DNA of 64,000 nucleotides from Serratia nematodiphila DZ0503SBS1 (GTDB lineage: Bacteria; Pseudomonadota; Gammaproteobacteria; Enterobacterales; Enterobacteriaceae). The notes under the pieces were generated by a model. The model made no database searches and had not been told where the DNA came from. It saw only the letters and a program-made list of their open reading frames with translations. Location of the stretch: NCBI RefSeq assembly GCF_000738675.1, contig NZ_JPUX01000001.1, positions 4,092,001 through 4,156,000 of the forward strand. The letters are read 5' to 3'. The translations under genes and the position numbers were made by a program. Positions 1 to 64,000 of the stretch are shown piece after piece (the stretch's first letter is position 1; each line of letters begins with the position of its first letter).

Positions 1-67
1 GCTGAAATCCATCGACGATCTGAGCCCGGACATGAAACACACGCTGAAATACTATCTGATTGGCTAG
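1..67 (+). CDS. exoX: Exodeoxyribonuclease X, C-terminal end (partial)
   Basis: Only the last 21 codons lie in the window, ending in TAG at 65-67. The tail (LKSIDDLSPDMKHTLKYYLIG) lines up with the end of E. coli ExoX, which I recall as containing NNLDSMSPELRLTLKHYLENT. ExoX is a DnaQ-family 3'-5' exonuclease used in mismatch repair. The convergent neighbour is ptrB, and exoX-ptrB-yebE is also the E. coli order, which supports the call. The catalytic part is outside the window. Confidence 0.75.
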   Translation, partial: LKSIDDLSPDMKHTLKYYLIG

Positions 68-69
68 CA

Positions 70-95
70 CAGCGGGCGGCGCAGGCCGCCCGCTG
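70..95. terminator. Strong hairpin between exoX and ptrB
   Basis: An 11-bp perfect stem (arm CAGCGGGCGGC) closes a 4-nt loop between the two convergent genes. There is no clear T-run on either side, so intrinsic termination is only probable. It could act for both genes. Confidence 0.45.
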
Positions 96-102
96 TTCGC
101 CG

Positions 103-2136
103 TTACTCCGCCAGCGCCAGAATGAAGGCGTACTCCAGCGCAATATCCTCATAGGCCTTGAAGCGGCCGGATTTGCCGCCGTGGCCGGCATCCATGTCGG
201 TATACAGCAGCAGCTGCCGATCGTCGGTTTTCAGCTCGCGCAGCTTGGCCACCCACTTGGCCGGCTCCCAATACTGCACCTGCGAATCGTGCAGGCCGGT
301 GGTCACCAGCAGATGCGGGTATGCCTGCGCCTTCACCTGATCGTACGGGCTGTACTGTTTGATGTAGTCGTAATAGGCCTGCTCGTTCGGGTTGCCCCAC
401 TCGTCGTATTCGCCGGTGGTCAGCGGGATCGACTCGTCCAGCATGGTGGTCACCACATCGACGAACGGCACCTGCGCCACCACGCCGTGGAACAGCTGCG
501 GCGCCTGGTTGATCACCGCGCCCATCAGCAGACCGCCGGCGCTGCCGCCCATGGCGAACACCCGCTTGCCGTCGCCGTACCCCTGGGCGATCAGCGTTTC
601 GGTCACGTCGATAAAGTCGTTGAAGGTGTTCTGCTTGTTGAACAGTTTGCCGTCTTCATACCACAGCTGCCCCAGCTCACCGCCGCCGCGAATGTGCGCC
701 AGCGCGAACACGACACCGCGATCCAGCAGGCTCAGGCGGCTGGCGCTGAACGCCGGATCCATGCTGCTGCCGTAAGAGCCGTAGCCGTACACCATCAGCG
801 GGTTGGCGCCGCGCTGGAAGCTGTCCTGGCGATACACCAGCGAGACCGGCACCTCGACGCCGTCGCGCGCCTTCACCCACACCCGCTCGCTGCGGTAGTT
901 TTCCGGCGTGAAGTTCTTCACTTCCTGCTGTTTGAGCATCGTCCGCTCACCGCTGTCCATGTTCAGTTCGTACAGCGTGGTCGGGGTGGTCATCGACGAA
1001 TAGCCGTAGCGCAGCAGCGCGGTTTCCGGATCCGGGTTATACGCCAGCCAGGTGGTGTAGGTCGGATCGTCGAAGGCGATGCGTTTCTCTTCGCCCGTCT
1101 GCCAGTGGATCTGGCGCAGCAGCGTCAGGCCGGCATTGCGCTCTTCCACCACCAGCCAATCACGGAACAGGCTGAAGCCCTCCAGCATCACGTCGGCGCG
1201 CGGGGCGATCAGCGTCTGCCACTGCGCTTCGTCCGCCTGCTCGCTCTGGTACAGGCCGAAGTTCTTGCCGTCCTTATTGGAGCGAATATAGAAATGCTGG
1301 TGATAGTGATCGATGGCGTACTCGTGATCCTTGCGGCGCGGCACGAACAGCTGCGGCTTGGCGTCCGCACGATCGGCGTCCAGCAGCAGGATCTCCGAGG
1401 TGGTGGTGCTGCTCAGGTGGATCAGGATAAAACGCTCGGAGGTGGTCTTCTCCAGCCCGACGTAAAAGGTATCGTCCAGCTCTTCGTAAATCAGCTCATC
1501 CTGTTGCGGATCGCTGCCCACCACGTGGCGATAGACCTGATACGGCAACAGCGTCTTGGCGTGCTTGCGCACGTAGTACACCGTCGAGGAGTCGTTGGCC
1601 CACTCGAAGCTGCCGGAGGTGTTTTCCAGCACTTCGTCGGCCCAGCTGCCGTCGGCCAGGTTCTTGAAACGAATGTCATACTGGCGGCGCGACAGGAAAT
1701 CCTCCGCCACCCCCAGACGCTGATTGTCGGGGCTAACGTCCAGCCCGCCCAGGGTGTAAAACTCGTGGTTCTCGGCGCGCTGGTTGCCGTCGATAAGCAC
1801 TTCCCAGTGCTCGCTCTCGGCCTGCGGCTGGCGCACATAAATCGCGTATTCGTTGCCCGGCTCGTAGCGCGTCTGATAGCGATAGCCGTGGCGCACGTAA
1901 GGCACCGAATGTTCCTGCTGCGGAATGCGCGCCACCATCTCTTCGTACAGGGTTTCGCGCAGCGCCTGCTGCGGCTTCAGCATCGCATCGGTGTAGGCGT
2001 TCTCCGCCTGCAGGTAGTCCAGCACCTGGCGGTCTGCGCGCTCGTCGTCGCGCAGCCAGTAGTAGTCATCCACGCGCGTGTCGCCGTGAATGGTGATGGG
2101 ATAAGGGCGTTTTTCCGCTTTCGGTGGGGTCATCAT
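103..2136 (-). CDS. ptrB: Oligopeptidase B (prolyl oligopeptidase family)
   Basis: A 677-aa serine peptidase that cleaves short peptides after Arg or Lys, expected in the cytoplasm. An N-terminal beta-propeller precedes a C-terminal alpha/beta-hydrolase domain. The nucleophile elbow GGSAGG gives Ser532; Asp617 (GLHDSQ) and His652 (AGHGG) complete a triad at the same positions I recall for E. coli PtrB (686 aa). The [11 protein letters not shown] segment near the N-terminus is typical. Two ATGs stand in tandem at the start with only a weak Shine-Dalgarno, so the first codon may be off by one. Next upstream on the same strand is yebE, 68 bp away. Confidence 0.96.
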
Positions 2137-2204
2137 TGCTAAATCATCCGCTTACATAGATTGCGGCAAGAGTGACACGATTCCCCCCGGCTTGCCAAGC
2201 GGCG

Positions 2205-2861
2205 CTACGCCAGCTCGCGCTTTTTCTCGTTGACGTCGCTCTCGATGCCCTGCTTGACGTCCGCCGGGATCTTCAGCGCCTGCGCCAGCGCATCGAGGTA
2301 GCCGCGTTCCATAAAGTGATCGACGTCGATCACCAGACAGCTCAGGTAGTAAACCTCCAGCGCCTCGTCTTCATTTTGCACGCTGCGGGCGATCAATTCC
2401 GGGTTGAGCGGCTGATCGAGCGCTTCCTGCACCCAGGCCTGCGCCTCTTCCCCCACCTGCAGCTGCGACAGGCTGTGATCGATGGCGCGCTGCTCGTCGG
2501 CATCGATATGGCCGTCGCTCTTGGCGGCGAACACCAACGCCTGCACCAAACGCTTGGCGCGCAGATCCACCGGCGTGGTTTGCAAACCGAACTGCGGTTC
2601 GTCCTGATGGCTCTCTTTCACCCGCTGCTTATACTTGTTCCACAGCACCGCGCCCACCGCCGCGCTGCCGCCGATAATCAGCGCATTCTTGCCGAACTTG
2701 CCCACCAGCTTGCGCGAGGATTTGTTGGCCAACAGCACGCCGACCAAACCGCCCAGCGCCGTGGGCGCCAGCAGCTTGCCGATGCCTTCCGCCCCGCCCA
2801 TCGCGCCGGCCTTCTGCCCGATCAACGTTTGAATCTGCTGCATCCAGTTACTTTTCATCAT
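2205..2861 (-). CDS. yebE: YebE, DUF533 family membrane-associated protein
   Basis: A 218-aa protein orthologous to E. coli YebE. A Gly/Ala-rich hydrophobic segment at about residues 35-75 (GGLVGVLLANKSSRKLVGKF, then a second stretch) suggests inner-membrane association. The C-terminal two thirds has a TerB-like acidic fold with the conserved AKSDGHIDADE motif. E. coli yebE is known to be induced by envelope stress; its biochemical role is unknown. Two adjacent ATGs follow AAGGGG, and the second has the better spacing. Synteny with ptrB supports the name. Confidence 0.9.
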   Translation of the reverse strand: MMKSNWMQQIQTLIGQKAGAMGGAEGIGKLLAPTALGGLVGVLLANKSSRKLVGKFGKNALIIGGSAAVGAVLWNKYKQRVKESHQDEPQFGLQTTPVDLRAKRLVQALVFAAKSDGHIDADEQRAIDHSLSQLQVGEEAQAWVQEALDQPLNPELIARSVQNEDEALEVYYLSCLVIDVDHFMERGYLDALAQALKIPADVKQGIESDVNEKKRELA

Positions 2862-2980
2862 CTACCCCTTGCGTGAAAAAGCGCGGCGCGCAGGCGCGGC
2901 CGAACCGACGGTAAACCGCCAGATTAGGGGATCTTTTGTCAATTTACGTCTGGGGGATGCAAACCTGTGTTTAGCGGATC

Positions 2981-3000
2981 GGCGGGCCGGGCGGCCCGCC
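2981..3000. other. GC-rich perfect hairpin after ycdY
   Basis: An 8-bp stem (GGCGGGCC/GGCCCGCC) with loop GGGC lies 16 bp beyond the ycdY stop. No T-run follows on the minus strand, so it may be a weak or Rho-assisted terminator. The rest of the ycdY-yebE spacer shows nothing else clear. Confidence 0.35.
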
Positions 3001-3015
3001 TGGATGGCTGCGGCG

Positions 3016-3594
3016 TTACGCGTCTTCGTCGCCCGCTTCGTCGTCCTGCTCGTACTCCGCCAGCTCGTCGCGCATCGCCTGGATGGCGTCGCGGGTCATC
3101 AGCGCCAGCGTGCGGTAGAAACCGGTGGTGGCGTGCGCTTCCACTTTGCCGAGGAAGCGGCCGCACCACGGCAGCAGAAACTCGTCGAACAGCGCGATCT
3201 GCGCCTGCGCTTCATCTTCCTGCGACTGATCCTCCAGCCAGGAAGCGGCCAGCAGCAGCTGGCCGAAATGGTCGGCCGGCGCCTCCGCCAGCGGCATGCC
3301 GCGCTGCTGCAGGAAGGTGCGCACTTCCGCTTCGCTGGCGCCTTCGACGTAGTCGGAGCGGAACGGCGACACGCTGCATTCGCTGCCGACGAACATCGCG
3401 TTAAAGTCGGTCGCCAGCTGGTTGACGTCGCAGCCCTGCTGCAGGCGCTTCAGCAGGTCATCCTGCTCCAGCGGCCAGTGCTGCTGAAGCTTGCCCTCTT
3501 TGATCAGCGCGAACAGCGGCACCAGCAGCGGATCCTGCGGCTGGCGGTAGAACAGCGTACCCAGCACGCGGCAGACAATGGAAAACTCATTCAT
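3016..3594 (-). CDS. ycdY: YcdY, TorD/DmsD-family chaperone
   Basis: A 192-aa all-helical protein of the TorD/DmsD redox-enzyme maturation family. In E. coli YcdY is reported to help activate the zinc phosphatase YcdX, the next gene upstream in this transcript. Family features include the N-terminal LGTLFYRQP and the central SECSVSPFRSDYVEG segment. The C-terminus ends in an acidic tail (EYEQDDEAGDEDA). AAGG lies about 7 nt before the ATG. The gap to ycdX is 42 bp, consistent with one ghrA-ycdX-ycdY operon. Confidence 0.9.
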   Translation of the reverse strand: MNEFSIVCRVLGTLFYRQPQDPLLVPLFALIKEGKLQQHWPLEQDDLLKRLQQGCDVNQLATDFNAMFVGSECSVSPFRSDYVEGASEAEVRTFLQQRGMPLAEAPADHFGQLLLAASWLEDQSQEDEAQAQIALFDEFLLPWCGRFLGKVEAHATTGFYRTLALMTRDAIQAMRDELAEYEQDDEAGDEDA

Positions 3595-3636
3595 GATAAT
3601 GCCTTATACAATACGGAAAATTTTGCCGGGACGATG

Positions 3637-4374
3637 TCACAAATCGGCCAATTCCGCAATCGCCGGCTTGCCGCGCCGCTCGAGAAAATCCAGCAACCGG
3701 CGCGGGCTGACGTTGAGAATGCGCTCCTGCGGGAAGCCCACCTCTTCGATGATGCGCTCGCAGTGCTCGAAATTACCCAGTGAAAAAGCGACGTGCGAAT
3801 CCGAACCCAGCGCCAGCCAGCCGCCGGCGTCGCGCACCGCGGCGGCGATCGCCCGGCAATTGGCCTCGCTGCCCTTGCGGGAGTGGGTGAACGACGAGTT
3901 ATTCAGCTCCAGCGCCACCTCGTATTTGGCCGCCGCCGCCGCGACGGCGGGAATATCGATCGGGTAACGCGGGTTGCCGGGGTGGCTGATGATATGCACG
4001 TCTCCCTGCGCCATCGCGGCGATCATCGCTTCAGTATTGGACGCTTTATCCTGCGGCGCAAACACCGGCTCATGGAAACCGGCGATGATCACGTCGGTGG
4101 CCGTCAGCATCGGGCCGGTGCAGTCGATATCGCCCTGCAGGTTTTTGATGTTGGCTTCGATACCGCGCAAAATGCCCACGCCGTTCACCCGGCGCGGCCA
4201 CACGTGCATGTTCATGAAGTGCCAGTAGTGCGGCGCATCGGCCATGTCCGGGCCGTGATCGGTGATGGCGAACAGCTTGATGCCCTTCTGCTGGGCTTCG
4301 GCGATGTAATCGTGCAGCGTGCTGTAAGCGTGGGTGCTGGCGACGGTGTGCATATGCAAATCAACGGGGTACAT
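3637..4374 (-). CDS. ycdX: YcdX, PHP-domain zinc phosphatase
   Basis: A 245-aa PHP-superfamily hydrolase with a trinuclear zinc site. The metal ligands are visible: DLHMHTVAS at the N-terminus, ITDHGPD, the central [10 protein letters not shown] and the C-terminal GSDSHVAF. I place the start at MYPVDLHMH because GGAG sits 7 nt upstream and this matches the E. coli start; a longer frame adds 10 residues without family support. E. coli YcdX affects swarming and has phosphatase activity; its physiological substrate is unsettled. It lies between ghrA and its chaperone ycdY. Confidence 0.93.
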
Positions 4375-4464
4375 TGTTTCTCCTTCCAGAGGGCCCGCCC
4401 GCAAAGGTACGGACAGGCGCGATGACGATAACAGCTTATCAGTTACCGAACGGCGGCTGAAGGC

Positions 4465-5406
4465 TCAGTAACCCCGTTGCCTGTCGACCACGCCGGCCGG
4501 GGCATGCCCCGCCTCCAGCGCGCGGATGTTGGCGGCGATCTGATCCATCGCCTGCTGCGGCAACGTGATGGCAGCAATATGCGGGGTAATGGTGACACGC
4601 GGATGACGCCAGAACGGGTGATCCTGCGGCAGCGGCTCGCGGGCGAACACGTCCAGCGTGGCGGCGGCCAGTTGCCCCTGCTCCAGCGCCGCCAGCAGAT
4701 CGGCCTCCACCAGATGCGCGCCGCGCGCGATGTTGATGAGGTAAGCGCCCGGCCGCAGTTGCGCGAACAGCTCGCGGTTGAGAATGCCGACGGTCTCCGG
4801 CGTATTGGGCAGCAGGTTGATCAGCAGTTTGACGCCGTCGAGAAAGGCGCCGCGCTGCGCCTCTCCGGCGAAGCTTTGCACGCCGTCGATCTGTTTGGCG
4901 CTGCGGCTCCAGCAGCGTACGCTGAAGCCAAACTCGGTCAGCTTGCGCGCCACGCTCTGCCCCAGCACGCCGGCGCCGAGGATGCCGATAGTGAAATCAT
5001 CCAGCGAGTGCGGATCGAGCGGTTGCCATTCCTGCCGCTGCTGCAACGCCTGATACTCGTCGAAACGGCGGAAATAGCGCAGCACATAGCTCAGCGCATA
5101 TTCCTGCATCTGCTGCGCCATACCGGTATCCTCCAGCCGCAGCAGCGGCACGCCGGCGGGCAGTGTGCCGGGGTGTTTGCGCTCCTGATCGAGAATGGCG
5201 TCGACGCCGGCGCCGAGGGCGAACACCGCTTTCAGATCGCGGCGGTTGGCTAACATTTCGTGCGGCGGGCGCCATACCAGCGCGTAATCCGCCGGCCGCT
5301 CGTCGCCGCGCTGCCATTCGCGGATCTCGGCCTGCGGCAGGCGTTGCTTGATGCCGGTCAGCCATTCCTGGGCGTTAAACAAGGGGTGGTAATAGATGAT
5401 GTTCAT
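4465..5406 (-). CDS. ghrA: Glyoxylate/hydroxypyruvate reductase A
   Basis: A 313-aa D-2-hydroxyacid dehydrogenase that reduces glyoxylate to glycolate and hydroxypyruvate to glycerate, preferring NADPH in E. coli. The dinucleotide-binding fold starts at GILGAGVLGQ. Downstream are the INIARG segment with its catalytic Arg, the DVFAREPLP region with its Glu, and TPHIAA with the catalytic His. Length matches E. coli GhrA (312 aa). GGAG lies 9 nt before the ATG. It is the first gene of the ghrA-ycdX-ycdY cluster, as in E. coli. Confidence 0.93.
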   Translation of the reverse strand: MNIIYYHPLFNAQEWLTGIKQRLPQAEIREWQRGDERPADYALVWRPPHEMLANRRDLKAVFALGAGVDAILDQERKHPGTLPAGVPLLRLEDTGMAQQMQEYALSYVLRYFRRFDEYQALQQRQEWQPLDPHSLDDFTIGILGAGVLGQSVARKLTEFGFSVRCWSRSAKQIDGVQSFAGEAQRGAFLDGVKLLINLLPNTPETVGILNRELFAQLRPGAYLINIARGAHLVEADLLAALEQGQLAAATLDVFAREPLPQDHPFWRHPRVTITPHIAAITLPQQAMDQIAANIRALEAGHAPAGVVDRQRGY

Positions 5407-5485
5407 ACTGCGGGCTCCGGTTTGTTTTTATTGGTTTTCCTTCAGCCTTCCGCGATTCGCCGCCGGATGCAAGCGTTAAAGCCCA

Positions 5486-5515
5486 AAATAAAAACAGCCC
5501 CGACCAGTGGGGCTG
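5486..5515 (-). terminator. Rho-independent terminator of the POT transporter gene
   Basis: On the minus strand a 7-bp stem (CAGCCCC/GGGGCTG) with a 7-nt loop is followed by TGTTTTTATTTT. It begins 19 bp after the stop of the transporter gene at 5534-7018. Confidence 0.85.
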
Positions 5516-5533
5516 CTGTGTATTCTCGCCAAA

Positions 5534-7018
5534 TCAGGCGGCAGACGGACCGTCGCGCCGGATAAGGCGCCGCAACAGCGGAATGAGGATCAGCATCGCC
5601 ACGCCGACGCCCGTCGCCCCCCAGCCCAGTGCGCTGAAGATTTCGCTGTAGCCGGGATTGGTTTGCAGCGGCGTACTGCCGCTGTTTTCCGGCATCAGGC
5701 CGGAGACGTAGCCCGCCAGCACCGAGGCGACGCCGGTCACCATCATCCAGCAGCCCATCATCACGCCCTGATAGCGCGGCGGCGCCAGCTTGCCGATCAT
5801 CGCGTAACCGATCGGCGAGATCATCAATTCACCGACGCTTTGCAGCACATAGCTGATGACGATCCATTTAAACGCCACCAGCCCGTCGCCGCCGGCCATG
5901 CTGATGCCCAGCGGCAGCACCAGCATGCCAAGCCCGATGCAGAACAGCGATCCGGAGAACTGCAGCGGAATGTCGATGTTGCAACCGCGGGCGCGCAGGC
6001 GGTTGAACCACCAGGCCAGCAGCGGGCCGCCCACCACGATCACCAGCGTGTTGATATTCTGGATCCACTGCGGCGCCACCTGAATGCCGTAAACGTTCAG
6101 GTTGATGTTGTGCTCGGAGAACAGCATCAGCCCCATCGGCGCCAGCTGATACAGCGCCCAGAACACCAGCGACCCCAGCGCCAGGATCAGATAGGCCGCC
6201 ATTCTGCGGCGCTCATCGCGCGGATGGTGGCGCAGCGTGACCACGCACAGCATCAGGAAGATCAGCGCGCCGAGCACGATCACGAAATGGCCGCTGAACT
6301 CGGCGTGGGTCAGCATCACGCGGATAATCGGCACCAGCGCCACCAGCACCGCCAGCCCGACCAGCATGCGCCAACGGTATTGACTGCGGCTGGCATCGTG
6401 CAGCGGCGTATTGAGATCCGCCAGAATCCGCCAACGGCAGACGGCGACGATGATCGCCGCCGCATTGCCCAGCGTGGCGAACAGGAACAGCGCGCGATAG
6501 TTTTCCGTCAGTTGGAAATACCCGGCGACGGTAAAGCCAACGAAGAACCCGAGGTTCATGCCGGCGTAGTTCCACAGGAATGCCGATTCGCGCCGGTCAT
6601 CGTCCGGTTTGAAACGCTGGGTGAGCATCATATTAATGCAGGTCACGTTAAGGCCGCTGCCGGTCAGGAACATCGCCAGCCCCCAGTACAGCCCCCACAC
6701 GCCCGCGACGGCAATCAGCGCGCAGCCGATCACCTGCAGCACCATGCCCAGCACGAACAGATTGCGGTTACTGAGGAAACGGCCGCCGAGGTAGCCGCCG
6801 AACATGTGCAGACCATAGTTGAAGGCGCCGAACACCCCCATCATGGCGTTGGCGCTGCTTTCGTTGAAGCCCAATCGCTTGGTGGCGTACAGCACCAGCG
6901 TGGAGTAAAGCACGGCGAAGCCCAGTGTGGCGAAGATCTGGATGAAGAACAGCGCCCCCGCACCGGGGGGAATGGCATGGCGCGCTTGCGGCGCCGGCAT
7001 GGCATCTGAAGGAGTCAA
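5534..7018 (-). CDS. POT (PTR2)-family peptide transporter lacking the canonical ExxER motif
   Basis: A 494-aa inner-membrane protein with about 12-14 predicted membrane segments and POT signatures such as AFLWNYAGMNLGFFVGF and the late PIGYAMIGKLAPPRYQGVMM. POT proteins normally import di- and tripeptides with protons. The first helix, where ExxERFxYY is expected, reads IQIFATLGFAVLYS, so the usual proton-coupling Glu and Arg are absent. The start is TTG at 7016-7018, supported by AGAGG with 6-nt spacing; the first in-frame ATG, six codons later, has no Shine-Dalgarno. The substrate cannot be read from the sequence. A terminator follows. Confidence 0.82.
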   Translation of the reverse strand: MTPSDAMPAPQARHAIPPGAGALFFIQIFATLGFAVLYSTLVLYATKRLGFNESSANAMMGVFGAFNYGLHMFGGYLGGRFLSNRNLFVLGMVLQVIGCALIAVAGVWGLYWGLAMFLTGSGLNVTCINMMLTQRFKPDDDRRESAFLWNYAGMNLGFFVGFTVAGYFQLTENYRALFLFATLGNAAAIIVAVCRWRILADLNTPLHDASRSQYRWRMLVGLAVLVALVPIIRVMLTHAEFSGHFVIVLGALIFLMLCVVTLRHHPRDERRRMAAYLILALGSLVFWALYQLAPMGLMLFSEHNINLNVYGIQVAPQWIQNINTLVIVVGGPLLAWWFNRLRARGCNIDIPLQFSGSLFCIGLGMLVLPLGISMAGGDGLVAFKWIVISYVLQSVGELMISPIGYAMIGKLAPPRYQGVMMGCWMMVTGVASVLAGYVSGLMPENSGSTPLQTNPGYSEIFSALGWGATGVGVAMLILIPLLRRLIRRDGPSAA

Positions 7019-7378
7019 AACGAACCTCTACTGCATTATTATGTAATGAGTCTGTCCCTGTCTGCGATATCGCCGGCCTGTCTCCCGGCAATCTGCGCGG
7101 CGCCGTGATGTTCCTTGCCAAAAACGCCGCGCCGACATAATTCCATTTAGCGACACATTTGACTAATAATCCAGTATTAATGCATATAACATCAAATAGA
7201 CTAATCTCATTGGCGATATATTGAGCTACCCGTACAGAAAAAGGTCAAACAATCATCTTTCACGCGTTTTGAACATAGTCCGCCCTGCCCGCCGGTGGCC
7301 AAGAGTGGGAATATCGTTCGGTAAATCAGCAAATTGCTGCAAGTTTGGCTAAACAGTCATGAGAATGAAATAAGAGGG
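7019..7378. other. AT-rich intergenic region without a gene
   Basis: About 360 bp between the transporter start and the first tRNA-Ser promoter. It must hold the transporter promoter, which I cannot place with confidence. No ORF with a ribosome site and no other RNA gene is visible. Confidence 0.5.
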
Positions 7379-7407
7379 TTGACGCTGAGATCAGATTCTC
7401 CTACATT
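7379..7407 (+). promoter_or_regulatory. Promoter of the first tRNA-Ser gene
   Basis: TTGACG (7379-7384), a 17-bp spacer and TACATT (7402-7407), followed by a GC-rich discriminator (GCGCCCG) of the kind seen at stringently controlled stable-RNA promoters. The mature tRNA begins 40 bp downstream. Confidence 0.85.
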
Positions 7408-7447
7408 AGCGCCCGTCGACAGCGCAAAGCGTTTTCGACAACAAAAC

Positions 7448-7537
7448 GGTGAGGTGTCTGAGTGGCTGAAGGAGCACGCCTGGAAAGTGTGTATACGCGA
7501 AAGTGTATCGAGGGTTCGAACCCCTCTCTCACCGCCA
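7448..7537 (+). tRNA. tRNA-Ser(GGA), first copy
   Basis: A 90-nt class II tRNA with encoded CCA (7535-7537). The acceptor stem GGTGAGG/TCTCACC closes with one G-U pair. The anticodon stem CACGC/GTGTG holds loop CTGGAAA with anticodon GGA at 7482-7484, reading UCC and UCU. The variable arm is long and the T loop is TTCGAAC. It differs at a few positions from the second copy at 7910-7999. Its leader has its own promoter. Confidence 0.97.
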
Positions 7538-7548
7538 AATTCAAAGAG

Positions 7549-7579
7549 AAAGCCTGGATTAACGTCCAGGCTTTTTTTG
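7549..7579 (+). terminator. Terminator after the first tRNA-Ser
   Basis: Stem AGCCTGGA/TCCAGGCT with a 6-nt loop and a run of seven T, starting 12 nt past the tRNA CCA. Confidence 0.9.
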
Positions 7580-7594
7580 CATGATGCACCGCCG

Positions 7595-7682
7595 AGAGGG
7601 GTGAGAAGCCTCGACAGGGTTCGACAAAACGCCTGCGTTTTGGACCGCCAACGGCGGCCCGTAGGGTGAGCGCAGCGAATCA
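7595..7682 (+). ncRNA. RtT-like module following the first tRNA-Ser (degenerate single copy)
   Basis: About 90 bp beyond the terminator, closely matching the modules at 8060-8499. It has the CTCGACAGGGTTCGAC block, hairpin CAAAACGC/GCGTTTTG, hairpin CCGCC-AAC-GGCGG and GTGAGCGCAGCGAATC. The copy of the tRNA 3' end that closes the other modules is missing; the sequence diverges at AAGCCCAC. It resembles the repeat-type RNAs downstream of E. coli tyrT (rtT). The family call is from memory of that arrangement. Confidence 0.5.
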
Positions 7683-7841
7683 AGCCCACAGCCCGCGCCC
7701 GTAATTCCCATTTCCACCGGTTATCCACGAACCTTACTTCTGATTTTCCCACCTTTTCATGACTTCTGCCCTGTCGTTCGCCGCAGTTTTCAGCAAAGTG
7801 AACACGGCTTGAGCGGACGAACAAAAACACAGAAATTATTC

Positions 7842-7870
7842 TTGACCGGATCGGCCCCACTCCCTATAGT
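7842..7870 (+). promoter_or_regulatory. Promoter of the second tRNA-Ser gene
   Basis: TTGACC (7842-7847), 17 bp, TATAGT (7865-7870), then a GC-rich discriminator AGCGCCCCG. The mature 5' end lies 40 bp downstream, as for the first copy. Confidence 0.88.
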
Positions 7871-7909
7871 AGCGCCCCGTTGCAGCGATGATTTCGCAAC
7901 AAAAAATAT

Positions 7910-7999
7910 GGTGAGGTGTCCGAGTGGCTGAAGGAGCACGCCTGGAAAGTGTGTATACGCGAAAGTGTATCGAGGGTTCGAATCCCTCCCTCACCGCCA
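7910..7999 (+). tRNA. tRNA-Ser(GGA), second copy
   Basis: A 90-nt tRNA with a fully Watson-Crick acceptor stem GGTGAGG/CCTCACC, anticodon GGA (7944-7946), a long variable arm and encoded CCA (7997-7999). Its last 16 nt (CCCTCCCTCACCGCCA) are repeated three more times downstream, ending at 8165, 8332 and 8499. Confidence 0.97.
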
Positions 8000-8010
8000 T
8001 ATTCTACGAA

Positions 8011-8040
8011 GAAGCCTGAACTCACGTTCAGGCTTTTTTG
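8011..8040 (+). terminator. Terminator directly after the second tRNA-Ser
   Basis: Stem AAGCCTGAA/TTCAGGCTT, 6-nt loop, run of six T. Transcription past it into the modules would need readthrough. Confidence 0.88.
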
Positions 8041-8059
8041 TATGCATAGCGCACCGTTC

Positions 8060-8165
8060 GGGAGGGTGAGAATCCTCGACAGGGTTCGACAAAACGCTTG
8101 CGTTTTGGACCGCCAACGGCGACCCGCAGGGTGAGCGCAGCGAATCTATCCCTCCCTCACCGCCA
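8060..8165 (+). ncRNA. RtT-like module, copy 1
   Basis: The 5' GGGTGAG can pair with the closing CTCACC, like a tRNA acceptor stem. Between them are hairpins AATCCT/AGGGTT, CAAAACG-CTTG-CGTTTTG and CCGCC/GGCGA. The module ends in GCCA. The third hairpin loses one pair relative to the other copies. Resemblance to E. coli rtT is by arrangement and motif, not by alignment. Confidence 0.55.
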
Positions 8166-8177
8166 TATTCTAACGAG

Positions 8178-8206
8178 AAAGCCTGAGCGAAAGTTCAGGC
8201 TTTTTT
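8178..8206 (+). terminator. Terminator between module copies 1 and 2
   Basis: Stem AGCCTGA with TTCAGGCT and T6, identical to the next terminator and close to the one at 8011. Confidence 0.85.
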
Positions 8207-8226
8207 GCATGCATAGCGCAACGACC

Positions 8227-8332
8227 GGGAGGGTGAGAACCCTCGACAGGGTTCGACAAAACGCTTGCGTTTTGGACCGCCAACGGCGGCCCGCAGGGTG
8301 AGCGCAGCGAATCAATCCCTCCCTCACCGCCA
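8227..8332 (+). ncRNA. RtT-like module, copy 2
   Basis: Same architecture as copy 1. Stem AACCCT/AGGGTT is fully paired, hairpin CAAAACG-CTTG-CGTTTTG is intact and CCGCC-AAC-GGCGG is complete. It ends in the tRNA-Ser tail CCCTCCCTCACCGCCA. Confidence 0.55.
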
Positions 8333-8344
8333 TATTCTAACGAG

Positions 8345-8373
8345 AAAGCCTGAGCGAAAGTTCAGGCTTTTTT
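8345..8373 (+). terminator. Terminator between module copies 2 and 3
   Basis: Repeat of the 8178 terminator, one period (167 bp) downstream. Confidence 0.85.
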
Positions 8374-8393
8374 GCATGCATAGCGCAACGACC

Positions 8394-8499
8394 GGGAGGG
8401 TGAGAACCCTCGACAGGGTTCGACAAAACGCCCGCGTTTTGGACCGCCAACGGCGGCCCGCAGGGTGAGCGCAGCGAATCTATCCCTCCCTCACCGCCA
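8394..8499 (+). ncRNA. RtT-like module, copy 3
   Basis: Nearly identical to copy 2. The tip of the second hairpin reads CAAAACGC-CC-GCGTTTTG, so sequence changes while the stem is kept. It ends in the tRNA tail at 8499. Confidence 0.55.
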
Positions 8500-8505
8500 T
8501 ACAAA

Positions 8506-8535
8506 AAAGCCCGAACGCAAATTCAGGCTTTTTTT
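8506..8535. terminator. Final terminator of the tRNA-Ser array, shared with sdeR
   Basis: Stem AAGCCCGAA/TTCAGGCTT with one mismatch, T-runs on both strands. It ends the array on the plus strand and can end sdeR (stop at 8551) on the minus strand. Confidence 0.85.
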
Positions 8536-8550
8536 ATCCCCCCCAACCGC

Positions 8551-8907
8551 TCAGTGGTGCGTGCGCCCCATTGATGCCGGCTGCGCCAGCGCGCGGCGCC
8601 AGTCGCCCGGCGTTTGGCCGAATTGGCGTTTGAAGCTGCGGTTGAACGACTGCTGTGAGTCGAAGCCGAGCGAGATCGCCACGCTGACGATAGGCTCGCC
8701 GCTGTTGGCCAGGCGCTCCGCCGACACTTTCAGTTTTTGCATGCGGATATACTCTCCCAGCGCGTAGCCGGTCTGGCGTTTGAACATGCGCTGCAGATGC
8801 CATTTGGAATAGCCCGCGCGGTCCGCCACGGTGTTGATATCCAGTTTCTCTTCCAGATTGTTGTCGATCCACGCCTTCAAATCGGTAATAAAGCCCGTAG
8901 TGTTCAT
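8551..8907 (-). CDS. sdeR: MarA-like AraC-family activator of the efflux pump
   Basis: A 118-aa protein made only of the two-HTH AraC DNA-binding domain, as in MarA, SoxS and Klebsiella RarA. Motifs include RAGYSKWHLQRMFK in the first HTH region and ISLGFDSQQSFNRSFKRQFG, the AraC signature. I start at MNTTGFITD, with GGGAG 8 nt upstream; the longer frame adds 40 residues without family support. It diverges from sdeAB. From memory, S. marcescens has a MarA homologue, SdeR, next to sdeAB; the symbol rests on that. Confidence 0.8.
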   Translation of the reverse strand: MNTTGFITDLKAWIDNNLEEKLDINTVADRAGYSKWHLQRMFKRQTGYALGEYIRMQKLKVSAERLANSGEPIVSVAISLGFDSQQSFNRSFKRQFGQTPGDWRRALAQPASMGRTHH

Positions 8908-8976
8908 GCAGATGCTCCCATCATTCGGCAGGGTCACCCTCTGCCCGATGCACATACGTTGCAACAGTTTCGCTTT

Positions 8977-9001
8977 AAATGCAATTTTTATTATTGCATT
9001 T
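8977..9001. promoter_or_regulatory. Palindrome 1 in the sdeR-sdeA spacer
   Basis: Perfect 9-bp arms AAATGCAAT and ATTGCATTT around a 7-bp AT spacer. The right arm overlaps the proposed -35 (TTGCAT, 8994-8999) of sdeAB. Candidate operator; the binding protein is unknown. Confidence 0.6.
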
Positions 9002-9023
9002 ATTGGAAAGCCGCCACTATACT
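8994..9023 (+). promoter_or_regulatory. Putative sdeAB promoter
   Basis: TTGCAT (8994-8999), 18 bp, TATACT (9018-9023). The expected start site near 9030 falls at the edge of the second palindrome. Confidence 0.55.
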
Positions 9024-9030
9024 CCACCCA

Positions 9031-9059
9031 ATTAATGTAACCGATATTGATACATTAAT
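9031..9059. promoter_or_regulatory. Palindrome 2 in the sdeR-sdeA spacer
   Basis: Perfect 9-bp arms ATTAATGTA and TACATTAAT around 11 bp, at the predicted transcription start of sdeAB. This is a typical place for a repressor operator. Confidence 0.6.
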
Positions 9060-9202
9060 GTGACACCAATGTGTTTCAAAACCTAACGTTGCGCCGCTGC
9101 ACGGCGCAGCCGCCCCCTCACCGCACGCCGGCGCGGGGGCGAATCCCGGAGAACAGGGCCGGGTATGGGGCCTGACCGCGCTTACTTATCGGAATAAAAA
9201 TA

Positions 9203-10390
9203 ATGGCAAATCAACCAAACTCATCGTTCAACGCCGGCGGCCGCACGCGCGCCGTCGCTCTGGGTCAGCGGCTCTCCGGGGTGGCGCTGCTGGCCGCCCT
9301 GCTCGCCGGATGCGACAACAGCGTCGCGCACAATGCCCCGCCGCCGCCGCCGGTGGTCAGCGCCGCCAGCGTGGTGGTCAAGCCGATCAGACAGTGGGAT
9401 GCCTTCAACGGCCGCGTCGAGGCGGTGCAGAGCGTGCAACTGCGCCCACGGGTCTCTGGTTACATCGAGCGGGTCAACTACACCGAAGGCGACGAGGTGA
9501 AAAAAGGCCAGGTGCTGTTCACCATCGACGATCGCACCTACCGCGCCGCGCGCGAACAGGCGCAGGCAGAGCTGGTGCGGGCGCGCAACCAGGCCGCCCT
9601 GGCGCGCAGCGAATCCTCGCGCACCGAGAAACTGATCGGCACTCAGGCCATCTCTCAGGAAGTGTGGGAGCAGCGCCGGTCGTCCGCCGCGCAGGCGCAA
9701 AGCAACGTGCTGGCGGCGCAGGCCCAGCTCGATATGGCGCAGCTGAATCTCGATTTTACCCGCGTTACCGCGCCGATTGACGGGCGCGCCAGCCGCGCGA
9801 TGATCACCGCCGGCAACCTGGTCACCGCCGGCGACAGCGCCAGCGTGCTGACGACGCTGGTGTCGCTCGACAAGGTCTACGTCTATTTCGACGTGGATGA
9901 AGCCACCTTCCTGCGCTATCAGCAGCAAGGCCGGCACGATGCCCGCCTGCCGGTGAAAGTCGGCCTGGTAGGCGAAGACGGCACTCCGCATCAGGGGCTG
10001 GTGGACTTCACCGATAACCAACTGAACGCCGGGACCGGCACCATCCGCATGCGCGCCCTGCTCGACAACCGCGATCGCCGCTTCACGCCGGGGCTGTTCG
10101 CCCGGGTACAGATGCCCGGCAGCGCCGAGTTCAACGCCATGCTGATCGACGACAAAGCGGTGATGACCGACCAGAACCGCAAGTTCGTTTACATCGTCGA
10201 TAAAGACGGCAAGGCGCAGCGCCGCGACATTGACGTGGGCCGCATGGCCGAAGGATTGCGCATCGTGCAGAAAGGGTTGGCAAACGGCGATCGGGTGATC
10301 GTCGACGGCATGCAGAAAGTGTTTATGCCGGGCATGCCGGTCGACGCGAAAGCCGTCGCCATGAACCCTATCGCCTCCACGCTTAACTAA
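9203..10390 (+). CDS. sdeA: RND efflux periplasmic adaptor (OqxA/MexE-like)
   Basis: A 395-aa membrane fusion protein linking the inner-membrane pump to an outer-membrane TolC-type channel. A lipobox (ALLAGC, Cys37) follows an unusually long basic N-region of about 20 residues. The order is then the first barrel strand (QLRPRVSGYIERVNYTEGD), a coiled-coil hairpin at about 105-175, and the lipoyl and beta-barrel domains. The ribosome site is weak. It lies 24 bp upstream of sdeB. The closest families I recognise are OqxA, MexE and Serratia SdeA; the species-specific symbol is from memory. Confidence 0.85.
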   Translation: MANQPNSSFNAGGRTRAVALGQRLSGVALLAALLAGCDNSVAHNAPPPPPVVSAASVVVKPIRQWDAFNGRVEAVQSVQLRPRVSGYIERVNYTEGDEVKKGQVLFTIDDRTYRAAREQAQAELVRARNQAALARSESSRTEKLIGTQAISQEVWEQRRSSAAQAQSNVLAAQAQLDMAQLNLDFTRVTAPIDGRASRAMITAGNLVTAGDSASVLTTLVSLDKVYVYFDVDEATFLRYQQQGRHDARLPVKVGLVGEDGTPHQGLVDFTDNQLNAGTGTIRMRALLDNRDRRFTPGLFARVQMPGSAEFNAMLIDDKAVMTDQNRKFVYIVDKDGKAQRRDIDVGRMAEGLRIVQKGLANGDRVIVDGMQKVFMPGMPVDAKAVAMNPIASTLN

Positions 10391-10414
10391 GCTCCCAGCA
10401 GAGACTTCTGACCC

Positions 10415-13400
10415 ATGGACTTTTCCCGCTTTTTCATCGACCGGCCGATCTTCGCCGCGGTGCTGTCGATACTGATTTTTGTCGCCGGGGTGATAGCCAT
10501 CCCGCTGCTGCCGATCAGCGAGTACCCGGACGTGGTGCCGCCCAGCGTGCAGGTGCGTGCAGAATACCCGGGCGCCAACCCGAAAGAGATCGCTGAAACG
10601 GTGGCCACGCCGCTGGAAGAAGCGATCAACGGCGTCGAAAACATGATGTACATGAAATCGGTCGCCGGTTCCGACAGCGTGCTGGTGACCACCGTCACCT
10701 TCCGCCCGGGCACCGATCCCGATCAGGCGCAGGTGCAGGTGCAAAACCGCGTGGCGCAGGCCGAAGCGCGCCTGCCGGAAGACGTGCGCCGCCAGGGCAT
10801 CACCACCCAGAAACAGTCTCCGGCGCTGACGCTGGTGGTGCATCTGGTATCGCCTTCCGGCAAGTACGACTCGCTGTACCTGCGCAACTACGCCACCCTG
10901 AAGGTCAAGGATGAGCTGGCCCGTCTGCCGGGCGTCGGCCAGGTGCAGATCTTTGGCGCCGGCGAATACGCGATGCGCATCTGGCTCGATCCGAACAAGG
11001 TCGCCGCGCGCGGGCTGACCGCCTCCGACGTGGTGAGCGCCATGCAGGAGCAGAACGTGCAGGTCTCCGCCGGCCAGCTCGGCGCGGAGCCGATGCCGAC
11101 GCGCAGCGACTATCTGCTGTCGATCAACGCCCAGGGGCGCCTGCAAACCGAAGAAGAGTTCGGCAACATCATTCTCAAGAGCGGTGATAACGGCGAGATC
11201 GTGCGGCTGCGCGACGTGGCGCGCATCGAAATGGGCTCCGGCAGCTACGCGCTGCGCGCCCAGCTCAATAACAAGGATGCGGTCGGCATCGGCATCTTCC
11301 AGTCGCCGGGCGCCAACGCCATCGAGCTGTCGGACGCGGTGCGCGGCAAGATGGCCGAGCTGGCGACCCGCTTCCCGGACGGCATGAGCTGGAAGTCGCC
11401 ATACGACCCGACGGTATTCGTGCGCGACTCGATCCGCGCGGTGGTAGATACCCTGCTGGAAGCGGTGATCCTGGTGGTGCTGGTGGTCATTCTGTTCCTG
11501 CAGACCTGGCGCGCCTCGATCATTCCGCTGCTGGCGGTGCCGATCTCCGTGGTCGGCACCTTCGCCGCGCTGTATCTGCTGGGCTTCTCGCTCAACACCC
11601 TCAGCCTGTTCGGGCTGGTGCTGGCGATCGGCATCGTGGTGGATGACGCCATCGTGGTGGTGGAAAACGTCGAGCGTAATATCGAAGAGGGGCTGTCGCC
11701 GCTGGCGGCGGCGCACCAGGCGATGCGCGAGGTCTCCGGCCCGATCATCGCCATCGCCGTGGTGCTGTGCGCGGTGTTCGTGCCGATGGCGTTCCTTTCC
11801 GGCGTCACCGGCCAGTTCTACAAGCAGTTCGCCGTCACCATCGCCATCTCGACGGTGATCTCCGCCATCAACTCGCTGACCCTGTCACCGGCGCTGGCGG
11901 CGCGCTTGCTGAAGCCGCACGGCGCGCCGAAAGACCTGCCGTCGCGCCTGATCGACCGGCTGTTCGGCTGGCTGTTCCGGCCGTTCAACCGCTTCTTCGC
12001 CAGCGGTTCGCAACGCTACCAACAGGGCGTCTCCCGCGTGCTGGGCCGGCGCGGCGCAGTGTTCGTCGTCTACCTGCTGCTGCTGGCCGCCGCCGGCGTG
12101 ATGTTCAAGACCGTGCCCGGCGGGTTTATCCCGACGCAGGACAAGCTGTATCTGATTGGCGGCGTGAAGATGCCGGAAGGCGCCTCGCTGGAACGCACCG
12201 ATGCGGTGATCCGCAAGATGAGCGCCATCGGCCTGAGCGTGGACGGCGTCACCGATGCGGTGGCCTTCCCCGGCCTGAACGCGCTGCAGTTCACCAATAC
12301 GCCGAATACCGGCACGGTGTTCTTCGCGCTGGAGTCATTGAGCACCCGTACCCGCACCGCGGCGCAGATCAACGCCGAGATCAACGCGCGCATTTCGCAG
12401 ATCCAGGAAGGCTTCGCCTTCTCGATCATGCCGCCGCCGATCCTCGGCATCGGCCAGGGTTCCGGCTATTCGCTGTACGTGCAAGATCGCGCAGGGCTGG
12501 GTTACGGCGCGCTGCAGACCGCGATCAACACGATGTCCGGCGCCATTATGCAAACGCCGGGCATGGGGTTCCCGATCTCCTCCTATCAGGCCAACGTGCC
12601 GCAGCTGGACGCCAAAATCGATCGCGACAAGGCCAAGGCGCAGGGGGTGCCGCTCAACGCGCTGTTCAGCACGCTGCAGACCTACCTCGGTTCGTCTTAC
12701 ATTAACGACTTCAATCGTTACGGCCGCACCTGGAAGGTGATGGCGCAGGCCGACGGCCAATTCCGCGACAGCGTGGAAGACATCGCCAACCTGCGCACCC
12801 GCAACGATAAGGGCGAAATGGTGCCGATCGGCAGTATGGTCAGCATCGGCACTACCTACGGCCCGGATCCGGTGATCCGTTACAACGGTTTCCCGGCAGC
12901 GGATCTGATCGGCGACGCCGATCCGCGCGTGCTCTCCTCTACCCAGGCGATGGGCGCGCTGACGCAGATGGCCGGCAAGCTGTTGCCGAACGGCATGAAT
13001 ATCCAGTGGACCGATCTGAGTTACCAGCAATCGACCCAGGGTAACGCCGCGCTGGTGGTGTTCCCGGTCGCGGTGCTGCTGGCGTTCCTCGCGCTGGCGG
13101 CGCTGTACGAAAGCTGGACGCTGCCGCTGGCGGTGATCCTGATCGTGCCGATGACCATGCTGTCGGCGCTGTTCGGCGTGTGGCTGACCGGCGGCGACAA
13201 CAACGTGTTCGTTCAGGTCGGGCTGGTCGTCCTGATGGGGCTGGCCTGCAAAAACGCCATTCTGATCGTCGAGTTCGCCCGCGAACTGGAAATGCAGGGC
13301 AAAGGCATCGTCGAAGCGGCGCTGGAGGCCTGCCGCCTGCGGCTGCGGCCGATCGTGATGACCTCCATCGCCTTCATCGCCGGCACCATCCCGCTGATCC

Positions 13401-13558
13401 TTGGCCATGGCGCCGGCGCCGAAGTGCGCGGCGTCACCGGCATCACGGTGTTCTCCGGCATGCTGGGGGTCACCCTGTTCGGGCTGTTCCTGACGCCGGT
13501 GTTCTACGTCACCTTGCGGCGCCTGGTGGCGCGCAAAGCGCAGCCGCAGACGGCGTAA
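10415..13558 (+). CDS. sdeB: RND multidrug efflux transporter (OqxB/MexF-like)
   Basis: A 1047-aa proton-driven inner-membrane pump, expected to export fluoroquinolones, chloramphenicol and similar drugs with SdeA and a TolC-like channel. It opens MDFSRFFIDRPIFAAVLSIL, typical of the HAE1 family. Two six-helix halves each carry a large periplasmic loop. The proton-relay segment LVLAIGIVVDDAIVVVEN in helix 4 has its Asp pair, and GLACKNAILIVEFARE in helix 10 its Lys. Much of the sequence is nearly the same as OqxB as I recall it. A bidirectional terminator follows. Local control is likely by SdeR and perhaps the Rrf2-type gene downstream. Confidence 0.92.
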   Translation: MDFSRFFIDRPIFAAVLSILIFVAGVIAIPLLPISEYPDVVPPSVQVRAEYPGANPKEIAETVATPLEEAINGVENMMYMKSVAGSDSVLVTTVTFRPGTDPDQAQVQVQNRVAQAEARLPEDVRRQGITTQKQSPALTLVVHLVSPSGKYDSLYLRNYATLKVKDELARLPGVGQVQIFGAGEYAMRIWLDPNKVAARGLTASDVVSAMQEQNVQVSAGQLGAEPMPTRSDYLLSINAQGRLQTEEEFGNIILKSGDNGEIVRLRDVARIEMGSGSYALRAQLNNKDAVGIGIFQSPGANAIELSDAVRGKMAELATRFPDGMSWKSPYDPTVFVRDSIRAVVDTLLEAVILVVLVVILFLQTWRASIIPLLAVPISVVGTFAALYLLGFSLNTLSLFGLVLAIGIVVDDAIVVVENVERNIEEGLSPLAAAHQAMREVSGPIIAIAVVLCAVFVPMAFLSGVTGQFYKQFAVTIAISTVISAINSLTLSPALAARLLKPHGAPKDLPSRLIDRLFGWLFRPFNRFFASGSQRYQQGVSRVLGRRGAVFVVYLLLLAAAGVMFKTVPGGFIPTQDKLYLIGGVKMPEGASLERTDAVIRKMSAIGLSVDGVTDAVAFPGLNALQFTNTPNTGTVFFALESLSTRTRTAAQINAEINARISQIQEGFAFSIMPPPILGIGQGSGYSLYVQDRAGLGYGALQTAINTMSGAIMQTPGMGFPISSYQANVPQLDAKIDRDKAKAQGVPLNALFSTLQTYLGSSYINDFNRYGRTWKVMAQADGQFRDSVEDIANLRTRNDKGEMVPIGSMVSIGTTYGPDPVIRYNGFPAADLIGDADPRVLSSTQAMGALTQMAGKLLPNGMNIQWTDLSYQQSTQGNAALVVFPVAVLLAFLALAALYESWTLPLAVILIVPMTMLSALFGVWLTGGDNNVFVQVGLVVLMGLACKNAILIVEFARELEMQGKGIVEAALEACRLRLRPIVMTSIAFIAGTIPLILGHGAGAEVRGVTGITVFSGMLGVTLFGLFLTPVFYVTLRRLVARKAQPQTA

Positions 13559-13575
13559 TCATCATCCTGAAATGC

Positions 13576-13605
13576 AAAAAGGTCGGGCAATGCCCGACCT
13601 TTTTT
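13576..13605. terminator. Bidirectional terminator between sdeB and the Rrf2-type gene
   Basis: AAAAAGGTCGGGCA/TGCCCGACCTTTTTT, with A and T runs on both sides. It can end both convergent genes. Confidence 0.93.
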
Positions 13606-13622
13606 ATGCGCTCCATCCGGCA

Positions 13623-14102
13623 TTATTTACCGGCGGCTTCAGCCTCTTGCGCGGCGGCGTATTCCGCGCAGGCGCGCTTGTCGCCCCGCTCCAGCTCGGC
13701 CAGCGAGTCGGCCACGGTGTGGCGCGCCAGCACCGCGAGCGAAGCCTGCTCGGCCTCGTTCACCACCGATTTGAAATACCAGCAGGCGTTGGCGCTCACC
13801 AGGCAACGAGCCGGCACTTCAGGGCGGGAAGCCCAGATGCGCTTGTCGTCGATTACCGCCAGATAGATGTCCCGCAGGGTGATCTCTTCCGCCGGGCGGC
13901 CAAGGTGGATAGAGCCGTTTCGGCCCAGGGTGGAAACGATGATGCCGTCTTTGGTCAGCGGCACCATCAGTTTGCGGATAAAGCTGGGGTTGGCTTCCAG
14001 AGCGGCGGCGAGGGTGGCGCTCGTCGAACGCATGCCCTGCTTCTCAGCTACGGCGACGCTAAGGACCATTTGCAACGCTGTCGGAAAGCGAAAATCTAAC
14101 AT
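13623..14102 (-). CDS. Rrf2-family transcriptional regulator
   Basis: A 159-aa winged-helix protein. The Rrf2 pattern is clear: MLDFRFPTALQMVLSVA at the N-terminus, then ATLAAALEANPSFIRKLMVP as the recognition helix region and LGRNGSIHLGRPAEEITLRD. It has two mid-protein Cys but not the three-Cys cluster of IscR, so it resembles YwnA/OqxR-like members. I start at MLDFRF, codon 31 of the longest frame, where homology begins; the ribosome site is weak. It faces the pump operon. OqxABR-like loci carry a repressor here, so control of sdeAB is plausible but unproven. Confidence 0.8.
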   Translation of the reverse strand: MLDFRFPTALQMVLSVAVAEKQGMRSTSATLAAALEANPSFIRKLMVPLTKDGIIVSTLGRNGSIHLGRPAEEITLRDIYLAVIDDKRIWASRPEVPARCLVSANACWYFKSVVNEAEQASLAVLARHTVADSLAELERGDKRACAEYAAAQEAEAAGK

Positions 14103-14366
14103 GTCGTTATCTCTGCGAGACGAAATACTCGGGTTTGGCCGGTGTGGCGATTGGCGCCGATAACACCGCTTAATTGCACAATAATATAACAAACGCAGGG
14201 GCTTTTTTGAAGTTTCGCCCAGCGATATCGCACGCAGACATTAGAACGATCGCAAACTTTTGGGCAGGCAGAAAACAGAAACCCGCGTCAATGTTAACGC
14301 CGCTCGCTTAACCGGGTTAAACGATCAGAACTAACACTGCCCGCGGGTTTAATTCGAATGTGGCGA

Positions 14367-14903
14367 TCAGGCTCTGTTCAGCACCAGCTGGCCGTTTTTG
14401 TCCAACGGAATTTGCGTGCCCGGATCGTGATCCATGCGGATCTTGCCCTGCTGATTGCCGATCTTGTAGGTCACGTCATAGCCCAGCATTTTCTGGGACT
14501 TGTCGTAGACCGTTTTGCAACGCTGCTGAACGCTGGTGGTGACGTCGTTGTTCTGCATCGCCCCTTGCACCTGGTTGCCGGCGTAGCCGCCGCCCAGCGC
14601 GCCCACCACGGTCGCCACGTCGCGTCCGCGACCGCCGCCGAACTGGTGGCCGATCACGCCGCCCGCCACTGCGCCCAGCACAGAACCGGCGATGCGGTTT
14701 TCATCCTGCACCGGTGCACGGTGCGTGACGGTGACGTTGCGGCATTCCTGACGCGGCGTTTTGATGGTTTCTTTAATCGGTGTGGCGGCGAGCACCTGCG
14801 CATATTGCGGACCGGCAGAAAAGACGTCCAGGCTGGCTACCGCGGCAATCCCCAGAGCGGCAGCGATACCAATTCCAACACCGGCTAACATTGACTTGTT
14901 CAC
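14367..14903 (-). CDS. ycfJ: YcfJ, glycine-zipper 2TM protein
   Basis: A 178-aa protein nearly the same as E. coli YcfJ (179 aa). An N-terminal hydrophobic segment (MLAGVGIGIAAALGIAAVAS) anchors it. At about residues 70-110 a glycine zipper (VLGAVAGGVIGHQFGGGRGR, then GALGGGYAGNQ) defines the family. The start is GTG at 14901-14903, 7 nt after a perfect AGGAGG; the first ATG upstream lacks a site. Role unknown; E. coli ycfJ is linked to biofilm and stress. It is next to ndh as in E. coli. Confidence 0.92.
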   Translation of the reverse strand: MNKSMLAGVGIGIAAALGIAAVASLDVFSAGPQYAQVLAATPIKETIKTPRQECRNVTVTHRAPVQDENRIAGSVLGAVAGGVIGHQFGGGRGRDVATVVGALGGGYAGNQVQGAMQNNDVTTSVQQRCKTVYDKSQKMLGYDVTYKIGNQQGKIRMDHDPGTQIPLDKNGQLVLNRA

Positions 14904-15094
14904 AGGAAACCTCCTGAAAGTGTTACCACGCATTTTTTCCGGGGTCTGTTACCGGCTGGCACCGCGCTTATTATTTTGCGCATGGGCGGCTGGCGGTATC
15001 CCGGTTTACGGCGTGCGCGACGCGCCGTCTGTAAACGAGGTAAAGTCTGCACAATGATCTGAAGGCCCGCAATAAGACAAGGGGACCAAAAATG

Positions 15095-15116
15095 CGGGAA
15101 AACGGCCGTTTTCCCG
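15095..15116. promoter_or_regulatory. Perfect 22-bp palindrome upstream of ycfJ
   Basis: CGGGAAAACGG followed directly by its complement, about 190 bp upstream of the ycfJ GTG and about 95 bp beyond the ndh terminator. On the minus strand CATTTTTGG follows, so it could also form a 9-bp hairpin that stops ndh readthrough. Function unknown. Confidence 0.5.
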
Positions 15117-15208
15117 TTGTTTAGGAGGAATCTTAAGAATTTTACCCATATCGGCGACAGCTTATGCTGAAGAATCAAGCAACCGCCGCCGATCGCCTCG
15201 CGCCGCCA

Positions 15209-15243
15209 TAAAAAAACCCGCGCGGGCGAACCGGCGCGGGTTG
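15209..15243 (-). terminator. Terminator of ndh
   Basis: Stem AACCCGCGC/GCGCGGGTT with a run of seven T on the minus strand, 17 bp past the ndh stop. Confidence 0.92.
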
Positions 15244-15259
15244 GTCGACAAAGGCGGGA

Positions 15260-16564
15260 TCAGTGCATCTTCAGACGCGGACGGATCACCCGGTTAATGC
15301 CGCCCACCAGCATCATCAGGCCGGTTTTGATGTAGCCATGCAACGCGACCTGATGCATGCGGTACAGCGAGATGTAGACGAAGCGCGCGATGCGCCCTTC
15401 CACCATCATCGAACCGCGCATCAGGTTGCCCATCAGGCTGCCGACGGTGCTGAAGCGCGACAGCGACACCAGCGAGCCGTGATCTTTATACACGTAAGGC
15501 TTCAGCGTCTGGCCGTTCATCAGCGCCAGAATATTGGTGGCGCAACGCGAAGCCATCTGGTGCGCCGACTGCGCGCGCGGCGGCACGAAACCGCCGCCCT
15601 CTTTCGGACAGGAAGCGCAGTCGCCGATGGCGAAGATGTTCGGATCGCGCGTGGTCTGCAGCGTCGGCTCCACCACCAGCTGGTTGATGCGGTTGGTTTC
15701 CAGGCCGCCGATGTCCTTCATAAAGTCCGGCGCCTTGATGCCGGCCGCCCACACCATCAGATCGGCGTCGATGAACTCGCCGCCCTTGGTGTTCAGGCCT
15801 TTGGCATCGGCGCTGGTCACCATGGTGTTGGTCAGCACGCGCACGCCCAGTTTGATCAGCTCCTGGTGCGCGGCGGCGGAAATACGCGGCGGCAGCGCCG
15901 GCAGGATGCGCTCGCCGGCTTCCACCAGCGTCACGTTGAGCGCGCTGTTGTCCAAGCCTTCAAAGCCGTAGCTGTGCAACTGCTTCACCGCGTTATGCAG
16001 TTCGGCGGACAGTTCAACGCCGGTGGCGCCGCCGCCGACGATAGCGATGTTGACCCGCTCTTTTTGCCCCGGCTGCGCCGAGAACTTCAGGAACAGGTTG
16101 AGCATTTCGTTGTGGAAACGACGTGCCTGATGGGGGTTATCCAGGAAGATGCAGTGCTCTTTCACGCCTGGCGTACCGAAATCGTTCGAGGTGCTGCCCA
16201 GCGCCATCACCAGAATGTCGTACGGCAATTCGCGCGCCGGCACCAGCTCGCCGCCCTGCTCGTCGCAGATCTGCGCCAGCTGCAGCGTTTGCGTCTCACG
16301 GTTGATGTTGGTCAACGACCCCAGCTGGAAGCTGAAATGGTGATTGCGCGCGTGCGCCAGGTAGCTGAGCGCATCTACGCCGTCATCGAGGGAACCGGTC
16401 GCCACTTCGTGCAACAGCGGTTTCCACAAATGGCTGTGGTTGCGATCCACCAACGTGATCTCGGCTTTGTTCTTGCGGCCAAGTTTATGGCCCAGGCTGG
16501 TCGCCAGCTCCAAACCACCGGCGCCGCCGCCAACAATAACGATTTTCTTCTTTGGCGTTGTCAA
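15260..16564 (-). CDS. ndh: Type II NADH:quinone oxidoreductase
   Basis: A 434-aa single-subunit, non-proton-pumping NADH dehydrogenase on the cytoplasmic face of the inner membrane. Two Rossmann motifs are visible: [18 protein letters not shown] near residues 12-30 for FAD and [18 protein letters not shown] near 175 for NADH. The FAIGDCASC segment near 310 contacts FAD. A C-terminal amphipathic region rich in Met and Arg should bind the membrane. Length equals E. coli Ndh (434 aa). An FNR-like box upstream predicts anaerobic repression, as known in E. coli. Confidence 0.96.
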
Positions 16565-16699
16565 AATAACCCCCTAAATGTGAACCACTTGTTATCCCAG
16601 GGTAAATAAATAATATCCTTAGAATACATAGGGTTCGCTTAAAATAAATCGGCTCTCTGCAGCCAGAATAGCATGTGAGGTTATTTGGTCATACCAAAA

Positions 16700-16713
16700 T
16701 TGACGTACATCAA
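16700..16713. promoter_or_regulatory. FNR-like site upstream of ndh
   Basis: TTGACGTACATCAA matches the FNR consensus TTGAT-N4-ATCAA at nine of ten defined positions. It lies 136 bp upstream of the ndh ATG. E. coli ndh is repressed by FNR; the same is inferred here. Confidence 0.65.
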
Positions 16714-16831
16714 ATTTTTTTGGTTAAAGGCTGGACGCGGGGATTTTTTGGGGATTGTGATTCAAATAGTTAGCGCTGAGTCACAGTTTTAAATTTTGCC
16801 GATTGCCACACAGAATCTTGCTTTGGCGTAC

Positions 16832-16875
16832 AAAAAAGCCGCACTTTCCGCCGGTGAAAAACGGGGCGCGCGGCT
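16832..16875 (-). terminator. Terminator of ycfP
   Basis: AGCCGC(GC) and (GT)GCGGCT arms around a loop of about 25 nt, followed by TTTTTT on the minus strand, about 20-65 bp past the ycfP stop. Confidence 0.7.
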
Positions 16876-16896
16876 CGCGGCAGCGTTATGAAACTG

Positions 16897-17439
16897 TTAA
16901 CCCAGCGCCTTGAACGCCTTGAGCCGCTGCAGATGCGGAGAGATGTTTTTGAACTTGTGCGTCTGCTGTTCATCCCACACGATCTCGTAGTAGTGATGCA
17001 GCAATTCGGCGCTGCGCCGGTTATCCAGCACCTCGTCGTGGCGCGACAGCACCACCAGACAGCGATCGCGGTTTTTCTCGCGGAAATCCTCCACGCACTT
17101 GGTGGCGATATCGCGATACTCTTCCGGCCGGTCTATCTTGCCGTGCATGTGCTCTTCCGGGTACAGGTTGGGATTGAACATCGCCTGGCGAATGCCGCAC
17201 AGGAAGCCGATGCGCTCCGCCCAGAAGCCGCCTAGGCCAACCCCGCAGATCAACGGGTGCGCATCGCCGCCCTGCTGCACCGCCTTGTCCACCTCCTTCA
17301 ACAGATGCTGCATGTCGTGACGCGGATGCAGCGTGCTGTAGCTGATAAAGCGCACGTCCGGATCGATAAACTGCAGCTGTAATACCTTTTCATGATTGCC
17401 GGGACTGGTGGAATCGAAGCCGTGCAAATAGATAATCAT
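16897..17439 (-). CDS. ycfP: YcfP, UPF0227 esterase-like protein
   Basis: A 180-aa alpha/beta-hydrolase-like protein, same length as E. coli YcfP. The N-terminal [15 protein letters not shown] resembles the oxyanion region of small esterases. Where a GxSxG nucleophile elbow is expected the sequence is [11 protein letters not shown], with Gly in place of Ser; the E. coli protein shows the same. Late residues LSRHDEVL and THKF carry the Asp and His positions. Activity is unproven. It follows nagZ by 79 bp and has its own downstream terminator. Confidence 0.92.
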
Positions 17440-17518
17440 GTGGATCCTCGCAACAAGCCAAGAGCCGCGGGCGCGGCCCTCATCATTTCCGCTCTGCGCC
17501 GCGATGCGGCACCTGGAT

Positions 17519-18550
17519 TCACCCTTGCGAACGCTGCTTGTGCTCCTCCCAACGCTCGCTCAACGCGCTGAGCGCCTTGTGCGCCTGCTGCCAGCGCTCG
17601 GAGTCGCGCAGTTCCTGACGGGTGAACTGACCGCGATGATATAACCGCTTCACCTTCTCTGCTTTGACCGGGGACAGGTTATCCAACACGCTGACCGCAC
17701 CGGCGCGGTTGTTGCACACCAGGATCATGTCGCATCCGGCATCCAGCGCCGCCTGGCCGCGCTCGGCGTAGCTGCCCATGATGGCGGCGCCTTCCATCGA
17801 CAGATCGTCGGAGAAGATCACGCCGTCGAAGCCCAGCTCCTGACGCAGGATCTGCTGCAGCCAGTAAGGCGAGCCGCTGGCCGGACGCGGGTCCGCTTCA
17901 GTATAGATGACGTGGGCCGGCATGACGGCGTCCAGCAGCTGGCGGTTGATCAGCTCGCGGAAGATCGCCATGTCGTGCTCGCGGATCTGCGCCAGCGGCC
18001 GCGGATCGCGCGGGGTTTCCTTGTGCGAATCGGCGCTGACGGCGCCGTGCCCCGGGAAGTGTTTACCGGTGGTTTTCATGCCGGCGCTGTGCATGCCGAG
18101 GATAAAGCGCTCCGCCATCGCCAGCGCCTGCGGCGGATCGCTGTGGAACGAACGCTCGCCGATCGCCGCGCTGCCGTGGCCGATGTCCAGCACCGGCGCG
18201 AAGCTGATGTCGATATCCTGCGCGATCATCTCCGCCGCCATCAGCCAGCCGGCCTCCTGCGCCAGACGGCCGCCTTCCTGCGCATCGTGCAACGCGGCGA
18301 ACGACTGCGCCGCCGGCAAACGGGTGAAACCCTCGCGGAAGCGCTGCACACGCCCGCCCTCTTGGTCTACCGCCACCACCAGCCGATCGTGCGAGGCGGC
18401 GCGGATCTGGCGCACCAGCTCACGCAGTTGCTCCGCATCGTGGAAGTTACGGGTAAACAGGATCAATCCGCCAACCAGCGGGTGTTTCAAAATCTCGCGT
18501 TCCTCTGCATCCAGCTCGTAGCCGGCGACATCTAGCATTACTGGGCCCAC
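17519..18550 (-). CDS. nagZ: Beta-N-acetylhexosaminidase (cell wall recycling)
   Basis: A 343-aa cytoplasmic GH3 enzyme that removes GlcNAc from anhydromuropeptides during peptidoglycan recycling; its product feeds AmpR signalling in bacteria with ampC. Motifs include [13 protein letters not shown], the GH3 loop [14 protein letters not shown] with its catalytic His, and [11 protein letters not shown] with the nucleophile Asp. Two GTG codons compete for the start; the second, at 18548-18550, has GAGG at 5-nt spacing and gives the E. coli start (M)GPVML. The thiK stop lies 25 bp upstream, so the genes are likely co-transcribed. Confidence 0.95.
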
Positions 18551-18575
18551 GGGCACCTCACTTCATTTTGTTCGT

Positions 18576-19442
18576 TCAGAATTCGGATGATGATAAACAG
18601 AATCGCCGGCGCACCGCAGCGCCCCAGCGCAAAAATTCAACGTCGCCGCTCTGCTGCCAGCGCACTTCAAACCACAGCAGCATCAGATAATCCACCCACG
18701 GCAGCCAACGGCGCACCTGCGCCTGCAACCGGGCGACGTCGCGATAGCCCTGATGCGCGTAGTGCTGCAAAAAGCGCTGCTGCTGTTCGGCCGACCAGCC
18801 GTTGCTGCGAAACAACGCGGCGATATCCAGCGCTATGTCGCCGTCGGCGGCATACTCCCAGTCGATCAGCCGCAGCTCTTCGCCCGTGGTGAGCAGATTG
18901 CCCGGATGGATATCCATGTGCAGCGGCGCCAGGCGCAGCGGCCGTGGCAAGGCGCTGCGTAAAAAATGACGCTGCAGGCGCAGCCAGGCGGGGGTTAAAC
19001 GCCGCGTATCCAGCAGCTGCCAGTAGCGGAGGAATTGCCGCCGCAGATCCAGCCGGTAACCGCTGAGCGGCCGCCGATGCAGCGTCGCCACCATCGCCGC
19101 CAGCTCGCCGCGCTGATTCAGCGCGTCAAATTCGGCATTTGTGACGACGTCACCTTCAAGCCATTCGAGGATAAGCCACTGATTATTCCGTGCGAAAACC
19201 CGTGGCCCCAGCCCCGGCGCACAGCGACGCAGAACCTGCGCTTCCCGCCGCCTGCTCACGCCCAGCGCGCGTTTCTCCGCGCTATGTTGCCGCGCCAGCA
19301 GCGTGACGCCCGAACCGTCGATGCGCCAGCTCTCGCCGGTCAGCCCCTGCACCGGGCTGAAATGACAACCGGCGGTATTCACCGCCGGCAGTCTGGTTTC
19401 CATCAATCGTCGCAGTGCGGCCTCAGCGTTTAACGGCGCCAT
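18576..19442 (-). CDS. thiK: Thiamine kinase (APH-family phosphotransferase)
   Basis: A 288-aa kinase-like protein that phosphorylates thiamine in salvage. APH signatures are present: the catalytic loop APLHMDIHPGNLL near residue 175 and the metal-binding IDWEYAADGDIALDIA near 195. It is about 14 residues longer than E. coli ThiK (274 aa), mainly at the N-terminus. The chosen start overlaps the end of lpoB by 20 bp; a later ATG, 13 codons in, would remove the overlap. The order lpoB-thiK-nagZ-ycfP is as in E. coli. Confidence 0.85.
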   Translation of the reverse strand: MAPLNAEAALRRLMETRLPAVNTAGCHFSPVQGLTGESWRIDGSGVTLLARQHSAEKRALGVSRRREAQVLRRCAPGLGPRVFARNNQWLILEWLEGDVVTNAEFDALNQRGELAAMVATLHRRPLSGYRLDLRRQFLRYWQLLDTRRLTPAWLRLQRHFLRSALPRPLRLAPLHMDIHPGNLLTTGEELRLIDWEYAADGDIALDIAALFRSNGWSAEQQQRFLQHYAHQGYRDVARLQAQVRRWLPWVDYLMLLWFEVRWQQSGDVEFLRWGAAVRRRFCLSSSEF

Positions 19443-20013
19443 TGCCCGACCAGACGATCTCGCCGGTTTGCACCAGCATCAGCTGCATATCCAGCGCCGG
19501 TGACTTCACGTCGCCGCTGACATCGCTGTACAACACGTACTGCGCGCCGACGATGCGCGCCAGGCCAATCGCCTTACTGCGCGAGCCGAAGCTGTCATCC
19601 GCCGACAGGCCCAGCGTTTGTCGGGCGCTGGTCAGCTTCGCTTCCGGCACCACGCTGAAAGTGGAGTTCGACGCCAACGCCTTATACAGTGCCGCGGTGG
19701 CTTTGCCCATCTGCAGCGAGCCGTTGGTGTTGTTCTTGACGCTGTCCAGCAGCAGCACGCTGCCGGCCGTGACGCCATCGGCCTTCAACATCTGCCCCAC
19801 CAGCGGTTGAACGCTGCCCAGCCAGTCGAGCTGCTGGATTTTCGGTGGCTGCGGCACTGGCTCGGTAGTTGGCGGCTGCGGCTGCTCGATCGGCGGCGTC
19901 GGCTGATCCGGCTCGACGGTGACCGGCGGCAACGGTTGTTCCGGCTCAGGCGGGCGCGACAGACAGCCGCTCAGGGTTAATGCGGCCAGCGCCACTAAGA
20001 CGTACTTTTTCAT
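19423..20013 (-). CDS. lpoB: LpoB, outer-membrane lipoprotein activator of PBP1b
   Basis: A 196-aa lipoprotein that reaches from the outer membrane to activate the peptidoglycan synthase PBP1b. The signal peptide ends in LTLSGC (Cys17). A Pro-rich linker of about 40 residues (repeated PPxxEP/QP) follows, then the globular domain from about residue 60. The TVVxxLG and YVLYSDVSGDV regions fit the family. GGAG lies 7 nt before the ATG. The thiK start overlaps its 3' end. Confidence 0.94.
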   Translation of the reverse strand: MKKYVLVALAALTLSGCLSRPPEPEQPLPPVTVEPDQPTPPIEQPQPPTTEPVPQPPKIQQLDWLGSVQPLVGQMLKADGVTAGSVLLLDSVKNNTNGSLQMGKATAALYKALASNSTFSVVPEAKLTSARQTLGLSADDSFGSRSKAIGLARIVGAQYVLYSDVSGDVKSPALDMQLMLVQTGEIVWSGNGAVKR

Positions 20014-20039
20014 GCTTTTTCTCCAAACCTGGCAAGCGC

Positions 20040-20429
20040 TTATAGGTACAGATACAGACGCGCGCTTTTAGCGTCCAGATTGCCGTTAATCGAGTAGATT
20101 TTGGCGTCCGAGTCGGGCGCCACCACGATCTCACGCGGTTTCTCGAAGGGGCGAATATCCAGCCCCTGCGCGTCGTACCAATAGAAACGGTAATGTACGG
20201 TGACCGGCGTCGGCTGACTGTTATTGAGCACCGAGGTTGCCATCACCCGCCCGGAAGCGTTCGAAATAGAGGGCGTGTCGGCCAGAATACCGGCGGTCAG
20301 CACCGAGGGATCCATCACCACCGTCTGCCCTTGGTTGACCGCGATGCCGGGCGGTGAGCTGCATCCCATCAACAATGCGGCGGGCAGCGCCAACGCCATC
20401 AGACCACGCAGAGTTTTTTTACCGCGCAT
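20040..20429 (-). CDS. ycfL: YcfL, small lipoprotein
   Basis: A 129-aa predicted lipoprotein with a basic N-region and lipobox ALLMGC (Cys23). The mature part is YcfL-like (DUF1425), with VHYRFYWYDAQGLDI and a C-terminal beta-rich region. It sits 26 bp upstream of lpoB and 11 bp downstream of hinT, as in E. coli, so one hinT-ycfL-lpoB-thiK transcript is likely. Function unknown; a link to envelope growth is suggested only by the neighbourhood. GAGG precedes the ATG. Confidence 0.9.
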   Translation of the reverse strand: MRGKKTLRGLMALALPAALLMGCSSPPGIAVNQGQTVVMDPSVLTAGILADTPSISNASGRVMATSVLNNSQPTPVTVHYRFYWYDAQGLDIRPFEKPREIVVAPDSDAKIYSINGNLDAKSARLYLYL

Positions 20430-20440
20430 GATTTCCTCGC

Positions 20441-20791
20441 TTAACGTGACAGCAGCGGCCCCAGCGAGCGGCCACCGACCAGGTGCATATGAATATGATA
20501 GACCTCCTGACCGGCGTGGCGGTTGCAGTTGACGATCAGGCGGTAGCCGTCCTCGGCGATGCCTTCCTGTTCGGCGATTTTCGCCGCGGCGGTGATCATG
20601 CGACCCAGCGCGGCTTCGTGCTCCACGGTCACGTCGTTGACGGTTGGGATCAGCACGTTGGGAACGATCAGCACATGGGTGGGCGCCTGGGGGGAGATGT
20701 CACGGAAAGCGGTCACCAGTTCATCCTGGTAAACCACATCAGCAGGGATTTCGCGGCGGATAATTTTACTGAAAATCGTTTCTTCGGCCAT
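20441..20791 (-). CDS. hinT: HinT, purine nucleoside phosphoramidase (HIT protein)
   Basis: A 116-aa histidine-triad hydrolase that cleaves AMP-lysine and similar phosphoramidates; E. coli HinT has 119 aa. The triad [11 protein letters not shown] is at about residues 98-108. The N-terminal [20 protein letters not shown] is typical. AAGGA stands 8 nt before the ATG. It is the first gene of the hinT-ycfL-lpoB-thiK run. Confidence 0.95.
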
Positions 20792-21012
20792 CTGGCGTTC
20801 CTTGTTTTACACAATTAGCTGTACGCAGTATGAGTGACAAATTCTACTGCTTTCAACCTGATTGCGCACTTTCCACGTCGAGTGCTGCAGATTCGCGCAG
20901 CCCGGCCCCCCACTTGTGCATCTTTTCACTTTGGTTATTCACTATTGTTGCTTTACTTGCCCCGCGCCGCCGCCAATAGTAACTCCATGATTAACAAAGG
21001 ATAGAGGGCGTT

Positions 21013-21918
21013 ATGTTACCGAGAATTTCAGCGCTGTGCGCGCTGTTGCTGAGCGCCGCCGTGCAGGCGGCCCCGTCGGGCGGTATCGACCTGCAGGCTA
21101 ACCGACAGCCGATACACGCAGAGAAGAATCCCGCCGCTATCGCGCTGATCCCGGCGAACTTTCACTTCGCGGTGCCAGGCAAGCTGACGGTGGCGGTGGC
21201 ATTCGAGAACTCCCCGCCGCTGGCGCTGTTCGCCGAAGACAATAAAACGCTGATCGGCAGCGATCCGGACATCGCCCGCCTGGTGGCCGATAGCCTCGGA
21301 CTGGAGCTGAATCTGGTGCCCACCTCCTGGGAAGATTGGCCGCTTGGCATCAGCACGGGCAAATACGATGCGGCAATCTTCAACATCGCCGTCACCAAAC
21401 AGCGTAAAACCAAATTCGACTTCGCCACCTACCGGGTGGATACGCTGGGCTTTTACGTCAAATCCACCAGCCACATCACCGCGATCAACCGGCCGCAGGA
21501 CGTCGCCGGTCTGCGGATCATCGTCGGATCCGGCACCAATCAGGAAAACATTCTGCTGGGATGGGATAAGCAAAATCGCGCCGCCGGGCTGCCGCCGGTA
21601 CAGCCGATCTACGTGACCGACGACGCCGCCACCAACCTGAGCATTCAGTCCGGGCGCGCCGATGCGTTCTTCGGCCCCCACTCCACCGGCGCCTACAAGG
21701 CGGCGCTGACCGGCAAAACCAAAATGGTCGGCATCGGCCCCAGCGTGGCCTATGTCGCGGTCACCACCAAAAAAGGCAACGGGCTGGTGAACGCCGTCAA
21801 CGCCGCGATCAATGGCGCGATCGTCAACGGCGAATATGCGCAGGTGCTGGAACGCTGGGGCGAAGGCGACGAAAAGGTCGAGCGTTCAACCATCAACCCG
21901 CCGGGCATCGGCGACTAG
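21013..21918 (+). CDS. Periplasmic amino-acid-type substrate-binding protein
   Basis: A 301-aa secreted solute-binding protein (SBP family 3). A signal peptide (LLLSAAVQAA) is cleaved near residue 20. The mature domain has LTVAVAFENSPPLALF, GSDPDIARLVADSLG and the second-lobe hinge DVAGLRIIVGSGTNQE. No permease or ATPase gene is next to it, so it is an orphan binding protein. The ligand cannot be read from sequence. The coding end overlaps the convergent HxlR gene by 4 bp. Confidence 0.85.
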   Translation: MLPRISALCALLLSAAVQAAPSGGIDLQANRQPIHAEKNPAAIALIPANFHFAVPGKLTVAVAFENSPPLALFAEDNKTLIGSDPDIARLVADSLGLELNLVPTSWEDWPLGISTGKYDAAIFNIAVTKQRKTKFDFATYRVDTLGFYVKSTSHITAINRPQDVAGLRIIVGSGTNQENILLGWDKQNRAAGLPPVQPIYVTDDAATNLSIQSGRADAFFGPHSTGAYKAALTGKTKMVGIGPSVAYVAVTTKKGNGLVNAVNAAINGAIVNGEYAQVLERWGEGDEKVERSTINPPGIGD

Positions 21919-22292
21919 CCGCCGATCAGCTGCGGCGCATGCCGACGCATCCACTCGGCCAGCGAGTCCAGCGTTGGCCGCAGCGATTTGCCCAGCGCGG
22001 TGACCTGATACTCCACCCGCGGCGGCACTTCGGGAAACACCTGCCGCGTCACCAGGCCGCGCTGTTCGAACAGCCGCAGCTGGCGCGTCAGCTCCTTCTG
22101 CGCAATGGGCGCCACCGCCCGCTGCAGCTCGCTGAATCGCACCGGGCCGTCGATCATGATCAGCCGGTACAAGATCGGTATCGCCCATTTGCCCGACACC
22201 AGATTGACGAAGTCCACCATCGGGCAGGGTTCGCCCGCCGTCGGCAACGCCGCCAAATTATTTTCCGCCGCTAAGGGCGCTTGCGCCGTCAT
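21915..22292 (-). CDS. HxlR-family transcriptional regulator
   Basis: A 125-aa winged-helix regulator. The family pattern runs CPMVDFVNLVSGKWAIPILYRL, with the single conserved Cys at residue 23, then RFSELQRAVAPIAQKELTRQLR and PRVEYQVTALGKSL. HxlR proteins often sense electrophiles or redox stress through that Cys. AGGAGG precedes the ATG. It diverges from an SDR gene 99 bp away and is the obvious candidate to control it. Confidence 0.88.
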   Translation of the reverse strand: MTAQAPLAAENNLAALPTAGEPCPMVDFVNLVSGKWAIPILYRLIMIDGPVRFSELQRAVAPIAQKELTRQLRLFEQRGLVTRQVFPEVPPRVEYQVTALGKSLRPTLDSLAEWMRRHAPQLIGG

Positions 22293-22318
22293 TTCATCCC
22301 TCCTCGTCTATTAGTATC

Positions 22319-22343
22319 CAAAAGGTGCCTACTATGCAAAAGG
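22319..22343. promoter_or_regulatory. Direct repeat in the HxlR-SDR spacer
   Basis: CAAAAGG occurs at 22319-22325 and 22337-22343, 18 bp apart, inside the 99-bp divergent spacer. It could be an HxlR operator; this is inference. Confidence 0.3.
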
Positions 22344-22391
22344 AACTATAGCGCAAATAATGCCGCAACAGACGCTAAAGAGGAATCGGTT

Positions 22392-23141
22392 ATGTCACGA
22401 CTGCAAGGCAAATACGCATTGATTACCGGCGGCACCAGCGGCATCGGGCTGGAAACCGCTCGCCAGTTCATCGCCGAGGGCGCTTTGGTTGCGATCACCG
22501 GCCGCAGCCAACGCGCCCTGGACGCGGCGGGCCAGGCATTGGCGGACAAGGCGCTGTTGCTGCTGAGCGACGCCGGCGACATCCCACAGCAGCGCGCGCT
22601 GGCGCAGCAGTTGGAGCAGCGGTGGCCGCGGCTGGACGTGCTGTACGTTAACGCCGGCGACGTCACGCATCGCCCGCTGCAGGAGTGGGATGAGCAAAGC
22701 TATCAGCGGCTGATGGACATCAACCTGAAGGGGCCGTTCTTTCTGATCCAGGCGCTGCTGCCGCTGCTGGCCAACCCTTCTTCGGTGATCCTGTGCGGTT
22801 CGGTCAGCGCCCATATCGGCCTGCCGCAGAGCAGCGCCTACGCCGCCAGCAAAGCCGGTTTGTTATCGCTGGCCAGAACGCTCTCCGGCGAGCTGCACGC
22901 GCGCGGCATTCGCGTTAATGGCCTCAGCCCCGGCCCGACCGAAACCCCGGCATTGGGTAAACTGGGGTTGGCGGAAGCGGACGAGCGGGCCTTGCGCGAC
23001 GATATCCGCGCGCTGGTGCCGATCGGCCGCATGGGCAGCGCGCTGGAGCTGGCCAAAGCGGCAGTGTTTCTGGCGGCGGACGAGTCGGCCTTTATGGTTG
23101 GCGCCGAGCTGCAAATGGACGGCGGCGTGGGGAATTTATAA
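22392..23141 (+). CDS. SDR-family NAD(P)-dependent oxidoreductase
   Basis: A 249-aa classical short-chain dehydrogenase. It has the cofactor motif TGGTSGIGLE, NAG (YVNAGD), catalytic Ser in CGSVSAHIG and YAASK with Tyr and Lys. The C-terminal AAFLA..AFMVGAELQMDGG is usual for the family. I start at MSRLQGKYAL, with AGAGGAA just upstream; the longer frame extends across the regulatory spacer. Divergence from an HxlR regulator suggests a role in handling a reactive carbonyl or quinone, but the substrate is unknown. Confidence 0.88.
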   Translation: MSRLQGKYALITGGTSGIGLETARQFIAEGALVAITGRSQRALDAAGQALADKALLLLSDAGDIPQQRALAQQLEQRWPRLDVLYVNAGDVTHRPLQEWDEQSYQRLMDINLKGPFFLIQALLPLLANPSSVILCGSVSAHIGLPQSSAYAASKAGLLSLARTLSGELHARGIRVNGLSPGPTETPALGKLGLAEADERALRDDIRALVPIGRMGSALELAKAAVFLAADESAFMVGAELQMDGGVGNL

Positions 23142-23178
23142 TTTAGCGACGCGGCCGCGCCCCGCGCGGCCCGCAAGA

Positions 23179-24483
23179 TCACCCCAATCCAGGGATGTCG
23201 ACGCCGAAAGTCTGCAGCAGCAACACCACGTTGAGCAGCACGATCACCACCGTGCCGACCACCGCCGCCAGACTGGTCCAGCGGCCGTTGGCGAACTCGC
23301 CCATGATGTCGCGGCGGCGGGTGAACATCACCAGCGCGATCATCGGCGCCGGCAGCGCCAGGCTCAATATCACCTGACTGTAGACCAGCGCGTCGGTGGC
23401 GTTGACGCCCATCGCCACCACGATAAACGCTGGCACCATGGTCACCAGGCGGCGCACCCACACCGGGATGCGGAAGCCGACGAAGCCCTGCATGATCATT
23501 TGCCCGGCCATGGTGCCCACCACCGAGCTGGAAATGCCGGAGGCGATCAGCGAAGCCAGGAAGATGCCGGCCGCCGCCGCGCCGAACAGCGGCGTCAGGG
23601 TATGGTAGGCGGTGCCGATTTCGGCCACGTCGCTGTTACCGGCGTGGAAGGCGCTCGAGGCCATGATCACCATCGCAATATTCACCAGCCCGGCAAGCGC
23701 CAGCGCGATCACCACTTCAATATTGGAAAAACGCAGCAGCTTGCGCCGCTCGCCGTTGTCGCTGGCCGGGCTGCGGTGCTGAGTCAATCCCGAGTGCAGG
23801 AAAATGGCGTGCGGCATCACGGTGGCGCCGATAATGCCGACGGCGATGGTCAGCGCCTGGGCATCCGGCAACTGCGGCGTCACCATGCCGAGGCCGGCCG
23901 CCTGCCAGTCCACCGGCACGATGAACATCTCCACCAGGTAGCACAGCGCAATGATGCCCACCAGGCCGCCAATCATCAGCTCGACCGGGCGGAAACCTTT
24001 CTTTTCCACCATCAACAGCGCATAAGTGATCACCGCCGTCACCCCCATCCCCGCCAGCAGCGGCATGTGGAACAGCAGCGCCAGCGCGATCGCCCCGCCG
24101 AGAAACTCCGCCAGATCGGTGGCCATCGCCGCCACTTCGCTGAGCAGCCACATGCCGATCACCACCGGCCGTGAAAACTGGTCGCGGCACATTTCCGCCA
24201 GATTGCGGTTGGTGACGATGCCCAGTTTGGCCGACAGCGCCTGAAACAGCATGGCGATCAGGTTGGCCATCACCACCACCCACAGCAGGCTGTAGCCGTA
24301 TTTCGCCCCGGCCTGAATGTTGGTGGCGAAATTACCGGGATCCATATAGGCGATAGAGGCAATCACCGCCGGGCCGGCGAACAGCAACGGCGTGAAGGCA
24401 CCGCGCTTGCGTCCGGCAAGGGCGGCGCCAATCGCGATGTTGGTCCGTTCGGTTAACGATGAGGGGGTTGCCGCGTCTCGCAT
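23179..24483 (-). CDS. mntH: Nramp-family Mn(II)/divalent metal transporter
   Basis: A 434-aa proton-coupled metal importer with 11 membrane helices. The metal-site helices are visible: AYMDPGNFATNIQAG in helix 1 (Asp and Asn ligands) and IGATVMPHAIFLHSG in helix 6 (Met and His). It is about 20 residues longer than E. coli MntH (412 aa), at the N-terminus. AAGGG precedes the ATG. It diverges from an mntR-like gene across a 229-bp spacer with an MntR-like box. Serratia could carry more than one Nramp gene, so the symbol is by family and neighbour. Confidence 0.85.
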   Translation of the reverse strand: MRDAATPSSLTERTNIAIGAALAGRKRGAFTPLLFAGPAVIASIAYMDPGNFATNIQAGAKYGYSLLWVVVMANLIAMLFQALSAKLGIVTNRNLAEMCRDQFSRPVVIGMWLLSEVAAMATDLAEFLGGAIALALLFHMPLLAGMGVTAVITYALLMVEKKGFRPVELMIGGLVGIIALCYLVEMFIVPVDWQAAGLGMVTPQLPDAQALTIAVGIIGATVMPHAIFLHSGLTQHRSPASDNGERRKLLRFSNIEVVIALALAGLVNIAMVIMASSAFHAGNSDVAEIGTAYHTLTPLFGAAAAGIFLASLIASGISSSVVGTMAGQMIMQGFVGFRIPVWVRRLVTMVPAFIVVAMGVNATDALVYSQVILSLALPAPMIALVMFTRRRDIMGEFANGRWTSLAAVVGTVVIVLLNVVLLLQTFGVDIPGLG

Positions 24484-24534
24484 GAAGTACCCTTAATCTT
24501 TTACTGGTTATTTTTCCACCGTTCATGCTGACAA

Positions 24535-24550
24535 TGTAGCATCGGCTACA
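24535..24550. promoter_or_regulatory. MntR-like operator in the mntH-mntR spacer
   Basis: The palindrome TGTAGC-ATCG-GCTACA shares the TAGC-N4-GCTA core I recall from E. coli MntR boxes. It lies 52 bp upstream of mntH and 163 bp upstream of mntR, so it is placed to repress mntH with manganese. Confidence 0.65.
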
Positions 24551-24712
24551 CTTTATGCAACAGGCGAAATTAATGGGCTTTGTGTAGAGATATTTCTAAC
24601 TACCACAATGCATGGCATCGAATTGATAATGTGTGCTATTTGGACTAACTTAGGGCAACCCTCCCGCATTGCCGGGAGACGCCATTTTTATGCTTACAGG
24701 ACGCCCCACGCT

Positions 24713-25183
24713 ATGGTTACCCGCGCGCCAGATAACGCCGACCGCCACGCCCAGACCGACATGCCGGACGAGGCCGAGCACGCCCTGCGTTTTAGCCGCG
24801 CCCGCGAAGCGCAGTCCAATGCGCTGATCGAAGATTACGTTGAGCTGATCGCTGATTTGCTGCAAAGCACCCGTGAAGCCAGAACCACCGATATCGCGCG
24901 CCGCTTCGGCGTGTCTCACCCGACGGCGATCAAAAATATCGCGCGGCTCAAAAGCGCCGGGCTGGTGGAGTCGCGCCCTTATCGCGGGGTGTTTTTAACC
25001 GAGGAAGGCGAACAGCTGGCGCAGAAGGTGCGCCGCCGTCACCGCATCGTGGTCGATCTGCTGATGTGCCTCGGGGTGCCGAGCGAAACCGCCGAGCTGG
25101 ACAGCGAAGGGATTGAACACCATATCTCGGACGAAACGCTGGCGGTGTTCGAGCATTACCTGCAAAAGCACGCCAAACCCTGA
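24713..25183 (+). CDS. mntR: Manganese-responsive DtxR/MntR-type regulator
   Basis: A 156-aa metalloregulator. The DtxR winged helix is clear: LIEDYVELIADLLQ, RFGVSHPTAIKNIARLKSAG and PYRGVFLTEEGEQLAQ. The metal-binding and dimerisation part includes RRHRIVVDLLMCLGVP and DSEGIEHHISDETL, with the Glu and His ligands of the family. I start at MVTRAPD, after AGGA; another in-frame Met lies 16 codons later. It diverges from mntH and is followed after 14 bp by a DUF4180 gene. Confidence 0.87.
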   Translation: MVTRAPDNADRHAQTDMPDEAEHALRFSRAREAQSNALIEDYVELIADLLQSTREARTTDIARRFGVSHPTAIKNIARLKSAGLVESRPYRGVFLTEEGEQLAQKVRRRHRIVVDLLMCLGVPSETAELDSEGIEHHISDETLAVFEHYLQKHAKP

Positions 25184-25197
25184 CTCCCGGAGCACCG

Positions 25198-25563
25198 ATG
25201 AGCTACGCCGTGCAGCAAGTCTACGATCAGCGCCTGGTGGTATTCGCCGAAGCCGGGCCGATGTTGAAAAGCGAAAACGACGTCAGCCTGTTTATCGCGC
25301 CCGCCTTTGAACACGAGGCCGGGATGATTGCCCTCCCCGTCAGCCGCCTCGACGCCGCCTTCTTCCAGCTGAGGAGCGGCATGGCCGGCGCCGTATTGCA
25401 GAAATTCATCAACTACCGCCTGCGCGTGGCGCTGCTGGGCGATATCTCCCCCTGGCTGGCGCAAAGCTGCGCGCTGCAAAACTTCGTGCGCGAAGCCAAT
25501 CGCGGCGAACAGGTCTGGTTCCTCCCTTCTCTCGCCGAGCTCGAACAGCGCCTTGGCGCCTGA
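25198..25563 (+). CDS. DUF4180 domain protein downstream of mntR
   Basis: A 121-aa cytoplasmic protein I recognise as DUF4180-like (ARLDxxFFxLxxGxAGxxLQKFxNY pattern, here RLDAAFFQLRSGMAGAVLQKF). No catalytic motif or membrane segment is obvious. CGGAG precedes the ATG and only 14 bp separate it from mntR, so the two should share a transcript. Function unknown; the pairing suggests a link to metal or redox state, which is only a guess. Confidence 0.78.
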   Translation: MSYAVQQVYDQRLVVFAEAGPMLKSENDVSLFIAPAFEHEAGMIALPVSRLDAAFFQLRSGMAGAVLQKFINYRLRVALLGDISPWLAQSCALQNFVREANRGEQVWFLPSLAELEQRLGA

Positions 25564-25573
25564 CGACAGGCAA

Positions 25574-25600
25574 TAAAAAAGGGAGGCTTTCGCCTCCCTT
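25574..25600 (-). terminator. Terminator of ptsG
   Basis: AAGGGAGGC/GCCTCCCTT with loop GAAA and T6 on the minus strand. It lies 20 bp past the ptsG stop and may also slow transcription coming from mntR. Confidence 0.92.
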
Positions 25601-25619
25601 GGTAACTCCCCTGCCTGAA

Positions 25620-27053
25620 TCAGTGATTACGGATGTATTCGTCCATATCGGTTTTCAGGTTGTCGGACTTGGTGCCGAAGATGGCCTGCACGCCGGAGCC
25701 AGCGACGACTACGCCGGCTGCGCCCAGTTTCTTCAGGCCCGCCTGGTCAACTTTGGACACGTCGGCCACGCTGACGCGCAGACGGGTGATGCAAGCATCC
25801 AGGTTAGTGATGTTTTCTTTGCCGCCGAAGGCCTGAACCAGCGCCGCGGACATTTCGGAACCGCCCTGCGCAGACTGCTCGGCAGCGGTGTCTTCACGGC
25901 CCGGCGTTTTCAGATCCAGCTTGGCGATCAGCACGCGGAAGATGGTGTAGTACACCAGACCGTAGACGATGCCGACGATTGGGAACAGCCAGATTTTGCT
26001 GCTATTGCCGCTCAGTACGATAAAGTCGATCAGGCCGTGCGAGAAGCTGGTGCCGTCACGCATGCCCAACAGGATGCAGATTGGGAACGCCAGACCGGCC
26101 AGGATAGCGTGGATCACGTACAGGATCGGCGCGACGAACATGAAGGAGAACTCGATCGGCTCGGTGATACCGGTCAGGAACGAGGTCAGCGCGGCGGAGA
26201 TCATGATGCCGCCGACTTTAGCGCGGTTTTCCGGCTTGGCCGAGTGCCAGATGGCGATGGCCGCAGCAGGCAGACCGTACATTTTGAACAGGAAGCCGCC
26301 GGACAGTTTGCCCGCGGTTGGGTCACCCGCCATATAGCGAGGGATGTCGCCGTGGAACACCTGGCCCGCCGCGTTGGTGAATTCACCGATTTGCATCTGG
26401 AACGGTACGTTCCAGATGTGGTGCAGACCGAACGGCACCAGAGCACGCTCAACCACGCCGTAGATGCCGAAGGCCACGACCGGGTTCTGGTAAGCCGCCC
26501 ACTGCGAGAAGGTCTGGATAGCCGTACCGATCGGCGGCCAGATGAAGGACAGCACTACGCCCAGAACGATCGCCGCCAGACCGGAAATGATCGGCACGAA
26601 ACGCTTACCGGCAAAGAAGCCCAGGTATTCCGGCAGTTGAATGCGGAAGAAGCGGTTGAACATATAGGCCGCGATGGCGCCGGAGATAATCCCCCCGAGC
26701 ACGCCGGTATCCGCCAGGTGTTTGGCCGCAATCTCTTCAGCCGGCAGGTGCAGCACCAGCGGCGCAACCACCGCCATGGTTTTCACCATGATGCCGTAGG
26801 CCACCACCGCCGCCAGCGCGGAAACGCCGTCGTTGTTGGTGAAGCCCAAGGCGACGCCGATGGCGAAAATCAGCGGCATGTTGGCGAAGACCGAACCGCC
26901 CGCTTCCGCCATCACGTGGGAGACTACCGCAGGTAGCCAGCTAAAGTTGGCGGAGCCGACGCCCAGCAGGATACCTGCGATAGGCAACACGGACACCGGC
27001 AGCATGAGCGATTTACCTACTTTTTGCAGGTTTGCAAATGCGTTCTTGAACAT
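25620..27053 (-). CDS. ptsG: PTS glucose-specific EIICB component
   Basis: A 477-aa glucose permease of the same length as E. coli PtsG. The IIC membrane domain fills residues 1 to about 380, with the substrate signature [12 protein letters not shown] near 295. A linker with [10 protein letters not shown] leads to the IIB domain, whose phospho-Cys is in [13 protein letters not shown]. Start is [10 protein letters not shown]; the longer frame runs through the leader. Sites for Mlc and CRP and a conserved SgrS-pairing leader are upstream, so glucose induction, cAMP activation and phosphosugar repression are likely as in E. coli. Confidence 0.97.
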
Positions 27054-27060
27054 AGTTGAG

Positions 27061-27073
27061 TGTGCTCCTGAGT
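27061..27073 (-). promoter_or_regulatory. SgrS-type pairing site over the ptsG ribosome site
   Basis: ACTCAGGAGCACA covers the Shine-Dalgarno of ptsG. The same ACTCAGGAGCAC block lies in the E. coli ptsG leader, where the sRNA SgrS pairs. Conservation suggests the same control; sgrS itself is not in the window. Confidence 0.65.
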
Positions 27074-27162
27074 AATAATGCTTTGCTACTTCTTGTCGCG
27101 ATACGTCGCGCTGCAAGGGGGGGAGAAAAACCCCTGCAATTCAGGGTGTCTGAGCACCCCTT

Positions 27163-27187
27163 GAATTTATTACGCAGAGTAAAATAA
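27163..27187. promoter_or_regulatory. Mlc operator at ptsG
   Basis: On the minus strand TTATTTTACTCTGCGTAAT is followed by AAATTC. This is close to the Mlc consensus (TTATTTTACTCTGTGTAATAAA) known at E. coli ptsG. It lies about 110 bp upstream of the start codon. Confidence 0.82.
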
Positions 27188-27202
27188 ATAGCCTGCGCAA
27201 TG

Positions 27203-27218
27203 TTTGATGACAATCACG
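27203..27218. promoter_or_regulatory. CRP-like site upstream of ptsG
   Basis: TTTGA-TGACAA-TCACG matches TGTGA-N6-TCACA at eight of ten positions and sits just upstream of the Mlc site, a sensible place for activation. Confidence 0.55.
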
Positions 27219-27396
27219 TTTCGATGATCGAGCCGCGGCAACTTTGCATAAACCGGCGTTTTTTTGGCAAAAGAGAGCAAAAAACGCGCACCTACCACCT
27301 TGAAACGGGAGGGAACCTTACCCGTTTCAGTGATTAATTACGAGCTTAAAAAAAATTACGCAGACAATGACCTACAGCTATAGCCTAGGTCAAAGA

Positions 27397-28173
27397 TCAC
27401 AGATCGAGGTGAAATAAGCGTGAAAAGTTGGCGGTGGTGGCTTCGGCCAGCTGTTCCAGGCTAACGCCCTTCAATACCGCCATGTATTCAGCCACATCGC
27501 GCACATAGGCGGGTTGGTTTTCTTTGCCGCGATGCGGCACCGGCGCCAGGTAAGGCGAGTCGGTTTCCACCAGAATGCGATCCAGCGGCACGTAACGTGC
27601 CACTTCGCGCAGCTGTTCAGCATTGCGGAAGGTCACGATGCCGGAGAAAGAGATGTAGAAGCCCAGATCCAGCAAGGCTTCGGCCGTGGCCAGATCTTCG
27701 GTGAAGCAGTGCAGCACGCCGCCGCAGTCCTGTGCATTCTCTTCACGCAGGATCGCCAACGTGTCCGCGCGCGCGTCGCGGGTGTGGACGATCACCGGCT
27801 TGTTCAGATCCCGGCCGATACGGATATGCTCGCGGAAAGAGTCCTGTTGCAGCTCAAGGTTATCCTTCTGGTAGAAGTAATCGAGCCCGGTCTCCCCCAG
27901 CGCCACCACCTGCTCCGCCGCCGCCAGGCGACGCAGCTCGGCGTAATCATAGCCCTCTTCCAGATTGAGCGGATGCACCCCGCACGAGAAGGCCACGTCG
28001 TTACGCTCGCCGATCAGTTCGGTCATGGAACGGTAGCCCGGCAACGTGGTGGCGACCGCCAGCACATAGCCGACGTCGCGCGCTTTGGCCTTGGCCAGCG
28101 CGTCGTCCACATTCTGGTGCAGCGTCTGATAATCCAGACTGTCAAGGTGGCAATGAGAATCGACTAACAACAT
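27397..28173 (-). CDS. ycfH: TatD-family metal-dependent hydrolase YcfH
   Basis: A 258-aa TatD-type DNase-like hydrolase with a TIM barrel. Metal ligands are visible in DSHCHLD at the N-terminus, ALGETGLDY, KPVIVHTRDA, GVLHCFTED and VETDSPYLAP. It ends the holB-tmk-mltG run, 19 bp after holB, as in E. coli. Deoxyribonuclease or D-aminoacyl-tRNA-related activity is known in relatives; the exact substrate here is not. Confidence 0.93.
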   Translation of the reverse strand: MLLVDSHCHLDSLDYQTLHQNVDDALAKAKARDVGYVLAVATTLPGYRSMTELIGERNDVAFSCGVHPLNLEEGYDYAELRRLAAAEQVVALGETGLDYFYQKDNLELQQDSFREHIRIGRDLNKPVIVHTRDARADTLAILREENAQDCGGVLHCFTEDLATAEALLDLGFYISFSGIVTFRNAEQLREVARYVPLDRILVETDSPYLAPVPHRGKENQPAYVRDVAEYMAVLKGVSLEQLAEATTANFSRLFHLDL

Positions 28174-28192
28174 AATTTTTAACTCTTTAACT

Positions 28193-29200
28193 TTACAGCG
28201 AGTGAGGGTGGGAATAGCCGGCGGCGCCGAGCATCTGTTCCCAGCGAAGTAACTGTTCGGTCAGCAGCAGCTCGCGGTTAACGCCCACCACGCTGAGCAG
28301 CTGGTGACGGCAGTTCAGCCACTGCTGCACGATCTGCTGCAGCGAGGCGCTGCTCAGCAGGCTGGCCAGCTGATGCACCAGCGGTTGCTGATCCTGATTC
28401 AATACATAGTGATGCGCGCCTTGCTGCCACTTCATGGCGTCCACCAGCAGCGCGCACAGCCAGTGCAGGCGCTCAGCGACGTCTTCATGGTTCAGCACCG
28501 GCAGCAGCGACAGCATATCGCGCTGCGGCAGCGCGGCGCTCAACGCGGCACACAGCGCGCTGCGCTGCTGCCACTGCTGTGGCTGCAACAGCTGTTCGGC
28601 GGCCAGCGGCGCGCCGTCGTGCAGGCGCAGCGCCGTGAGGCGGTCCGTCTGAGAGCCGGCCGCCTGTCGGCCCAGCCACTGCAGGCTGAGCTGCTCCTCC
28701 GGGCTGGCCAAATGCCAGTACAGGCAGCGGCTGCGCAGCGTCGCCATCAGCCGCGACGGCTCACGGCAACCCAGCAGGAAATAGGTTTTCTCCGGCGGCT
28801 CTTCCAGCGTTTTAAGCAGCGCGTTGGCCGCCGCCTCGGTCAGCTGTTCCGCCTGCGGCAGCCAAATCACCTTGGCGCCGCCCTGCTGCGCATGGGCATA
28901 CAGCGTTTCAATCACCTGGCGAATCGGTTCGATGCCCAGGCTGCTCTTGCCCTTTTCCGGCGCCAGCACGTGATAATCCGGGTGGTTGCCCGCCAGCATC
29001 AGCCGACAGCTGTGACACTCGCCGCAGCTTTTTTCACCGTTGCGCTGCTGACAGATCAACCAACGGCTCAGGCCATAGGTCAGCGCATCGTCACCGTTGC
29101 CCGGCGCCGCGTGCAGCAGCAGCGCATGATGGCCGCGCCCCTCGGCGTACTGCCCAATCAGCTGGCGATAAGGGCCATTCAGCCACGGATACCAGTTCAT
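28193..29200 (-). CDS. holB: DNA polymerase III delta prime subunit
   Basis: A 335-aa clamp-loader subunit. The Zn-binding Cys (C-x8-C-x2-C-x2-C in CQQRNGEKSCGECHSC) are present near residues 50-65. HHALLLHAAPGNGDD stands where a Walker A would be in gamma, but it is degenerate, as expected for non-ATPase delta prime. LLKTLEEPPEKTYF is the SRC-type region. It shares a base with the tmk stop (TAATG), indicating translational coupling. Confidence 0.95.
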   Translation of the reverse strand: MNWYPWLNGPYRQLIGQYAEGRGHHALLLHAAPGNGDDALTYGLSRWLICQQRNGEKSCGECHSCRLMLAGNHPDYHVLAPEKGKSSLGIEPIRQVIETLYAHAQQGGAKVIWLPQAEQLTEAAANALLKTLEEPPEKTYFLLGCREPSRLMATLRSRCLYWHLASPEEQLSLQWLGRQAAGSQTDRLTALRLHDGAPLAAEQLLQPQQWQQRSALCAALSAALPQRDMLSLLPVLNHEDVAERLHWLCALLVDAMKWQQGAHHYVLNQDQQPLVHQLASLLSSASLQQIVQQWLNCRHQLLSVVGVNRELLLTEQLLRWEQMLGAAGYSHPHSL

Positions 29201-29838
29201 TATGCGCCTTCCTGCTGCCGCAACCAGTGGCCGACGCAGTCGCGGATCGCCGCCGTCACCTGCTCCAGCGGCTGGGCAGCGTTAACGGTGACGATGGTTT
29301 CATCCTGCGCCGCCAGCTCGAGATAGCGCGCGCGGGTGCGTTCGAAGAACGGCAGCGCCTCCTGTTCAATGCGATCCAGCTGGCCGCGCGCCTGTGCGCG
29401 TTGCAGGCCGACCAGCGGCGGCAGATCGAGATAAACCGTCAGATCCGGGCGGAAATCCCCCAGCACGGTGTCGCGCAGCGAGGCCATCAGCTGCGGATCT
29501 ACGCCACGGCCACCGCCCTGGTAAGCCTGTGAAGAGAGATCGTGGCGATCGCCCACCACCCAGGCGCCGCGCGCCAGAGCCGGTTTAATCACGGTTTCCA
29601 CCAGCTGCACGCGCGCGGCGTACAGCATCAATACTTCGGCCTTGATGGTCGGCAATTCGCCGTCGATGCCGCGCTTGAACAGATCGCGCAGTTTCTCCGC
29701 CAGCGGCGTGCCGCCGGGTTCACGGGTGAAGACGATGTCGCTGACGCCGTGTTCGCGCAACACATTGACCACCGTATCGCGCGCGGTGGTCTTGCCCGCG
29801 CCTTCCAGCCCTTCGATAACAACGAATTTACTTTTCAT
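29200..29838 (-). CDS. tmk: Thymidylate kinase
   Basis: A 212-aa kinase making dTDP from dTMP and ATP. The P-loop GLEGAGKTT is at residues 9-17. The DR(H/Y) motif is in [20 protein letters not shown], and a LID region rich in Arg lies near 150 ([12 protein letters not shown]). The length is close to E. coli Tmk (213 aa). Its 5' end overlaps the mltG 3' end by 11 bp. Confidence 0.95.
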
Positions 29839-30856
29839 TCTTTTCCTTTAACGCCTGACGGTACACGCGCACCGCCTGGTTATGGCTCGCCAGATTGGTG
29901 GTGAAGGTATGCCCACCCTTGCCGTCGGCGACAAAATAGAGATATGGCGTTTTGGCCGGATTGGCGGCCGCCTGCAACGAGGCCTCACCCGGCATGGCGA
30001 TCGGCGTTGGCGGCAGGCCGGCGATCACATAGGTGTTGTAAGGCGTCGGCGTCTCCAGATCCTTGCGCGTGATGCTGCCATTATAGCTTTCGCCCATGCC
30101 GTAGATCACCGTCGGATCGGTCTGCAGACGCATGCCGATGCGCAAGCGGTTGACGAACACCGACGCCACCTTGCTGCGCTCTTCCGGGACCGCGGTCTCT
30201 TTCTCGACGATCGAAGCCATGGTCAGCAGCTCCTCCGGCGTTTTGTACGGCAGGCTGGTGTCGCGGCCGGCCCAGGCGGCCTGCAGCGCTTTGTTCATGC
30301 GCACGTGCGCGCGTTTGAGCAGCGCGATGTCGCTCATGCCGGCGGTATACTGATAGGTATCCGGGTACAAATGCCCTTCCGGGGTTTCGCCCGCAGGAAT
30401 GCCGAGCGCAGCGGCGATCTCCGCTTCGCTCTTGCCCGCCAGGGTGTGTTTCAGGTATTTGGACTGCTGCAACACCTGCTGCCAGTCACGCAGGCGTGAG
30501 CCTTCGATAAAGCGTGCGGTGAACTGTGCCTCTTTGCCGCTGGCCAACAGTTTCAGCATCTGACGCACCGTCATGCCCGGCGTGAACCGGTAGGTACCGG
30601 CTTTAAATTCCGCCAGCTCCGGCTCCAGCTTCAGCAGCCACTGGAACCAGCGGCCATTGTGCACCAATTTGTCGCGCACCAGTAACCCTTCGAGCGCTAC
30701 CCGGCCAGTGCCGGCCGGCAGTTTGAAGATGGTCTCTTGCTGGATGGCCAGCGGCGTATCGGCAAAGCGTTCGATCTTCTGATAGCCCCAAAACAGCAGC
30801 GCCAATGCCAGAACAACAATAACAGACAGGACCTTCAGCTTTCTTTTCTTCATCAA
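29828..30856 (-). CDS. mltG: Endolytic murein transglycosylase MltG
   Basis: A 342-aa inner-membrane enzyme that cuts nascent glycan strands and helps set their length. A single N-terminal membrane helix ([17 protein letters not shown]) is followed by a LysM-like part and the catalytic YceG domain. The catalytic Glu lies in [16 protein letters not shown]. The [21 protein letters not shown] segment is typical. It overlaps tmk by 11 bp and follows pabC by 10 bp. Confidence 0.95.
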
Positions 30857-30866
30857 TTAGCCATGG

Positions 30867-31664
30867 TTAACAGTGTGGACGCAAAAAATCATACAGCTGA
30901 CGCGAAGCATAACGCCATGATTGTGCAGCGTTTACCGGCAGCAACGGCATCAGTGCATTGCTCACCAGAACTTCGTCGGCATCGGCCAGCGTCTCCAGCG
31001 GTTCACTGACGCAATGCAGACGGTATTCCGAGCCCGCCAGCAGCGCGATCACTCGCCGCCGCATCAGGCCCGCGACGCCCGCCTGGCTCAGATCCGGGGT
31101 AAATACCGCTTTTCCCTTACGCCAGAACAAATTAGCCGCACAGCATTCCACCAGCATACCGGCAGTGTCAAGCACCAGCGCCTCGTCGGCGCCCGTCTGG
31201 TCAAGATGCGCGCGGATCAGCACCTGCTCCAGGCGGTTCAAATGCTTCAACCCCGCCAGCAGCGGATTGCGCGCCAGCGCCACCGGGCTGAGCGCAAGCG
31301 TAATGCCCTGCTCGCGCCACTGCAAATAGTGCGCAGGGTAGCTGCTGCGGGCAACAATGCGCGTCGGGTTCTCGCACCCGGTCGGGCTGTAACCCCGCCC
31401 ACCGCTGCCGCGCGTCAGTATCGCTTTGACCACGCCGAGCGGAATTGATTCGGCCGCCAGCGCCATCTCGCGCTCGAACGCCGCCCAATCGGTGGCGGGC
31501 AGCATCAGCCTCTGCGCCGCTTGCTTCAGCCGCTCCAGATGCCAGGGCAAAAGCTCGATTTTACCGTCGATAACCCGGGCAGTCGTAAAACAGCCATCGC
31601 CGAACTGCAGGCCGCGATCACTCGGCGCCAGCGCGTCGTGGCGTTGTCCGTTAATCCAGTACAT
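30867..31664 (-). CDS. pabC: Aminodeoxychorismate lyase
   Basis: A 265-aa fold-type IV PLP enzyme that forms 4-aminobenzoate and pyruvate in folate synthesis. The PLP lysine is Lys140 in LLAGLKHLNRLEQV. The N-terminal DRGLQFGDGCFTTARV and the VECCAANLFW segment fit the family; E. coli PabC has 269 aa. It starts the pabC-mltG-tmk-holB-ycfH run. A terminator separates it from fabF upstream, so it probably has its own promoter or depends on readthrough. Confidence 0.94.
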   Translation of the reverse strand: MYWINGQRHDALAPSDRGLQFGDGCFTTARVIDGKIELLPWHLERLKQAAQRLMLPATDWAAFEREMALAAESIPLGVVKAILTRGSGGRGYSPTGCENPTRIVARSSYPAHYLQWREQGITLALSPVALARNPLLAGLKHLNRLEQVLIRAHLDQTGADEALVLDTAGMLVECCAANLFWRKGKAVFTPDLSQAGVAGLMRRRVIALLAGSEYRLHCVSEPLETLADADEVLVSNALMPLLPVNAAQSWRYASRQLYDFLRPHC

Positions 31665-31757
31665 GCTTCCTCCTGTTGCCGGGTTATTTCATTACGCTCG
31701 CAGAATAGCAGGCGGCGAGGCAATACGCAGCCCTGCTGACGGCCGGACGCCAGGCGT

Positions 31758-31790
31758 AAAAAAGCCCGGTTAAAAAACCGGGCTTTCATC
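31758..31790 (-). terminator. Terminator between fabF and pabC
   Basis: AAAGCCCGGTT/AACCGGGCTTT with a T6 run on the minus strand, 19 bp past the fabF stop. Confidence 0.92.
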
Positions 31791-31808
31791 AGCGTTCGAC
31801 AGCGCGAG

Positions 31809-33050
31809 TTACACTCGGCGGAAGATCAGCGAGCCGTTGGTGCCGCCGAAGCCGAAGGAGTTACACAGGGTGTACTCCATATCGCTGACCTGGCGCGCTT
31901 CGTGAGGCACGAAGTCCAGATCGCAACCTTCATCCGGGTTATCCAGGTTGATGGTTGGCGGTACCGCCTGATCGCGCAGCGCCAGCACGGTGAAGATGGA
32001 CTCGATCGCGCCTGCCGCCCCCAACAGGTGGCCGGTCATCGATTTGGTCGAGCTCACCAGCACACGCTCTGCATCGGCGCCGAACACGGATTTCACCGCC
32101 TGCGCTTCCGCCTGGTCGCCCGCCGGCGTAGAGGTGCCGTGCGCATTGATGTAACCGATTTGTGACGGGGTCACACCGGCGTCAAGCAGGGCATTTTCCA
32201 TCGCCAGCGCAGCGCCTGCGCCGTTTTCCGGTGGCGACGTCATGTGATAAGCATCGCTGCTCATCCCAAAGCCAACCACCTCGGCGTAGATTTTCGCGCC
32301 GCGTTTTTTCGCGTGTTCGTACTCTTCGAGCACCATCATGCCGGCGCCGTCGCCCAGCACGAAGCCGTCGCGGTCTTTATCCCACGGACGGCTCGCCGCC
32401 TGCGGATTGTCATTACGGGTGGACAGGGCGCGCGCTGCGCCAAAGCCGCCGACGCCCAATGGGGTGCTGGCTTTCTCTGCCCCACCGGCCAGCATCACGT
32501 CCGCATCATTGTAGGCAATGATGCGCGCCGCATGGCCGATATTGTGCACACCTGAAGTACAGGCGGTGGCGATGGAAATGCTTGGGCCACGCATGCCGTA
32601 CATGATTGTCAGGTGACCTGCAATCATATTCACAATGGTGGAAGGCACGAAGAACGGACTGATTTTCCGTGGGCCACCGTTAACCAGTGAACTGTGGTTT
32701 TCTTCAATCAAACCCAGGCCGCCGATGCCGGAACCGATCGCGGCTCCAATGCGGCTGGCGTTAGCCTCGGTGATGTCCAGACCTGCATCCTGCATGGCTT
32801 GCATGCCGGCAGCGATACCGTACTGGATAAAGGCGTCCATCTTGCGCGCATCTTTGCGAGAGATGAAATCCTCAGAATTAAAATTCTTTACCAGGCCAGC
32901 AAACTTGGTCGCATAGGCAGTGGTATCGAAATGGTCGATCAGGCTGATGCCACTCTGACCGGCAAGAAGAGCGTTCCACGTGGACTCTACCGTATTGCCG
33001 ACAGGAGACAACATGCCCAGTCCGGTCACAACTACTCGACGCTTAGACAC
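31809..33050 (-). CDS. fabF: Beta-ketoacyl-ACP synthase II
   Basis: A 413-aa condensing enzyme that elongates acyl-ACP, needed for cis-vaccenate and its thermal control. The active-site Cys is in [16 protein letters not shown], the two His in [11 protein letters not shown] and [12 protein letters not shown], and the late [10 protein letters not shown] loop is present. The start is GTG (33048-33050) after GGAGG, as in E. coli. An intrinsic-type hairpin lies between acpP and this gene. Confidence 0.97.
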
Positions 33051-33091
33051 GTTTGTCCTCCAGGGAGGGAAAAATATGACACTAGGGATAG

Positions 33092-33121
33092 AAAAAACTT
33101 AGGCGGTCGAACGACCGCCTA
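33092..33121 (-). terminator. Hairpin with T-run between acpP and fabF
   Basis: Perfect 10-bp stem TAGGCGGTCG/CGACCGCCTA, 2-nt tip, then AAGTTTTTTC on the minus strand. It should make most acpP transcripts end before fabF, in line with the far higher need for carrier protein. Confidence 0.8.
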
Positions 33122-33132
33122 GATATGTTCTC

Positions 33133-33369
33133 TTACTGCTGGCTAGCGTTGATGAAATCAATAGCTGCCTGAACAGTAGTGATCTTCTCAGCTTCTTCGT
33201 CTGGAATCTCGGTGTCGAATTCTTCTTCCAGTGCCATTACCAGCTCAACGGTGTCAAGAGAATCAGCGCCCAGATCTTCAACGAAAGAAGCGTTGTTCAA
33301 AACTTCTTCCTGTTTAACACCCAGTTGCTCAACAATGATTTTCTTAACGCGTTCTTCGATAGTGCTCAT
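33133..33369 (-). CDS. acpP: Acyl carrier protein
   Basis: A 78-aa acidic carrier whose Ser37 in [12 protein letters not shown] takes the 4'-phosphopantetheine arm. It is the expected length and almost the same as E. coli AcpP. The start is [10 protein letters not shown]; the longer frame upstream is not coding. It sits between fabG and fabF and has a terminator-like hairpin downstream. Confidence 0.98.
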
Positions 33370-33523
33370 ACTCTTAAATTTCCTATCAAAACTCGCTTTC
33401 GCGATGGTTTTCGTAGTGTATAAAATGCTGAAAAAGATGCAACTAAATCCCGGCTGGTCAAACCACGATTTTACGCTATTTTGCGGTTTTTGCCTCAAAT
33501 AACGCAAATGGTTTTCACATTTT

Positions 33524-34258
33524 TTAAATCATGTACATGCCGCCATTGACATGTAACGTTTCACCGGTGATATAGCCGGCCTCATCAGAGGCCAAAAATG
33601 CAACAGCGCTGGCGATTTCTTTAGCATCGCCCAGCCGGTTGGCTGGAACTGATGACAAAATGCCTGCGCGTTGATCATCTGTCAACGCCCGTGTCATGTC
33701 CGTCTCAATAAAGCCAGGTGCCACGACGTTGACCGTAATGCCACGCGAAGCAACTTCACGTGCCAAAGATTTGCTAAAACCAATCAGACCGGCTTTAGCC
33801 GCCGCGTAGTTCGCCTGCCCTGCGTTCCCCATGGTGCCGACAACGGAACCGATGGTGATGATACGGCCAAACCGCTTTTTCATCATAGCGCGCATTACCG
33901 CTTTTGACAGGCGGAATACGGAAGTCAGGTTGGTGTCGAGGATATCCTCCCACTCATCATCCTTCATACGCATCAGCAGGTTATCACGCGTGATGCCGGC
34001 ATTATTCACTAAAATGTCGATTTCGCCAAATTCGGCGCGAATCGATGCCAGCACGCTGTCGATAGATTGCGCATCAACAACGTTCAACATAAACCCTTTG
34101 CCGTTTGCGCCCAGGTAGCCGCTGATCGCCTCAGCGCCGCTCTCGCTGGTCGCGGTGCCGATCACTTTGGCGCCGCGTGCTACAAACGTTTCTGCAATGG
34201 CTCGGCCAATACCGCGGCTCGCGCCGGTGACCAGAACGATTTTACCTTCGAAGCTCAT
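33524..34258 (-). CDS. fabG: 3-oxoacyl-ACP reductase
   Basis: A 244-aa SDR that uses NADPH to reduce 3-ketoacyl-ACP. Motifs: TGASRGIG for the cofactor, NNAG, catalytic Ser in IGSVVGTMG, and YAAAK. The second of two tandem ATGs is chosen because AGAGG lies 6 nt before it and the length then equals E. coli FabG. It is 11 bp from fabD and part of the fab cluster. Confidence 0.97.
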
Positions 34259-34269
34259 CATTTTCCTCT

Positions 34270-35199
34270 TTATTGTTCAAGCGCCGCCGACAGGCTGGCG
34301 GTGTCGTTCACCGCCGCAGCCGTCAGGGTGTCAACAATACGTTTAGTCAGACCGGTCAGCACTTTGCCCGGCCCCACTTCCAGCAGCGACGTCACTCCCT
34401 GTGCTGCGATAAATTCTACGCTCTCGGTCCAACGCACCGGGCTGTACAGCTGACGCACCAGCGCGCTGCGGATCGCTTCAGGATCGTTTTCGGTGCGTAC
34501 GTCGACGTTGTTCACCACCGGCACCTGAGGCGCGTTGAAGGTGATGTCCTGCAGCGCCACGGCCAGCTTGTCGGCGGCCGGTTTCATCAGCGCGCAGTGC
34601 GAAGGCACGCTCACCGGCAGCGGCAGCGCACGTTTGGCGCCGGCCGCTTTACAGGCGGCGCCTGCACGTTCAACCGCTTCTTTGTTGCCGGCGATAACCA
34701 CCTGGCCCGGCGAGTTGAAGTTGACCGGAGAAACCACCTGCCCCTGCGCGGACTCTTCACACGCCTTGGCGATCGCGTCGTTGTCCAGACCGATGATGGC
34801 GTACATCGCGCCGGTGCCTTCCGGCACCGCTTCCTGCATCAGCTTGCCGCGCAGCTCGACCAGACGGATCGCCGCCTTGAAGTCCAGCACGCCGGCGCAG
34901 ACCAGCGCCGAGTACTCGCCCAGGCTGTGGCCCGCCATCAGCGCAGGCACTTTACCGCCCTGCTGCTGCCAAACGCGGAAAATCGCCACCGAGGCGGCCA
35001 ACAGAGCCGGTTGGGTCTGCCAGGTTTTGTTCAGTTCTTCCGCCGGACCTTGCTGCACCAGCTGCCACAGGTCGTAACCCAGGGCGGAAGAAGCCTCGCC
35101 GAAGGTTTCTTCGACGATCGGGAACTGTGCGGCCAACTCGGCCAGCATGCCAACGGTCTGCGACCCCTGGCCCGGGAAAACAAAAGCAAATTGCGTCAT
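34270..35199 (-). CDS. fabD: Malonyl-CoA:ACP transacylase
   Basis: A 309-aa enzyme loading malonate onto ACP. Ser92 in the AGHSLGEYSALV elbow is the nucleophile; His in PVSVPSHCALMKPA is its partner. The N-terminal FVFPGQGSQTVGM is the family signature. It is 18 bp after fabH and 11 bp before fabG. Confidence 0.97.
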   Translation of the reverse strand: MTQFAFVFPGQGSQTVGMLAELAAQFPIVEETFGEASSALGYDLWQLVQQGPAEELNKTWQTQPALLAASVAIFRVWQQQGGKVPALMAGHSLGEYSALVCAGVLDFKAAIRLVELRGKLMQEAVPEGTGAMYAIIGLDNDAIAKACEESAQGQVVSPVNFNSPGQVVIAGNKEAVERAGAACKAAGAKRALPLPVSVPSHCALMKPAADKLAVALQDITFNAPQVPVVNNVDVRTENDPEAIRSALVRQLYSPVRWTESVEFIAAQGVTSLLEVGPGKVLTGLTKRIVDTLTAAAVNDTASLSAALEQ

Positions 35200-35217
35200 T
35201 TTTTCTTCCTGTCCAAA

Positions 35218-36171
35218 TCAGAAACGAACCAGCGCCGAGCCCCAGGTAAAGCCGCCGCCGAAAGCTTCCAACAGCACCAGTTGACCACGCTGAATTCGCC
35301 CGTCGCGCACGGCTTCGTCCAGTGCGGAAGGCACCGAGGCGGCAGAAGTGTTGCCGTGACGATCGAGCGTCACCACCACTTTCTCCATCCCCATGCCCAG
35401 TTTTTTCGCCGTTGCGCTGATGATGCGCAGGTTGGCCTGGTGAGGCACCAGCCAATCCAGCTCGCTGCGATCCATGTTGTTGGCCTGCAGCGTCTCGTCG
35501 ACGATGCGCGCCAGCTCGGTGACCGCAACCTTGAAGACTTCGTTGCCCGCCATGGTGACATAGGCCGGCTTGTCTTGATTCTGACGATCCTTGTAAGGCA
35601 GCGTCAGCAGGTTGCCGTAGCTGCCGTCGGCATGCAGATGAGTAGACAGAATGCCCGGCTCTTCAGACGCCCCCAGCACCACCGCACCCGCGCCATCACC
35701 AAACAGAATGATGGTGCCGCGATCTTCAGGATCCAGCGTGCGTGACAACAGATCTGCGCCGATCACCAACGCATGTTTGACCGCGCCGTTTTTCACGTAC
35801 TGATCGGCCACGCTGAGCGCGTAAGTAAAGCCGGCGCAGGCCGCAGCCAGATCGAACGCCGCGCAGTCTTTGATACCCAGCATGTCTTGCACCAGGCACG
35901 CCGCGCTCGGGAACGCGTGCGTATTCGTGGTGGTGGCCACCACGATCAACCCGATGTCTTCTTTAGCCACACCTGCCATTTCCAGCGCTTTTTCAGCGGC
36001 CTGGAAGCTCATCGTCGCAACGGTTTCATCCGCGGCGGCGATGCGACGTTCGCGGATACCGGTACGCGTGACGATCCACTCGTCAGAGGTATCCACCATT
36101 TTTTCCAAATCAGCATTGGTGCGCACTTGTACGGGCAAATAACTCCCCGTACCGAGAATCTTTGTATACAT
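35218..36171 (-). CDS. fabH: Beta-ketoacyl-ACP synthase III
   Basis: A 317-aa enzyme that starts fatty acid synthesis from acetyl-CoA and malonyl-ACP. Cys112 ([11 protein letters not shown]), His in [11 protein letters not shown] and Asn in [12 protein letters not shown] form the catalytic triad. Length equals E. coli FabH. Only 6 bp separate it from plsX. Confidence 0.97.
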
Positions 36172-36177
36172 GTACGA

Positions 36178-37212
36178 TCAGTCACTCTTAGGTAATACAG
36201 CCTCAAGGCGCGCAGCAATCCTTTCCGGGACTTGCCGCTGCACCGCCTGCACAGCCTGTTCGATTGCGACTGCAAACGCGTGAGGGTTCGCAGCGCCGTG
36301 GCTCTTGACTACGGTGCTGCGCAATCCTAACAGACATGCGCCATTATACTGGTCGGGGTTCAGGTGGCCGAACCGCTTAACCACCCGTTTTTGCAACCAA
36401 CGGCCCAACAATTTCAGCCACCACGCTCGCTTGTTTCCGTCGCCGGACGATTTCAGCAGCGATAAGAACACCCTGACCACCCCTTCCATGGTTTTCAGGG
36501 TGACGTTGCCCACGAAGCCATCACAAACCAACACGTCGGTCTTGCCGGTGAGCAGTTCGTTTCCTTCCAGGTAACCAATATAGTTGATTGCCGGAGTATT
36601 TTTTAGCACAGCGGCCGCTTCGCGGATATTATCCAGGCCTTTGGTCTCTTCTTCGCCAATATTCAGCAGCGCCACCCGCGGTTGCGCAATGCCGATCACC
36701 TCTTCCGCCATCACCGCACCCATCACGGCAAACTGCACCAGCATGGTGCTGTCGCACTCAACGTTGGCGCCCAAATCCAGCACCACGGTTTTGCTGCGTT
36801 GCTGGTTCGGGATCGCCGTCATCAGCGCCGGGCGCTCGATGCCTTCCAGCGGCTTGACCAACAGCTTCGCCAATCCCATCAGCGCACCGGTATTGCCGGC
36901 GCTGACGCACCCCTGCGCGTTTCCGCTGCTGAGTTGCTCGAGCGCAATGCGCATCGACGTACCGCGGCTGGCGCGTATCGCTTGTGAAGGTTTGGCGTCG
37001 CCGGCGATCACGGACTCGGCGGGCACGACTTGCAGACGCTCCAGAAGAACCGGATCGGCGTGGGCAAGCAAGGGAGAGATGACGTCGGGATTGCCGACCA
37101 GCAGGAGATGAAGCTGTAAATTAGAGGCCAGTGCCTGCAACGAAGCAGGCACTGTGACGCAGGGACCGAAGTCCCCGCCCATTGCATCTAACGCCAGGGT
37201 TAGACGAGTCAA
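36178..37212 (-). CDS. plsX: Phosphate acyltransferase PlsX
   Basis: A 344-aa peripheral enzyme that turns acyl-ACP into acyl phosphate for phospholipid synthesis. The N-terminal [12 protein letters not shown] is diagnostic, with [12 protein letters not shown] and [13 protein letters not shown] further on. It is 11 bp downstream of rpmF, an arrangement shared with E. coli that links ribosome and membrane growth. Confidence 0.96.
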
Positions 37213-37223
37213 GGTATCGCTAC

Positions 37224-37391
37224 TTAGCCGATAACCTTGCGACCGCGGTAGAAACCGTCGGCAGTGATGTGGTGACGACGGTGAGTTTCACCGGATACTT
37301 TGTCTACAGACAGAGTAGTCGTGGTCAGAGCATCGTGAGAACGACGCATGCCACGCTTGGAACGGGTTGGTTTATTCTGTTGTACGGCCAT
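37224..37391 (-). CDS. rpmF: 50S ribosomal protein L32
   Basis: A 55-aa protein starting [20 protein letters not shown] and ending [16 protein letters not shown]. coli L32 has 57 residues, so this is two shorter at the C-terminus. It lacks the zinc Cys of some L32 forms, as does E. coli. GGAG is 6-8 nt before the ATG, and it follows yceD by 16 bp. Confidence 0.96.
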
Positions 37392-37407
37392 GGACCTTAC
37401 TCCTCAA

Positions 37408-37929
37408 TTACTTACGCTTTAAACTGGCTAATACGGCAAACGGATTCGGTTTCTCCGCCTCGGGAGGCAGTTGGCCAAATACCATGTCCGCTTCGGACAC
37501 TTCACAGTGTTCAGATTCATGTACCGGAACGACAGGCAGTGAAAGAATAATTTCGTCTTCAATCATTGCCAACAGATCGACTTCGCCAAACTCGTCAACT
37601 TCGATCGGTTCGTACGCTTCCGGTAATGCCTCAGCCTGCTCATCATTGACGACCGGGCTAAAACAATATGTTGTGTGAACCTGATGTTCGAACGGGACTC
37701 CACAGCGTTGGCACATCAACGTTACCGTGACATCCGCATGCCCTGTTATCACCGCGAGGCGTTGATTGTCGATATTGAACGACAACGACACCTCGACATC
37801 ACTGTCCACACTGACCACGGAGTCGGCAACACGAGTAACCTGCTCAGGCGCATAGACACCAGCATAGTCCAGGCGTTTCTGAGCGGTACGTACCGCATCA
37901 ATGGTCAAGGGTAATTTTACCTTTTGCAT
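37408..37929 (-). CDS. yceD: YceD, 23S rRNA accumulation protein (DUF177)
   Basis: A 173-aa acidic protein, the same length as E. coli YceD, reported to be needed for normal 23S rRNA levels. A CQRCG motif near residue 75 and a conserved C-terminal [17 protein letters not shown] tail mark the family. It is the first gene of the yceD-rpmF-plsX-fab cluster and diverges from yceF. Confidence 0.93.
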
Positions 37930-38070
37930 AGGGCGCGCATATTAACTTTGTAACGACATAGAGTCAAAGAAAAAGGCCGTAAAACGGCTCCTTTCACCAA
38001 TATTCGCTTCCACAGCGGCCGACAGTTTAAAATGCCGTACCCATTTACGCTACGGTTTGCGAAAAAAATT

Positions 38071-38652
38071 ATGCAGAGATTGCTTTTAGCCTCCACCTCC
38101 CCCTATCGAAAAATGCTGCTGGAGAAGCTGCAGCTGCCGTTCGACTGCGCCGCACCGGAGGTGGATGAAACCCCCTTGCCCGGCGAAAGTGCCGAAGCGC
38201 TGGTGCTGCGCCTGGCGGCGGCGAAGGCTCAGGCGTTGGCCCTCGCCTATCCCGAGCATCTGATCATCGGCTCCGATCAGGTCTGCGTGATCGATGGCAA
38301 CATCACCGGCAAGCCCCATACCGAGGAAAACGCCCGCGCGCAGCTGCGGCAGGCCAGCGGCCAGGCCGTGACTTTCTATACCGGCCTGGCGCTGTACAAC
38401 GGCCGCAGCAAGCAGCTGCAAGCCTTGTGCGAGCCGTTTCACGTGCATTTTCGCGCGCTAAGCGAAGCGGAGATAGCCGCCTATGTGCGTCTGGAGCAAC
38501 CGCTGAACTGCGCAGGCAGTTTCAAGAGCGAGGGATTGGGGATCGCGCTGTTCGACAGGCTGGAAGGCCGGGATCCGAACGCCCTGATCGGCCTGCCGTT
38601 GATCGCGCTGTTGGACATGTTGCGGGCTGAAGGCATCAACCCGCTGGTGTGA
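38071..38652 (+). CDS. yceF: Maf-family m7GTP pyrophosphatase
   Basis: A 193-aa Maf-like nucleotide pyrophosphatase. It begins [18 protein letters not shown], the Maf signature, with the conserved Glu in APEVDET and catalytic Asp in IIGSDQVCV. The C-terminal [15 protein letters not shown] is typical. No Shine-Dalgarno precedes either the chosen ATG or one 13 codons upstream; homology begins at the chosen one. It is convergent with rluC, 6 bp between stops. Confidence 0.92.
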
Positions 38653-38658
38653 CGCAGA

Positions 38659-39618
38659 TTACTTGGCCGCCTGCCGGCGCAGCACCTGCAGGCAGTGGCG
38701 CAGTTCTTCGTCCATCGGCGCTTCGATGCGCATCGTTTCGCCGGTGGCCGGATGCTCAAAGCGCAGCGCCGCAGCGTGCAGGAACAGCCGCTTCAGGCCG
38801 GTGCCCGCCAGTTGACGATCGAACTCGCGATCGCCATAGCGATCGTCAAAAGCGATCGGGTGCCCGGCATGCAGAGTGTGCACGCGGATCTGGTGAGTAC
38901 GCCCGGTGATCGGGCTGGCCTTCACCAGGGTGGCGAATTCGTAACGCTCTTCTACCTTGAAGCGGGTTTCCGAAGGCTTGCCTTCGCTGTTGACGCGCAC
39001 GATACGTTCGCCGCTTTGCAGAATATTTTTCAGCAGCGGCGCCTGTACGGCCTTGCAGTGCGATTGCCACTGGCCGCGCACCAGCGCCAGATAATCCTTC
39101 TGCATGCCCTTCAGCCGCAGTTGTTCATGCAGCGAACGCAGCGCGGAACGCTTCTTGGCCACCAACAGCACGCCGGAGGTATCGCGATCGAGCCGATGCA
39201 CCAGCTCCAGGAAACGGGCTTCCGGGCGCAGCGCGCGCAACCCTTCGATCACGCCGAAGCTCAGGCCGCTGCCGCCGTGCACCGCGGTGCCGGAAGGCTT
39301 GTTGAGGATCAGCAGGTGGTCATCTTCATACAGAATGCAGTCGGCCAGCGCCGCCACCTTATCCAGCTTGGCCGACACCGGCGTCTCTTCGCGCTCGGCC
39401 ACCCGCACCGGCGGCACGCGCACCACGTCGCCGGCCGCCAATTTGTATTCGACCTTGATGCGCCCTTTATTGACCCGCACCTCACCTTTACGCACGATGC
39501 GATAAATCATGCTCTTCGGCACGCCTTTCAGGCGAGCGAGCAGAAAGTTGTCGATTCTCTGACCGGCTTCGTCGTCGGAAATCGTGATGAATTGTACTGC
39601 TGGATTGTTCGTTTTCAT
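38659..39618 (-). CDS. rluC: 23S rRNA pseudouridine(955/2504/2580) synthase
   Basis: A 319-aa enzyme, the length of E. coli RluC. An N-terminal S4 domain ([20 protein letters not shown]) is followed by the RluA-type catalytic domain with Asp in [22 protein letters not shown] is also present. I start at [10 protein letters not shown]; the longer frame adds 31 residues without family support. It diverges from rne across a long leader. Confidence 0.95.
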
Positions 39619-39899
39619 GGTGCGGGATTCTAAATAGAGCGCGTGAATAGCGCCACATCTTTTTCTGTGCTTAACTGTCTCTCTGACGGCGGGCGAAACC
39701 CCAGCGGACAATAAGGCAGCAAGCCGATTTGAACGTTTGCGATTTCTTCCGCAGTTAAGGAAAAGTCACCTTGCTATAACGGCATCAGCAGTGGAATAAT
39801 GCAGTCACTTTCCGCGTTGATTCTCGTTAAACAGGGAAAACGGTGGAATTATAAAATTTGTCTGATCGCGCAAAAACGCAGCAATGGCGTAAGACGTAA

Positions 39900-40170
39900 T
39901 GCGAAATCAAACAATTAGCGGGCTGCGGGTTGCAGCTTGGCCGGCAAATGGAATCAGATCTGTCGACGTAAATCAGAGGCTATTCCCCTAGTAAAAGTGC
40001 TGTCTTTCACAAAGAAAAGCAGGCTTACCGAGATAATGCGCCCCTATGCAGGCGACAACCGTGAGGTTGACGACTTTGCGAGAAGACACGGGGCTTTCGG
40101 TTTAACTCCGGCCATGAGGTTATTTTGCCCGCAGCTTTGTCGATAATGTAAAAATAACGAGTAAGTTAAG
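39900..40170 (+). promoter_or_regulatory. rne 5' leader with RNase E autoregulation element
   Basis: The 552-bp rluC-rne spacer holds no ORF with a ribosome site. Near 39921-39942 the run GGCTGCGGGTTGCAGC, then TTGGCC, matches the structured block in the E. coli rne leader, where RNase E senses its own mRNA. By analogy this leader should mediate feedback control. Boundaries are approximate; promoters upstream of 39900 were not placed. Confidence 0.7.
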
Positions 40171-43100
40171 ATGAAAAGAATGTTGATTAACGCAACTCAG
40201 CAGGAAGAGTTGCGTGTTGCCCTCGTAGATGGACAGCGGCTGTATGATTTGGATATCGAAAGTCCGGGTCATGAGCAAAAAAAAGCGAATATTTACAAAG
40301 GCAAAATCACCCGCATTGAACCAAGTCTTGAAGCAGCGTTCGTGGATTACGGCGCAGAACGACATGGTTTCCTCCCCCTTAAAGAAATCGCCCGCGAATA
40401 CTTCCCTAGCAATTACTCTTCCCATGGTCGCCCGAACATCAAAGATGTGCTGCGCGAAGGCCAGGAAGTCATTGTTCAGGTAGACAAAGAAGAACGTGGC
40501 AACAAAGGCGCCGCCTTGACCACCTTCATCAGCCTGGCGGGCAGCTATCTGGTGTTGATGCCGAACAACCCGCGCGCCGGCGGTATTTCTCGCCGCATCG
40601 AGGGTGACGATCGCACCGAGCTGAAAGAAGCGCTCTCTTCGCTGCAGCTGCCGGACGGCATGGGCCTGATCGTTCGCACCGCGGGCGTAGGCAAATCTGC
40701 CGACGCGCTGCAGTGGGATCTTTCCTTCCGTCTGAAGCACTGGGAAGCGATTAAAAAAGCCGCCGAAGGCCGCCCTGCGCCGTTCCTGATCCACCAGGAA
40801 AGCAACGTTATCGTGCGCGCCTTCCGCGACTACCTGCGCCCGGACATCGGCGAAATCCTGATCGACAACCCGAAAATTCTCGATCTGGCCAAAGAGCACA
40901 TCGCTGCGCTGGGCCGCCCGGATTTCAGCAGCAAAATCAAACTGTACAGCGGTGAAATTCCCCTGTTCAGCCACTACCAGATCGAATCGCAGATCGAATC
41001 CGCCTTCCAGCGCGAAGTGCGCTTGCCGTCCGGCGGCTCGATCGTCATCGACAGCACCGAAGCGCTGACCGCCATCGACATCAACTCCGCGCGCGCAACC
41101 CGCGGCGGCGACATCGAAGAGACGGCGTTCAACACCAACCTGGAAGCGGCGGACGAGATCGCTCGCCAGCTGCGCCTGCGCGACCTCGGCGGCCTGATCG
41201 TCATCGACTTCATCGACATGACGCCGGTACGCCACCAGCGCGAAGTGGAAAACCGCCTGCGTGACGCCGTGCGCCAAGACCGCGCGCGCATCCAAATCGG
41301 CCGCATCTCCCGCTTCGGCCTGCTGGAAATGTCGCGTCAGCGCCTCAGCCCGTCGCTGGGCGAGTCCAGCCACCACGTATGCCCACGCTGTAACGGCACC
41401 GGCACCATTCGCGACAACGAATCGCTGGCGCTGTCCATTCTGCGCCTGATTGAAGAAGAAGCGCTGAAGGAAAACACCAAAGAAGTTCACGCTATCGTGC
41501 CGGTTCAGGTCGCTTCGTACCTGCTGAACGAAAAGCGCGAATCCGTCAGCGCGATCGAAAAACGCCAGGGCGGCGTGAAAGCCGTCATCGTGCCGAACGA
41601 TCAGATGCAAACTCCACACTACTCTGTGCTGCGCGTGCGCAAGGGCGAGGAAACCTCTACCCTCAGCTACCTGCTGCCGAAGCTGCACGAAGAAGACATG
41701 GAGCGCCCGCTGGAAGATGCGCCGATGGAACGCAAGCGTCCGGAGCAACCGGCCCTGGCTTCCTTCTCGCTGTCCGCCGATGCGCCGCCGCCGGCTGAAG
41801 AGCCCGTCACCGTGGCCAAACCTGTCGCTGCCGCCGCCAAGGTGAAAGCCGCAGCGCCGGTCGCCGCCAAGCCGGGCTTCCTGGGCCGCCTGTTCGGTGG
41901 TCTGAAGAGCCTGTTCGCCGGTGAAGAACAACCTGCCGTCGAAGAAGCCAAACCGGCCGAAACGCCGAAAGCGGAAGGCAACGGTGAAAACCGTCGTCAG
42001 GATCGTCGCGGTCAGCGCCGCCAAGGCACCGGCCGTAAAGAGCGCGGTGAGCGTGGCGAACGTCCGGAACGCGGCGAGCGTAAAGAGCGCGGTGAAGGCC
42101 GTGACAATCGCGAGCGCGACAACCGTGAACCGCGTGAAAACCGTGAAGGCCGTGAATCGCGTGAGTCCCGCGATGAGCAGCGCCGTAACCGCCGCAACCA
42201 GCAGCAGAACGCGCCGGTAGCGGAGGAAACCGCTTCGGAAGAAAGCGCTAAAGCGCCGCGCGAAGATCAGCAGCAACGCCGTGAGCAGCGCGCTGAACGC
42301 CAGCGTCGCCGTCAGGAAGAGAAACGTCAGGCTCAGCAGGAAGTGAAAGCGCTGGAAAGCGTTGAAGCGGTCGAGAGCACCGACGAAGAGCAGGAAGAAC
42401 GTCAGCAGCAGAACATGCAGCGCCGTCAGCGCCGCACGCTGACGCAGAAAGTGCGTATCCTGTCTGCCGAAGAAGAGCTGCAGCGCGCAGCGGAAGAGCT
42501 GTTGGCGCCGAAAGCGCCGGTAGCGAAAGCCGAAGACGTGCAGCCGACCGCCGACGACAGCGTCAAGCTGCTGCCGGAAACCGTTGCCGCACAGCCGGAA
42601 GACGATGCCCAGGGCGAAAGCCGCGGCAACGGCGAAGGCATGCCGCGCCGTTCCCGCCGTTCACCGCGCCACCTGCGCGTCAGCGGCCAGCGCCGCCGTC
42701 GTTACCGCGATGAGCGTTACCCGCTGCAATCTCCAATGCCGCTGGCGGGTGCCTTCGCTTCGCCGGAAATGGCATCGGGCAAAGTCTGGGTAAGCTACCC
42801 GGTCGCTCAGGTTGAAGAAGCCGAAGTGCAGACCGAAGCCGTAGAGCAGGCGCCGGTTGTCGCCGCAGCGGTTGAACAACACAACGTTGCCGTGGAAGAA
42901 ACCCAGGCCGCGGCCAGCGTCAACGAACCGGCACCAGAAGCCGCCGTTGAAACTGCCGCCGTTACCGTCACGGAAGAAGCTGCAGCCGTAGCGCCTGTCG
43001 TTGCTATCCCGGCCGAGGAAACCCCGGCGCCGGCGGAAGCCGCGGTTGAAGAGCCGAAAGTGGAAGAGACTGCCCCGGCAGTGGAATCCGAGCCGGTAGT

Positions 43101-43503
43101 TGAAACCGTTGCTGCAGAGCCTGTAGTTGAAGCTAAGTCGGTGGAGGACGAGCCTGTGGTCGAAACTGCGCCGGTAGAAGCCGAGCCGGCGGAAGAAACG
43201 CCAGTGGTAGAAGCTGCACCTGCGGCGGCAGCCGTGGAAGCCGCTCCGGTGGAAACAGCCCCTGCGCCAGTGGTTGCTCAGCAGCCGGCGCCGGTGAAAG
43301 CCGTGCAGAACGTGCTGTACAAACACATCGCCACTGCGCCGATGACCAAAGCGCCGGCACCAGCCTATGTGCCGGAAGAACGCAAGCACAGCGACTGGCA
43401 GCGCCCTTCCTTCAACTTCGAAGGCAAAGGCTCCGCAGGCGGCCATTCGGCGGTAAGCCAGGCGACCGCGCCGGCCACCAAACCGCAGCCGGTTAACGAA
43501 TAA
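40171..43503 (+). CDS. rne: Ribonuclease E
   Basis: A 1110-aa endoribonuclease and degradosome scaffold. The S1 domain is at about 36-125. Catalytic Asp303 (TAIDINSA) and Asp346 (VIDFIDM) and the Zn-link Cys404/Cys407 (CPRCNG) have E. coli numbering. The amphipathic membrane helix [18 protein letters not shown] follows at about 569-586. After it come an Arg-rich RNA-binding region with RE/NRE repeats, a second Arg-rich block, a Pro/Ala/Glu-rich linker and the C-terminal PNPase-binding-like tail ([15 protein letters not shown]). It is slightly longer than E. coli RNase E (1061 aa), mainly in the linker. Confidence 0.97.
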
Positions 43504-43518
43504 GTTAATCTGCAACCC

Positions 43519-43550
43519 TAAAAAAACCCGCCATCGGCGGGTTTTTTCTT
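43519..43550. terminator. Terminator after rne
   Basis: AAAAAACCCGCC-ATC-GGCGGGTTTTTT, usable on both strands between rne and the convergent monooxygenase-like gene. Confidence 0.93.
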
Positions 43551-43563
43551 GCCTGTAAAATAC

Positions 43564-43851
43564 TCAGGCGATCTTCTTCAGTTTTTTGATGTCCAGAACA
43601 TCCAACTTGCCGTCAAGCCGGCTGACGAACTGCTGAAAATGCGCCGTCTCATTATGCTTATCCAGCGCTTCGCTGCTGGCCCAACGCTCAAAGAACACGA
43701 AAACACCCGGCTTTTCCAGATCGCGATGCAAGTCATATTGCAGGTTGCCCAACTCCTGGCGGCTCGGCTCGATAATGTCGTGCACCGCTTCGCTGACGGC
43801 GGCTTCAAATCCCGCTTTCGCTTGCAGGGTGGCGATAACGCGTACTTCCAT
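43564..43851 (-). CDS. Antibiotic-biosynthesis-monooxygenase-type protein (YgiN-like quinol monooxygenase)
   Basis: A 95-aa ABM-domain protein with a dimeric ferredoxin-like fold. It reads VRVIATLQAKAGFEAAVSEA, then YDLHRDLEKPGVFVFFERWAS and HFQQFVSRLDGK, the usual ABM pattern. Relatives such as YgiN act on quinols or are stress proteins. GGGAG is 7 nt before the ATG. It lies where E. coli has the flagellar flg cluster region between rne and pyrC. Confidence 0.83.
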   Translation of the reverse strand: MEVRVIATLQAKAGFEAAVSEAVHDIIEPSRQELGNLQYDLHRDLEKPGVFVFFERWASSEALDKHNETAHFQQFVSRLDGKLDVLDIKKLKKIA

Positions 43852-43988
43852 TGCTTTCTCCCTTTCCACTTGATGAAGGTCGACGGTATTGGCGTCGGCA
43901 TCGTTGAAATCCCGGTTACTATGCGCCCGCCGCGCTATTGATTTCAACTTGTCGGCAACAAACAGATGCATCTGCGGCACTTTCCGCT

Positions 43989-44053
43989 TATCCTTACACC
44001 CCGGCGTGAATAAACCCATTATTCGCTTTTCATTAGACGTATTTGACCGCCGG
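43989..44053 (+). promoter_or_regulatory. pyrC promoter and pyrimidine-sensing leader
   Basis: The -10 TATCCT (43989-43994) is followed 5-9 nt later by CCCCGG. CCGGC at 44001-44005 can pair with GCCGG at 44049-44053, which overlaps the GGAG ribosome site. E. coli pyrC uses this design: high CTP favours starting at C and makes the blocking hairpin, while low CTP shifts the start to G and frees translation. Confidence 0.72.
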
Positions 44054-44064
44054 AGCCTAGCTAG

Positions 44065-45111
44065 ATGACCGCACAACCTCAAGTTCTGAAAATCCGCCGC
44101 CCAGACGACTGGCATATCCACCTGCGTGACGATGAAATGCTGAAAACGGTGGTGCCCTATACCAGTCAGGTATTTGGCCGGGCGATCGTGATGCCGAACC
44201 TGGTTCCGCCCGTAACGACCGTGGCCGCCGCGCGCGCCTACCGCGATCGCATTCTGGCGGCGGTCCCGCAGGGGCACAACTTCACTCCGCTGATGACCTG
44301 CTACCTGACCAACTCCCTGGCGGCCAGTGAACTGGTCAACGGCTTCGAGCAAGGGGTGTTTACTGCCGCCAAGCTGTATCCGGCCAACGCCACCACCAAC
44401 TCCAGCCACGGCGTCAGCGACGTGACCGGCATTTACCCGTTGTTCGAGCAGATGCAAAAAATCGGCATGCCTTTGCTGATCCACGGCGAAGTGACCGATC
44501 CCGCCGTCGATATCTTCGACCGCGAGGCGCGCTTTATCGAACAGGTGATGGAACCGATTCGCCAGCATTTCCCTGAGCTGAAGATCGTCTTCGAGCACAT
44601 CACCACCAAGGAAGCGGCGCAATATGTGCAGGCAGGCAATCGTTTCCTCGGCGCCACCATCACGCCGCAGCACCTGATGTTCAACCGTAACCACATGCTG
44701 GTCGGTGGCATTCGTCCACACTTGTTCTGCTTGCCGATCCTCAAGCGCAATGTCCACCAGGAGGCGCTGCGTCAGGCGGTGGCCAGCGGCTCGGACCGCT
44801 TCTTCCTTGGCACCGACTCCGCGCCGCACCTCAAGCACCGTAAAGAGTCCAGCTGTGGCTGCGCCGGTTGCTTCAACGCGCCGAATGCCATCCCGGCTTA
44901 CGCCGCCGTGTTCGAACAACTCGGCGCGTTGGAGCACTTTGAAGCCTTCTGCTCGCTCAACGGCCCGCGCTTCTATGGCCTGCCGCTCAACGAAGACTTC
45001 ATCGAACTGCAGCGCGTGCCAACCACACAGCCGGAAGAGATCGCCCTCGGCAATGAATCCGTGATCCCCTTCCTGGCGGGTGAAACCCTGAACTGGTCGC
45101 TGAAAGACTGA
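44065..45111 (+). CDS. pyrC: Dihydroorotase
   Basis: A 348-aa class II dihydroorotase closing the ring in UMP synthesis. Zn ligands are seen in DDWHIHLRD (His pair), the carboxylated Lys in [13 protein letters not shown], and His in LLIHGEV and FEHITT. Catalytic Asp is in [10 protein letters not shown]. The length equals E. coli PyrC. GGAG stands 9 nt before the ATG inside the regulatory hairpin. Confidence 0.96.
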
Positions 45112-45149
45112 TATTTTTGCTTCGCCCTCTTGCCCCCGCACTTGGTTAA

Positions 45150-45165
45150 CTGTATAAATAAACAG
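45150..45165. promoter_or_regulatory. LexA box upstream of dinI
   Basis: CTGTATAAATAAACAG is a perfect CTGT-N8-ACAG, 21 bp before the dinI ATG. It predicts SOS control. Confidence 0.92.
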
Positions 45166-45186
45166 TGAATCGCTTCGGGGGCAATT

Positions 45187-45426
45187 ATGCGTGTTGAAGT
45201 CACTATAGATAAAACCCGGCCGCTGCCGGCGGGCGCCATTGAGGCGCTGACCGGAGAACTGGGCAAGCGGGTCAACCGCCAGTTTCCAGACGCCGTCGTG
45301 CACGTACGTTATGCCGGCGCCAACGGGCTCTCCGTGCTGGGGGGCGCCAAAACCGACCGGGATCTGATCGAGGAAATCCTTCAGGAAACCTGGGAAAGCG
45401 CAGACGAATGGTTTAGCGCAGAATAA
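45187..45426 (+). CDS. dinI: DNA damage-inducible protein I
   Basis: A 79-aa small acidic protein that binds RecA filaments and modulates SOS. It shares MRxEVTIxKTxPLPAGAIxAL and the C-terminal EILQETWESADEWF with E. coli DinI (81 aa). A LexA box and a downstream terminator make it a single-gene SOS unit after pyrC, as in E. coli. Confidence 0.95.
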   Translation: MRVEVTIDKTRPLPAGAIEALTGELGKRVNRQFPDAVVHVRYAGANGLSVLGGAKTDRDLIEEILQETWESADEWFSAE

Positions 45427-45444
45427 CACTGCAATGCTGTTTTT

Positions 45445-45470
45445 GCCGGGGGTCGCTCTCCGGCTTTTTT
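45445..45470 (+). terminator. Terminator of dinI
   Basis: GCCGG-GGGTCGCTCT-CCGGC followed by T6. Confidence 0.85.
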
Positions 45471-45556
45471 GTTTCTGGCGCCCTGCCCATTCATCGCTTA
45501 CCCTTACTCTGGAACAAAATCCGCCTCAGCGCTGTATTTAACGCAAAGGAGTAAGC

Positions 45557-45835
45557 ATGGCCCCGGACAAGGTGAAATCCGAAGACGCAATGACGTTTGG
45601 CGAACTGCTGGCGCTGATAGCCGATCAGAAAAGGCGCTTGAACGTACTGGAAGTGGCTTTTTCTTATCTGGCCTTCAGCCTGGATGACAAAGCCAACCAA
45701 CGGCTGATCCACAGCCTGAAGCTGGAATCGCACAGCCAGAATCGCGATGCCGAAACGCAAAAGCATTTCGCCCATTTGGCCGAAGAGCTGGAAAAATGTC
45801 TGCATGGCGCATCGCCGCCTGCCGACGCGGAATAA
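45557..45835 (+). CDS. Small helical hypothetical protein
   Basis: A 92-aa cytoplasmic protein with an excellent AAGGAG ribosome site. It has long predicted helices with hydrophobic heptads (FGELLALIADQKRRLNVLEV, then HFAHLAEELEKCL), no membrane segment and no Cys pair beyond one late Cys. The layout recalls small YecF-like (DUF2594) proteins, but I could not verify that. It lies between dinI and bssS, where E. coli has no such gene. Confidence 0.7.
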   Translation: MAPDKVKSEDAMTFGELLALIADQKRRLNVLEVAFSYLAFSLDDKANQRLIHSLKLESHSQNRDAETQKHFAHLAEELEKCLHGASPPADAE

Positions 45836-46036
45836 CGCGCTGCGCTCTGCTCATCCGCTGCTGCACATACAAATTTGTAGAATAATTGTTCAAATAAATA
45901 TTTATTTTGCAAATTTCGGTGACAACCCTCTCCACCGATGAAAGCGGATGCGTATACTGTAATTGCTCTCATGATGATGAGCCGCATTGATCCTCGTTAG
46001 TCACTCACGGTAGTTACTACTCAATAAGGGGTCTTT

Positions 46037-46291
46037 ATGGACAGAAATGATGAAGTAATTCAGACGCACCCGCTTGTCGGTTGGGATATCAGTACTGTCG
46101 ACGTTTACGACGCCATGATGATACGCCTTCATTACCTGTCTTCACTAGACCAAACGCCCGAAGAAGCCCAAGTAGACCGAACGCTTTGGCTGACTACAGA
46201 TGTCGCCCGTCAATTAATCAATATTTTAGAGGCCGGCATCGCCAAGATTGAAGCTACGGATTACCAGGATCTTGATCGCAGAAAACATTGA
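46037..46291 (+). CDS. bssS: Biofilm regulator BssS
   Basis: An 84-aa protein matching E. coli BssS: NDEVIQTHPLVGWDISTVD at the start and TLWLTTDVARQLINILEAGI in the middle. In E. coli it influences biofilm formation and indole-linked signalling; the mechanism is unknown. AAGGGG precedes the ATG. Upstream, 45870-45925 is strongly AT-rich. A terminator follows. Confidence 0.93.
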   Translation: MDRNDEVIQTHPLVGWDISTVDVYDAMMIRLHYLSSLDQTPEEAQVDRTLWLTTDVARQLINILEAGIAKIEATDYQDLDRRKH

Positions 46292-46310
46292 TTCATCGTC
46301 CCCTAACCCT

Positions 46311-46342
46311 AAGGCGCCGTGACCGTTCCCGGCGCCTTTTTC
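46311..46342 (+). terminator. Terminator of bssS
   Basis: AAGGCGCCG/CGGCGCCTT with a 10-nt loop and T5. Confidence 0.9.
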
Positions 46343-46430
46343 TTTGCCTTTCACCGTTCAATCAGTGCATTGCGCTCGCCAACCTTTTATCATGGGGCGA
46401 TAAGCAATTGCTATCAGAGAGGGTGGGCAC

Positions 46431-47546
46431 GTGGAATATGATTTGATCGTGGTGGGCAGCGGTTCAGTCGGCGCGGCGGCAGGGTATTACGCTACCCGGG
46501 CCGGCTTGAAAGCGCTGATGATCGACAGCGCCATTCCTCCACATCGCAACGGCAGCCATCACGGCGATACCCGCATCATTCGTCACGCTTACGGCGAAGG
46601 TGAAAAGTACGTGCCGCTGGTGCTGCGCGCACAGGCGCTGTGGAATGCGCTGATTCAGCAATCCGGTGAAGAACTGTTCCAGTCGTGCGGCGTGCTCAAC
46701 CTGGGGCCGCAGCACTCCGAATTCATTCGCAATGCTCAGCAGAGCGCGCAAAAGTTTCGCCTGAATGCGCAAACCCTCAGCGCCGAACAGATCGCTCAAC
46801 GCTGGCCGGAATTCCGCGCGCCGGAAGGTTACGTCGGCGTCTTCGAGCCGGACGCCGGCTTCCTGCGCTCCGAACTGGCGGTTGCCAGCCTGATCAAACT
46901 GGCGAAAGAGGCCGGCTGCAGCCAGCTGTTCAACTGCCCGGTCAGCGCGGTGAACCCCATTGATGGCGGTGTTGAGATCGTCACCGGCGAAGGGCGTTTC
47001 ACGGCGCGAAAAGCGGTGGTCACCGCAGGCACCTGGGTGAAAGCGCTGTTGCCGCAGCTGCCTATCGCGCCATTGCGCAAGGTATTCTCCTGGCATCAGG
47101 CGGACGGCCGCTACAGCGTGAACAATCGCTTCCCGGCCTTTACCGTCGAAGCGCAGGACGGCACGCACTATTACGGCTTCCCGGCGGATAACGATGGCCT
47201 GAAAGTGGGCAAACACGACGGCGGCCAGCCGATGGATGCTCCCGAACAGCGCAAACCCTTCGGTAGCTACGCCAGCGACGGCACGGAAGTTTTCTCCTTC
47301 CTGCGGCAATTTTTGCCGGGTGTAGGCGTATGTTTACACGGCGAAGCCTGCAGTTATGATATGAGCCCCGACGAAGATTTTATTATCGATACCCTGCCGA
47401 ATTGCGATCGCCTGATGGTCATCAGCGGCTTGAGCGGCCACGGCTTCAAGTTCGCCAGCGCACTGGGCGAGATCGCCGCGCTGTTCGCGCAGGACAAAGC
47501 GCCGCCGGTTGACCTCTCCAGCTTTGGTCTGAAGCGATTCAGCTAA
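46431..47546 (+). CDS. solA: N-methyl-L-tryptophan oxidase
   Basis: A 371-aa flavoprotein of the sarcosine oxidase family that demethylates N-methyl-Trp to Trp, formaldehyde and hydrogen peroxide. It has the FAD motif [19 protein letters not shown], then [16 protein letters not shown] with covalent-flavin family residues, and the late [12 protein letters not shown] and [11 protein letters not shown]. Start is GTG (46431) after AGAGGG, in line with the E. coli N-terminus. A perfect inverted repeat sits just past the stop. Confidence 0.94.
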
Positions 47547-47554
47547 GCGAAGGA

Positions 47555-47596
47555 TTTCGCTGTCCACGTTCCCGTCGCGCCCTGGACAGCGAAATC
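47555..47596. repeat. 13-bp inverted repeat after solA
   Basis: ATTTCGCTGTCCA and TGGACAGCGAAAT pair perfectly around 16 nt, 8 bp beyond the solA stop. No T-run follows, so it may protect mRNA ends or be a Rho-independent-like stop without U-tract. Confidence 0.6.
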
Positions 47597-47762
47597 TGCC
47601 GGTTACAATTTATTAACCTGCTAACTCTTTTAAATACCAAGTAAAAATTCTGATAACGGAAATTTCTTGCATTCAGCATTTGAATTTCCGAATTGAACAC
47701 TTGCAGTGTAAGTCCTATTTTACAGAAGATATGCTCCATCGGCTTTCAACAAGGACGTCACC

Positions 47763-48389
47763 ATGAAACTACTTGTCGTGGACGAATGCTGCTTCACCCG
47801 GGTCGGTATAGCCAGCTACTTTGCTGATAGTGGGATTACGACGATCAAGTGCTGCCACAGCATTGAATACGCTACGCCGCTGTTGGCCAGCTTTCAGCCG
47901 AGCCACATTCTGGTGAACCTCAGCAACCAATGCCGCTATAACGAAGCGGACGCACAGCTGCAGGCATTTATGGAAGCCAGCCAGTCCGCCTTGCTGTTTA
48001 TCTATCTCGATACACCTTACCCTTACAGCGAAGCGCCAATGCGCATTGCCGATAATGCCTTTCTGTTCAATAAAAGTATTCTGCCGCTCACCTTACGCAC
48101 GCTGCGCGAAAATCCGCTGGCGCTGGCCGATGACGGCGAAGAGCGTTCCCTGTTCAGCCCACAGGAACTGACGGTAATGAAATATTGGATGGCGGAGATG
48201 CCGAACTACCGCATCGCGAAAAAGCTGCAGATCAGCTCGCATACGGTGTACGTGCACAAGCGTCACATCACGGAGAAGATCAACGCGCGCAACCGGCTGG
48301 AGTTCTACTCGCTGTATAACGTGCTGCGCTATTTCTACCCGCCGAGCGCGCCAACCAATTCGACGCCGCTGGCGCTGCTGGCGGTATAA
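47763..48389 (+). CDS. Orphan LuxR/RcsB-type regulator with pseudo-receiver
   Basis: A 208-aa protein with a receiver-like N-domain and a C-terminal LuxR HTH (LFSPQELTVMKYWMAEMPNYRI, SSHTVYVHKRHITEKINARN). The receiver keeps the acidic pocket (VVDECC), but the position expected for the phosphorylated Asp is Asn52 in ILVNLS. It should not be a normal phospho-switch; it may act like RcsA or BglJ, as an auxiliary partner. No kinase is nearby. It interrupts the E. coli solA-yceO order. The 216-bp AT-rich upstream region should hold its promoter. Confidence 0.82.
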   Translation: MKLLVVDECCFTRVGIASYFADSGITTIKCCHSIEYATPLLASFQPSHILVNLSNQCRYNEADAQLQAFMEASQSALLFIYLDTPYPYSEAPMRIADNAFLFNKSILPLTLRTLRENPLALADDGEERSLFSPQELTVMKYWMAEMPNYRIAKKLQISSHTVYVHKRHITEKINARNRLEFYSLYNVLRYFYPPSAPTNSTPLALLAV

Positions 48390-48511
48390 CATCAAGCCTG
48401 CGATAACGCAGGCTTTTTTATCGCCGCTCCTCCAGCACTCACGCGCGGCGCGCTGTAAAAGACGCCGAGAAAAGGACTATAATCAAGGGTCCTTCTCTTC
48501 AGGCGGCTGAA

Positions 48512-48628
48512 ATGTTAAACCGAATACTGGCGGCTATCGTCAACAACGTGCGTGAGCACCTGGTGCTTTACCTTTGTCTGTGGCTGGTGCTGCTGGCGTT
48601 GGATGTCTATTTCTTCTTCGTCATGTAA
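48512..48628 (+). CDS. yceO: YceO-like single-helix membrane peptide
   Basis: A 38-aa ORF: a basic N-region (NNVREHL) and one membrane helix LVLYLCLWLVLLALDVYFFF. It matches E. coli YceO (46 aa) over INNIREHLMLYLFLW, and the flanking gene order supports it. The ribosome site is weak (AGGCGG). The next gene starts 3 bp after the stop. Function unknown; E. coli yceO has been linked to biofilm and acid phenotypes. Confidence 0.72.
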   Translation: MLNRILAAIVNNVREHLVLYLCLWLVLLALDVYFFFVM

Positions 48629-48631
48629 GCC

Positions 48632-49636
48632 ATGCCGCCGTTATTTCCCCGATTGAGCTTCAGCCGCTTCGGCGATCCCACCCAGGTGCTGGAATTGCAG
48701 CAGATGAGCAGACCGCTGCTGCGCCCCGGGCAGCGGTTATTGCAGATGCGCTATGCCCCGATCAATCCTTCCGATCTGATCCCGATCCACGGCCAATACG
48801 CGCACCGCATCGCCCTGCCGCAGGTGCCGGGATATGAAGGCGTAGGCATCATCCTCAATCCGCAGAATGGACATTCAACGGGCCGACGCGCGCTGGCGGT
48901 AATGGGTAACGGCAGTTGGCAAACCTTCGTCACGCTGCCTGAGGATCGGGTGATCTGGGTGCCGGACGACATTGACGACGCTGGCGCAGCGCAAATCTAT
49001 ATCAACCCGCTCACCTGCTGGGTGCTGTTGACGCAATGGCTGCCGCTCAACGCCGGCGACGTACTGCTGCTCAACGGCGGCGGCTCCGCTGTCAGCCTGC
49101 TGTTGGCGCAGCTGACGGCGCTGCGCGGTATTCGTCTGGCGGTCGTGGTGCGCAACGCCGCTCATCGCCAGGCTTTACTGGCCGCCGGCGCCTGGCGCGT
49201 TATCGAAGCGCCGCAGCTGGTGGAAATGACGAATTTTGGCGCCCGTGCGGCCATCGACTGCATCGGTGGAGAAGACGGATTGCAATTGGCGCGGGCGGTA
49301 CGCTCCGGCGGCGATTTTGTGGCGCTGGGCCTGCTGAGCGGCCGCCAGGTAGACTGGCGGCGCGTGGTGGACGAGTTAAAGCTGCGCGCTTCGCTGTTCC
49401 ACCTGCGCAAATGGAACGCACAGGCGGCGCCGGCGCAATGGCAGATGGCGTTTTATCAGTTGTTCCAGCTGCTGCGGCGCGGCCAGCTGGCGCTGCGCCC
49501 ACCCGCCGCGATTTATCCTTTGCATCAGTACGCAGCGGCGCTGCAGCATGCCGCACAACCCGGCGTGAGCGGAAAAATCTTCCTCACTCCGGCGCCGCCG
49601 GAGGCTGGCGCGGCGGGCGGCCGTCCCCCAGGATAA
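48632..49636 (+). CDS. MDR-family (quinone oxidoreductase-like) alcohol dehydrogenase
   Basis: A 334-aa medium-chain dehydrogenase of the zinc-free MECR/quinone reductase type. It has the MRYAPINPSDLIPIHGQY and VPGYEGVG segments and a Rossmann LNGGGSAVSLLLAQLTALRG. No structural Zn Cys cluster is seen. E. coli has no gene here. Its last 53 bp overlap the 3' end of convergent tqsA, which is long for a convergent pair. Substrate unknown. Confidence 0.83.
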   Translation: MPPLFPRLSFSRFGDPTQVLELQQMSRPLLRPGQRLLQMRYAPINPSDLIPIHGQYAHRIALPQVPGYEGVGIILNPQNGHSTGRRALAVMGNGSWQTFVTLPEDRVIWVPDDIDDAGAAQIYINPLTCWVLLTQWLPLNAGDVLLLNGGGSAVSLLLAQLTALRGIRLAVVVRNAAHRQALLAAGAWRVIEAPQLVEMTNFGARAAIDCIGGEDGLQLARAVRSGGDFVALGLLSGRQVDWRRVVDELKLRASLFHLRKWNAQAAPAQWQMAFYQLFQLLRRGQLALRPPAAIYPLHQYAAALQHAAQPGVSGKIFLTPAPPEAGAAGGRPPG

Positions 49637-50642
49637 CCGCCAGCCGATAGCCGCCCTCGGTGGTCTCCAGCGCGATGCGCGCCACGATCGTCAGTGGCAC
49701 CGACAGCAACATGCCCACCGGGCCGAGCAGCCAGCCCCAAAAGATCAGCGACAGGAACACCACCAGCGTCGACAGTCCCAGCCCGCGCCCCATCACCCGC
49801 GGTTCGAGGATATTACCGATCACCATGTTGACAGCGATAAAGCCGCCCGCCACCACCAGCGCATCCCCCAATCCGTTGAACAACAGCGCCTGAATCAGCG
49901 GCGGAATGGCGGCCAACACCGAGCCGATATTGGGAATATAGTTGAGCAGAAACGCCAGCAGCCCCCAGATAAAGGCGAAGCGCACGCCGACCGCCGCCAG
50001 GAAGATCCAGACGATCACCCCAGTGGCCAGGCTGATGATGGTTTTAATCACCAGATAGCGCGTCACGCCGTCCAGCGCCCGCCGCATCGCGGCGAGCCCC
50101 TCGTTCGGCTTATCCAGCGCCTGCTGCAGCTTGTAAGGCAGCAGCTGCACTTCGAACAGCATAAACACCACGGTCATCAGCAGCAGGAAGACGTTGGTCA
50201 TGGCGCCAGACAGGTGCCCCAGCATGCGGGTGACCAGATTCATCGCCGCGCTGGGATCAACATACTGCAGCATCGCTTCGCTGGAGAGGCTGATATTGAA
50301 GCGATCGGCGTAATGCTGCAGCTCGCGCAGCTTCTCGATCATCATGCCGCGATACTGCGGCAGCGAGCGGGCGAACTCATTGAGCGAAGCGCCCAACATG
50401 CCGATAAACAGCATCACGACCACGATCACCGCCGTCAGCAGCAGCGTCACCCCGACGATACGCGGCACCCGCTTGCGTTCCAGCATCGCCACCAGCGGGT
50501 TCAGCACCATGGCGAGAAACACCGCCAGTAAAAACGGCACCACGATGTCGGCGGCGGCTTTCACCCCGGCCAGAATGATCACCAACATCGCCAGCAGGAC
50601 GGCCAGACGCAGGCTGCTGTCGGTCACGTGGGTTCGGCCCAT
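49584..50642 (-). CDS. tqsA: AI-2E family transporter TqsA
   Basis: A 352-aa membrane protein with about 7-8 helices, orthologous to E. coli TqsA (344 aa), linked to export of autoinducer-2. Conserved parts are the mid-protein AFIWGLLAFLLNYIPNIGSV and the C-terminal GNILEPRVMGRGLGLSTLVV and WGWLLGPVGMLLSVPLT. AAGGA precedes the ATG. The C-terminal 17 codons overlap the MDR gene. E. coli keeps tqsA elsewhere. Confidence 0.92.
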   Translation of the reverse strand: MGRTHVTDSSLRLAVLLAMLVIILAGVKAAADIVVPFLLAVFLAMVLNPLVAMLERKRVPRIVGVTLLLTAVIVVVMLFIGMLGASLNEFARSLPQYRGMMIEKLRELQHYADRFNISLSSEAMLQYVDPSAAMNLVTRMLGHLSGAMTNVFLLLMTVVFMLFEVQLLPYKLQQALDKPNEGLAAMRRALDGVTRYLVIKTIISLATGVIVWIFLAAVGVRFAFIWGLLAFLLNYIPNIGSVLAAIPPLIQALLFNGLGDALVVAGGFIAVNMVIGNILEPRVMGRGLGLSTLVVFLSLIFWGWLLGPVGMLLSVPLTIVARIALETTEGGYRLAVILGDGRPPRQPPAAPE

Positions 50643-51083
50643 GACGTTTCCTTGTTATTTCACTGGGTTAACCGGCCTCATGGGGCCGTCTCTTGGCGCT
50701 AATGGTAGCAAAATCCGCCGCTGCACCGCAGGGATTTAGCGAAACCGTTCGACAACGTTAATCTTTCCGCCCTGCTCTGCGCCGCAAAAAATAGGCATAA
50801 CCTTTGCCAACAAATAATCTCACCGGGCAACTCACGCGAGGTTTACGTAAAATGACAAAAGCTGACATTAATAGATAATAAGCCTAATTTTCAACAACTA
50901 GCACAATCGCCGGGCGAGAGAAACAATATCATCTTCAACGATTTATCTGAAGGTTCCCGAACATCTCAAACAAATTCACTGACTAATATTTCTAAGAAGT
51001 AACATAGTTAAATTTATTATTGATTTTATGTTTCCTAAAGTTTAATTATTGCAGCCAGCCAATCGGTAATCGAAGGAAACAGG
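50643..51083. other. AT-rich divergent spacer tqsA-yceJ
   Basis: About 440 bp, markedly AT-rich from 50860 on. No ORF with a ribosome site longer than about 30 codons is visible. It should hold the promoters of both divergent genes; I cannot place them. Confidence 0.5.
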
Positions 51084-51638
51084 ATGCTCTGGAAAAATAC
51101 CGCCGATCGTTTCGGCCATGTGTCAGTGTTGATCCACTGGCTGGTGGCGTTGACGGTGTACGGCATGTTCGCGCTCGGCCTGTGGATGGTCACGCTGGGC
51201 TATTACGACGTCTGGTATCACCAGGCGCCGGAGATCCACAAAAGCATCGGCACGCTGCTGTTCATCGTGATGGTGATCCGCGTGATCTGGCGCTTTGTCT
51301 CGCCGCCGCCCAAACCTCTGGCCAGCTATGGCCGCCTCACTCGCGTCAGCGCCATCCTCGCGCATCTGGCGCTGTACGCCGTGCTGTTCGGCATTCTGAT
51401 CAGCGGCTATCTGATCTCCACCGCCGACGGTCAACCGATCAGCGTCTTCGGCTGGTTCGACGTGCCCGCCACCGTGACCGGCATGGCGGAACAGGCCGAC
51501 ACCGCCGGCGCCATACACCTTTACCTGGCCTGGGCCGTGGTAGTGCTCTCGGTACTGCACGGGCTGGCCGCGCTTAAACATCACTTTATCGATCGTGATG
51601 TCACTTTGAAACGGATGCTGGGTAGCAGCGCCGATTAA
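51084..51638 (+). CDS. yceJ: YceJ, cytochrome b561
   Basis: A 184-aa four-helix membrane protein of the bacterial b561 family. Candidate heme His are in [30 protein letters not shown] and [20 protein letters not shown]. The pairing with yceI, 23 bp downstream, is as in E. coli, where the two are co-transcribed and respond to pH or salt. AAGGAAAC precedes the ATG. The electron partner is unknown. Confidence 0.92.
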
Positions 51639-51661
51639 CCTTTGGATTTATGGAGATTGCT

Positions 51662-52240
51662 ATGTTGAAAAAGACCGTATTGGGCCTGACCGCAGGTGCC
51701 CTGCTGCTGAGCGCCGGTTCCGCACTGGCGGCGGACTACAAGATCGACAAACAGGGCCAGCACGCCTTTATCGAGTTCCGCATCCAGCATCTGGGCTACA
51801 GCTGGCTGTACGGCAGCTTTAAAGACTTCGACGGTGGCTTCACCTTCGACGAAAAAGATCCTTCGAAGGACAAGGTCAACGTGACCATCAATACCGCCAG
51901 CGTCGACACCAACCATGCCGAGCGCGACAAGCACCTGCGCAGCGCCGAATTCCTCAACGTGGAGAAGAACAAGCAGGCCAAGTTTGAATCCACCGAAGTG
52001 AAGAAAAACGGCGACGGTTATGCGGTGGTCGGCAACCTGACGCTGAACGGCGTCACCAAACCGGTTACGCTGGACGCCAAACTGATTGGCCAGGGCAACG
52101 ATCCGTGGGGCGGCTACCGCGCCGGCTTTGAAGCCAACGGCAAGATCAAGCTGAAAGATTTCGGCATCACCACCGATCTGGGCCCGGCGTCGCAAGACGT
52201 TGAGCTGATCATCTCCGTAGAAGGCGTGCGCGAGAAATAA
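51662..52240 (+). CDS. yceI: YceI, periplasmic lipocalin-like protein
   Basis: A 192-aa secreted protein with signal peptide ending LSAGSALAA. The mature beta-barrel starts [20 protein letters not shown] and has [21 protein letters not shown], the YceI signature. The family binds polyisoprenoids. I start at MLKKTVLG, with GGAG 7 nt upstream, four codons after another ATG. A bidirectional terminator follows. Confidence 0.94.
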
Positions 52241-52270
52241 AAAAAAGCCCGGCTTGGCGGCCGGGCTTCT
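52241..52270. terminator. Bidirectional terminator between yceI and trhO
   Basis: AAGCCCGGC/GCCGGGCTT; an eight-T run on the minus strand serves trhO best. Confidence 0.9.
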
Positions 52271-52283
52271 CATTTCCTCAGGC

Positions 52284-53351
52284 TCAGCGGGCTGGGCCTT
52301 CTTCTTCCGGTGCCGGAATGTGCATCGTGGTCTGCAGCAAGCCTTTCGACTTATTGAAGATCTTGACGCCATTTTCACGGCCGGCACGGCGCGCGCGCTG
52401 TTCTTCGCGCGGCAGCTTCAGCTCTTCGCGGCAAATCTCGCTGCAGCATCCTTCAAACTTGGCGGCGCAGCTCGGGCACTGAATAAACAACAGATGGCAG
52501 CCGTCGTTCTTGCAGTTGGTATGAGTGTCGCACGGCGCTCCGCACTGGTGGCAGTTGGCGATCACATCGTCGGAGATGCGCTCGCCCATGCGCTCATCGA
52601 ACACGAAGTTTTTGCCGATAAACTTCAGCGGCAACCCCTGTTCTTTCGCTTTGCGGGTGTATTCGATGATCCCGCCTTCCACGTGGTAGATGTTTTTAAA
52701 ACCGTTGTGCAGCATATAGGCGCTGGCTTTTTCACAGCGAATGCCGCCGGTACAGTACATGACGATATTCTTGTCTTTGCTGTCCTGCAGCATCTCCACC
52801 GCCATCGGCAACTGATCGCGGAAGGTATCCGACGGCACCTCGATGGCGTTTTCGAAGTGGCCGACTTCGTACTCATAGTGGTTGCGCATATCGACAAATA
52901 CCGTATTCGGATCGTCGATCATCTGATTGACGCGCTCGGCCTGCAGATACTCGCCGACGTTGCTCGGATCGAAACTTTCGTCATCGATGCCGTCGGCCAC
53001 GATACGCTCACGCACCTTGAGGCGCAGCACCCAGAAGGATTTGCCGTCGTCTTCGAGCGCGATATTCAGGCGTACCTGATCCAGCGCCGGGTGCGAGGCG
53101 AACAGCGCGGCTTTGAACGCGTCGAAGTTATGCTGCGGCACGCTGATCTGCGCGTTGATGCCCTCTTTCGCCACGTAGATGCGGCCAAACACCTTCAGTT
53201 TTTCAAACTGAACGTACAGGCTGTCGCGAAACGCCTTGGGATCGTCGATGGAGAAGTATTTGTAAAAAGAAACTGTGGTGCGCGGCTCGGTTTCCGCCAG
53301 CATGCGCGCCTTCAGTTCCTCATTAGAAATTCGGTTATGTAACACTGGCAT
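52284..53351 (-). CDS. trhO: tRNA uridine(34) hydroxylase TrhO
   Basis: A 355-aa rhodanese-domain protein (formerly YceA) that forms 5-hydroxyuridine at tRNA position 34. The rhodanese loop with catalytic Cys is [14 protein letters not shown] near residue 183. Four Cys pairs ([26 protein letters not shown]) follow. It is orthologous to E. coli YceA (350 aa). It diverges from yceI through the shared terminator's far side and is followed upstream by a small ORF and lpxL. Confidence 0.94.
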
Positions 53352-53469
53352 GGTGTACTTTCCTGTCTTTCGGGAGGTGACTGATTACCGCGCGCAGCCA
53401 GCAGGCCCACGCGCGGCGCACATCATACCCGAAAAACCGCCGCCGCGCAGCCCTGGCGCAGCGCCCCGT

Positions 53470-53628
53470 TCAGCGCCCGCCGCCTTCGGTAAACGCGGAA
53501 GCCACCATACCGAGCGCCATCATCACGCCGGCAAGCGCCAATATCGCGTTCATCTGCAGATGTGCGCCGACGCTGCCGACCGCCGCCCCCAACACCAGCA
53601 GCCCCGCACTGATCCATGATGCCAACAT
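53470..53628 (-). CDS. Small two-helix membrane ORF
   Basis: A 52-codon ORF, MLASWISAGLLVLGAAVGSV at the start and two hydrophobic segments (about 5-20 and 27-45) rich in Ala, Gly and Met. GAGGG lies 5 nt before the ATG. Codon use is in line with neighbours. I recognise no family. It lies between trhO and lpxL; upstream, 53630-53700 is AT-rich and may be its promoter. Confidence 0.5.
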   Translation of the reverse strand: MLASWISAGLLVLGAAVGSVGAHLQMNAILALAGVMMALGMVASAFTEGGGR

Positions 53629-53889
53629 ATTTACCCTCTAAATAATTACCGACAATAATATCGCCATTATCTTTGGCAGGAAAGATTGTGGAAAAATTCG
53701 GCATTCGATGCATATTTAACGCCCCAAAAGGGATTTTAATGCGTTGTGTTTTCCCGGATCGCCAGAAAAATGCCACAATAGTCGCAAACAAACGGCAGAA
53801 ACGAACCTTGCCGCCGAGTTCACCCGGCTGCCAGACCGTGCGATGACGCTGTCATTACACTTAAACAACCGTATTCAAACAGAGAACCC

Positions 53890-54810
53890 ATGACTCAAGT
53901 TCCTACTTTCAATCGCTCCTTATTGCACCCGCGCTACTGGCTGACCTGGGTCGGCATCGGCTTGCTGTATCTGCTGGTGTTGCTGCCTTACCCCGTCATC
54001 TACTGGCTCGGCACCTCGATTGGGCGATTTTCCATGCGCTTTCTCAAGCGGCGCGTCGCTATCGCCCAACGCAACCTCGAGCTCTGTTTTCCCGACATGC
54101 CGCAGGCCGAACGCGATGCGCTGGTGGTAAAGAATTTCGAATCGGTCGGCATGGGGCTGTTTGAAACCGGCATGGCGTGGTTCTGGCCCAACTGGCGCAT
54201 CGAGCGCTGGTTCAAGGTCAGCGGCCTGGAGCATATCCAAAAAGCGCGCGACAACCAGCAAGGCGTGCTGCTGATTGGCCTGCACTTTTTGACGCTGGAG
54301 CTGGGCGCGCGCATCTTCGGCATTCACAACCCGGGCATCGGCGTTTACCGCCCGCACGACAACAAGCTGATGGACTGGCTGCAAACCTGGGGGCGCATGC
54401 GTTCCAACAAGTCGATGCTGGATCGCAAGGACGTCAAAGGCATGATCCGTGCCCTGAAACAGGGCGATATCATCTGGTATGCGCCGGATCACGACTACGG
54501 CCCGCGCAGCAGCGTTTTCGTGCCGCTGTTCGCCGTGGACAAAGCCGCCACCACCACCGGCAGCTATGTGCTGGTGCGAATGGGTAAACCGGCGATCATT
54601 CCGTTCACCCCGCGTCGCCTGCCGGACGGCAAAGGGTATGAACTGATCATGCAGCCGGCGGTGGAAAACTTCCCGCTGGATAATGAACTCGACGCCGCCG
54701 CCTTCATGAATAAAGTGGTGGAAAAAGAGATCCTGATGGCACCGGACCAATACATGTGGCTGCATCGCCGCTTCAAGACCCGTCCGGAAGGCGAGCCTTC
54801 GCTTTACTGA
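53890..54810 (+). CDS. lpxL: Lipid A biosynthesis lauroyltransferase
   Basis: A 306-aa inner-membrane acyltransferase that adds the secondary laurate to Kdo2-lipid IVA. A membrane helix lies at about 17-35. The acceptor motif [10 protein letters not shown] (His/Glu) and [14 protein letters not shown], then RMRSNKSM, mark LpxL. The C-terminal [15 protein letters not shown] is typical. E. coli LpxL also has 306 aa. A terminator follows at once. Confidence 0.95.
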
Positions 54811-54816
54811 TAAAAC

Positions 54817-54841
54817 CAACCCGCCGCCGGCGGGTTTTTTA
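54817..54841 (+). terminator. Terminator of lpxL
   Basis: AACCCGCC-G-CCGGCGGGTT with T6. Confidence 0.9.
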
Positions 54842-54911
54842 TTGCGTGCCTCTTGAGAATCGCCGGCGAGGGTGGGATGGTAATGCCTTTGCCGACACCC
54901 CAGGAGCCGCT

Positions 54912-55196
54912 ATGTACATTGTCAGCCTGACCTACCATCGCCCGATCGCCGACGTCGACAGCCACCTTGACGGGCACATCGCCTGGCTTAAGAAATATTT
55001 TCAGGACGGCACCTTCGTCGCTTCCGGCCGCAAGAATCCCCGCACCGGCGGCGTGATCCTGGCCAAGGGCATTGAGCGTGCGCAGCTGGACGCCATCCTG
55101 GCCGAAGATCCGTTCAACGCCGTGGCCCACTACGAGGTCATCGACTTTAGCGCTACCACCACCGCCGCTGGTTTCGAGACGCTGGTCGGCTTATAA
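54912..55196 (+). CDS. YciI-like (YCII domain) protein
   Basis: A 94-aa single-domain YCII protein (ferredoxin-like fold). It shows YIVSLTYHRPIADVDSHLDGHIAWL, with the His and Asp typical of the family, then GVILAKGI and DPFNAVAHYEVIDF. CAGGAG precedes the ATG. Function of stand-alone YciI proteins is unsettled; some act as hydrolase-like or dehydrochlorinase-like enzymes. A partial hairpin without T-run follows at about 55210-55236. Confidence 0.85.
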   Translation: MYIVSLTYHRPIADVDSHLDGHIAWLKKYFQDGTFVASGRKNPRTGGVILAKGIERAQLDAILAEDPFNAVAHYEVIDFSATTTAAGFETLVGL

Positions 55197-55395
55197 AACG
55201 CTGTAAATTCCGTGCGCTAAGCGCGGAATAAGGTTTAAACGCCATTTTTAAAACTTTATTTCATTTTTCACCCTATTTCCGTCTTCTGGTTTGCCGTTGC
55301 CACGCAGGCGGCGCATACTTATCAGGCTAACTTTCACGTTTTGCCCCTTCATCATGCCGCCGGCAAAGCGCGTCACCTTTCGGCAGTGGACATTT

Positions 55396-56634
55396 ATGGC
55401 TTCGGCAGCAGAACCCGTTAACTGGAAACGCAACCTTTTCGTCGCCTGGGTCGGGTGTTTTCTCACCGGCGCCGCCTTCAGCCTGGTGATGCCGTTTCTT
55501 CCGCTGTACGTAGAGACGCTGGGCGTAACCGGCCATCAGGCGCTCAACATGTGGTCCGGTCTGCTGTTCAGCATCACCTTCCTGTTTTCCGCTATCGCCG
55601 CGCCGTTTTGGGGCGCCCTGGCCGACCGACGCGGCCGTAAACTGATGCTGCTGCGCTCCGCCCTGGGCATGGCGATCGTCATGGTGCTGATGGGCATGGC
55701 GCAAACGGTCTGGCAATTTCTCGCGCTGCGCGCGGTGCTGGGGCTGCTCGGCGGGTTCATCCCCAACGCCAACGCGCTGATCGCCACCCAGGTGCCGCGC
55801 AACCGCAGCGGCTGGGCGCTCGGCACCCTGTCTACCGGCGGCGTCGGCGGCGCGCTGATCGGCCCGCTGATCGGTGGCCTGTTGGCCGATCTGTACGGGC
55901 TGCGCCCGGTGTTTTATATCACCGCCGCGGTGCTGTTCGTCTGCTTTGTGCTGACGCTGCTGTATGTCAAAGAGCAATTCACCCCGGTGCAAAAGCGCGA
56001 CATGTTGCACGCAAAACAGGTGTTCGCCTCGCTGAAGAACCCGAAGCTGGTGCTCAGCCTGTTCGTGACCACCATGATCATTCAGATCGCCACCGGCTCG
56101 ATTGCGCCGATCCTGACGCTGTATGTGCGCGATCTGGCCGGCGCCACCCATAACCTGGCGTTTATCAGCGGGCTGATTGCCTCGGTGCCCGGCGTCGCGG
56201 CCTTGATGAGCGCCCCACGGTTGGGCAAGCTGGGCGATCGCATCGGCCCGGAGCGCATTCTGGTGTTTATGCTGATCGTCTCGGTGCTGCTGCTGATCCC
56301 GATGGCGTTCGTGCAAACGCCGTGGCAGCTTGGGGTACTGCGTTTTCTGCTGGGAGCGGCCGACGGCGCGCTGCTGCCGGCGGTACAGACGCTGTTGATT
56401 TATAACTGCACCAATCAGGTAGCCGGCCGAATCTTCAGCTACAACCAATCGTTCCGCGACGTCGGCAACGTCAGCGGTCCGCTGCTCGGCGCTGCGGTCT
56501 CCGCCGGCTACGGTTTTCGCGCGGTCTTCGCCGTCACCGCTTTAGTGGTGCTGTTCAACGCCGGTTATTCCTGGTGGTGTCTGCGACGGCGGCCGGGCTA
56601 TTTGCGGGAAGACACGCTGCAGGAAGAACAATAG
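55396..56634 (+). CDS. mdtG: MFS efflux transporter MdtG
   Basis: A 412-aa 12-helix major facilitator, orthologous to E. coli MdtG (YceE), which exports fosfomycin and deoxycholate. It reads [20 protein letters not shown] and [19 protein letters not shown] (motif A). In E. coli it belongs to the MarA/SoxS regulon; I could not place a clear marbox. The start is by homology; its Shine-Dalgarno is weak. The 199-bp upstream spacer holds no other gene. Confidence 0.93.
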
Positions 56635-57109
56635 CTGCATTTATCGCCAGCTTCCTCCGTTGGCCGGATCAACGGCGCATTTCCCCCACTTTTAATAATG
56701 CCTCCTTCGGGCCGGCGAATTTTCGTCCCACCCAGAGCTTTCTTATCTCAACACTTTGTTTATCAACAATTAATTAACTTTCAGCGCATAAAACCCGCTG
56801 TCAATCATATTCCTGTCACAACCAACAGAAAAACCAGAAAAGGAGATGCTTGTCGACTTTTCGTCTAAAAAATGGGATACAGGTACTAGACAAAACCAAC
56901 GACCAGTTATCAAATGGTTAAATAATATCACGCCAGATGTGAAACATCGGCCAAGTGAAGAAAAGGTCAGCACGCTTTCCACGGTTTATCAGCGTTGCAG
57001 CCACGGTGTTTGTCGGGTAATCCGCATTGGGCGGATCGCCTTTATTAAATACACATACATACCACAGTACGGGCTGCAGCCTTGCAGCGCCTTTTATTGG
57101 GAAATCGTT
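56635..57109 (+). promoter_or_regulatory. Long leader/spacer upstream of the second POT gene
   Basis: A 475-bp region, partly AT-rich. It has two small hairpins close to the start codon: ATCCGC/GCGGAT at 57020-57036 and GCTGCA/TGCAGC at 57073-57088, the latter just before GGGAA. An in-frame extension from ATG 56846 would add 88 residues, but it is not POT-like. No other gene is visible. Confidence 0.4.
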
Positions 57110-58663
57110 ATGCAATCCTCTGTCAATAAGTCAGAAAGCCGGACCTTCTTCGGCCATCCCTATCCGCTGGGTTCTCTGTTCTTCACCGAAATGTGGGAGC
57201 GTTTCTCGTTCTACGGCATCCGTCCGCTGCTGATCCTGTTTATGGCCGCCACCGTGTACGACGGCGGTCTGGGTCTCGCGCGCGAGAACGCGTCGGCGAT
57301 CGTCGGCATCTTCGCCGGCAGCATGTACCTGGCGGCACTGCCGGGCGGCTGGCTGGCGGACAACTGGCTCGGCCAACGCAAGGCCGTCTGGTACGGTTCG
57401 ATCCTGATCGCGCTCGGCCACCTGTCGATCGCCCTGTCCGCGGTGATGGGCACCAACCTGTTCTTCATCGGCCTGATGTTCATCGTGCTCGGTTCCGGCC
57501 TGTTCAAGACCTGTATCTCGGTGATGGTCGGCACGCTTTACAAGAAAGGCGATGCGCGCCGCGATGGCGGTTTCTCGCTGTTCTACATGGGCATCAACAT
57601 CGGCTCGTTCATCGCTCCGCTGATCTCCGGTTGGCTGATCAAGTCACACGGCTGGCACTGGGGCTTCGGCATCGGCGGTATCGGGATGCTGGTGGCGCTG
57701 GTGATCTTCCGGGTGTTCGCCGTCCCGGCGATGAAACGCTATGACCGCGAAGTGGGCCTGGACTCCACCTGGAACAGCCCGGTAGCGAAGAAAAAAGGCG
57801 TCGGCGCCTGGTTGCTGGCGCTGGCGGTCATCCTGGTGGCCGTCATCGTGCTGATCGCTCAGGGCACCATCGTCATCAATCCGGTCGAAGTGGCCAGCGT
57901 GCTGGTGTACGTGATCGCTGCGTCGGTCACCCTGTACTTCATCTATCTGTTCGCCTTTGCCGGCCTGAGCCGCAAAGAGCGCGCACGCCTGCTGGTGTGC
58001 TTCATCCTGCTGATCTCCGCTGCGTTCTTCTGGTCGGCGTTTGAGCAAAAACCGACCTCGTTCAATCTGTTCGCCAACGATTACACCAATCGCATGATTG
58101 GCGGCTTCGAGATCCCGGCGGTGTGGTTCCAGTCGATCAACGCCCTGTTCATCATCCTGCTGGCGCCGGTGTTCAGCTGGGCCTGGCCTGCGCTGGCACG
58201 CAATAACGTGCGTCCGAGCAGCATCACCAAGTTCGTGATCGGTATCCTGTGCGCCGCCGGCGGTTTCGGCCTTATGATGTTGGCCGCGCAGAATGTGCTG
58301 AGCAACGGCGGCGCCGGCGTATCGCCGATGTGGCTGGTGGGCAGTATCCTGATGCTGACGCTGGGTGAGCTGTGCCTGAGCCCGATCGGGCTGGCCACCA
58401 TGACGCTGCTGGCGCCGGAGAGAATGCGCGGTCAGATGATGGGGCTGTGGTTCTGCGCCAGCGCGTTGGGCAACCTGGCGGCCGGTCTGATCGGCGGTCA
58501 CGTCAAGGCCGACCAACTGGATATGCTGCCGGATCTGTTCGCCCGCTGCTCAGTCGCGTTGCTGATCTGCGCCGCCGTGCTTATCGTGCTGATCGTGCCG
58601 ATTCGCCGCATGCTGGAAAATACCCAGTCCAAGAGCGCACAAAAGCCGGCGACCAGCGCCTGA
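57110..58663 (+). CDS. POT-family proton-coupled peptide transporter
   Basis: A 517-aa inner-membrane importer of di- and tripeptides. It has the canonical ExxER motif (TEMWERFSFYG) in helix 1, then GGWLADNWLGQRKAVWYG and FSLFYMGINIGSFIAPL. About 14 helices are predicted. It starts at MQSSVNKSES, where family similarity begins. It differs from E. coli DtpA/B in sequence, so I give no symbol. A strong terminator follows. Confidence 0.9.
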   Translation: MQSSVNKSESRTFFGHPYPLGSLFFTEMWERFSFYGIRPLLILFMAATVYDGGLGLARENASAIVGIFAGSMYLAALPGGWLADNWLGQRKAVWYGSILIALGHLSIALSAVMGTNLFFIGLMFIVLGSGLFKTCISVMVGTLYKKGDARRDGGFSLFYMGINIGSFIAPLISGWLIKSHGWHWGFGIGGIGMLVALVIFRVFAVPAMKRYDREVGLDSTWNSPVAKKKGVGAWLLALAVILVAVIVLIAQGTIVINPVEVASVLVYVIAASVTLYFIYLFAFAGLSRKERARLLVCFILLISAAFFWSAFEQKPTSFNLFANDYTNRMIGGFEIPAVWFQSINALFIILLAPVFSWAWPALARNNVRPSSITKFVIGILCAAGGFGLMMLAAQNVLSNGGAGVSPMWLVGSILMLTLGELCLSPIGLATMTLLAPERMRGQMMGLWFCASALGNLAAGLIGGHVKADQLDMLPDLFARCSVALLICAAVLIVLIVPIRRMLENTQSKSAQKPATSA

Positions 58664-58685
58664 CGGATAAACCGTTTTATCTCGC

Positions 58686-58714
58686 AAACCGGCGCTCGAT
58701 GCGCCGGTTTTTTT
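58686..58714. terminator. Terminator between the POT and VOC genes
   Basis: AAACCGGCGC-TCGAT-GCGCCGGTTTTTTTA; convergent genes on both sides. Confidence 0.92.
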
Positions 58715-59111
58715 ATGCCTGCCAGGCCTGGTGTTGCAATACCACCCGGTAGCCATCAGGATCTTCAAAGGTTTGCCCCGCCCGATCCCAATAGGGGTTA
58801 TAGGCGGCGACCGCCAAGAACCCCGCCGCCCGCATCCGCTCACACGCGGCTCGCCATTCGTTCTCATCCGGCAGATAAAACACCAGCAGGTGATCCTGCG
58901 TCGGCGCTTGTCCAACCTGCACCCCACGATGCTGCGTGAACTCCAGATGGTAAGCATGCTGCGGATGCCCGATCATCATGCCGTCAAAGCCCAGATGATC
59001 GACAAACTCGCCCAGCCTTTCGAACCCCAGCCCACGGCAATACAGCGCGGCAATCTCTTGCAACCGATCTGTCGGGCGCGCGATGCGCAACACCGCTTTG
59101 GCTATCGACAT
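58713..59111 (-). CDS. VOC-family (glyoxalase-like) protein
   Basis: A 132-aa vicinal-oxygen-chelate protein with two beta-alpha-beta-beta-beta modules. Likely metal ligands are His in YHLEFTQH and Glu/Asp in the C-terminal TFEDPDGYRVVLQ. The substrate is unknown. GGAGG is 5-6 nt before the ATG, and its 5' end overlaps the upstream YeeE/YedE gene by 10 bp, so it is the last gene of the ArsR-YeeE-YedE operon. Confidence 0.85.
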   Translation of the reverse strand: MSIAKAVLRIARPTDRLQEIAALYCRGLGFERLGEFVDHLGFDGMMIGHPQHAYHLEFTQHRGVQVGQAPTQDHLLVFYLPDENEWRAACERMRAAGFLAVAAYNPYWDRAGQTFEDPDGYRVVLQHQAWQA

Positions 59112-59530
59112 GTACGCCTCCGCCTCATGATAATTTCATACAGCGCCATACCCGCCAGCATCGCCAACAGGAACGGCCACACCCGCTGCATCTCCGCCCC
59201 CGCCAACACCCAGGCCGGGCCGGGGCAAATCCCCGCGATGCCCCAGCCGATGCCAAACAGCGCGCTGCCCGCCAGCAAACGGCGATCCACACGCCCGGCG
59301 GCCGGGATCTGCAGCGGCTCGCCCAACAGGCTCCGCTCGCGTCGCCGCGCCCACAGGAAGGCCGGCGCCGCCACCGCGATCGCCCCAGCCATCACCAGCG
59401 CCAACGAGGGATCCCACGTGCCGGTAACGTCGAGAAACGCCAATACCTTGGCCGGATTGGCCATGCCGGCAATAATTAACCCCAGACCGAAAATCACGCC
59501 GCTCAGCAGCGCCAACAGCGTTTTAAGCAT
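59102..59530 (-). CDS. YeeE/YedE-family membrane protein (second half-transporter)
   Basis: A 142-aa protein with four hydrophobic segments of the YeeE/YedE (DUF6691-like) sulfur transport family. A Cys-containing motif GWGIAGICPGPAW is characteristic. It begins 2 bp after the stop of the partner gene. Paired half-size YeeE/YedE proteins beside BigR-type regulators are known for thiosulfate or sulfide/sulfane-sulfur handling; direction and substrate here are inferred. Confidence 0.83.
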   Translation of the reverse strand: MLKTLLALLSGVIFGLGLIIAGMANPAKVLAFLDVTGTWDPSLALVMAGAIAVAAPAFLWARRRERSLLGEPLQIPAAGRVDRRLLAGSALFGIGWGIAGICPGPAWVLAGAEMQRVWPFLLAMLAGMALYEIIMRRRRTCR

Positions 59531-59532
59531 TT

Positions 59533-59967
59533 TCACCCCCCCAACGTGTGGCGCATCAGCCACACGGTCATAAAGCCCAGCAGCATAAACAACGCCGTGG
59601 CGGCCAGTGAACGCGGCGCCAACCGCGCGATGCCGCACACGCCGTGCCCGCTGGTGCAACCGCTGCCCAATCGAGTGCCCAAGCCCACCAACAGCCCTGC
59701 GGCCGCCAGCCAGCCGTTGCCAACCGAGATCTCACCGGATGGCAACGCCGCAGCGGCAGCATATAGCCAGGGGGAGAGCAGCAACCCGCCAATAAATGCG
59801 GCGCGCCAGCCCCGCTCCCGGCCGCCCGCGCTCAATAAACCGCCGGTAATGCCACTGATACCGGCGATCCGGCCGTTGAACAACAGCAGCAGCGCTACCG
59901 CGCCGCCGATAATGGCCCCGCCCGCCAACGCGGAATACGGCGTGAAGTGCTGCCAGTCAATGGTCAT
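59533..59967 (-). CDS. YeeE/YedE-family membrane protein (first half-transporter)
   Basis: A 144-aa membrane protein with four predicted helices. It has the family motif GSGCTSGHGVCGIARLAPRS, with two Cys that in YeeE relatives guide thiosulfate. GISGITGGLL and RAAFIGGLLL are also typical. Start MTIDWQHF overlaps the regulator's 3' end by 11 bp, so the two are translationally coupled. Confidence 0.85.
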   Translation of the reverse strand: MTIDWQHFTPYSALAGGAIIGGAVALLLLFNGRIAGISGITGGLLSAGGRERGWRAAFIGGLLLSPWLYAAAAALPSGEISVGNGWLAAAGLLVGLGTRLGSGCTSGHGVCGIARLAPRSLAATALFMLLGFMTVWLMRHTLGG

Positions 59968-60274
59968 CGCGGTTCTCCGGCTGTGGGCAATACAGTTGAT
60001 ACAGGGTCGCGAGCAGCGCCAGCGCTTTGGCATCGGCCACCGCATAGTAAATCTGCTTGCCGGCTCGCCGGGTGGAGACCAACCCCTCCTCGCGCAGCAC
60101 GCCAAGCTGTTGGGACAGCGTCGGCTGGCGGATATCCAGCGCCTGCGCCAGTTCGCTCACCGCCATCTCGCCCTGACTGAGCCGGCACAGCAGCAGCAGC
60201 CGATCTTCGTTGCCCAGGGTACGCAGCATCGCACCGGCCTGCGCCGCCGCCTTGCGCATCGCATCAATATCCAT
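59957..60274 (-). CDS. ArsR-family regulator (BigR/SqrR/YgaV type)
   Basis: A 105-aa winged-helix repressor. It has LRTLGNEDRLLLLCRLSQGE with the first Cys (29 residues after the start region's Met), ALDIRQPTLSQQLGVLREEG as the HTH, and a second Cys near the C-terminus (LYQLYCPQPE). This two-Cys pattern is that of persulfide-sensing BigR and SqrR. It heads the YeeE-YedE-VOC operon and diverges from an AraC gene across an AT-rich palindrome, its likely operator. Confidence 0.87.
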   Translation of the reverse strand: MDIDAMRKAAAQAGAMLRTLGNEDRLLLLCRLSQGEMAVSELAQALDIRQPTLSQQLGVLREEGLVSTRRAGKQIYYAVADAKALALLATLYQLYCPQPENRDDH

Positions 60275-60287
60275 TGCCTCTCCATCA

Positions 60288-60320
60288 GTTTATAAAATCA
60301 TATAATATAATTTTATAAAC
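60288..60320. promoter_or_regulatory. AT-rich palindromic operator of the ArsR operon
   Basis: Perfect 11-bp arms GTTTATAAAAT and ATTTTATAAAC around an 11-bp spacer (CATATAATATA). It lies 14 bp upstream of the regulator ATG and overlaps probable -10-like elements. AT-rich dyads of this kind are bound by BigR-type repressors. Confidence 0.8.
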
Positions 60321-60409
60321 CATTTTGCCGTGCCGCGCCACAGACTGGTGTGAAACAGCGACGCATGGCATGCTGTCCTCCCTCTTTTGCCGCGCGGAGC
60401 CTGCTTACG

Positions 60410-61210
60410 ATGCTGTTTTTTCACGACGTTCTGCCGCCCGATCGGCCTGTCCGGCCGTTAGCCAGGGATTATCGCCACGGCGACAGCGAGCCGGACCACT
60501 ACCATAACTGCGCGCAGCTGATCCACAGCCTGAGCGGCGTGGTGCAGGTCACGACCCGGCTCGGCAGCTGGGTGGTGCCGCCCGGCCGCGGCGTCTGGGT
60601 GCCGGCGAAAGTGGTGCACAGCCTGCGTATCACCGGCCAGGTGGCGGCCAGGACGTTGTTCGTCGATCCGTTGGCGCGCGCCGATCTGCCGGCCCAATGC
60701 CAGGTAGTGCAGGTTTCCCCGCTGCTGCGCGAGTTGATTATCTGTGCGATGGAGATTGCGCCCGGCTACCCCAGCGGCGGGCGCGATGAGCGCGTGATGG
60801 AGCTGATTCTGGATGAGTTGCGAATGTTGCCGATCCTGCCGCTGCACCTGCCGGAACCTCGCGAAGCCTCGCTGCTCGCCCTGTGCCGCCATATCCAGGC
60901 CACGCTGGCGCAGCCCTGGACGCTGGAACAGGCTGCCGCTCATCTCAGCGTCAGCGGACGCACCCTGTCGCGACGCTTCCTGCGAGAAACCGGGCTGCAT
61001 TTTAGCGACTGGGTGCGACGCGCCCGTTTGCTGGCGGCATTAAACGCGCTGGCGACCGGCCGCTCGGTGTTGGAAGTGGCGCTGGATCTCGGCTATGACA
61101 GCCCCAGCGCGTTCAGCGCCATGTTCCGCCGGCTGCTGGGAGTAGCACCCAGCGACTATTTCAGCCGGACTGCGCCGACGTTGGCGCCAGATAGCGCCCG
61201 GCGACGTTGA
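60410..61210 (+). CDS. AraC-family transcriptional regulator
   Basis: A 266-aa protein with an N-terminal cupin ([37 protein letters not shown]) and a C-terminal AraC HTH ([39 protein letters not shown]). This is the NimR/RipA-like type. I start at [10 protein letters not shown] with GGAG upstream; the longer frame adds 20 residues. Its last 50 bp overlap the 3' end of convergent leuA. Target unknown; see the direct repeat upstream of leuA. Confidence 0.85.
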
Positions 61211-62849
61211 ACAGCGCCTGCAGCGAGGCGCTGGCGGAGTCGACGTCGATGCCAACGCCATAAGTCGCCTCACCTTGCGGCAGCGTACAGCGAATATAAG
61301 CCACCGCTCGGCTATCGCTCTGATGCCCCAAGGTATGCTCGTGGTAATCCTCGATCGCCAGCGGCAAGCCGAAGCGCTGACGCAGCGCATCCACCGCGCT
61401 GGACAGCAGACCGTTGCCGGCCCCCTGCAGGCGCAGCGGCTCTCCCTCGCAGGCAACTCGCGCGTTGAAGCTGTATGCCTCTGCGCCATGGCTTTCCGTC
61501 TGGTAGCTTAACAGCTGCAAACGCGGCTGCTCCACCAGCCCGTAAGTATCGCGGAATAAGCGCCACAGCTGCGCGCCGCTCATTTCTTTGCCGCTGCCGT
61601 CGGTCGCGCGCTGCACCACCTGGCTGAAATCAATCTGCAAACCGCGCGGCAACGCCAGCCCATGATTCTGCTCCAACAGCCAGGCGGCGCCGCTTTTGCC
61701 GGACTGGCTGTTGACCCGGATCACCGCCTCATAGCTGCAACCGACATCGGCGGGATCGAGCGGCAGGTATGGCACCTGCCAGCGGCCATCTTGCCGCTGC
61801 CGCTGTGCGGCGAAACCTTTCTTGATCGCATCCTGATGCGAACCGGAGAAGGCGGTAAACACCAACTCGCCGGCATAAGGATGGCGAGGATGCACCGGCA
61901 GCTGATTGCACTGTTCCACCACCTCCACCACCTGCTTCAGGCGGCTGAAGTCGAGACCCGGCGCCACGCCCTGGGTATAGAGATTCAACGCCAGCGTGAC
62001 CAGATCGACGTTGCCGGTGCGCTCTCCGTTGCCGAACAGGCAGCCTTCGACCCGATCGGCGCCGGCCAGCAAGGCCAGCTCCGCGCAGGCCACGCCGGTG
62101 CCGCGATCGTTATGCGGATGCACGCTGATCGCCACATCGGCGCGACGGCTGAAGTGACGGCAGAACCATTCGATCTGATCGGCATACACGTTGGGCGTGC
62201 TCACTTCCACCGTCGCCGGCAGGTTGATGATCATCGGCCGCTGCGGCCCCGGCTGCCAAACCTCCGCCACCGCTTCGCAGATCTCCAGCGCAAACTCTAA
62301 CTCAGTAAAACAGAAGGTTTCCGGCGAATATTCGAAGCACCAGGCGGTATCGGGCTGCGCCTCGCACTGCCGGCGAATGCGCCGCGCGCCGTTCACCGCC
62401 AGCGCCACGGTCGCCGCCTTATCCTGGCGGAACACGATGTCGCGAAACATCGGCGCCGTGGCGTTATACAGATGCACGATAGCCCGCGGCGCCCCCTGCA
62501 GCGCCTCGAAGGTGCGATCGATCAGATCGTCGCGCGACTGCGTCAGCACCTGGATCGTGACGTCGTCCGGGATCAGCCGCTCGTCGATCAGCGTGCGTAC
62601 AAAGTCGAAATCCGTTTGCGACGCCGAAGGGAACGCCACCTCGATCTCTTTGAAACCACACTGCAACAACAATTGATAGAATTCGCGCTTGCGCGCGTTA
62701 TCCATCGGCTCCGCCAGCGCCTGGTTGCCGTCGCGCAGATCGCTGGAGCACCAGCGCGGCGCCTGCCGCAGCGTACGCGCAGGCCATTGGCGGTCCGGCA
62801 ACGCCACCGGCGGGAACGGTCGGTATTTGCTTGAAGGGTCGATTAACAT
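61161..62849 (-). CDS. leuA: 2-isopropylmalate synthase, long (type 2) form
   Basis: A 562-aa enzyme condensing acetyl-CoA with 2-ketoisovalerate, the first step to leucine. The catalytic barrel has [11 protein letters not shown] (Arg/Asp) and [11 protein letters not shown] (metal His pair), plus [12 protein letters not shown]-terminal leucine-sensing domain starts near residue 440. This is the long form known from actinobacteria and pseudomonads, unlike the roughly 523-aa LeuA of enterobacterial leuABCD operons. It stands alone, without leuB, C or D. AGGAG precedes the ATG. Confidence 0.9.
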
Positions 62850-62913
62850 GGGCTTCTCCTGACGCCAGAGTGAACGATAGCGTCATTATTTCCCGCCATC
62901 GCCTCCTCTTCTC

Positions 62914-62950
62914 CCGCTTTGCGGACAACCATCGTCGCAAAGCGGACAAC
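62914..62950. promoter_or_regulatory. Direct and inverted repeats upstream of leuA
   Basis: GCGGACAAC occurs at 62921-62929 and 62942-62950, exactly 21 bp apart. A perfect 10-bp inverted repeat, CCGCTTTGCG/CGCAAAGCGG, lies at 62914-62923 and 62936-62945. Two-turn direct repeats are typical of AraC-family operators. It is 65-101 bp upstream of leuA and about 110 bp upstream of msyB. Confidence 0.55.
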
Positions 62951-63059
62951 AAAAAAATTTGCATCCTGCGCCAGTGAGACAACAATTAGTTTTGACGTTT
63001 TCCCCCACCGCGCCGGCAATGCGCCGGACGCTTTACTCTCATTGTCAACGGAGGCGAAC

Positions 63060-63437
63060 ATGAGCCTGTATGCAACCCTGGAAGAAGCCATCGAGGCCGC
63101 ACGCGAAGAGTTTATCGACACCGCCGAAGGCGGCAGCGGTGACGAACCGCCGGTGCCCCAGCAGTTCAATCTGCAAAAGTACGTGATGCAGGATGGCGAC
63201 ACGATGTGGCAGGCGGAGTTCTTCGAAGAAGAAGGAGAGGCGGTAGAATGTCTGACGCTGCGCAGCGGTGCGGCGGCGCAGGCGATCTTCGACGGTGACT
63301 ACGACGAGGTGGAAATTACCGCCGAATGGATAGATGAAAACACCCTGTACGAATGGGAGGAAGGCGACTTTCAGCTCGAACCGCCGCTGGATACCGAAGA
63401 AGGCCAGGCCGCAGCCGATGAGTGGGATGAACGTTAA
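63060..63437 (+). CDS. msyB: MsyB, acidic stress-linked protein
   Basis: A 125-aa very acidic protein orthologous to E. coli MsyB (124 aa). It shares YATLEEAIEAAREEF, QFNLQKYVMQDGDTMWQ and the C-terminal ENTLYEWEEGDFQLEPP. In E. coli it was found as a multicopy suppressor of secY/secA defects and is stress-induced. GGAGG is 6 nt before the ATG. In E. coli msyB is next to mdtG; here six genes lie between. Confidence 0.93.
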   Translation: MSLYATLEEAIEAAREEFIDTAEGGSGDEPPVPQQFNLQKYVMQDGDTMWQAEFFEEEGEAVECLTLRSGAAAQAIFDGDYDEVEITAEWIDENTLYEWEEGDFQLEPPLDTEEGQAAADEWDER

Positions 63438-63470
63438 CCCGCACCACGCTTTCATCGCCAAGGAGGCCGC

Positions 63471-64000
63471 ATGATTATTCGCCGGGCACGCCCTACCGAC
63501 TACCCCGCCATTTTGCAGCTACAGGGGGAAAACGTGCCGGAAGCGCTCGACGAGCGCCAAAAACGGCAGGGATTTATCGTATCGCGCATGAATGAGGCGC
63601 AGCTGGCGGCGATCAACCGCGGCATCGGCATATGGGTGGCCGAACAGGAGAACCAACTGGCGGGGTTTGTTTGCCTGATGCCCGCCGACGTGCAACCGCG
63701 CCCGCCGGTGGTGGAGGCGATGCTGGTGACGCTCGCCACGCAATCCTTCGCCGGACGGCCGCTGAGTGAGCAGCGGGTATTTCTCTACGGCCCCGTCTGC
63801 CTCGCCGCCGCCTGGCGCGGCAAAGGCGTGCTGAAGCGCCTCTACGCCGCGGTCAAAGCGCATACCTGCCATGACTATGACGTGGGCGCGTTGTTTATCG
63901 ACGACGACAATCCGCATTCGTTGGCCGCTCACGTGCAAGGGTTGGGGATGACGGCGCTGGCGCCTTTCCATTGCGGGCAGCAAGGCTATCAGCTGGTGGT
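63471..64000 (+). CDS. GNAT-family N-acetyltransferase (partial, runs off the window)
   Basis: At least 176 codons, with AAGGAGG 4 nt before the ATG. It starts MIIRRARPTDYPAILQLQ, a GNAT N-terminus. VCLAAAWRGKGVLKRLYAAV carries the acetyl-CoA pyrophosphate-binding pattern (R/Q-x-x-G-x-G/A). LFIDDDNPHSLAAHVQGLGM is the typical C-terminal part. The 3' end lies beyond 64,000. Substrate unknown. It follows msyB by 33 bp. Confidence 0.85.
   Translation, partial: MIIRRARPTDYPAILQLQGENVPEALDERQKRQGFIVSRMNEAQLAAINRGIGIWVAEQENQLAGFVCLMPADVQPRPPVVEAMLVTLATQSFAGRPLSEQRVFLYGPVCLAAAWRGKGVLKRLYAAVKAHTCHDYDVGALFIDDDNPHSLAAHVQGLGMTALAPFHCGQQGYQLV

Follow-up and report, generated by a model that had tools for sequence, protein, structure and literature searches.

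The first description of tRNA-linked repeats (TLRs) dates from 1978. Escherichia coli K-12 has 22 TLRs, distributed over ten loci (Rudd 1999, cited in PMC8144298), and according to Stenum et al. (2021) each TLR ends with 18–19 bp that repeat without change the 3′ terminus of the tRNA or rRNA lying upstream of it (PMC8144298). That study shows that the rRNA-linked TLRs of E. coli arise by readthrough of the first terminator, that their RNAs are processed to species of ∼173 and 115 nt, the short form having a half-life of ∼2.5 min, and that these RNAs interact with Hfq and CsrA; a CsrA-binding predictor placed the other 19 E. coli TLRs below 0.01, and as of 2021 TLRs were stated to be without known function (PMC8144298). 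For RtT elements, published reports describe Northern signals for two members in Actinobacillus (PMC4986893), a tandem GA motif (PMC7657543), and a link of RtT-like elements to BIMEs, which are repeated elements 5′ of protein genes in enterobacteria (PMC2965389).

The tRNA-Ser-linked array

The window analysed here is the whole stretch of 64,000 nucleotides from Serratia nematodiphila DZ0503SBS1 (contig NZ_JPUX01000001.1, positions 4,092,001 to 4,156,000). It contains two tRNA-Ser(GGA) genes, the second of which is the parent of an array of three tandem units:

7448–7537, + strand: first tRNA-Ser(GGA) (ARAGORN; Rfam tRNA 45.0 bits), T-arm/acceptor 3′ end ACCCCTCTCTCACCGCCA
7545–7580, + strand: terminator hairpin behind the first tRNA-Ser, fold −20.4 kcal/mol
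7581–7700, + strand: decayed RtT/TLR module without a 3′ tRNA copy, RtT 27.6 bits (cut-off 45)
7842–7870, + strand: promoter-like TTGACC-17-TATAGT, 5′ of the second tRNA-Ser (pattern scan)
7910–7999, + strand: second tRNA-Ser(GGA), array parent (ARAGORN; Rfam 53.9 bits), 3′ end ATCCCTCCCTCACCGCCA
8005–8042, + strand: terminator hairpin 1, fold −23.7 kcal/mol
8046–8165, + strand: RtT/TLR module 1, RtT 53.9 bits; 106-nt module 8060–8165, 5′ arm 8060–8066, T-arm-like GGGTTCGA 8082–8089, 3′ copy 8148–8165
8172–8209, + strand: terminator hairpin 2, fold −22.7 kcal/mol
8213–8332, + strand: RtT/TLR module 2, RtT 54.6 bits; 106-nt module 8227–8332, 5′ arm 8227–8233, 3′ copy 8315–8332
8339–8376, + strand: terminator hairpin 3, fold −22.7 kcal/mol
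8380–8499, + strand: RtT/TLR module 3, RtT 53.1 bits; 106-nt module 8394–8499, 5′ arm 8394–8400, 3′ copy 8482–8499
8500–8537, + strand: final terminator hairpin, weaker, fold −10.9 kcal/mol

The array is an additional member of the known TLR/RtT class. In an Rfam covariance search its three modules score 53.1, 53.9 and 54.6 bits, all over the RtT gathering cut-off of 45, and the likeness to RtT pointed out in the first-pass annotation is therefore more than chance; the organisation, which had been compared with that of the E. coli tyrT repeats, likewise fits the tRNA-linked repeat class. The 3′ copies in all three units are ATCCCTCCCTCACCGCCA, 18 nt identical to the end of the second tRNA-Ser, where TLRs have 18–19 nt, and the three + strand units at 8046–8499 lie within the range of one to five per locus behind an RNA gene. 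Spacings of 166, 167 and 167 bp and a module length of 106 nt agree with the units of 166–167 bp and modules of about 106 bp described earlier, and the tRNA-Ser copy that had been placed in each unit is indeed present in all three, although its length is 18 nt and not 16–17. Tandem Repeats Finder gives a period of 167 with 3.1 copies and a 95% match over 7982–8501. Several frames of the array are overlapped by short ORFs. Judging from the sequence, each unit consists of a terminator, an inverted 5′ arm, a sense half of the T-arm (GGGTTCGA), a hairpin core and the 18-nt direct copy.

A fourth module, overlooked in the first-pass annotation, is found behind the first tRNA-Ser; this decayed module stays below the RtT cut-off with 27.6 bits, and its arm, GAGAGGGG, still fits the first tRNA-Ser and not the second. 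Between the two tRNA-Ser genes there are two differences in the final 18 nt (ACCCCTCTC versus ATCCCTCCC), and the module arms behind them likewise differ at two positions (GAGAGGGG versus GGGAGGG). The promoter-like site at 7842–7870 is weak on its own, with one such site seen against 0.7 expected in shuffles. The sRNA sX4 (RF02223) was considered and rejected, with scores of 28.3 and 21.1 bits against a gathering score of 70 and a model that covers a tRNA-Ser-like stretch. Elsewhere in the window, the RNase E 5′ UTR element rne5 is located at 39808–40146 on the + strand (Rfam 337.9 bits).

Terminators and predicted folds

Hairpins with T-runs are present after the second tRNA-Ser and after every copy, consistent with the terminator per unit noted before, and those at 8005–8042, 8172–8209, 8339–8376 and 8500–8537 each have a folding energy below that of all 200 shuffles. 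Although folding finds these hairpins, a simple terminator scan of the window listed none, possibly because the T-run is paired in the stem.

The minimum-energy folds of the three modules all have GGGAGGG:CCCUCCC as the closing pair and leave UCACCGCCA unpaired. They contain this pair instead of the acceptor-like stem GGGTGAG:CTCACC that had been proposed for each module, and they do not support the cloverleaf-like layout built upon it. A tRNA-like RNA with a conserved GGGTGAG:CTCACC stem was also rejected in the wider comparison: many modules at tRNAs that lack CTCAC at their end (Tyr, Gln, Pro, Lys) retain the (A/G)TGAG motif without its complement. The z-scores of the window modules are modest (−1.46, −2.45 and −1.97); over 109 modules the mean z against shuffles is −3.45, with 79 of the 109 below −2. 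When the 3′ copy was swapped for that of another amino acid, the own copy folded better in 92 of 109 modules and failed to do so in 17, the effect being weakest for Pro and Ser.

Tracking of the host tRNA at the 5′ and 3′ unit ends

A first sample was assembled of 181 non-redundant modules from 66 genomes, with tRNAs for Tyr, Ser, Lys, Pro, Gln, Arg, Glu and Val as hosts; the genomes are related and the counts are not of independent events. At least one copy was found in 141 of 167 fetched loci, the 26 without one by the rule used including contig ends, decayed copies and a tmRNA. The 261 raw copy matches correspond to 190 distinct modules at a spacing of 80–420 bp, from which two antisense artefacts labelled Arg(tcg) and seven modules with a copy not beginning with ATC (five tRNA-Ala, two Ser shifted by ∼1 base) were dropped. 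The last 18 nt are those of the upstream tRNA in 161 of the 181 modules and show one to three mismatches in 20, an identity that simply describes the sample, as the modules were found through their 3′ copies.

At the other end, 5′ of the core, every module has a stretch that is antisense to its own tRNA. When this arm was scored for its fit to the terminal 32 nt of tRNAs, the own tRNA surpassed the mean of those for other amino acids in all 109 genome-by-amino-acid sets and in all 181 modules, and it ranked in the top 5% for 127 of the 181. In sequence, the 5′ arm repeats the T-arm and acceptor 3′ strand of the local tRNA in inverted form, and the arm and the direct 3′ copy change together with that tRNA. 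Examples of such arm and copy pairs are GTCGTGCAGGAT with ATCCTGCACGAC at tRNA-Lys and GGGGAAGGAT with ATCCTTCCCC at tRNA-Tyr, and several Gln arm variants are each matched to their own tRNA end. At L363, L220 and L085 the arm is a near-perfect antisense of the whole T-arm and T-loop, instead of the frequent TGAGAA form.

The closing helix was tabulated for the 135 of the 181 modules that could be anchored; they comprise 100 distinct arm/copy pairs. At positions 4–9 of this helix, Watson-Crick pairing amounts to 60, 57, 75, 69, 63 and 43%, against means of 44, 28, 50, 44, 39 and 26% for shuffled arms (n = 500). Each of these values is higher than that of the best shuffle, and every position has three or four types of pair. 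The anchor, taken as the candidate pairing best with the own copy, favours the own pairing over the shuffles, whereas a one-base deletion shifts the register in Ser modules that carry it, which works the opposite way. At positions 10 and 11 pairing is no higher than in the best of the 500 arm shuffles. Lack of covariation in the stems had been named beforehand as evidence against the RtT reading; the closing helix covaries across tRNA types, which does not refute that reading. In a longest-helix test, where, as in the arm-fit test, own and other tRNAs were handled alike, the result is clear for Tyr, where the own tRNA ranks among the top 5% in 35 of 44 modules, and for Gln(TTG) (12 of 13). Such modules are a minority for Lys (15 of 38) and Ser(GGA) (5 of 25), and there are none for Ser(CGA) (0 of 9) and Pro(TGG) (0 of 17). 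MAFFT and RNAalifold applied to a 60-sequence alignment returned only 5 consensus pairs, perhaps because MAFFT misaligns the hairpins. The Rfam RtT alignment already contains the closing stem; its curators had the helix, whether or not the tRNA tracking was noted. No mention of a tRNA-tracking inverted arm or of tmRNA-linked units was found in the available portions of the literature, a weak negative that covers few subscription titles.

Genomes outside the first sample

For out-of-sample comparisons a model was built from 60 sequences comprising the 5′ arm region and the core, without the 3′ copy. Its matches occur in 145 of the 369 class genomes searched, which represent 113 of 272 genera, and in 54 of 249 genomes of a draw from the phylum, 32 of them in one family outside the class. 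The follow-up comprised 96 loci from 67 genomes outside the model set, the best among the matches listed. The 125 matches at these loci represent 122 distinct ones, of which 107 have a same-strand upstream tRNA or tmRNA in the fetched stretch; 8 of the 15 without an upstream RNA are located at contig ends. The 18-nt copy is exact in 54 of the 107 and has at most three mismatches in 66, while tRNAs of other amino acids average 8.1 mismatches to the tail; among the remaining 41 a number have a shortened copy, and in 26 of the 107 rows some tRNA of another amino acid fits the tail at least equally well.

The arm behaves similarly in these new genomes. With an intact copy it is antisense to the own tRNA in 57 of 60 cases, and where the copy is lost or cut it is still so in 21 of 23, which fits the tRNA itself as the partner, or a recent loss of the copy, equally well. 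The positions that separate the two partners are too few, with one favouring the copy alone and none the tRNA alone. Three genomes have a tmRNA as host (L082, L247 and L254); the copied tmRNA 3′ end is complete in one of them and truncated in the other two, and in one further genome a 5S gene, recognised by eye, is the host. In five loci (L199, L216, L220, L319 and L363) the copies start with GGAC and not with ATCC, and no matching arm change was seen in those examined.

A scan of GTDB genomes with a core pattern, in which some genomes overlap or may overlap with the earlier sets, gave 50 matches in 47 stretches. A tRNA lies at most 1 kb upstream in 38 of the 50, and 35 of these 38 have a copy (at most 2 of 16 positions mismatched); the 12 without an upstream tRNA include some at contig ends. 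The records obtained include Thioalkalivibrio, Salinisphaera, Rheinheimera, Sedimenticola, Nevskia, Serratia and Klebsiella.

Distribution, gain and loss

The genome from which the window derives has 11 RtT matches, 8 of them over the cut-off, in clusters at tRNA-Tyr, Pro, Val/Lys (two), Ser, Thr-Tyr-Gly-Thr and Ser-Arg. Ten of the 11 end in a copy of the local tRNA 3′ end, with a single-base change in three cases, and the match in the Thr-Tyr-Gly-Thr cluster is decayed. In addition, tRNA-Phe of the same genome is followed by two units, one taken from the search list of the arm+core model and the other read off the sequence, in which the core is inverted between tRNA-end repeats:

L314 (G000:C1:1716191–1717854), 939–1014, − strand: tRNA-Phe; units at ∼640–930, core in opposite orientation

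Within the genus Serratia, RtT matches occur in 22 of 26 genomes, and the four without are genomes of 1.5–3.6 Mb; at the level of the order the Rfam RtT model has hits in 21 of 119 genomes, and at that of the class in 34 of 185. Serratia cores at tRNAs of different amino acids have a mean identity of 0.657 within and 0.659 between genomes, which lends no support to homogenisation of the cores between tRNA loci within a genome, and cores at tRNAs of the same amino acid are 0.858 identical between genomes, a grouping by tRNA type and not by genome. Outside Serratia, core identity is somewhat higher for pairs from a single genome (0.706, 13 pairs) than for pairs from different genomes (0.590, 921 pairs), a difference that may be due simply to base composition or relatedness. 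In one genome the cores at the Gln and Val tRNAs are 94% identical. Among phage records, 12 matches cover 14–21% of the query, several of them annotated as tRNA-Ser, and none covers 80%. A search of 5,426 E. coli genomes with the Serratia module found only a 43-nt match, in 18 of them, although E. coli does carry such units; the search was too insensitive for counting them.

The comparison of copy number across Serratia that had been suggested was carried out with regular expressions on one locus per genome in 26 genomes, several loci reporting one tRNA-Ser only and some stopping at a contig end; it gives 0–2 units with a copy at the first tRNA-Ser and 0–4 at the second. Two Serratia genomes of more than 5 Mb have no unit at either gene. 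Empty (G001, G022) and filled (G011) sites at the second tRNA-Ser differ by terminator, module and copy, and remnants or truncated modules are kept in G009, G013, G016, G021 and G023. G023 is also an exception to the joint change of arm and tRNA: its first tRNA is changed and the arm is not. Of 11 sampled E. coli tRNA-Ser loci (from ghrA to ycdU or a neighbour), five have 4, 4, 3, 3 and 2 units and six have none; of the empty sites, L369 is clean, L373 keeps a truncated arm and L372 adjoins a tyrosine-recombinase gene. A twelfth E. coli locus, near clpA, has 2 units. In L364, L366, L368 and L375 the annotation marks 1 of 2, 2 of 4, 2 of 4 and 1 of 3 units.

Damaged tRNA copies that pass from the T-arm GGTTCGA into an RtT core were observed at L103, L095 and L182 (first tRNA-Ser), once as a 213-bp tandem triplet, and at L092 the core follows a shorter 5′ fragment of tRNA-Ser.

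Proposed explanation and alternatives

The tRNA-Ser-linked RtT/TLR array of the window probably gives rise to readthrough RNAs in which the arm clamps the copied tRNA end. By analogy with the E. coli relatives, transcription would start at the tRNA-Ser promoter and continue through the imperfect terminators into the units, and the unit tail would be cut like a tRNA tail, by RNase E and 3′ exonucleases. Each unit would fold with its arm clamped on the copied tRNA end over ∼7–12 bp; as proposed here, the copy would thereby be kept from interfering with the genuine tRNA by competition for its 5′ strands. The predicted products are short-lived RNAs of ∼106–167 nt. Recombination between the copies and the tRNA end may add units to an array or remove them, and any benefit to the cell would be weak enough that whole arrays get lost.

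The strongest rival is that the unit is a non-coding, non-autonomous DNA cassette which captures the 3′ ends of tRNA, tmRNA and 5S genes, duplicates the captured end and persists by recombination, with little or no function as RNA. The range of hosts points in this direction, with Asp, tmRNA and 5S in addition to the eight tRNA amino-acid types of the first sample, as do the units missing from some close relatives and the whole-unit losses, some clean (G001/G022 versus G011; E. coli L369) and others leaving remnants (the five Serratia genomes listed above; E. coli L373). Also in its favour are the inverted cores of the two tRNA-Phe copies, the damaged tRNA copies in which the core adjoins the T-arm GGTTCGA without a break (Gln and Ser in G265, Ser in Serratia G006) and the 94% identical cores at the Gln and Val tRNAs of one genome. 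However, the grouping of Serratia cores by tRNA type and not by genome argues for old residence, and structure and matching arms are retained; a mere cassette is regarded as unlikely, if worth serious consideration. The tracking of the tRNA could also be mutational, brought about by recombination and by correction within inverted repeats (quasi-palindromes) and not by selection. Tandem copies are nearly identical and the number of units in an array varies, as such a process would have it, but in many arms the deviating TGAGAA is kept beside tracked positions, where correction is expected to overwrite it, and this explanation is considered improbable. Finally, the arm could regulate its own tRNA by antisense pairing with the T-arm and 3′ end, affecting the folding or the 3′ processing of the precursor. 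The arm matches the own tRNA, in some genomes with the T-loop included, and the match persists when the 3′ copy is lost (21 of 23); against this, the frequent TGAGAA of the arm disrupts pairing with the tRNA T-loop and the arm has a nearer partner within its own module, leaving antisense regulation very doubtful.

Tentatively, and as an idea held at somewhat less than even chances, TLR/RtT could be one widespread repeat class, present in the Gammaproteobacteria and in a family outside them, that resides at CCA-ended RNAs and 5S and has both ends rewritten to the host RNA gene, as a direct 3′ copy and an inverted 5′ copy that clamp a conserved hairpin core as in a split T-loop. If this is true, the elements would be tRNA-end parasites or cofolding partners and not locus-specific small RNAs. 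That both unit ends follow the host tRNA, also beyond the genomes in which the rule was found, is a concrete constraint on the role of TLRs.

Comparison with known systems

The TLRs of E. coli K-12 and the Serratia array have in common the site behind a stable-RNA gene, the 3′ copy of 18–19 nt and the number of one to five units per locus, and they differ in host genus and tRNA locus. In the available portions of PMC8144298 no mention was found, for the E. coli TLRs, of a tRNA-tracking inverted arm, of tmRNA hosts or of a spread beyond Enterobacterales. RrA, RrB and RrF are, as described there, likewise structured RNAs between two terminators that end in a copy of the upstream RNA's 3′ end, but this is the end of 5S, and CsrA binding is reported for them (PMC8144298). 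The Serratia modules score over the gathering cut-off of the model for the rtT RNA of tyrT (RF00391), and the order of parts is equal in the model alignment. The rtT of tyrT carries the end of tRNA-Tyr, whereas the Serratia array has that of tRNA-Ser and a terminator hairpin in every unit. The E. coli tyrT units are not known to have such a hairpin in every unit.

The E. coli array at the tRNA-Ser locus that presumably is serX, placed by the records between ghrA and ycdU, is also located behind a tRNA-Ser and consists of the same kind of units, including the terminators. It is annotated by NCBI as 'RtT sRNA' with the note 'processed from tyrT transcript'. That both unit ends follow the host tRNA suggests that this note is misleading for units at other tRNAs. 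The two tRNA-Ser arrays differ in the sequence that both of their ends follow: the tRNA end, copies and arms have CCCCCCC/GGGGGG at serX and CCCTCCC/GGGAGGG in Serratia.
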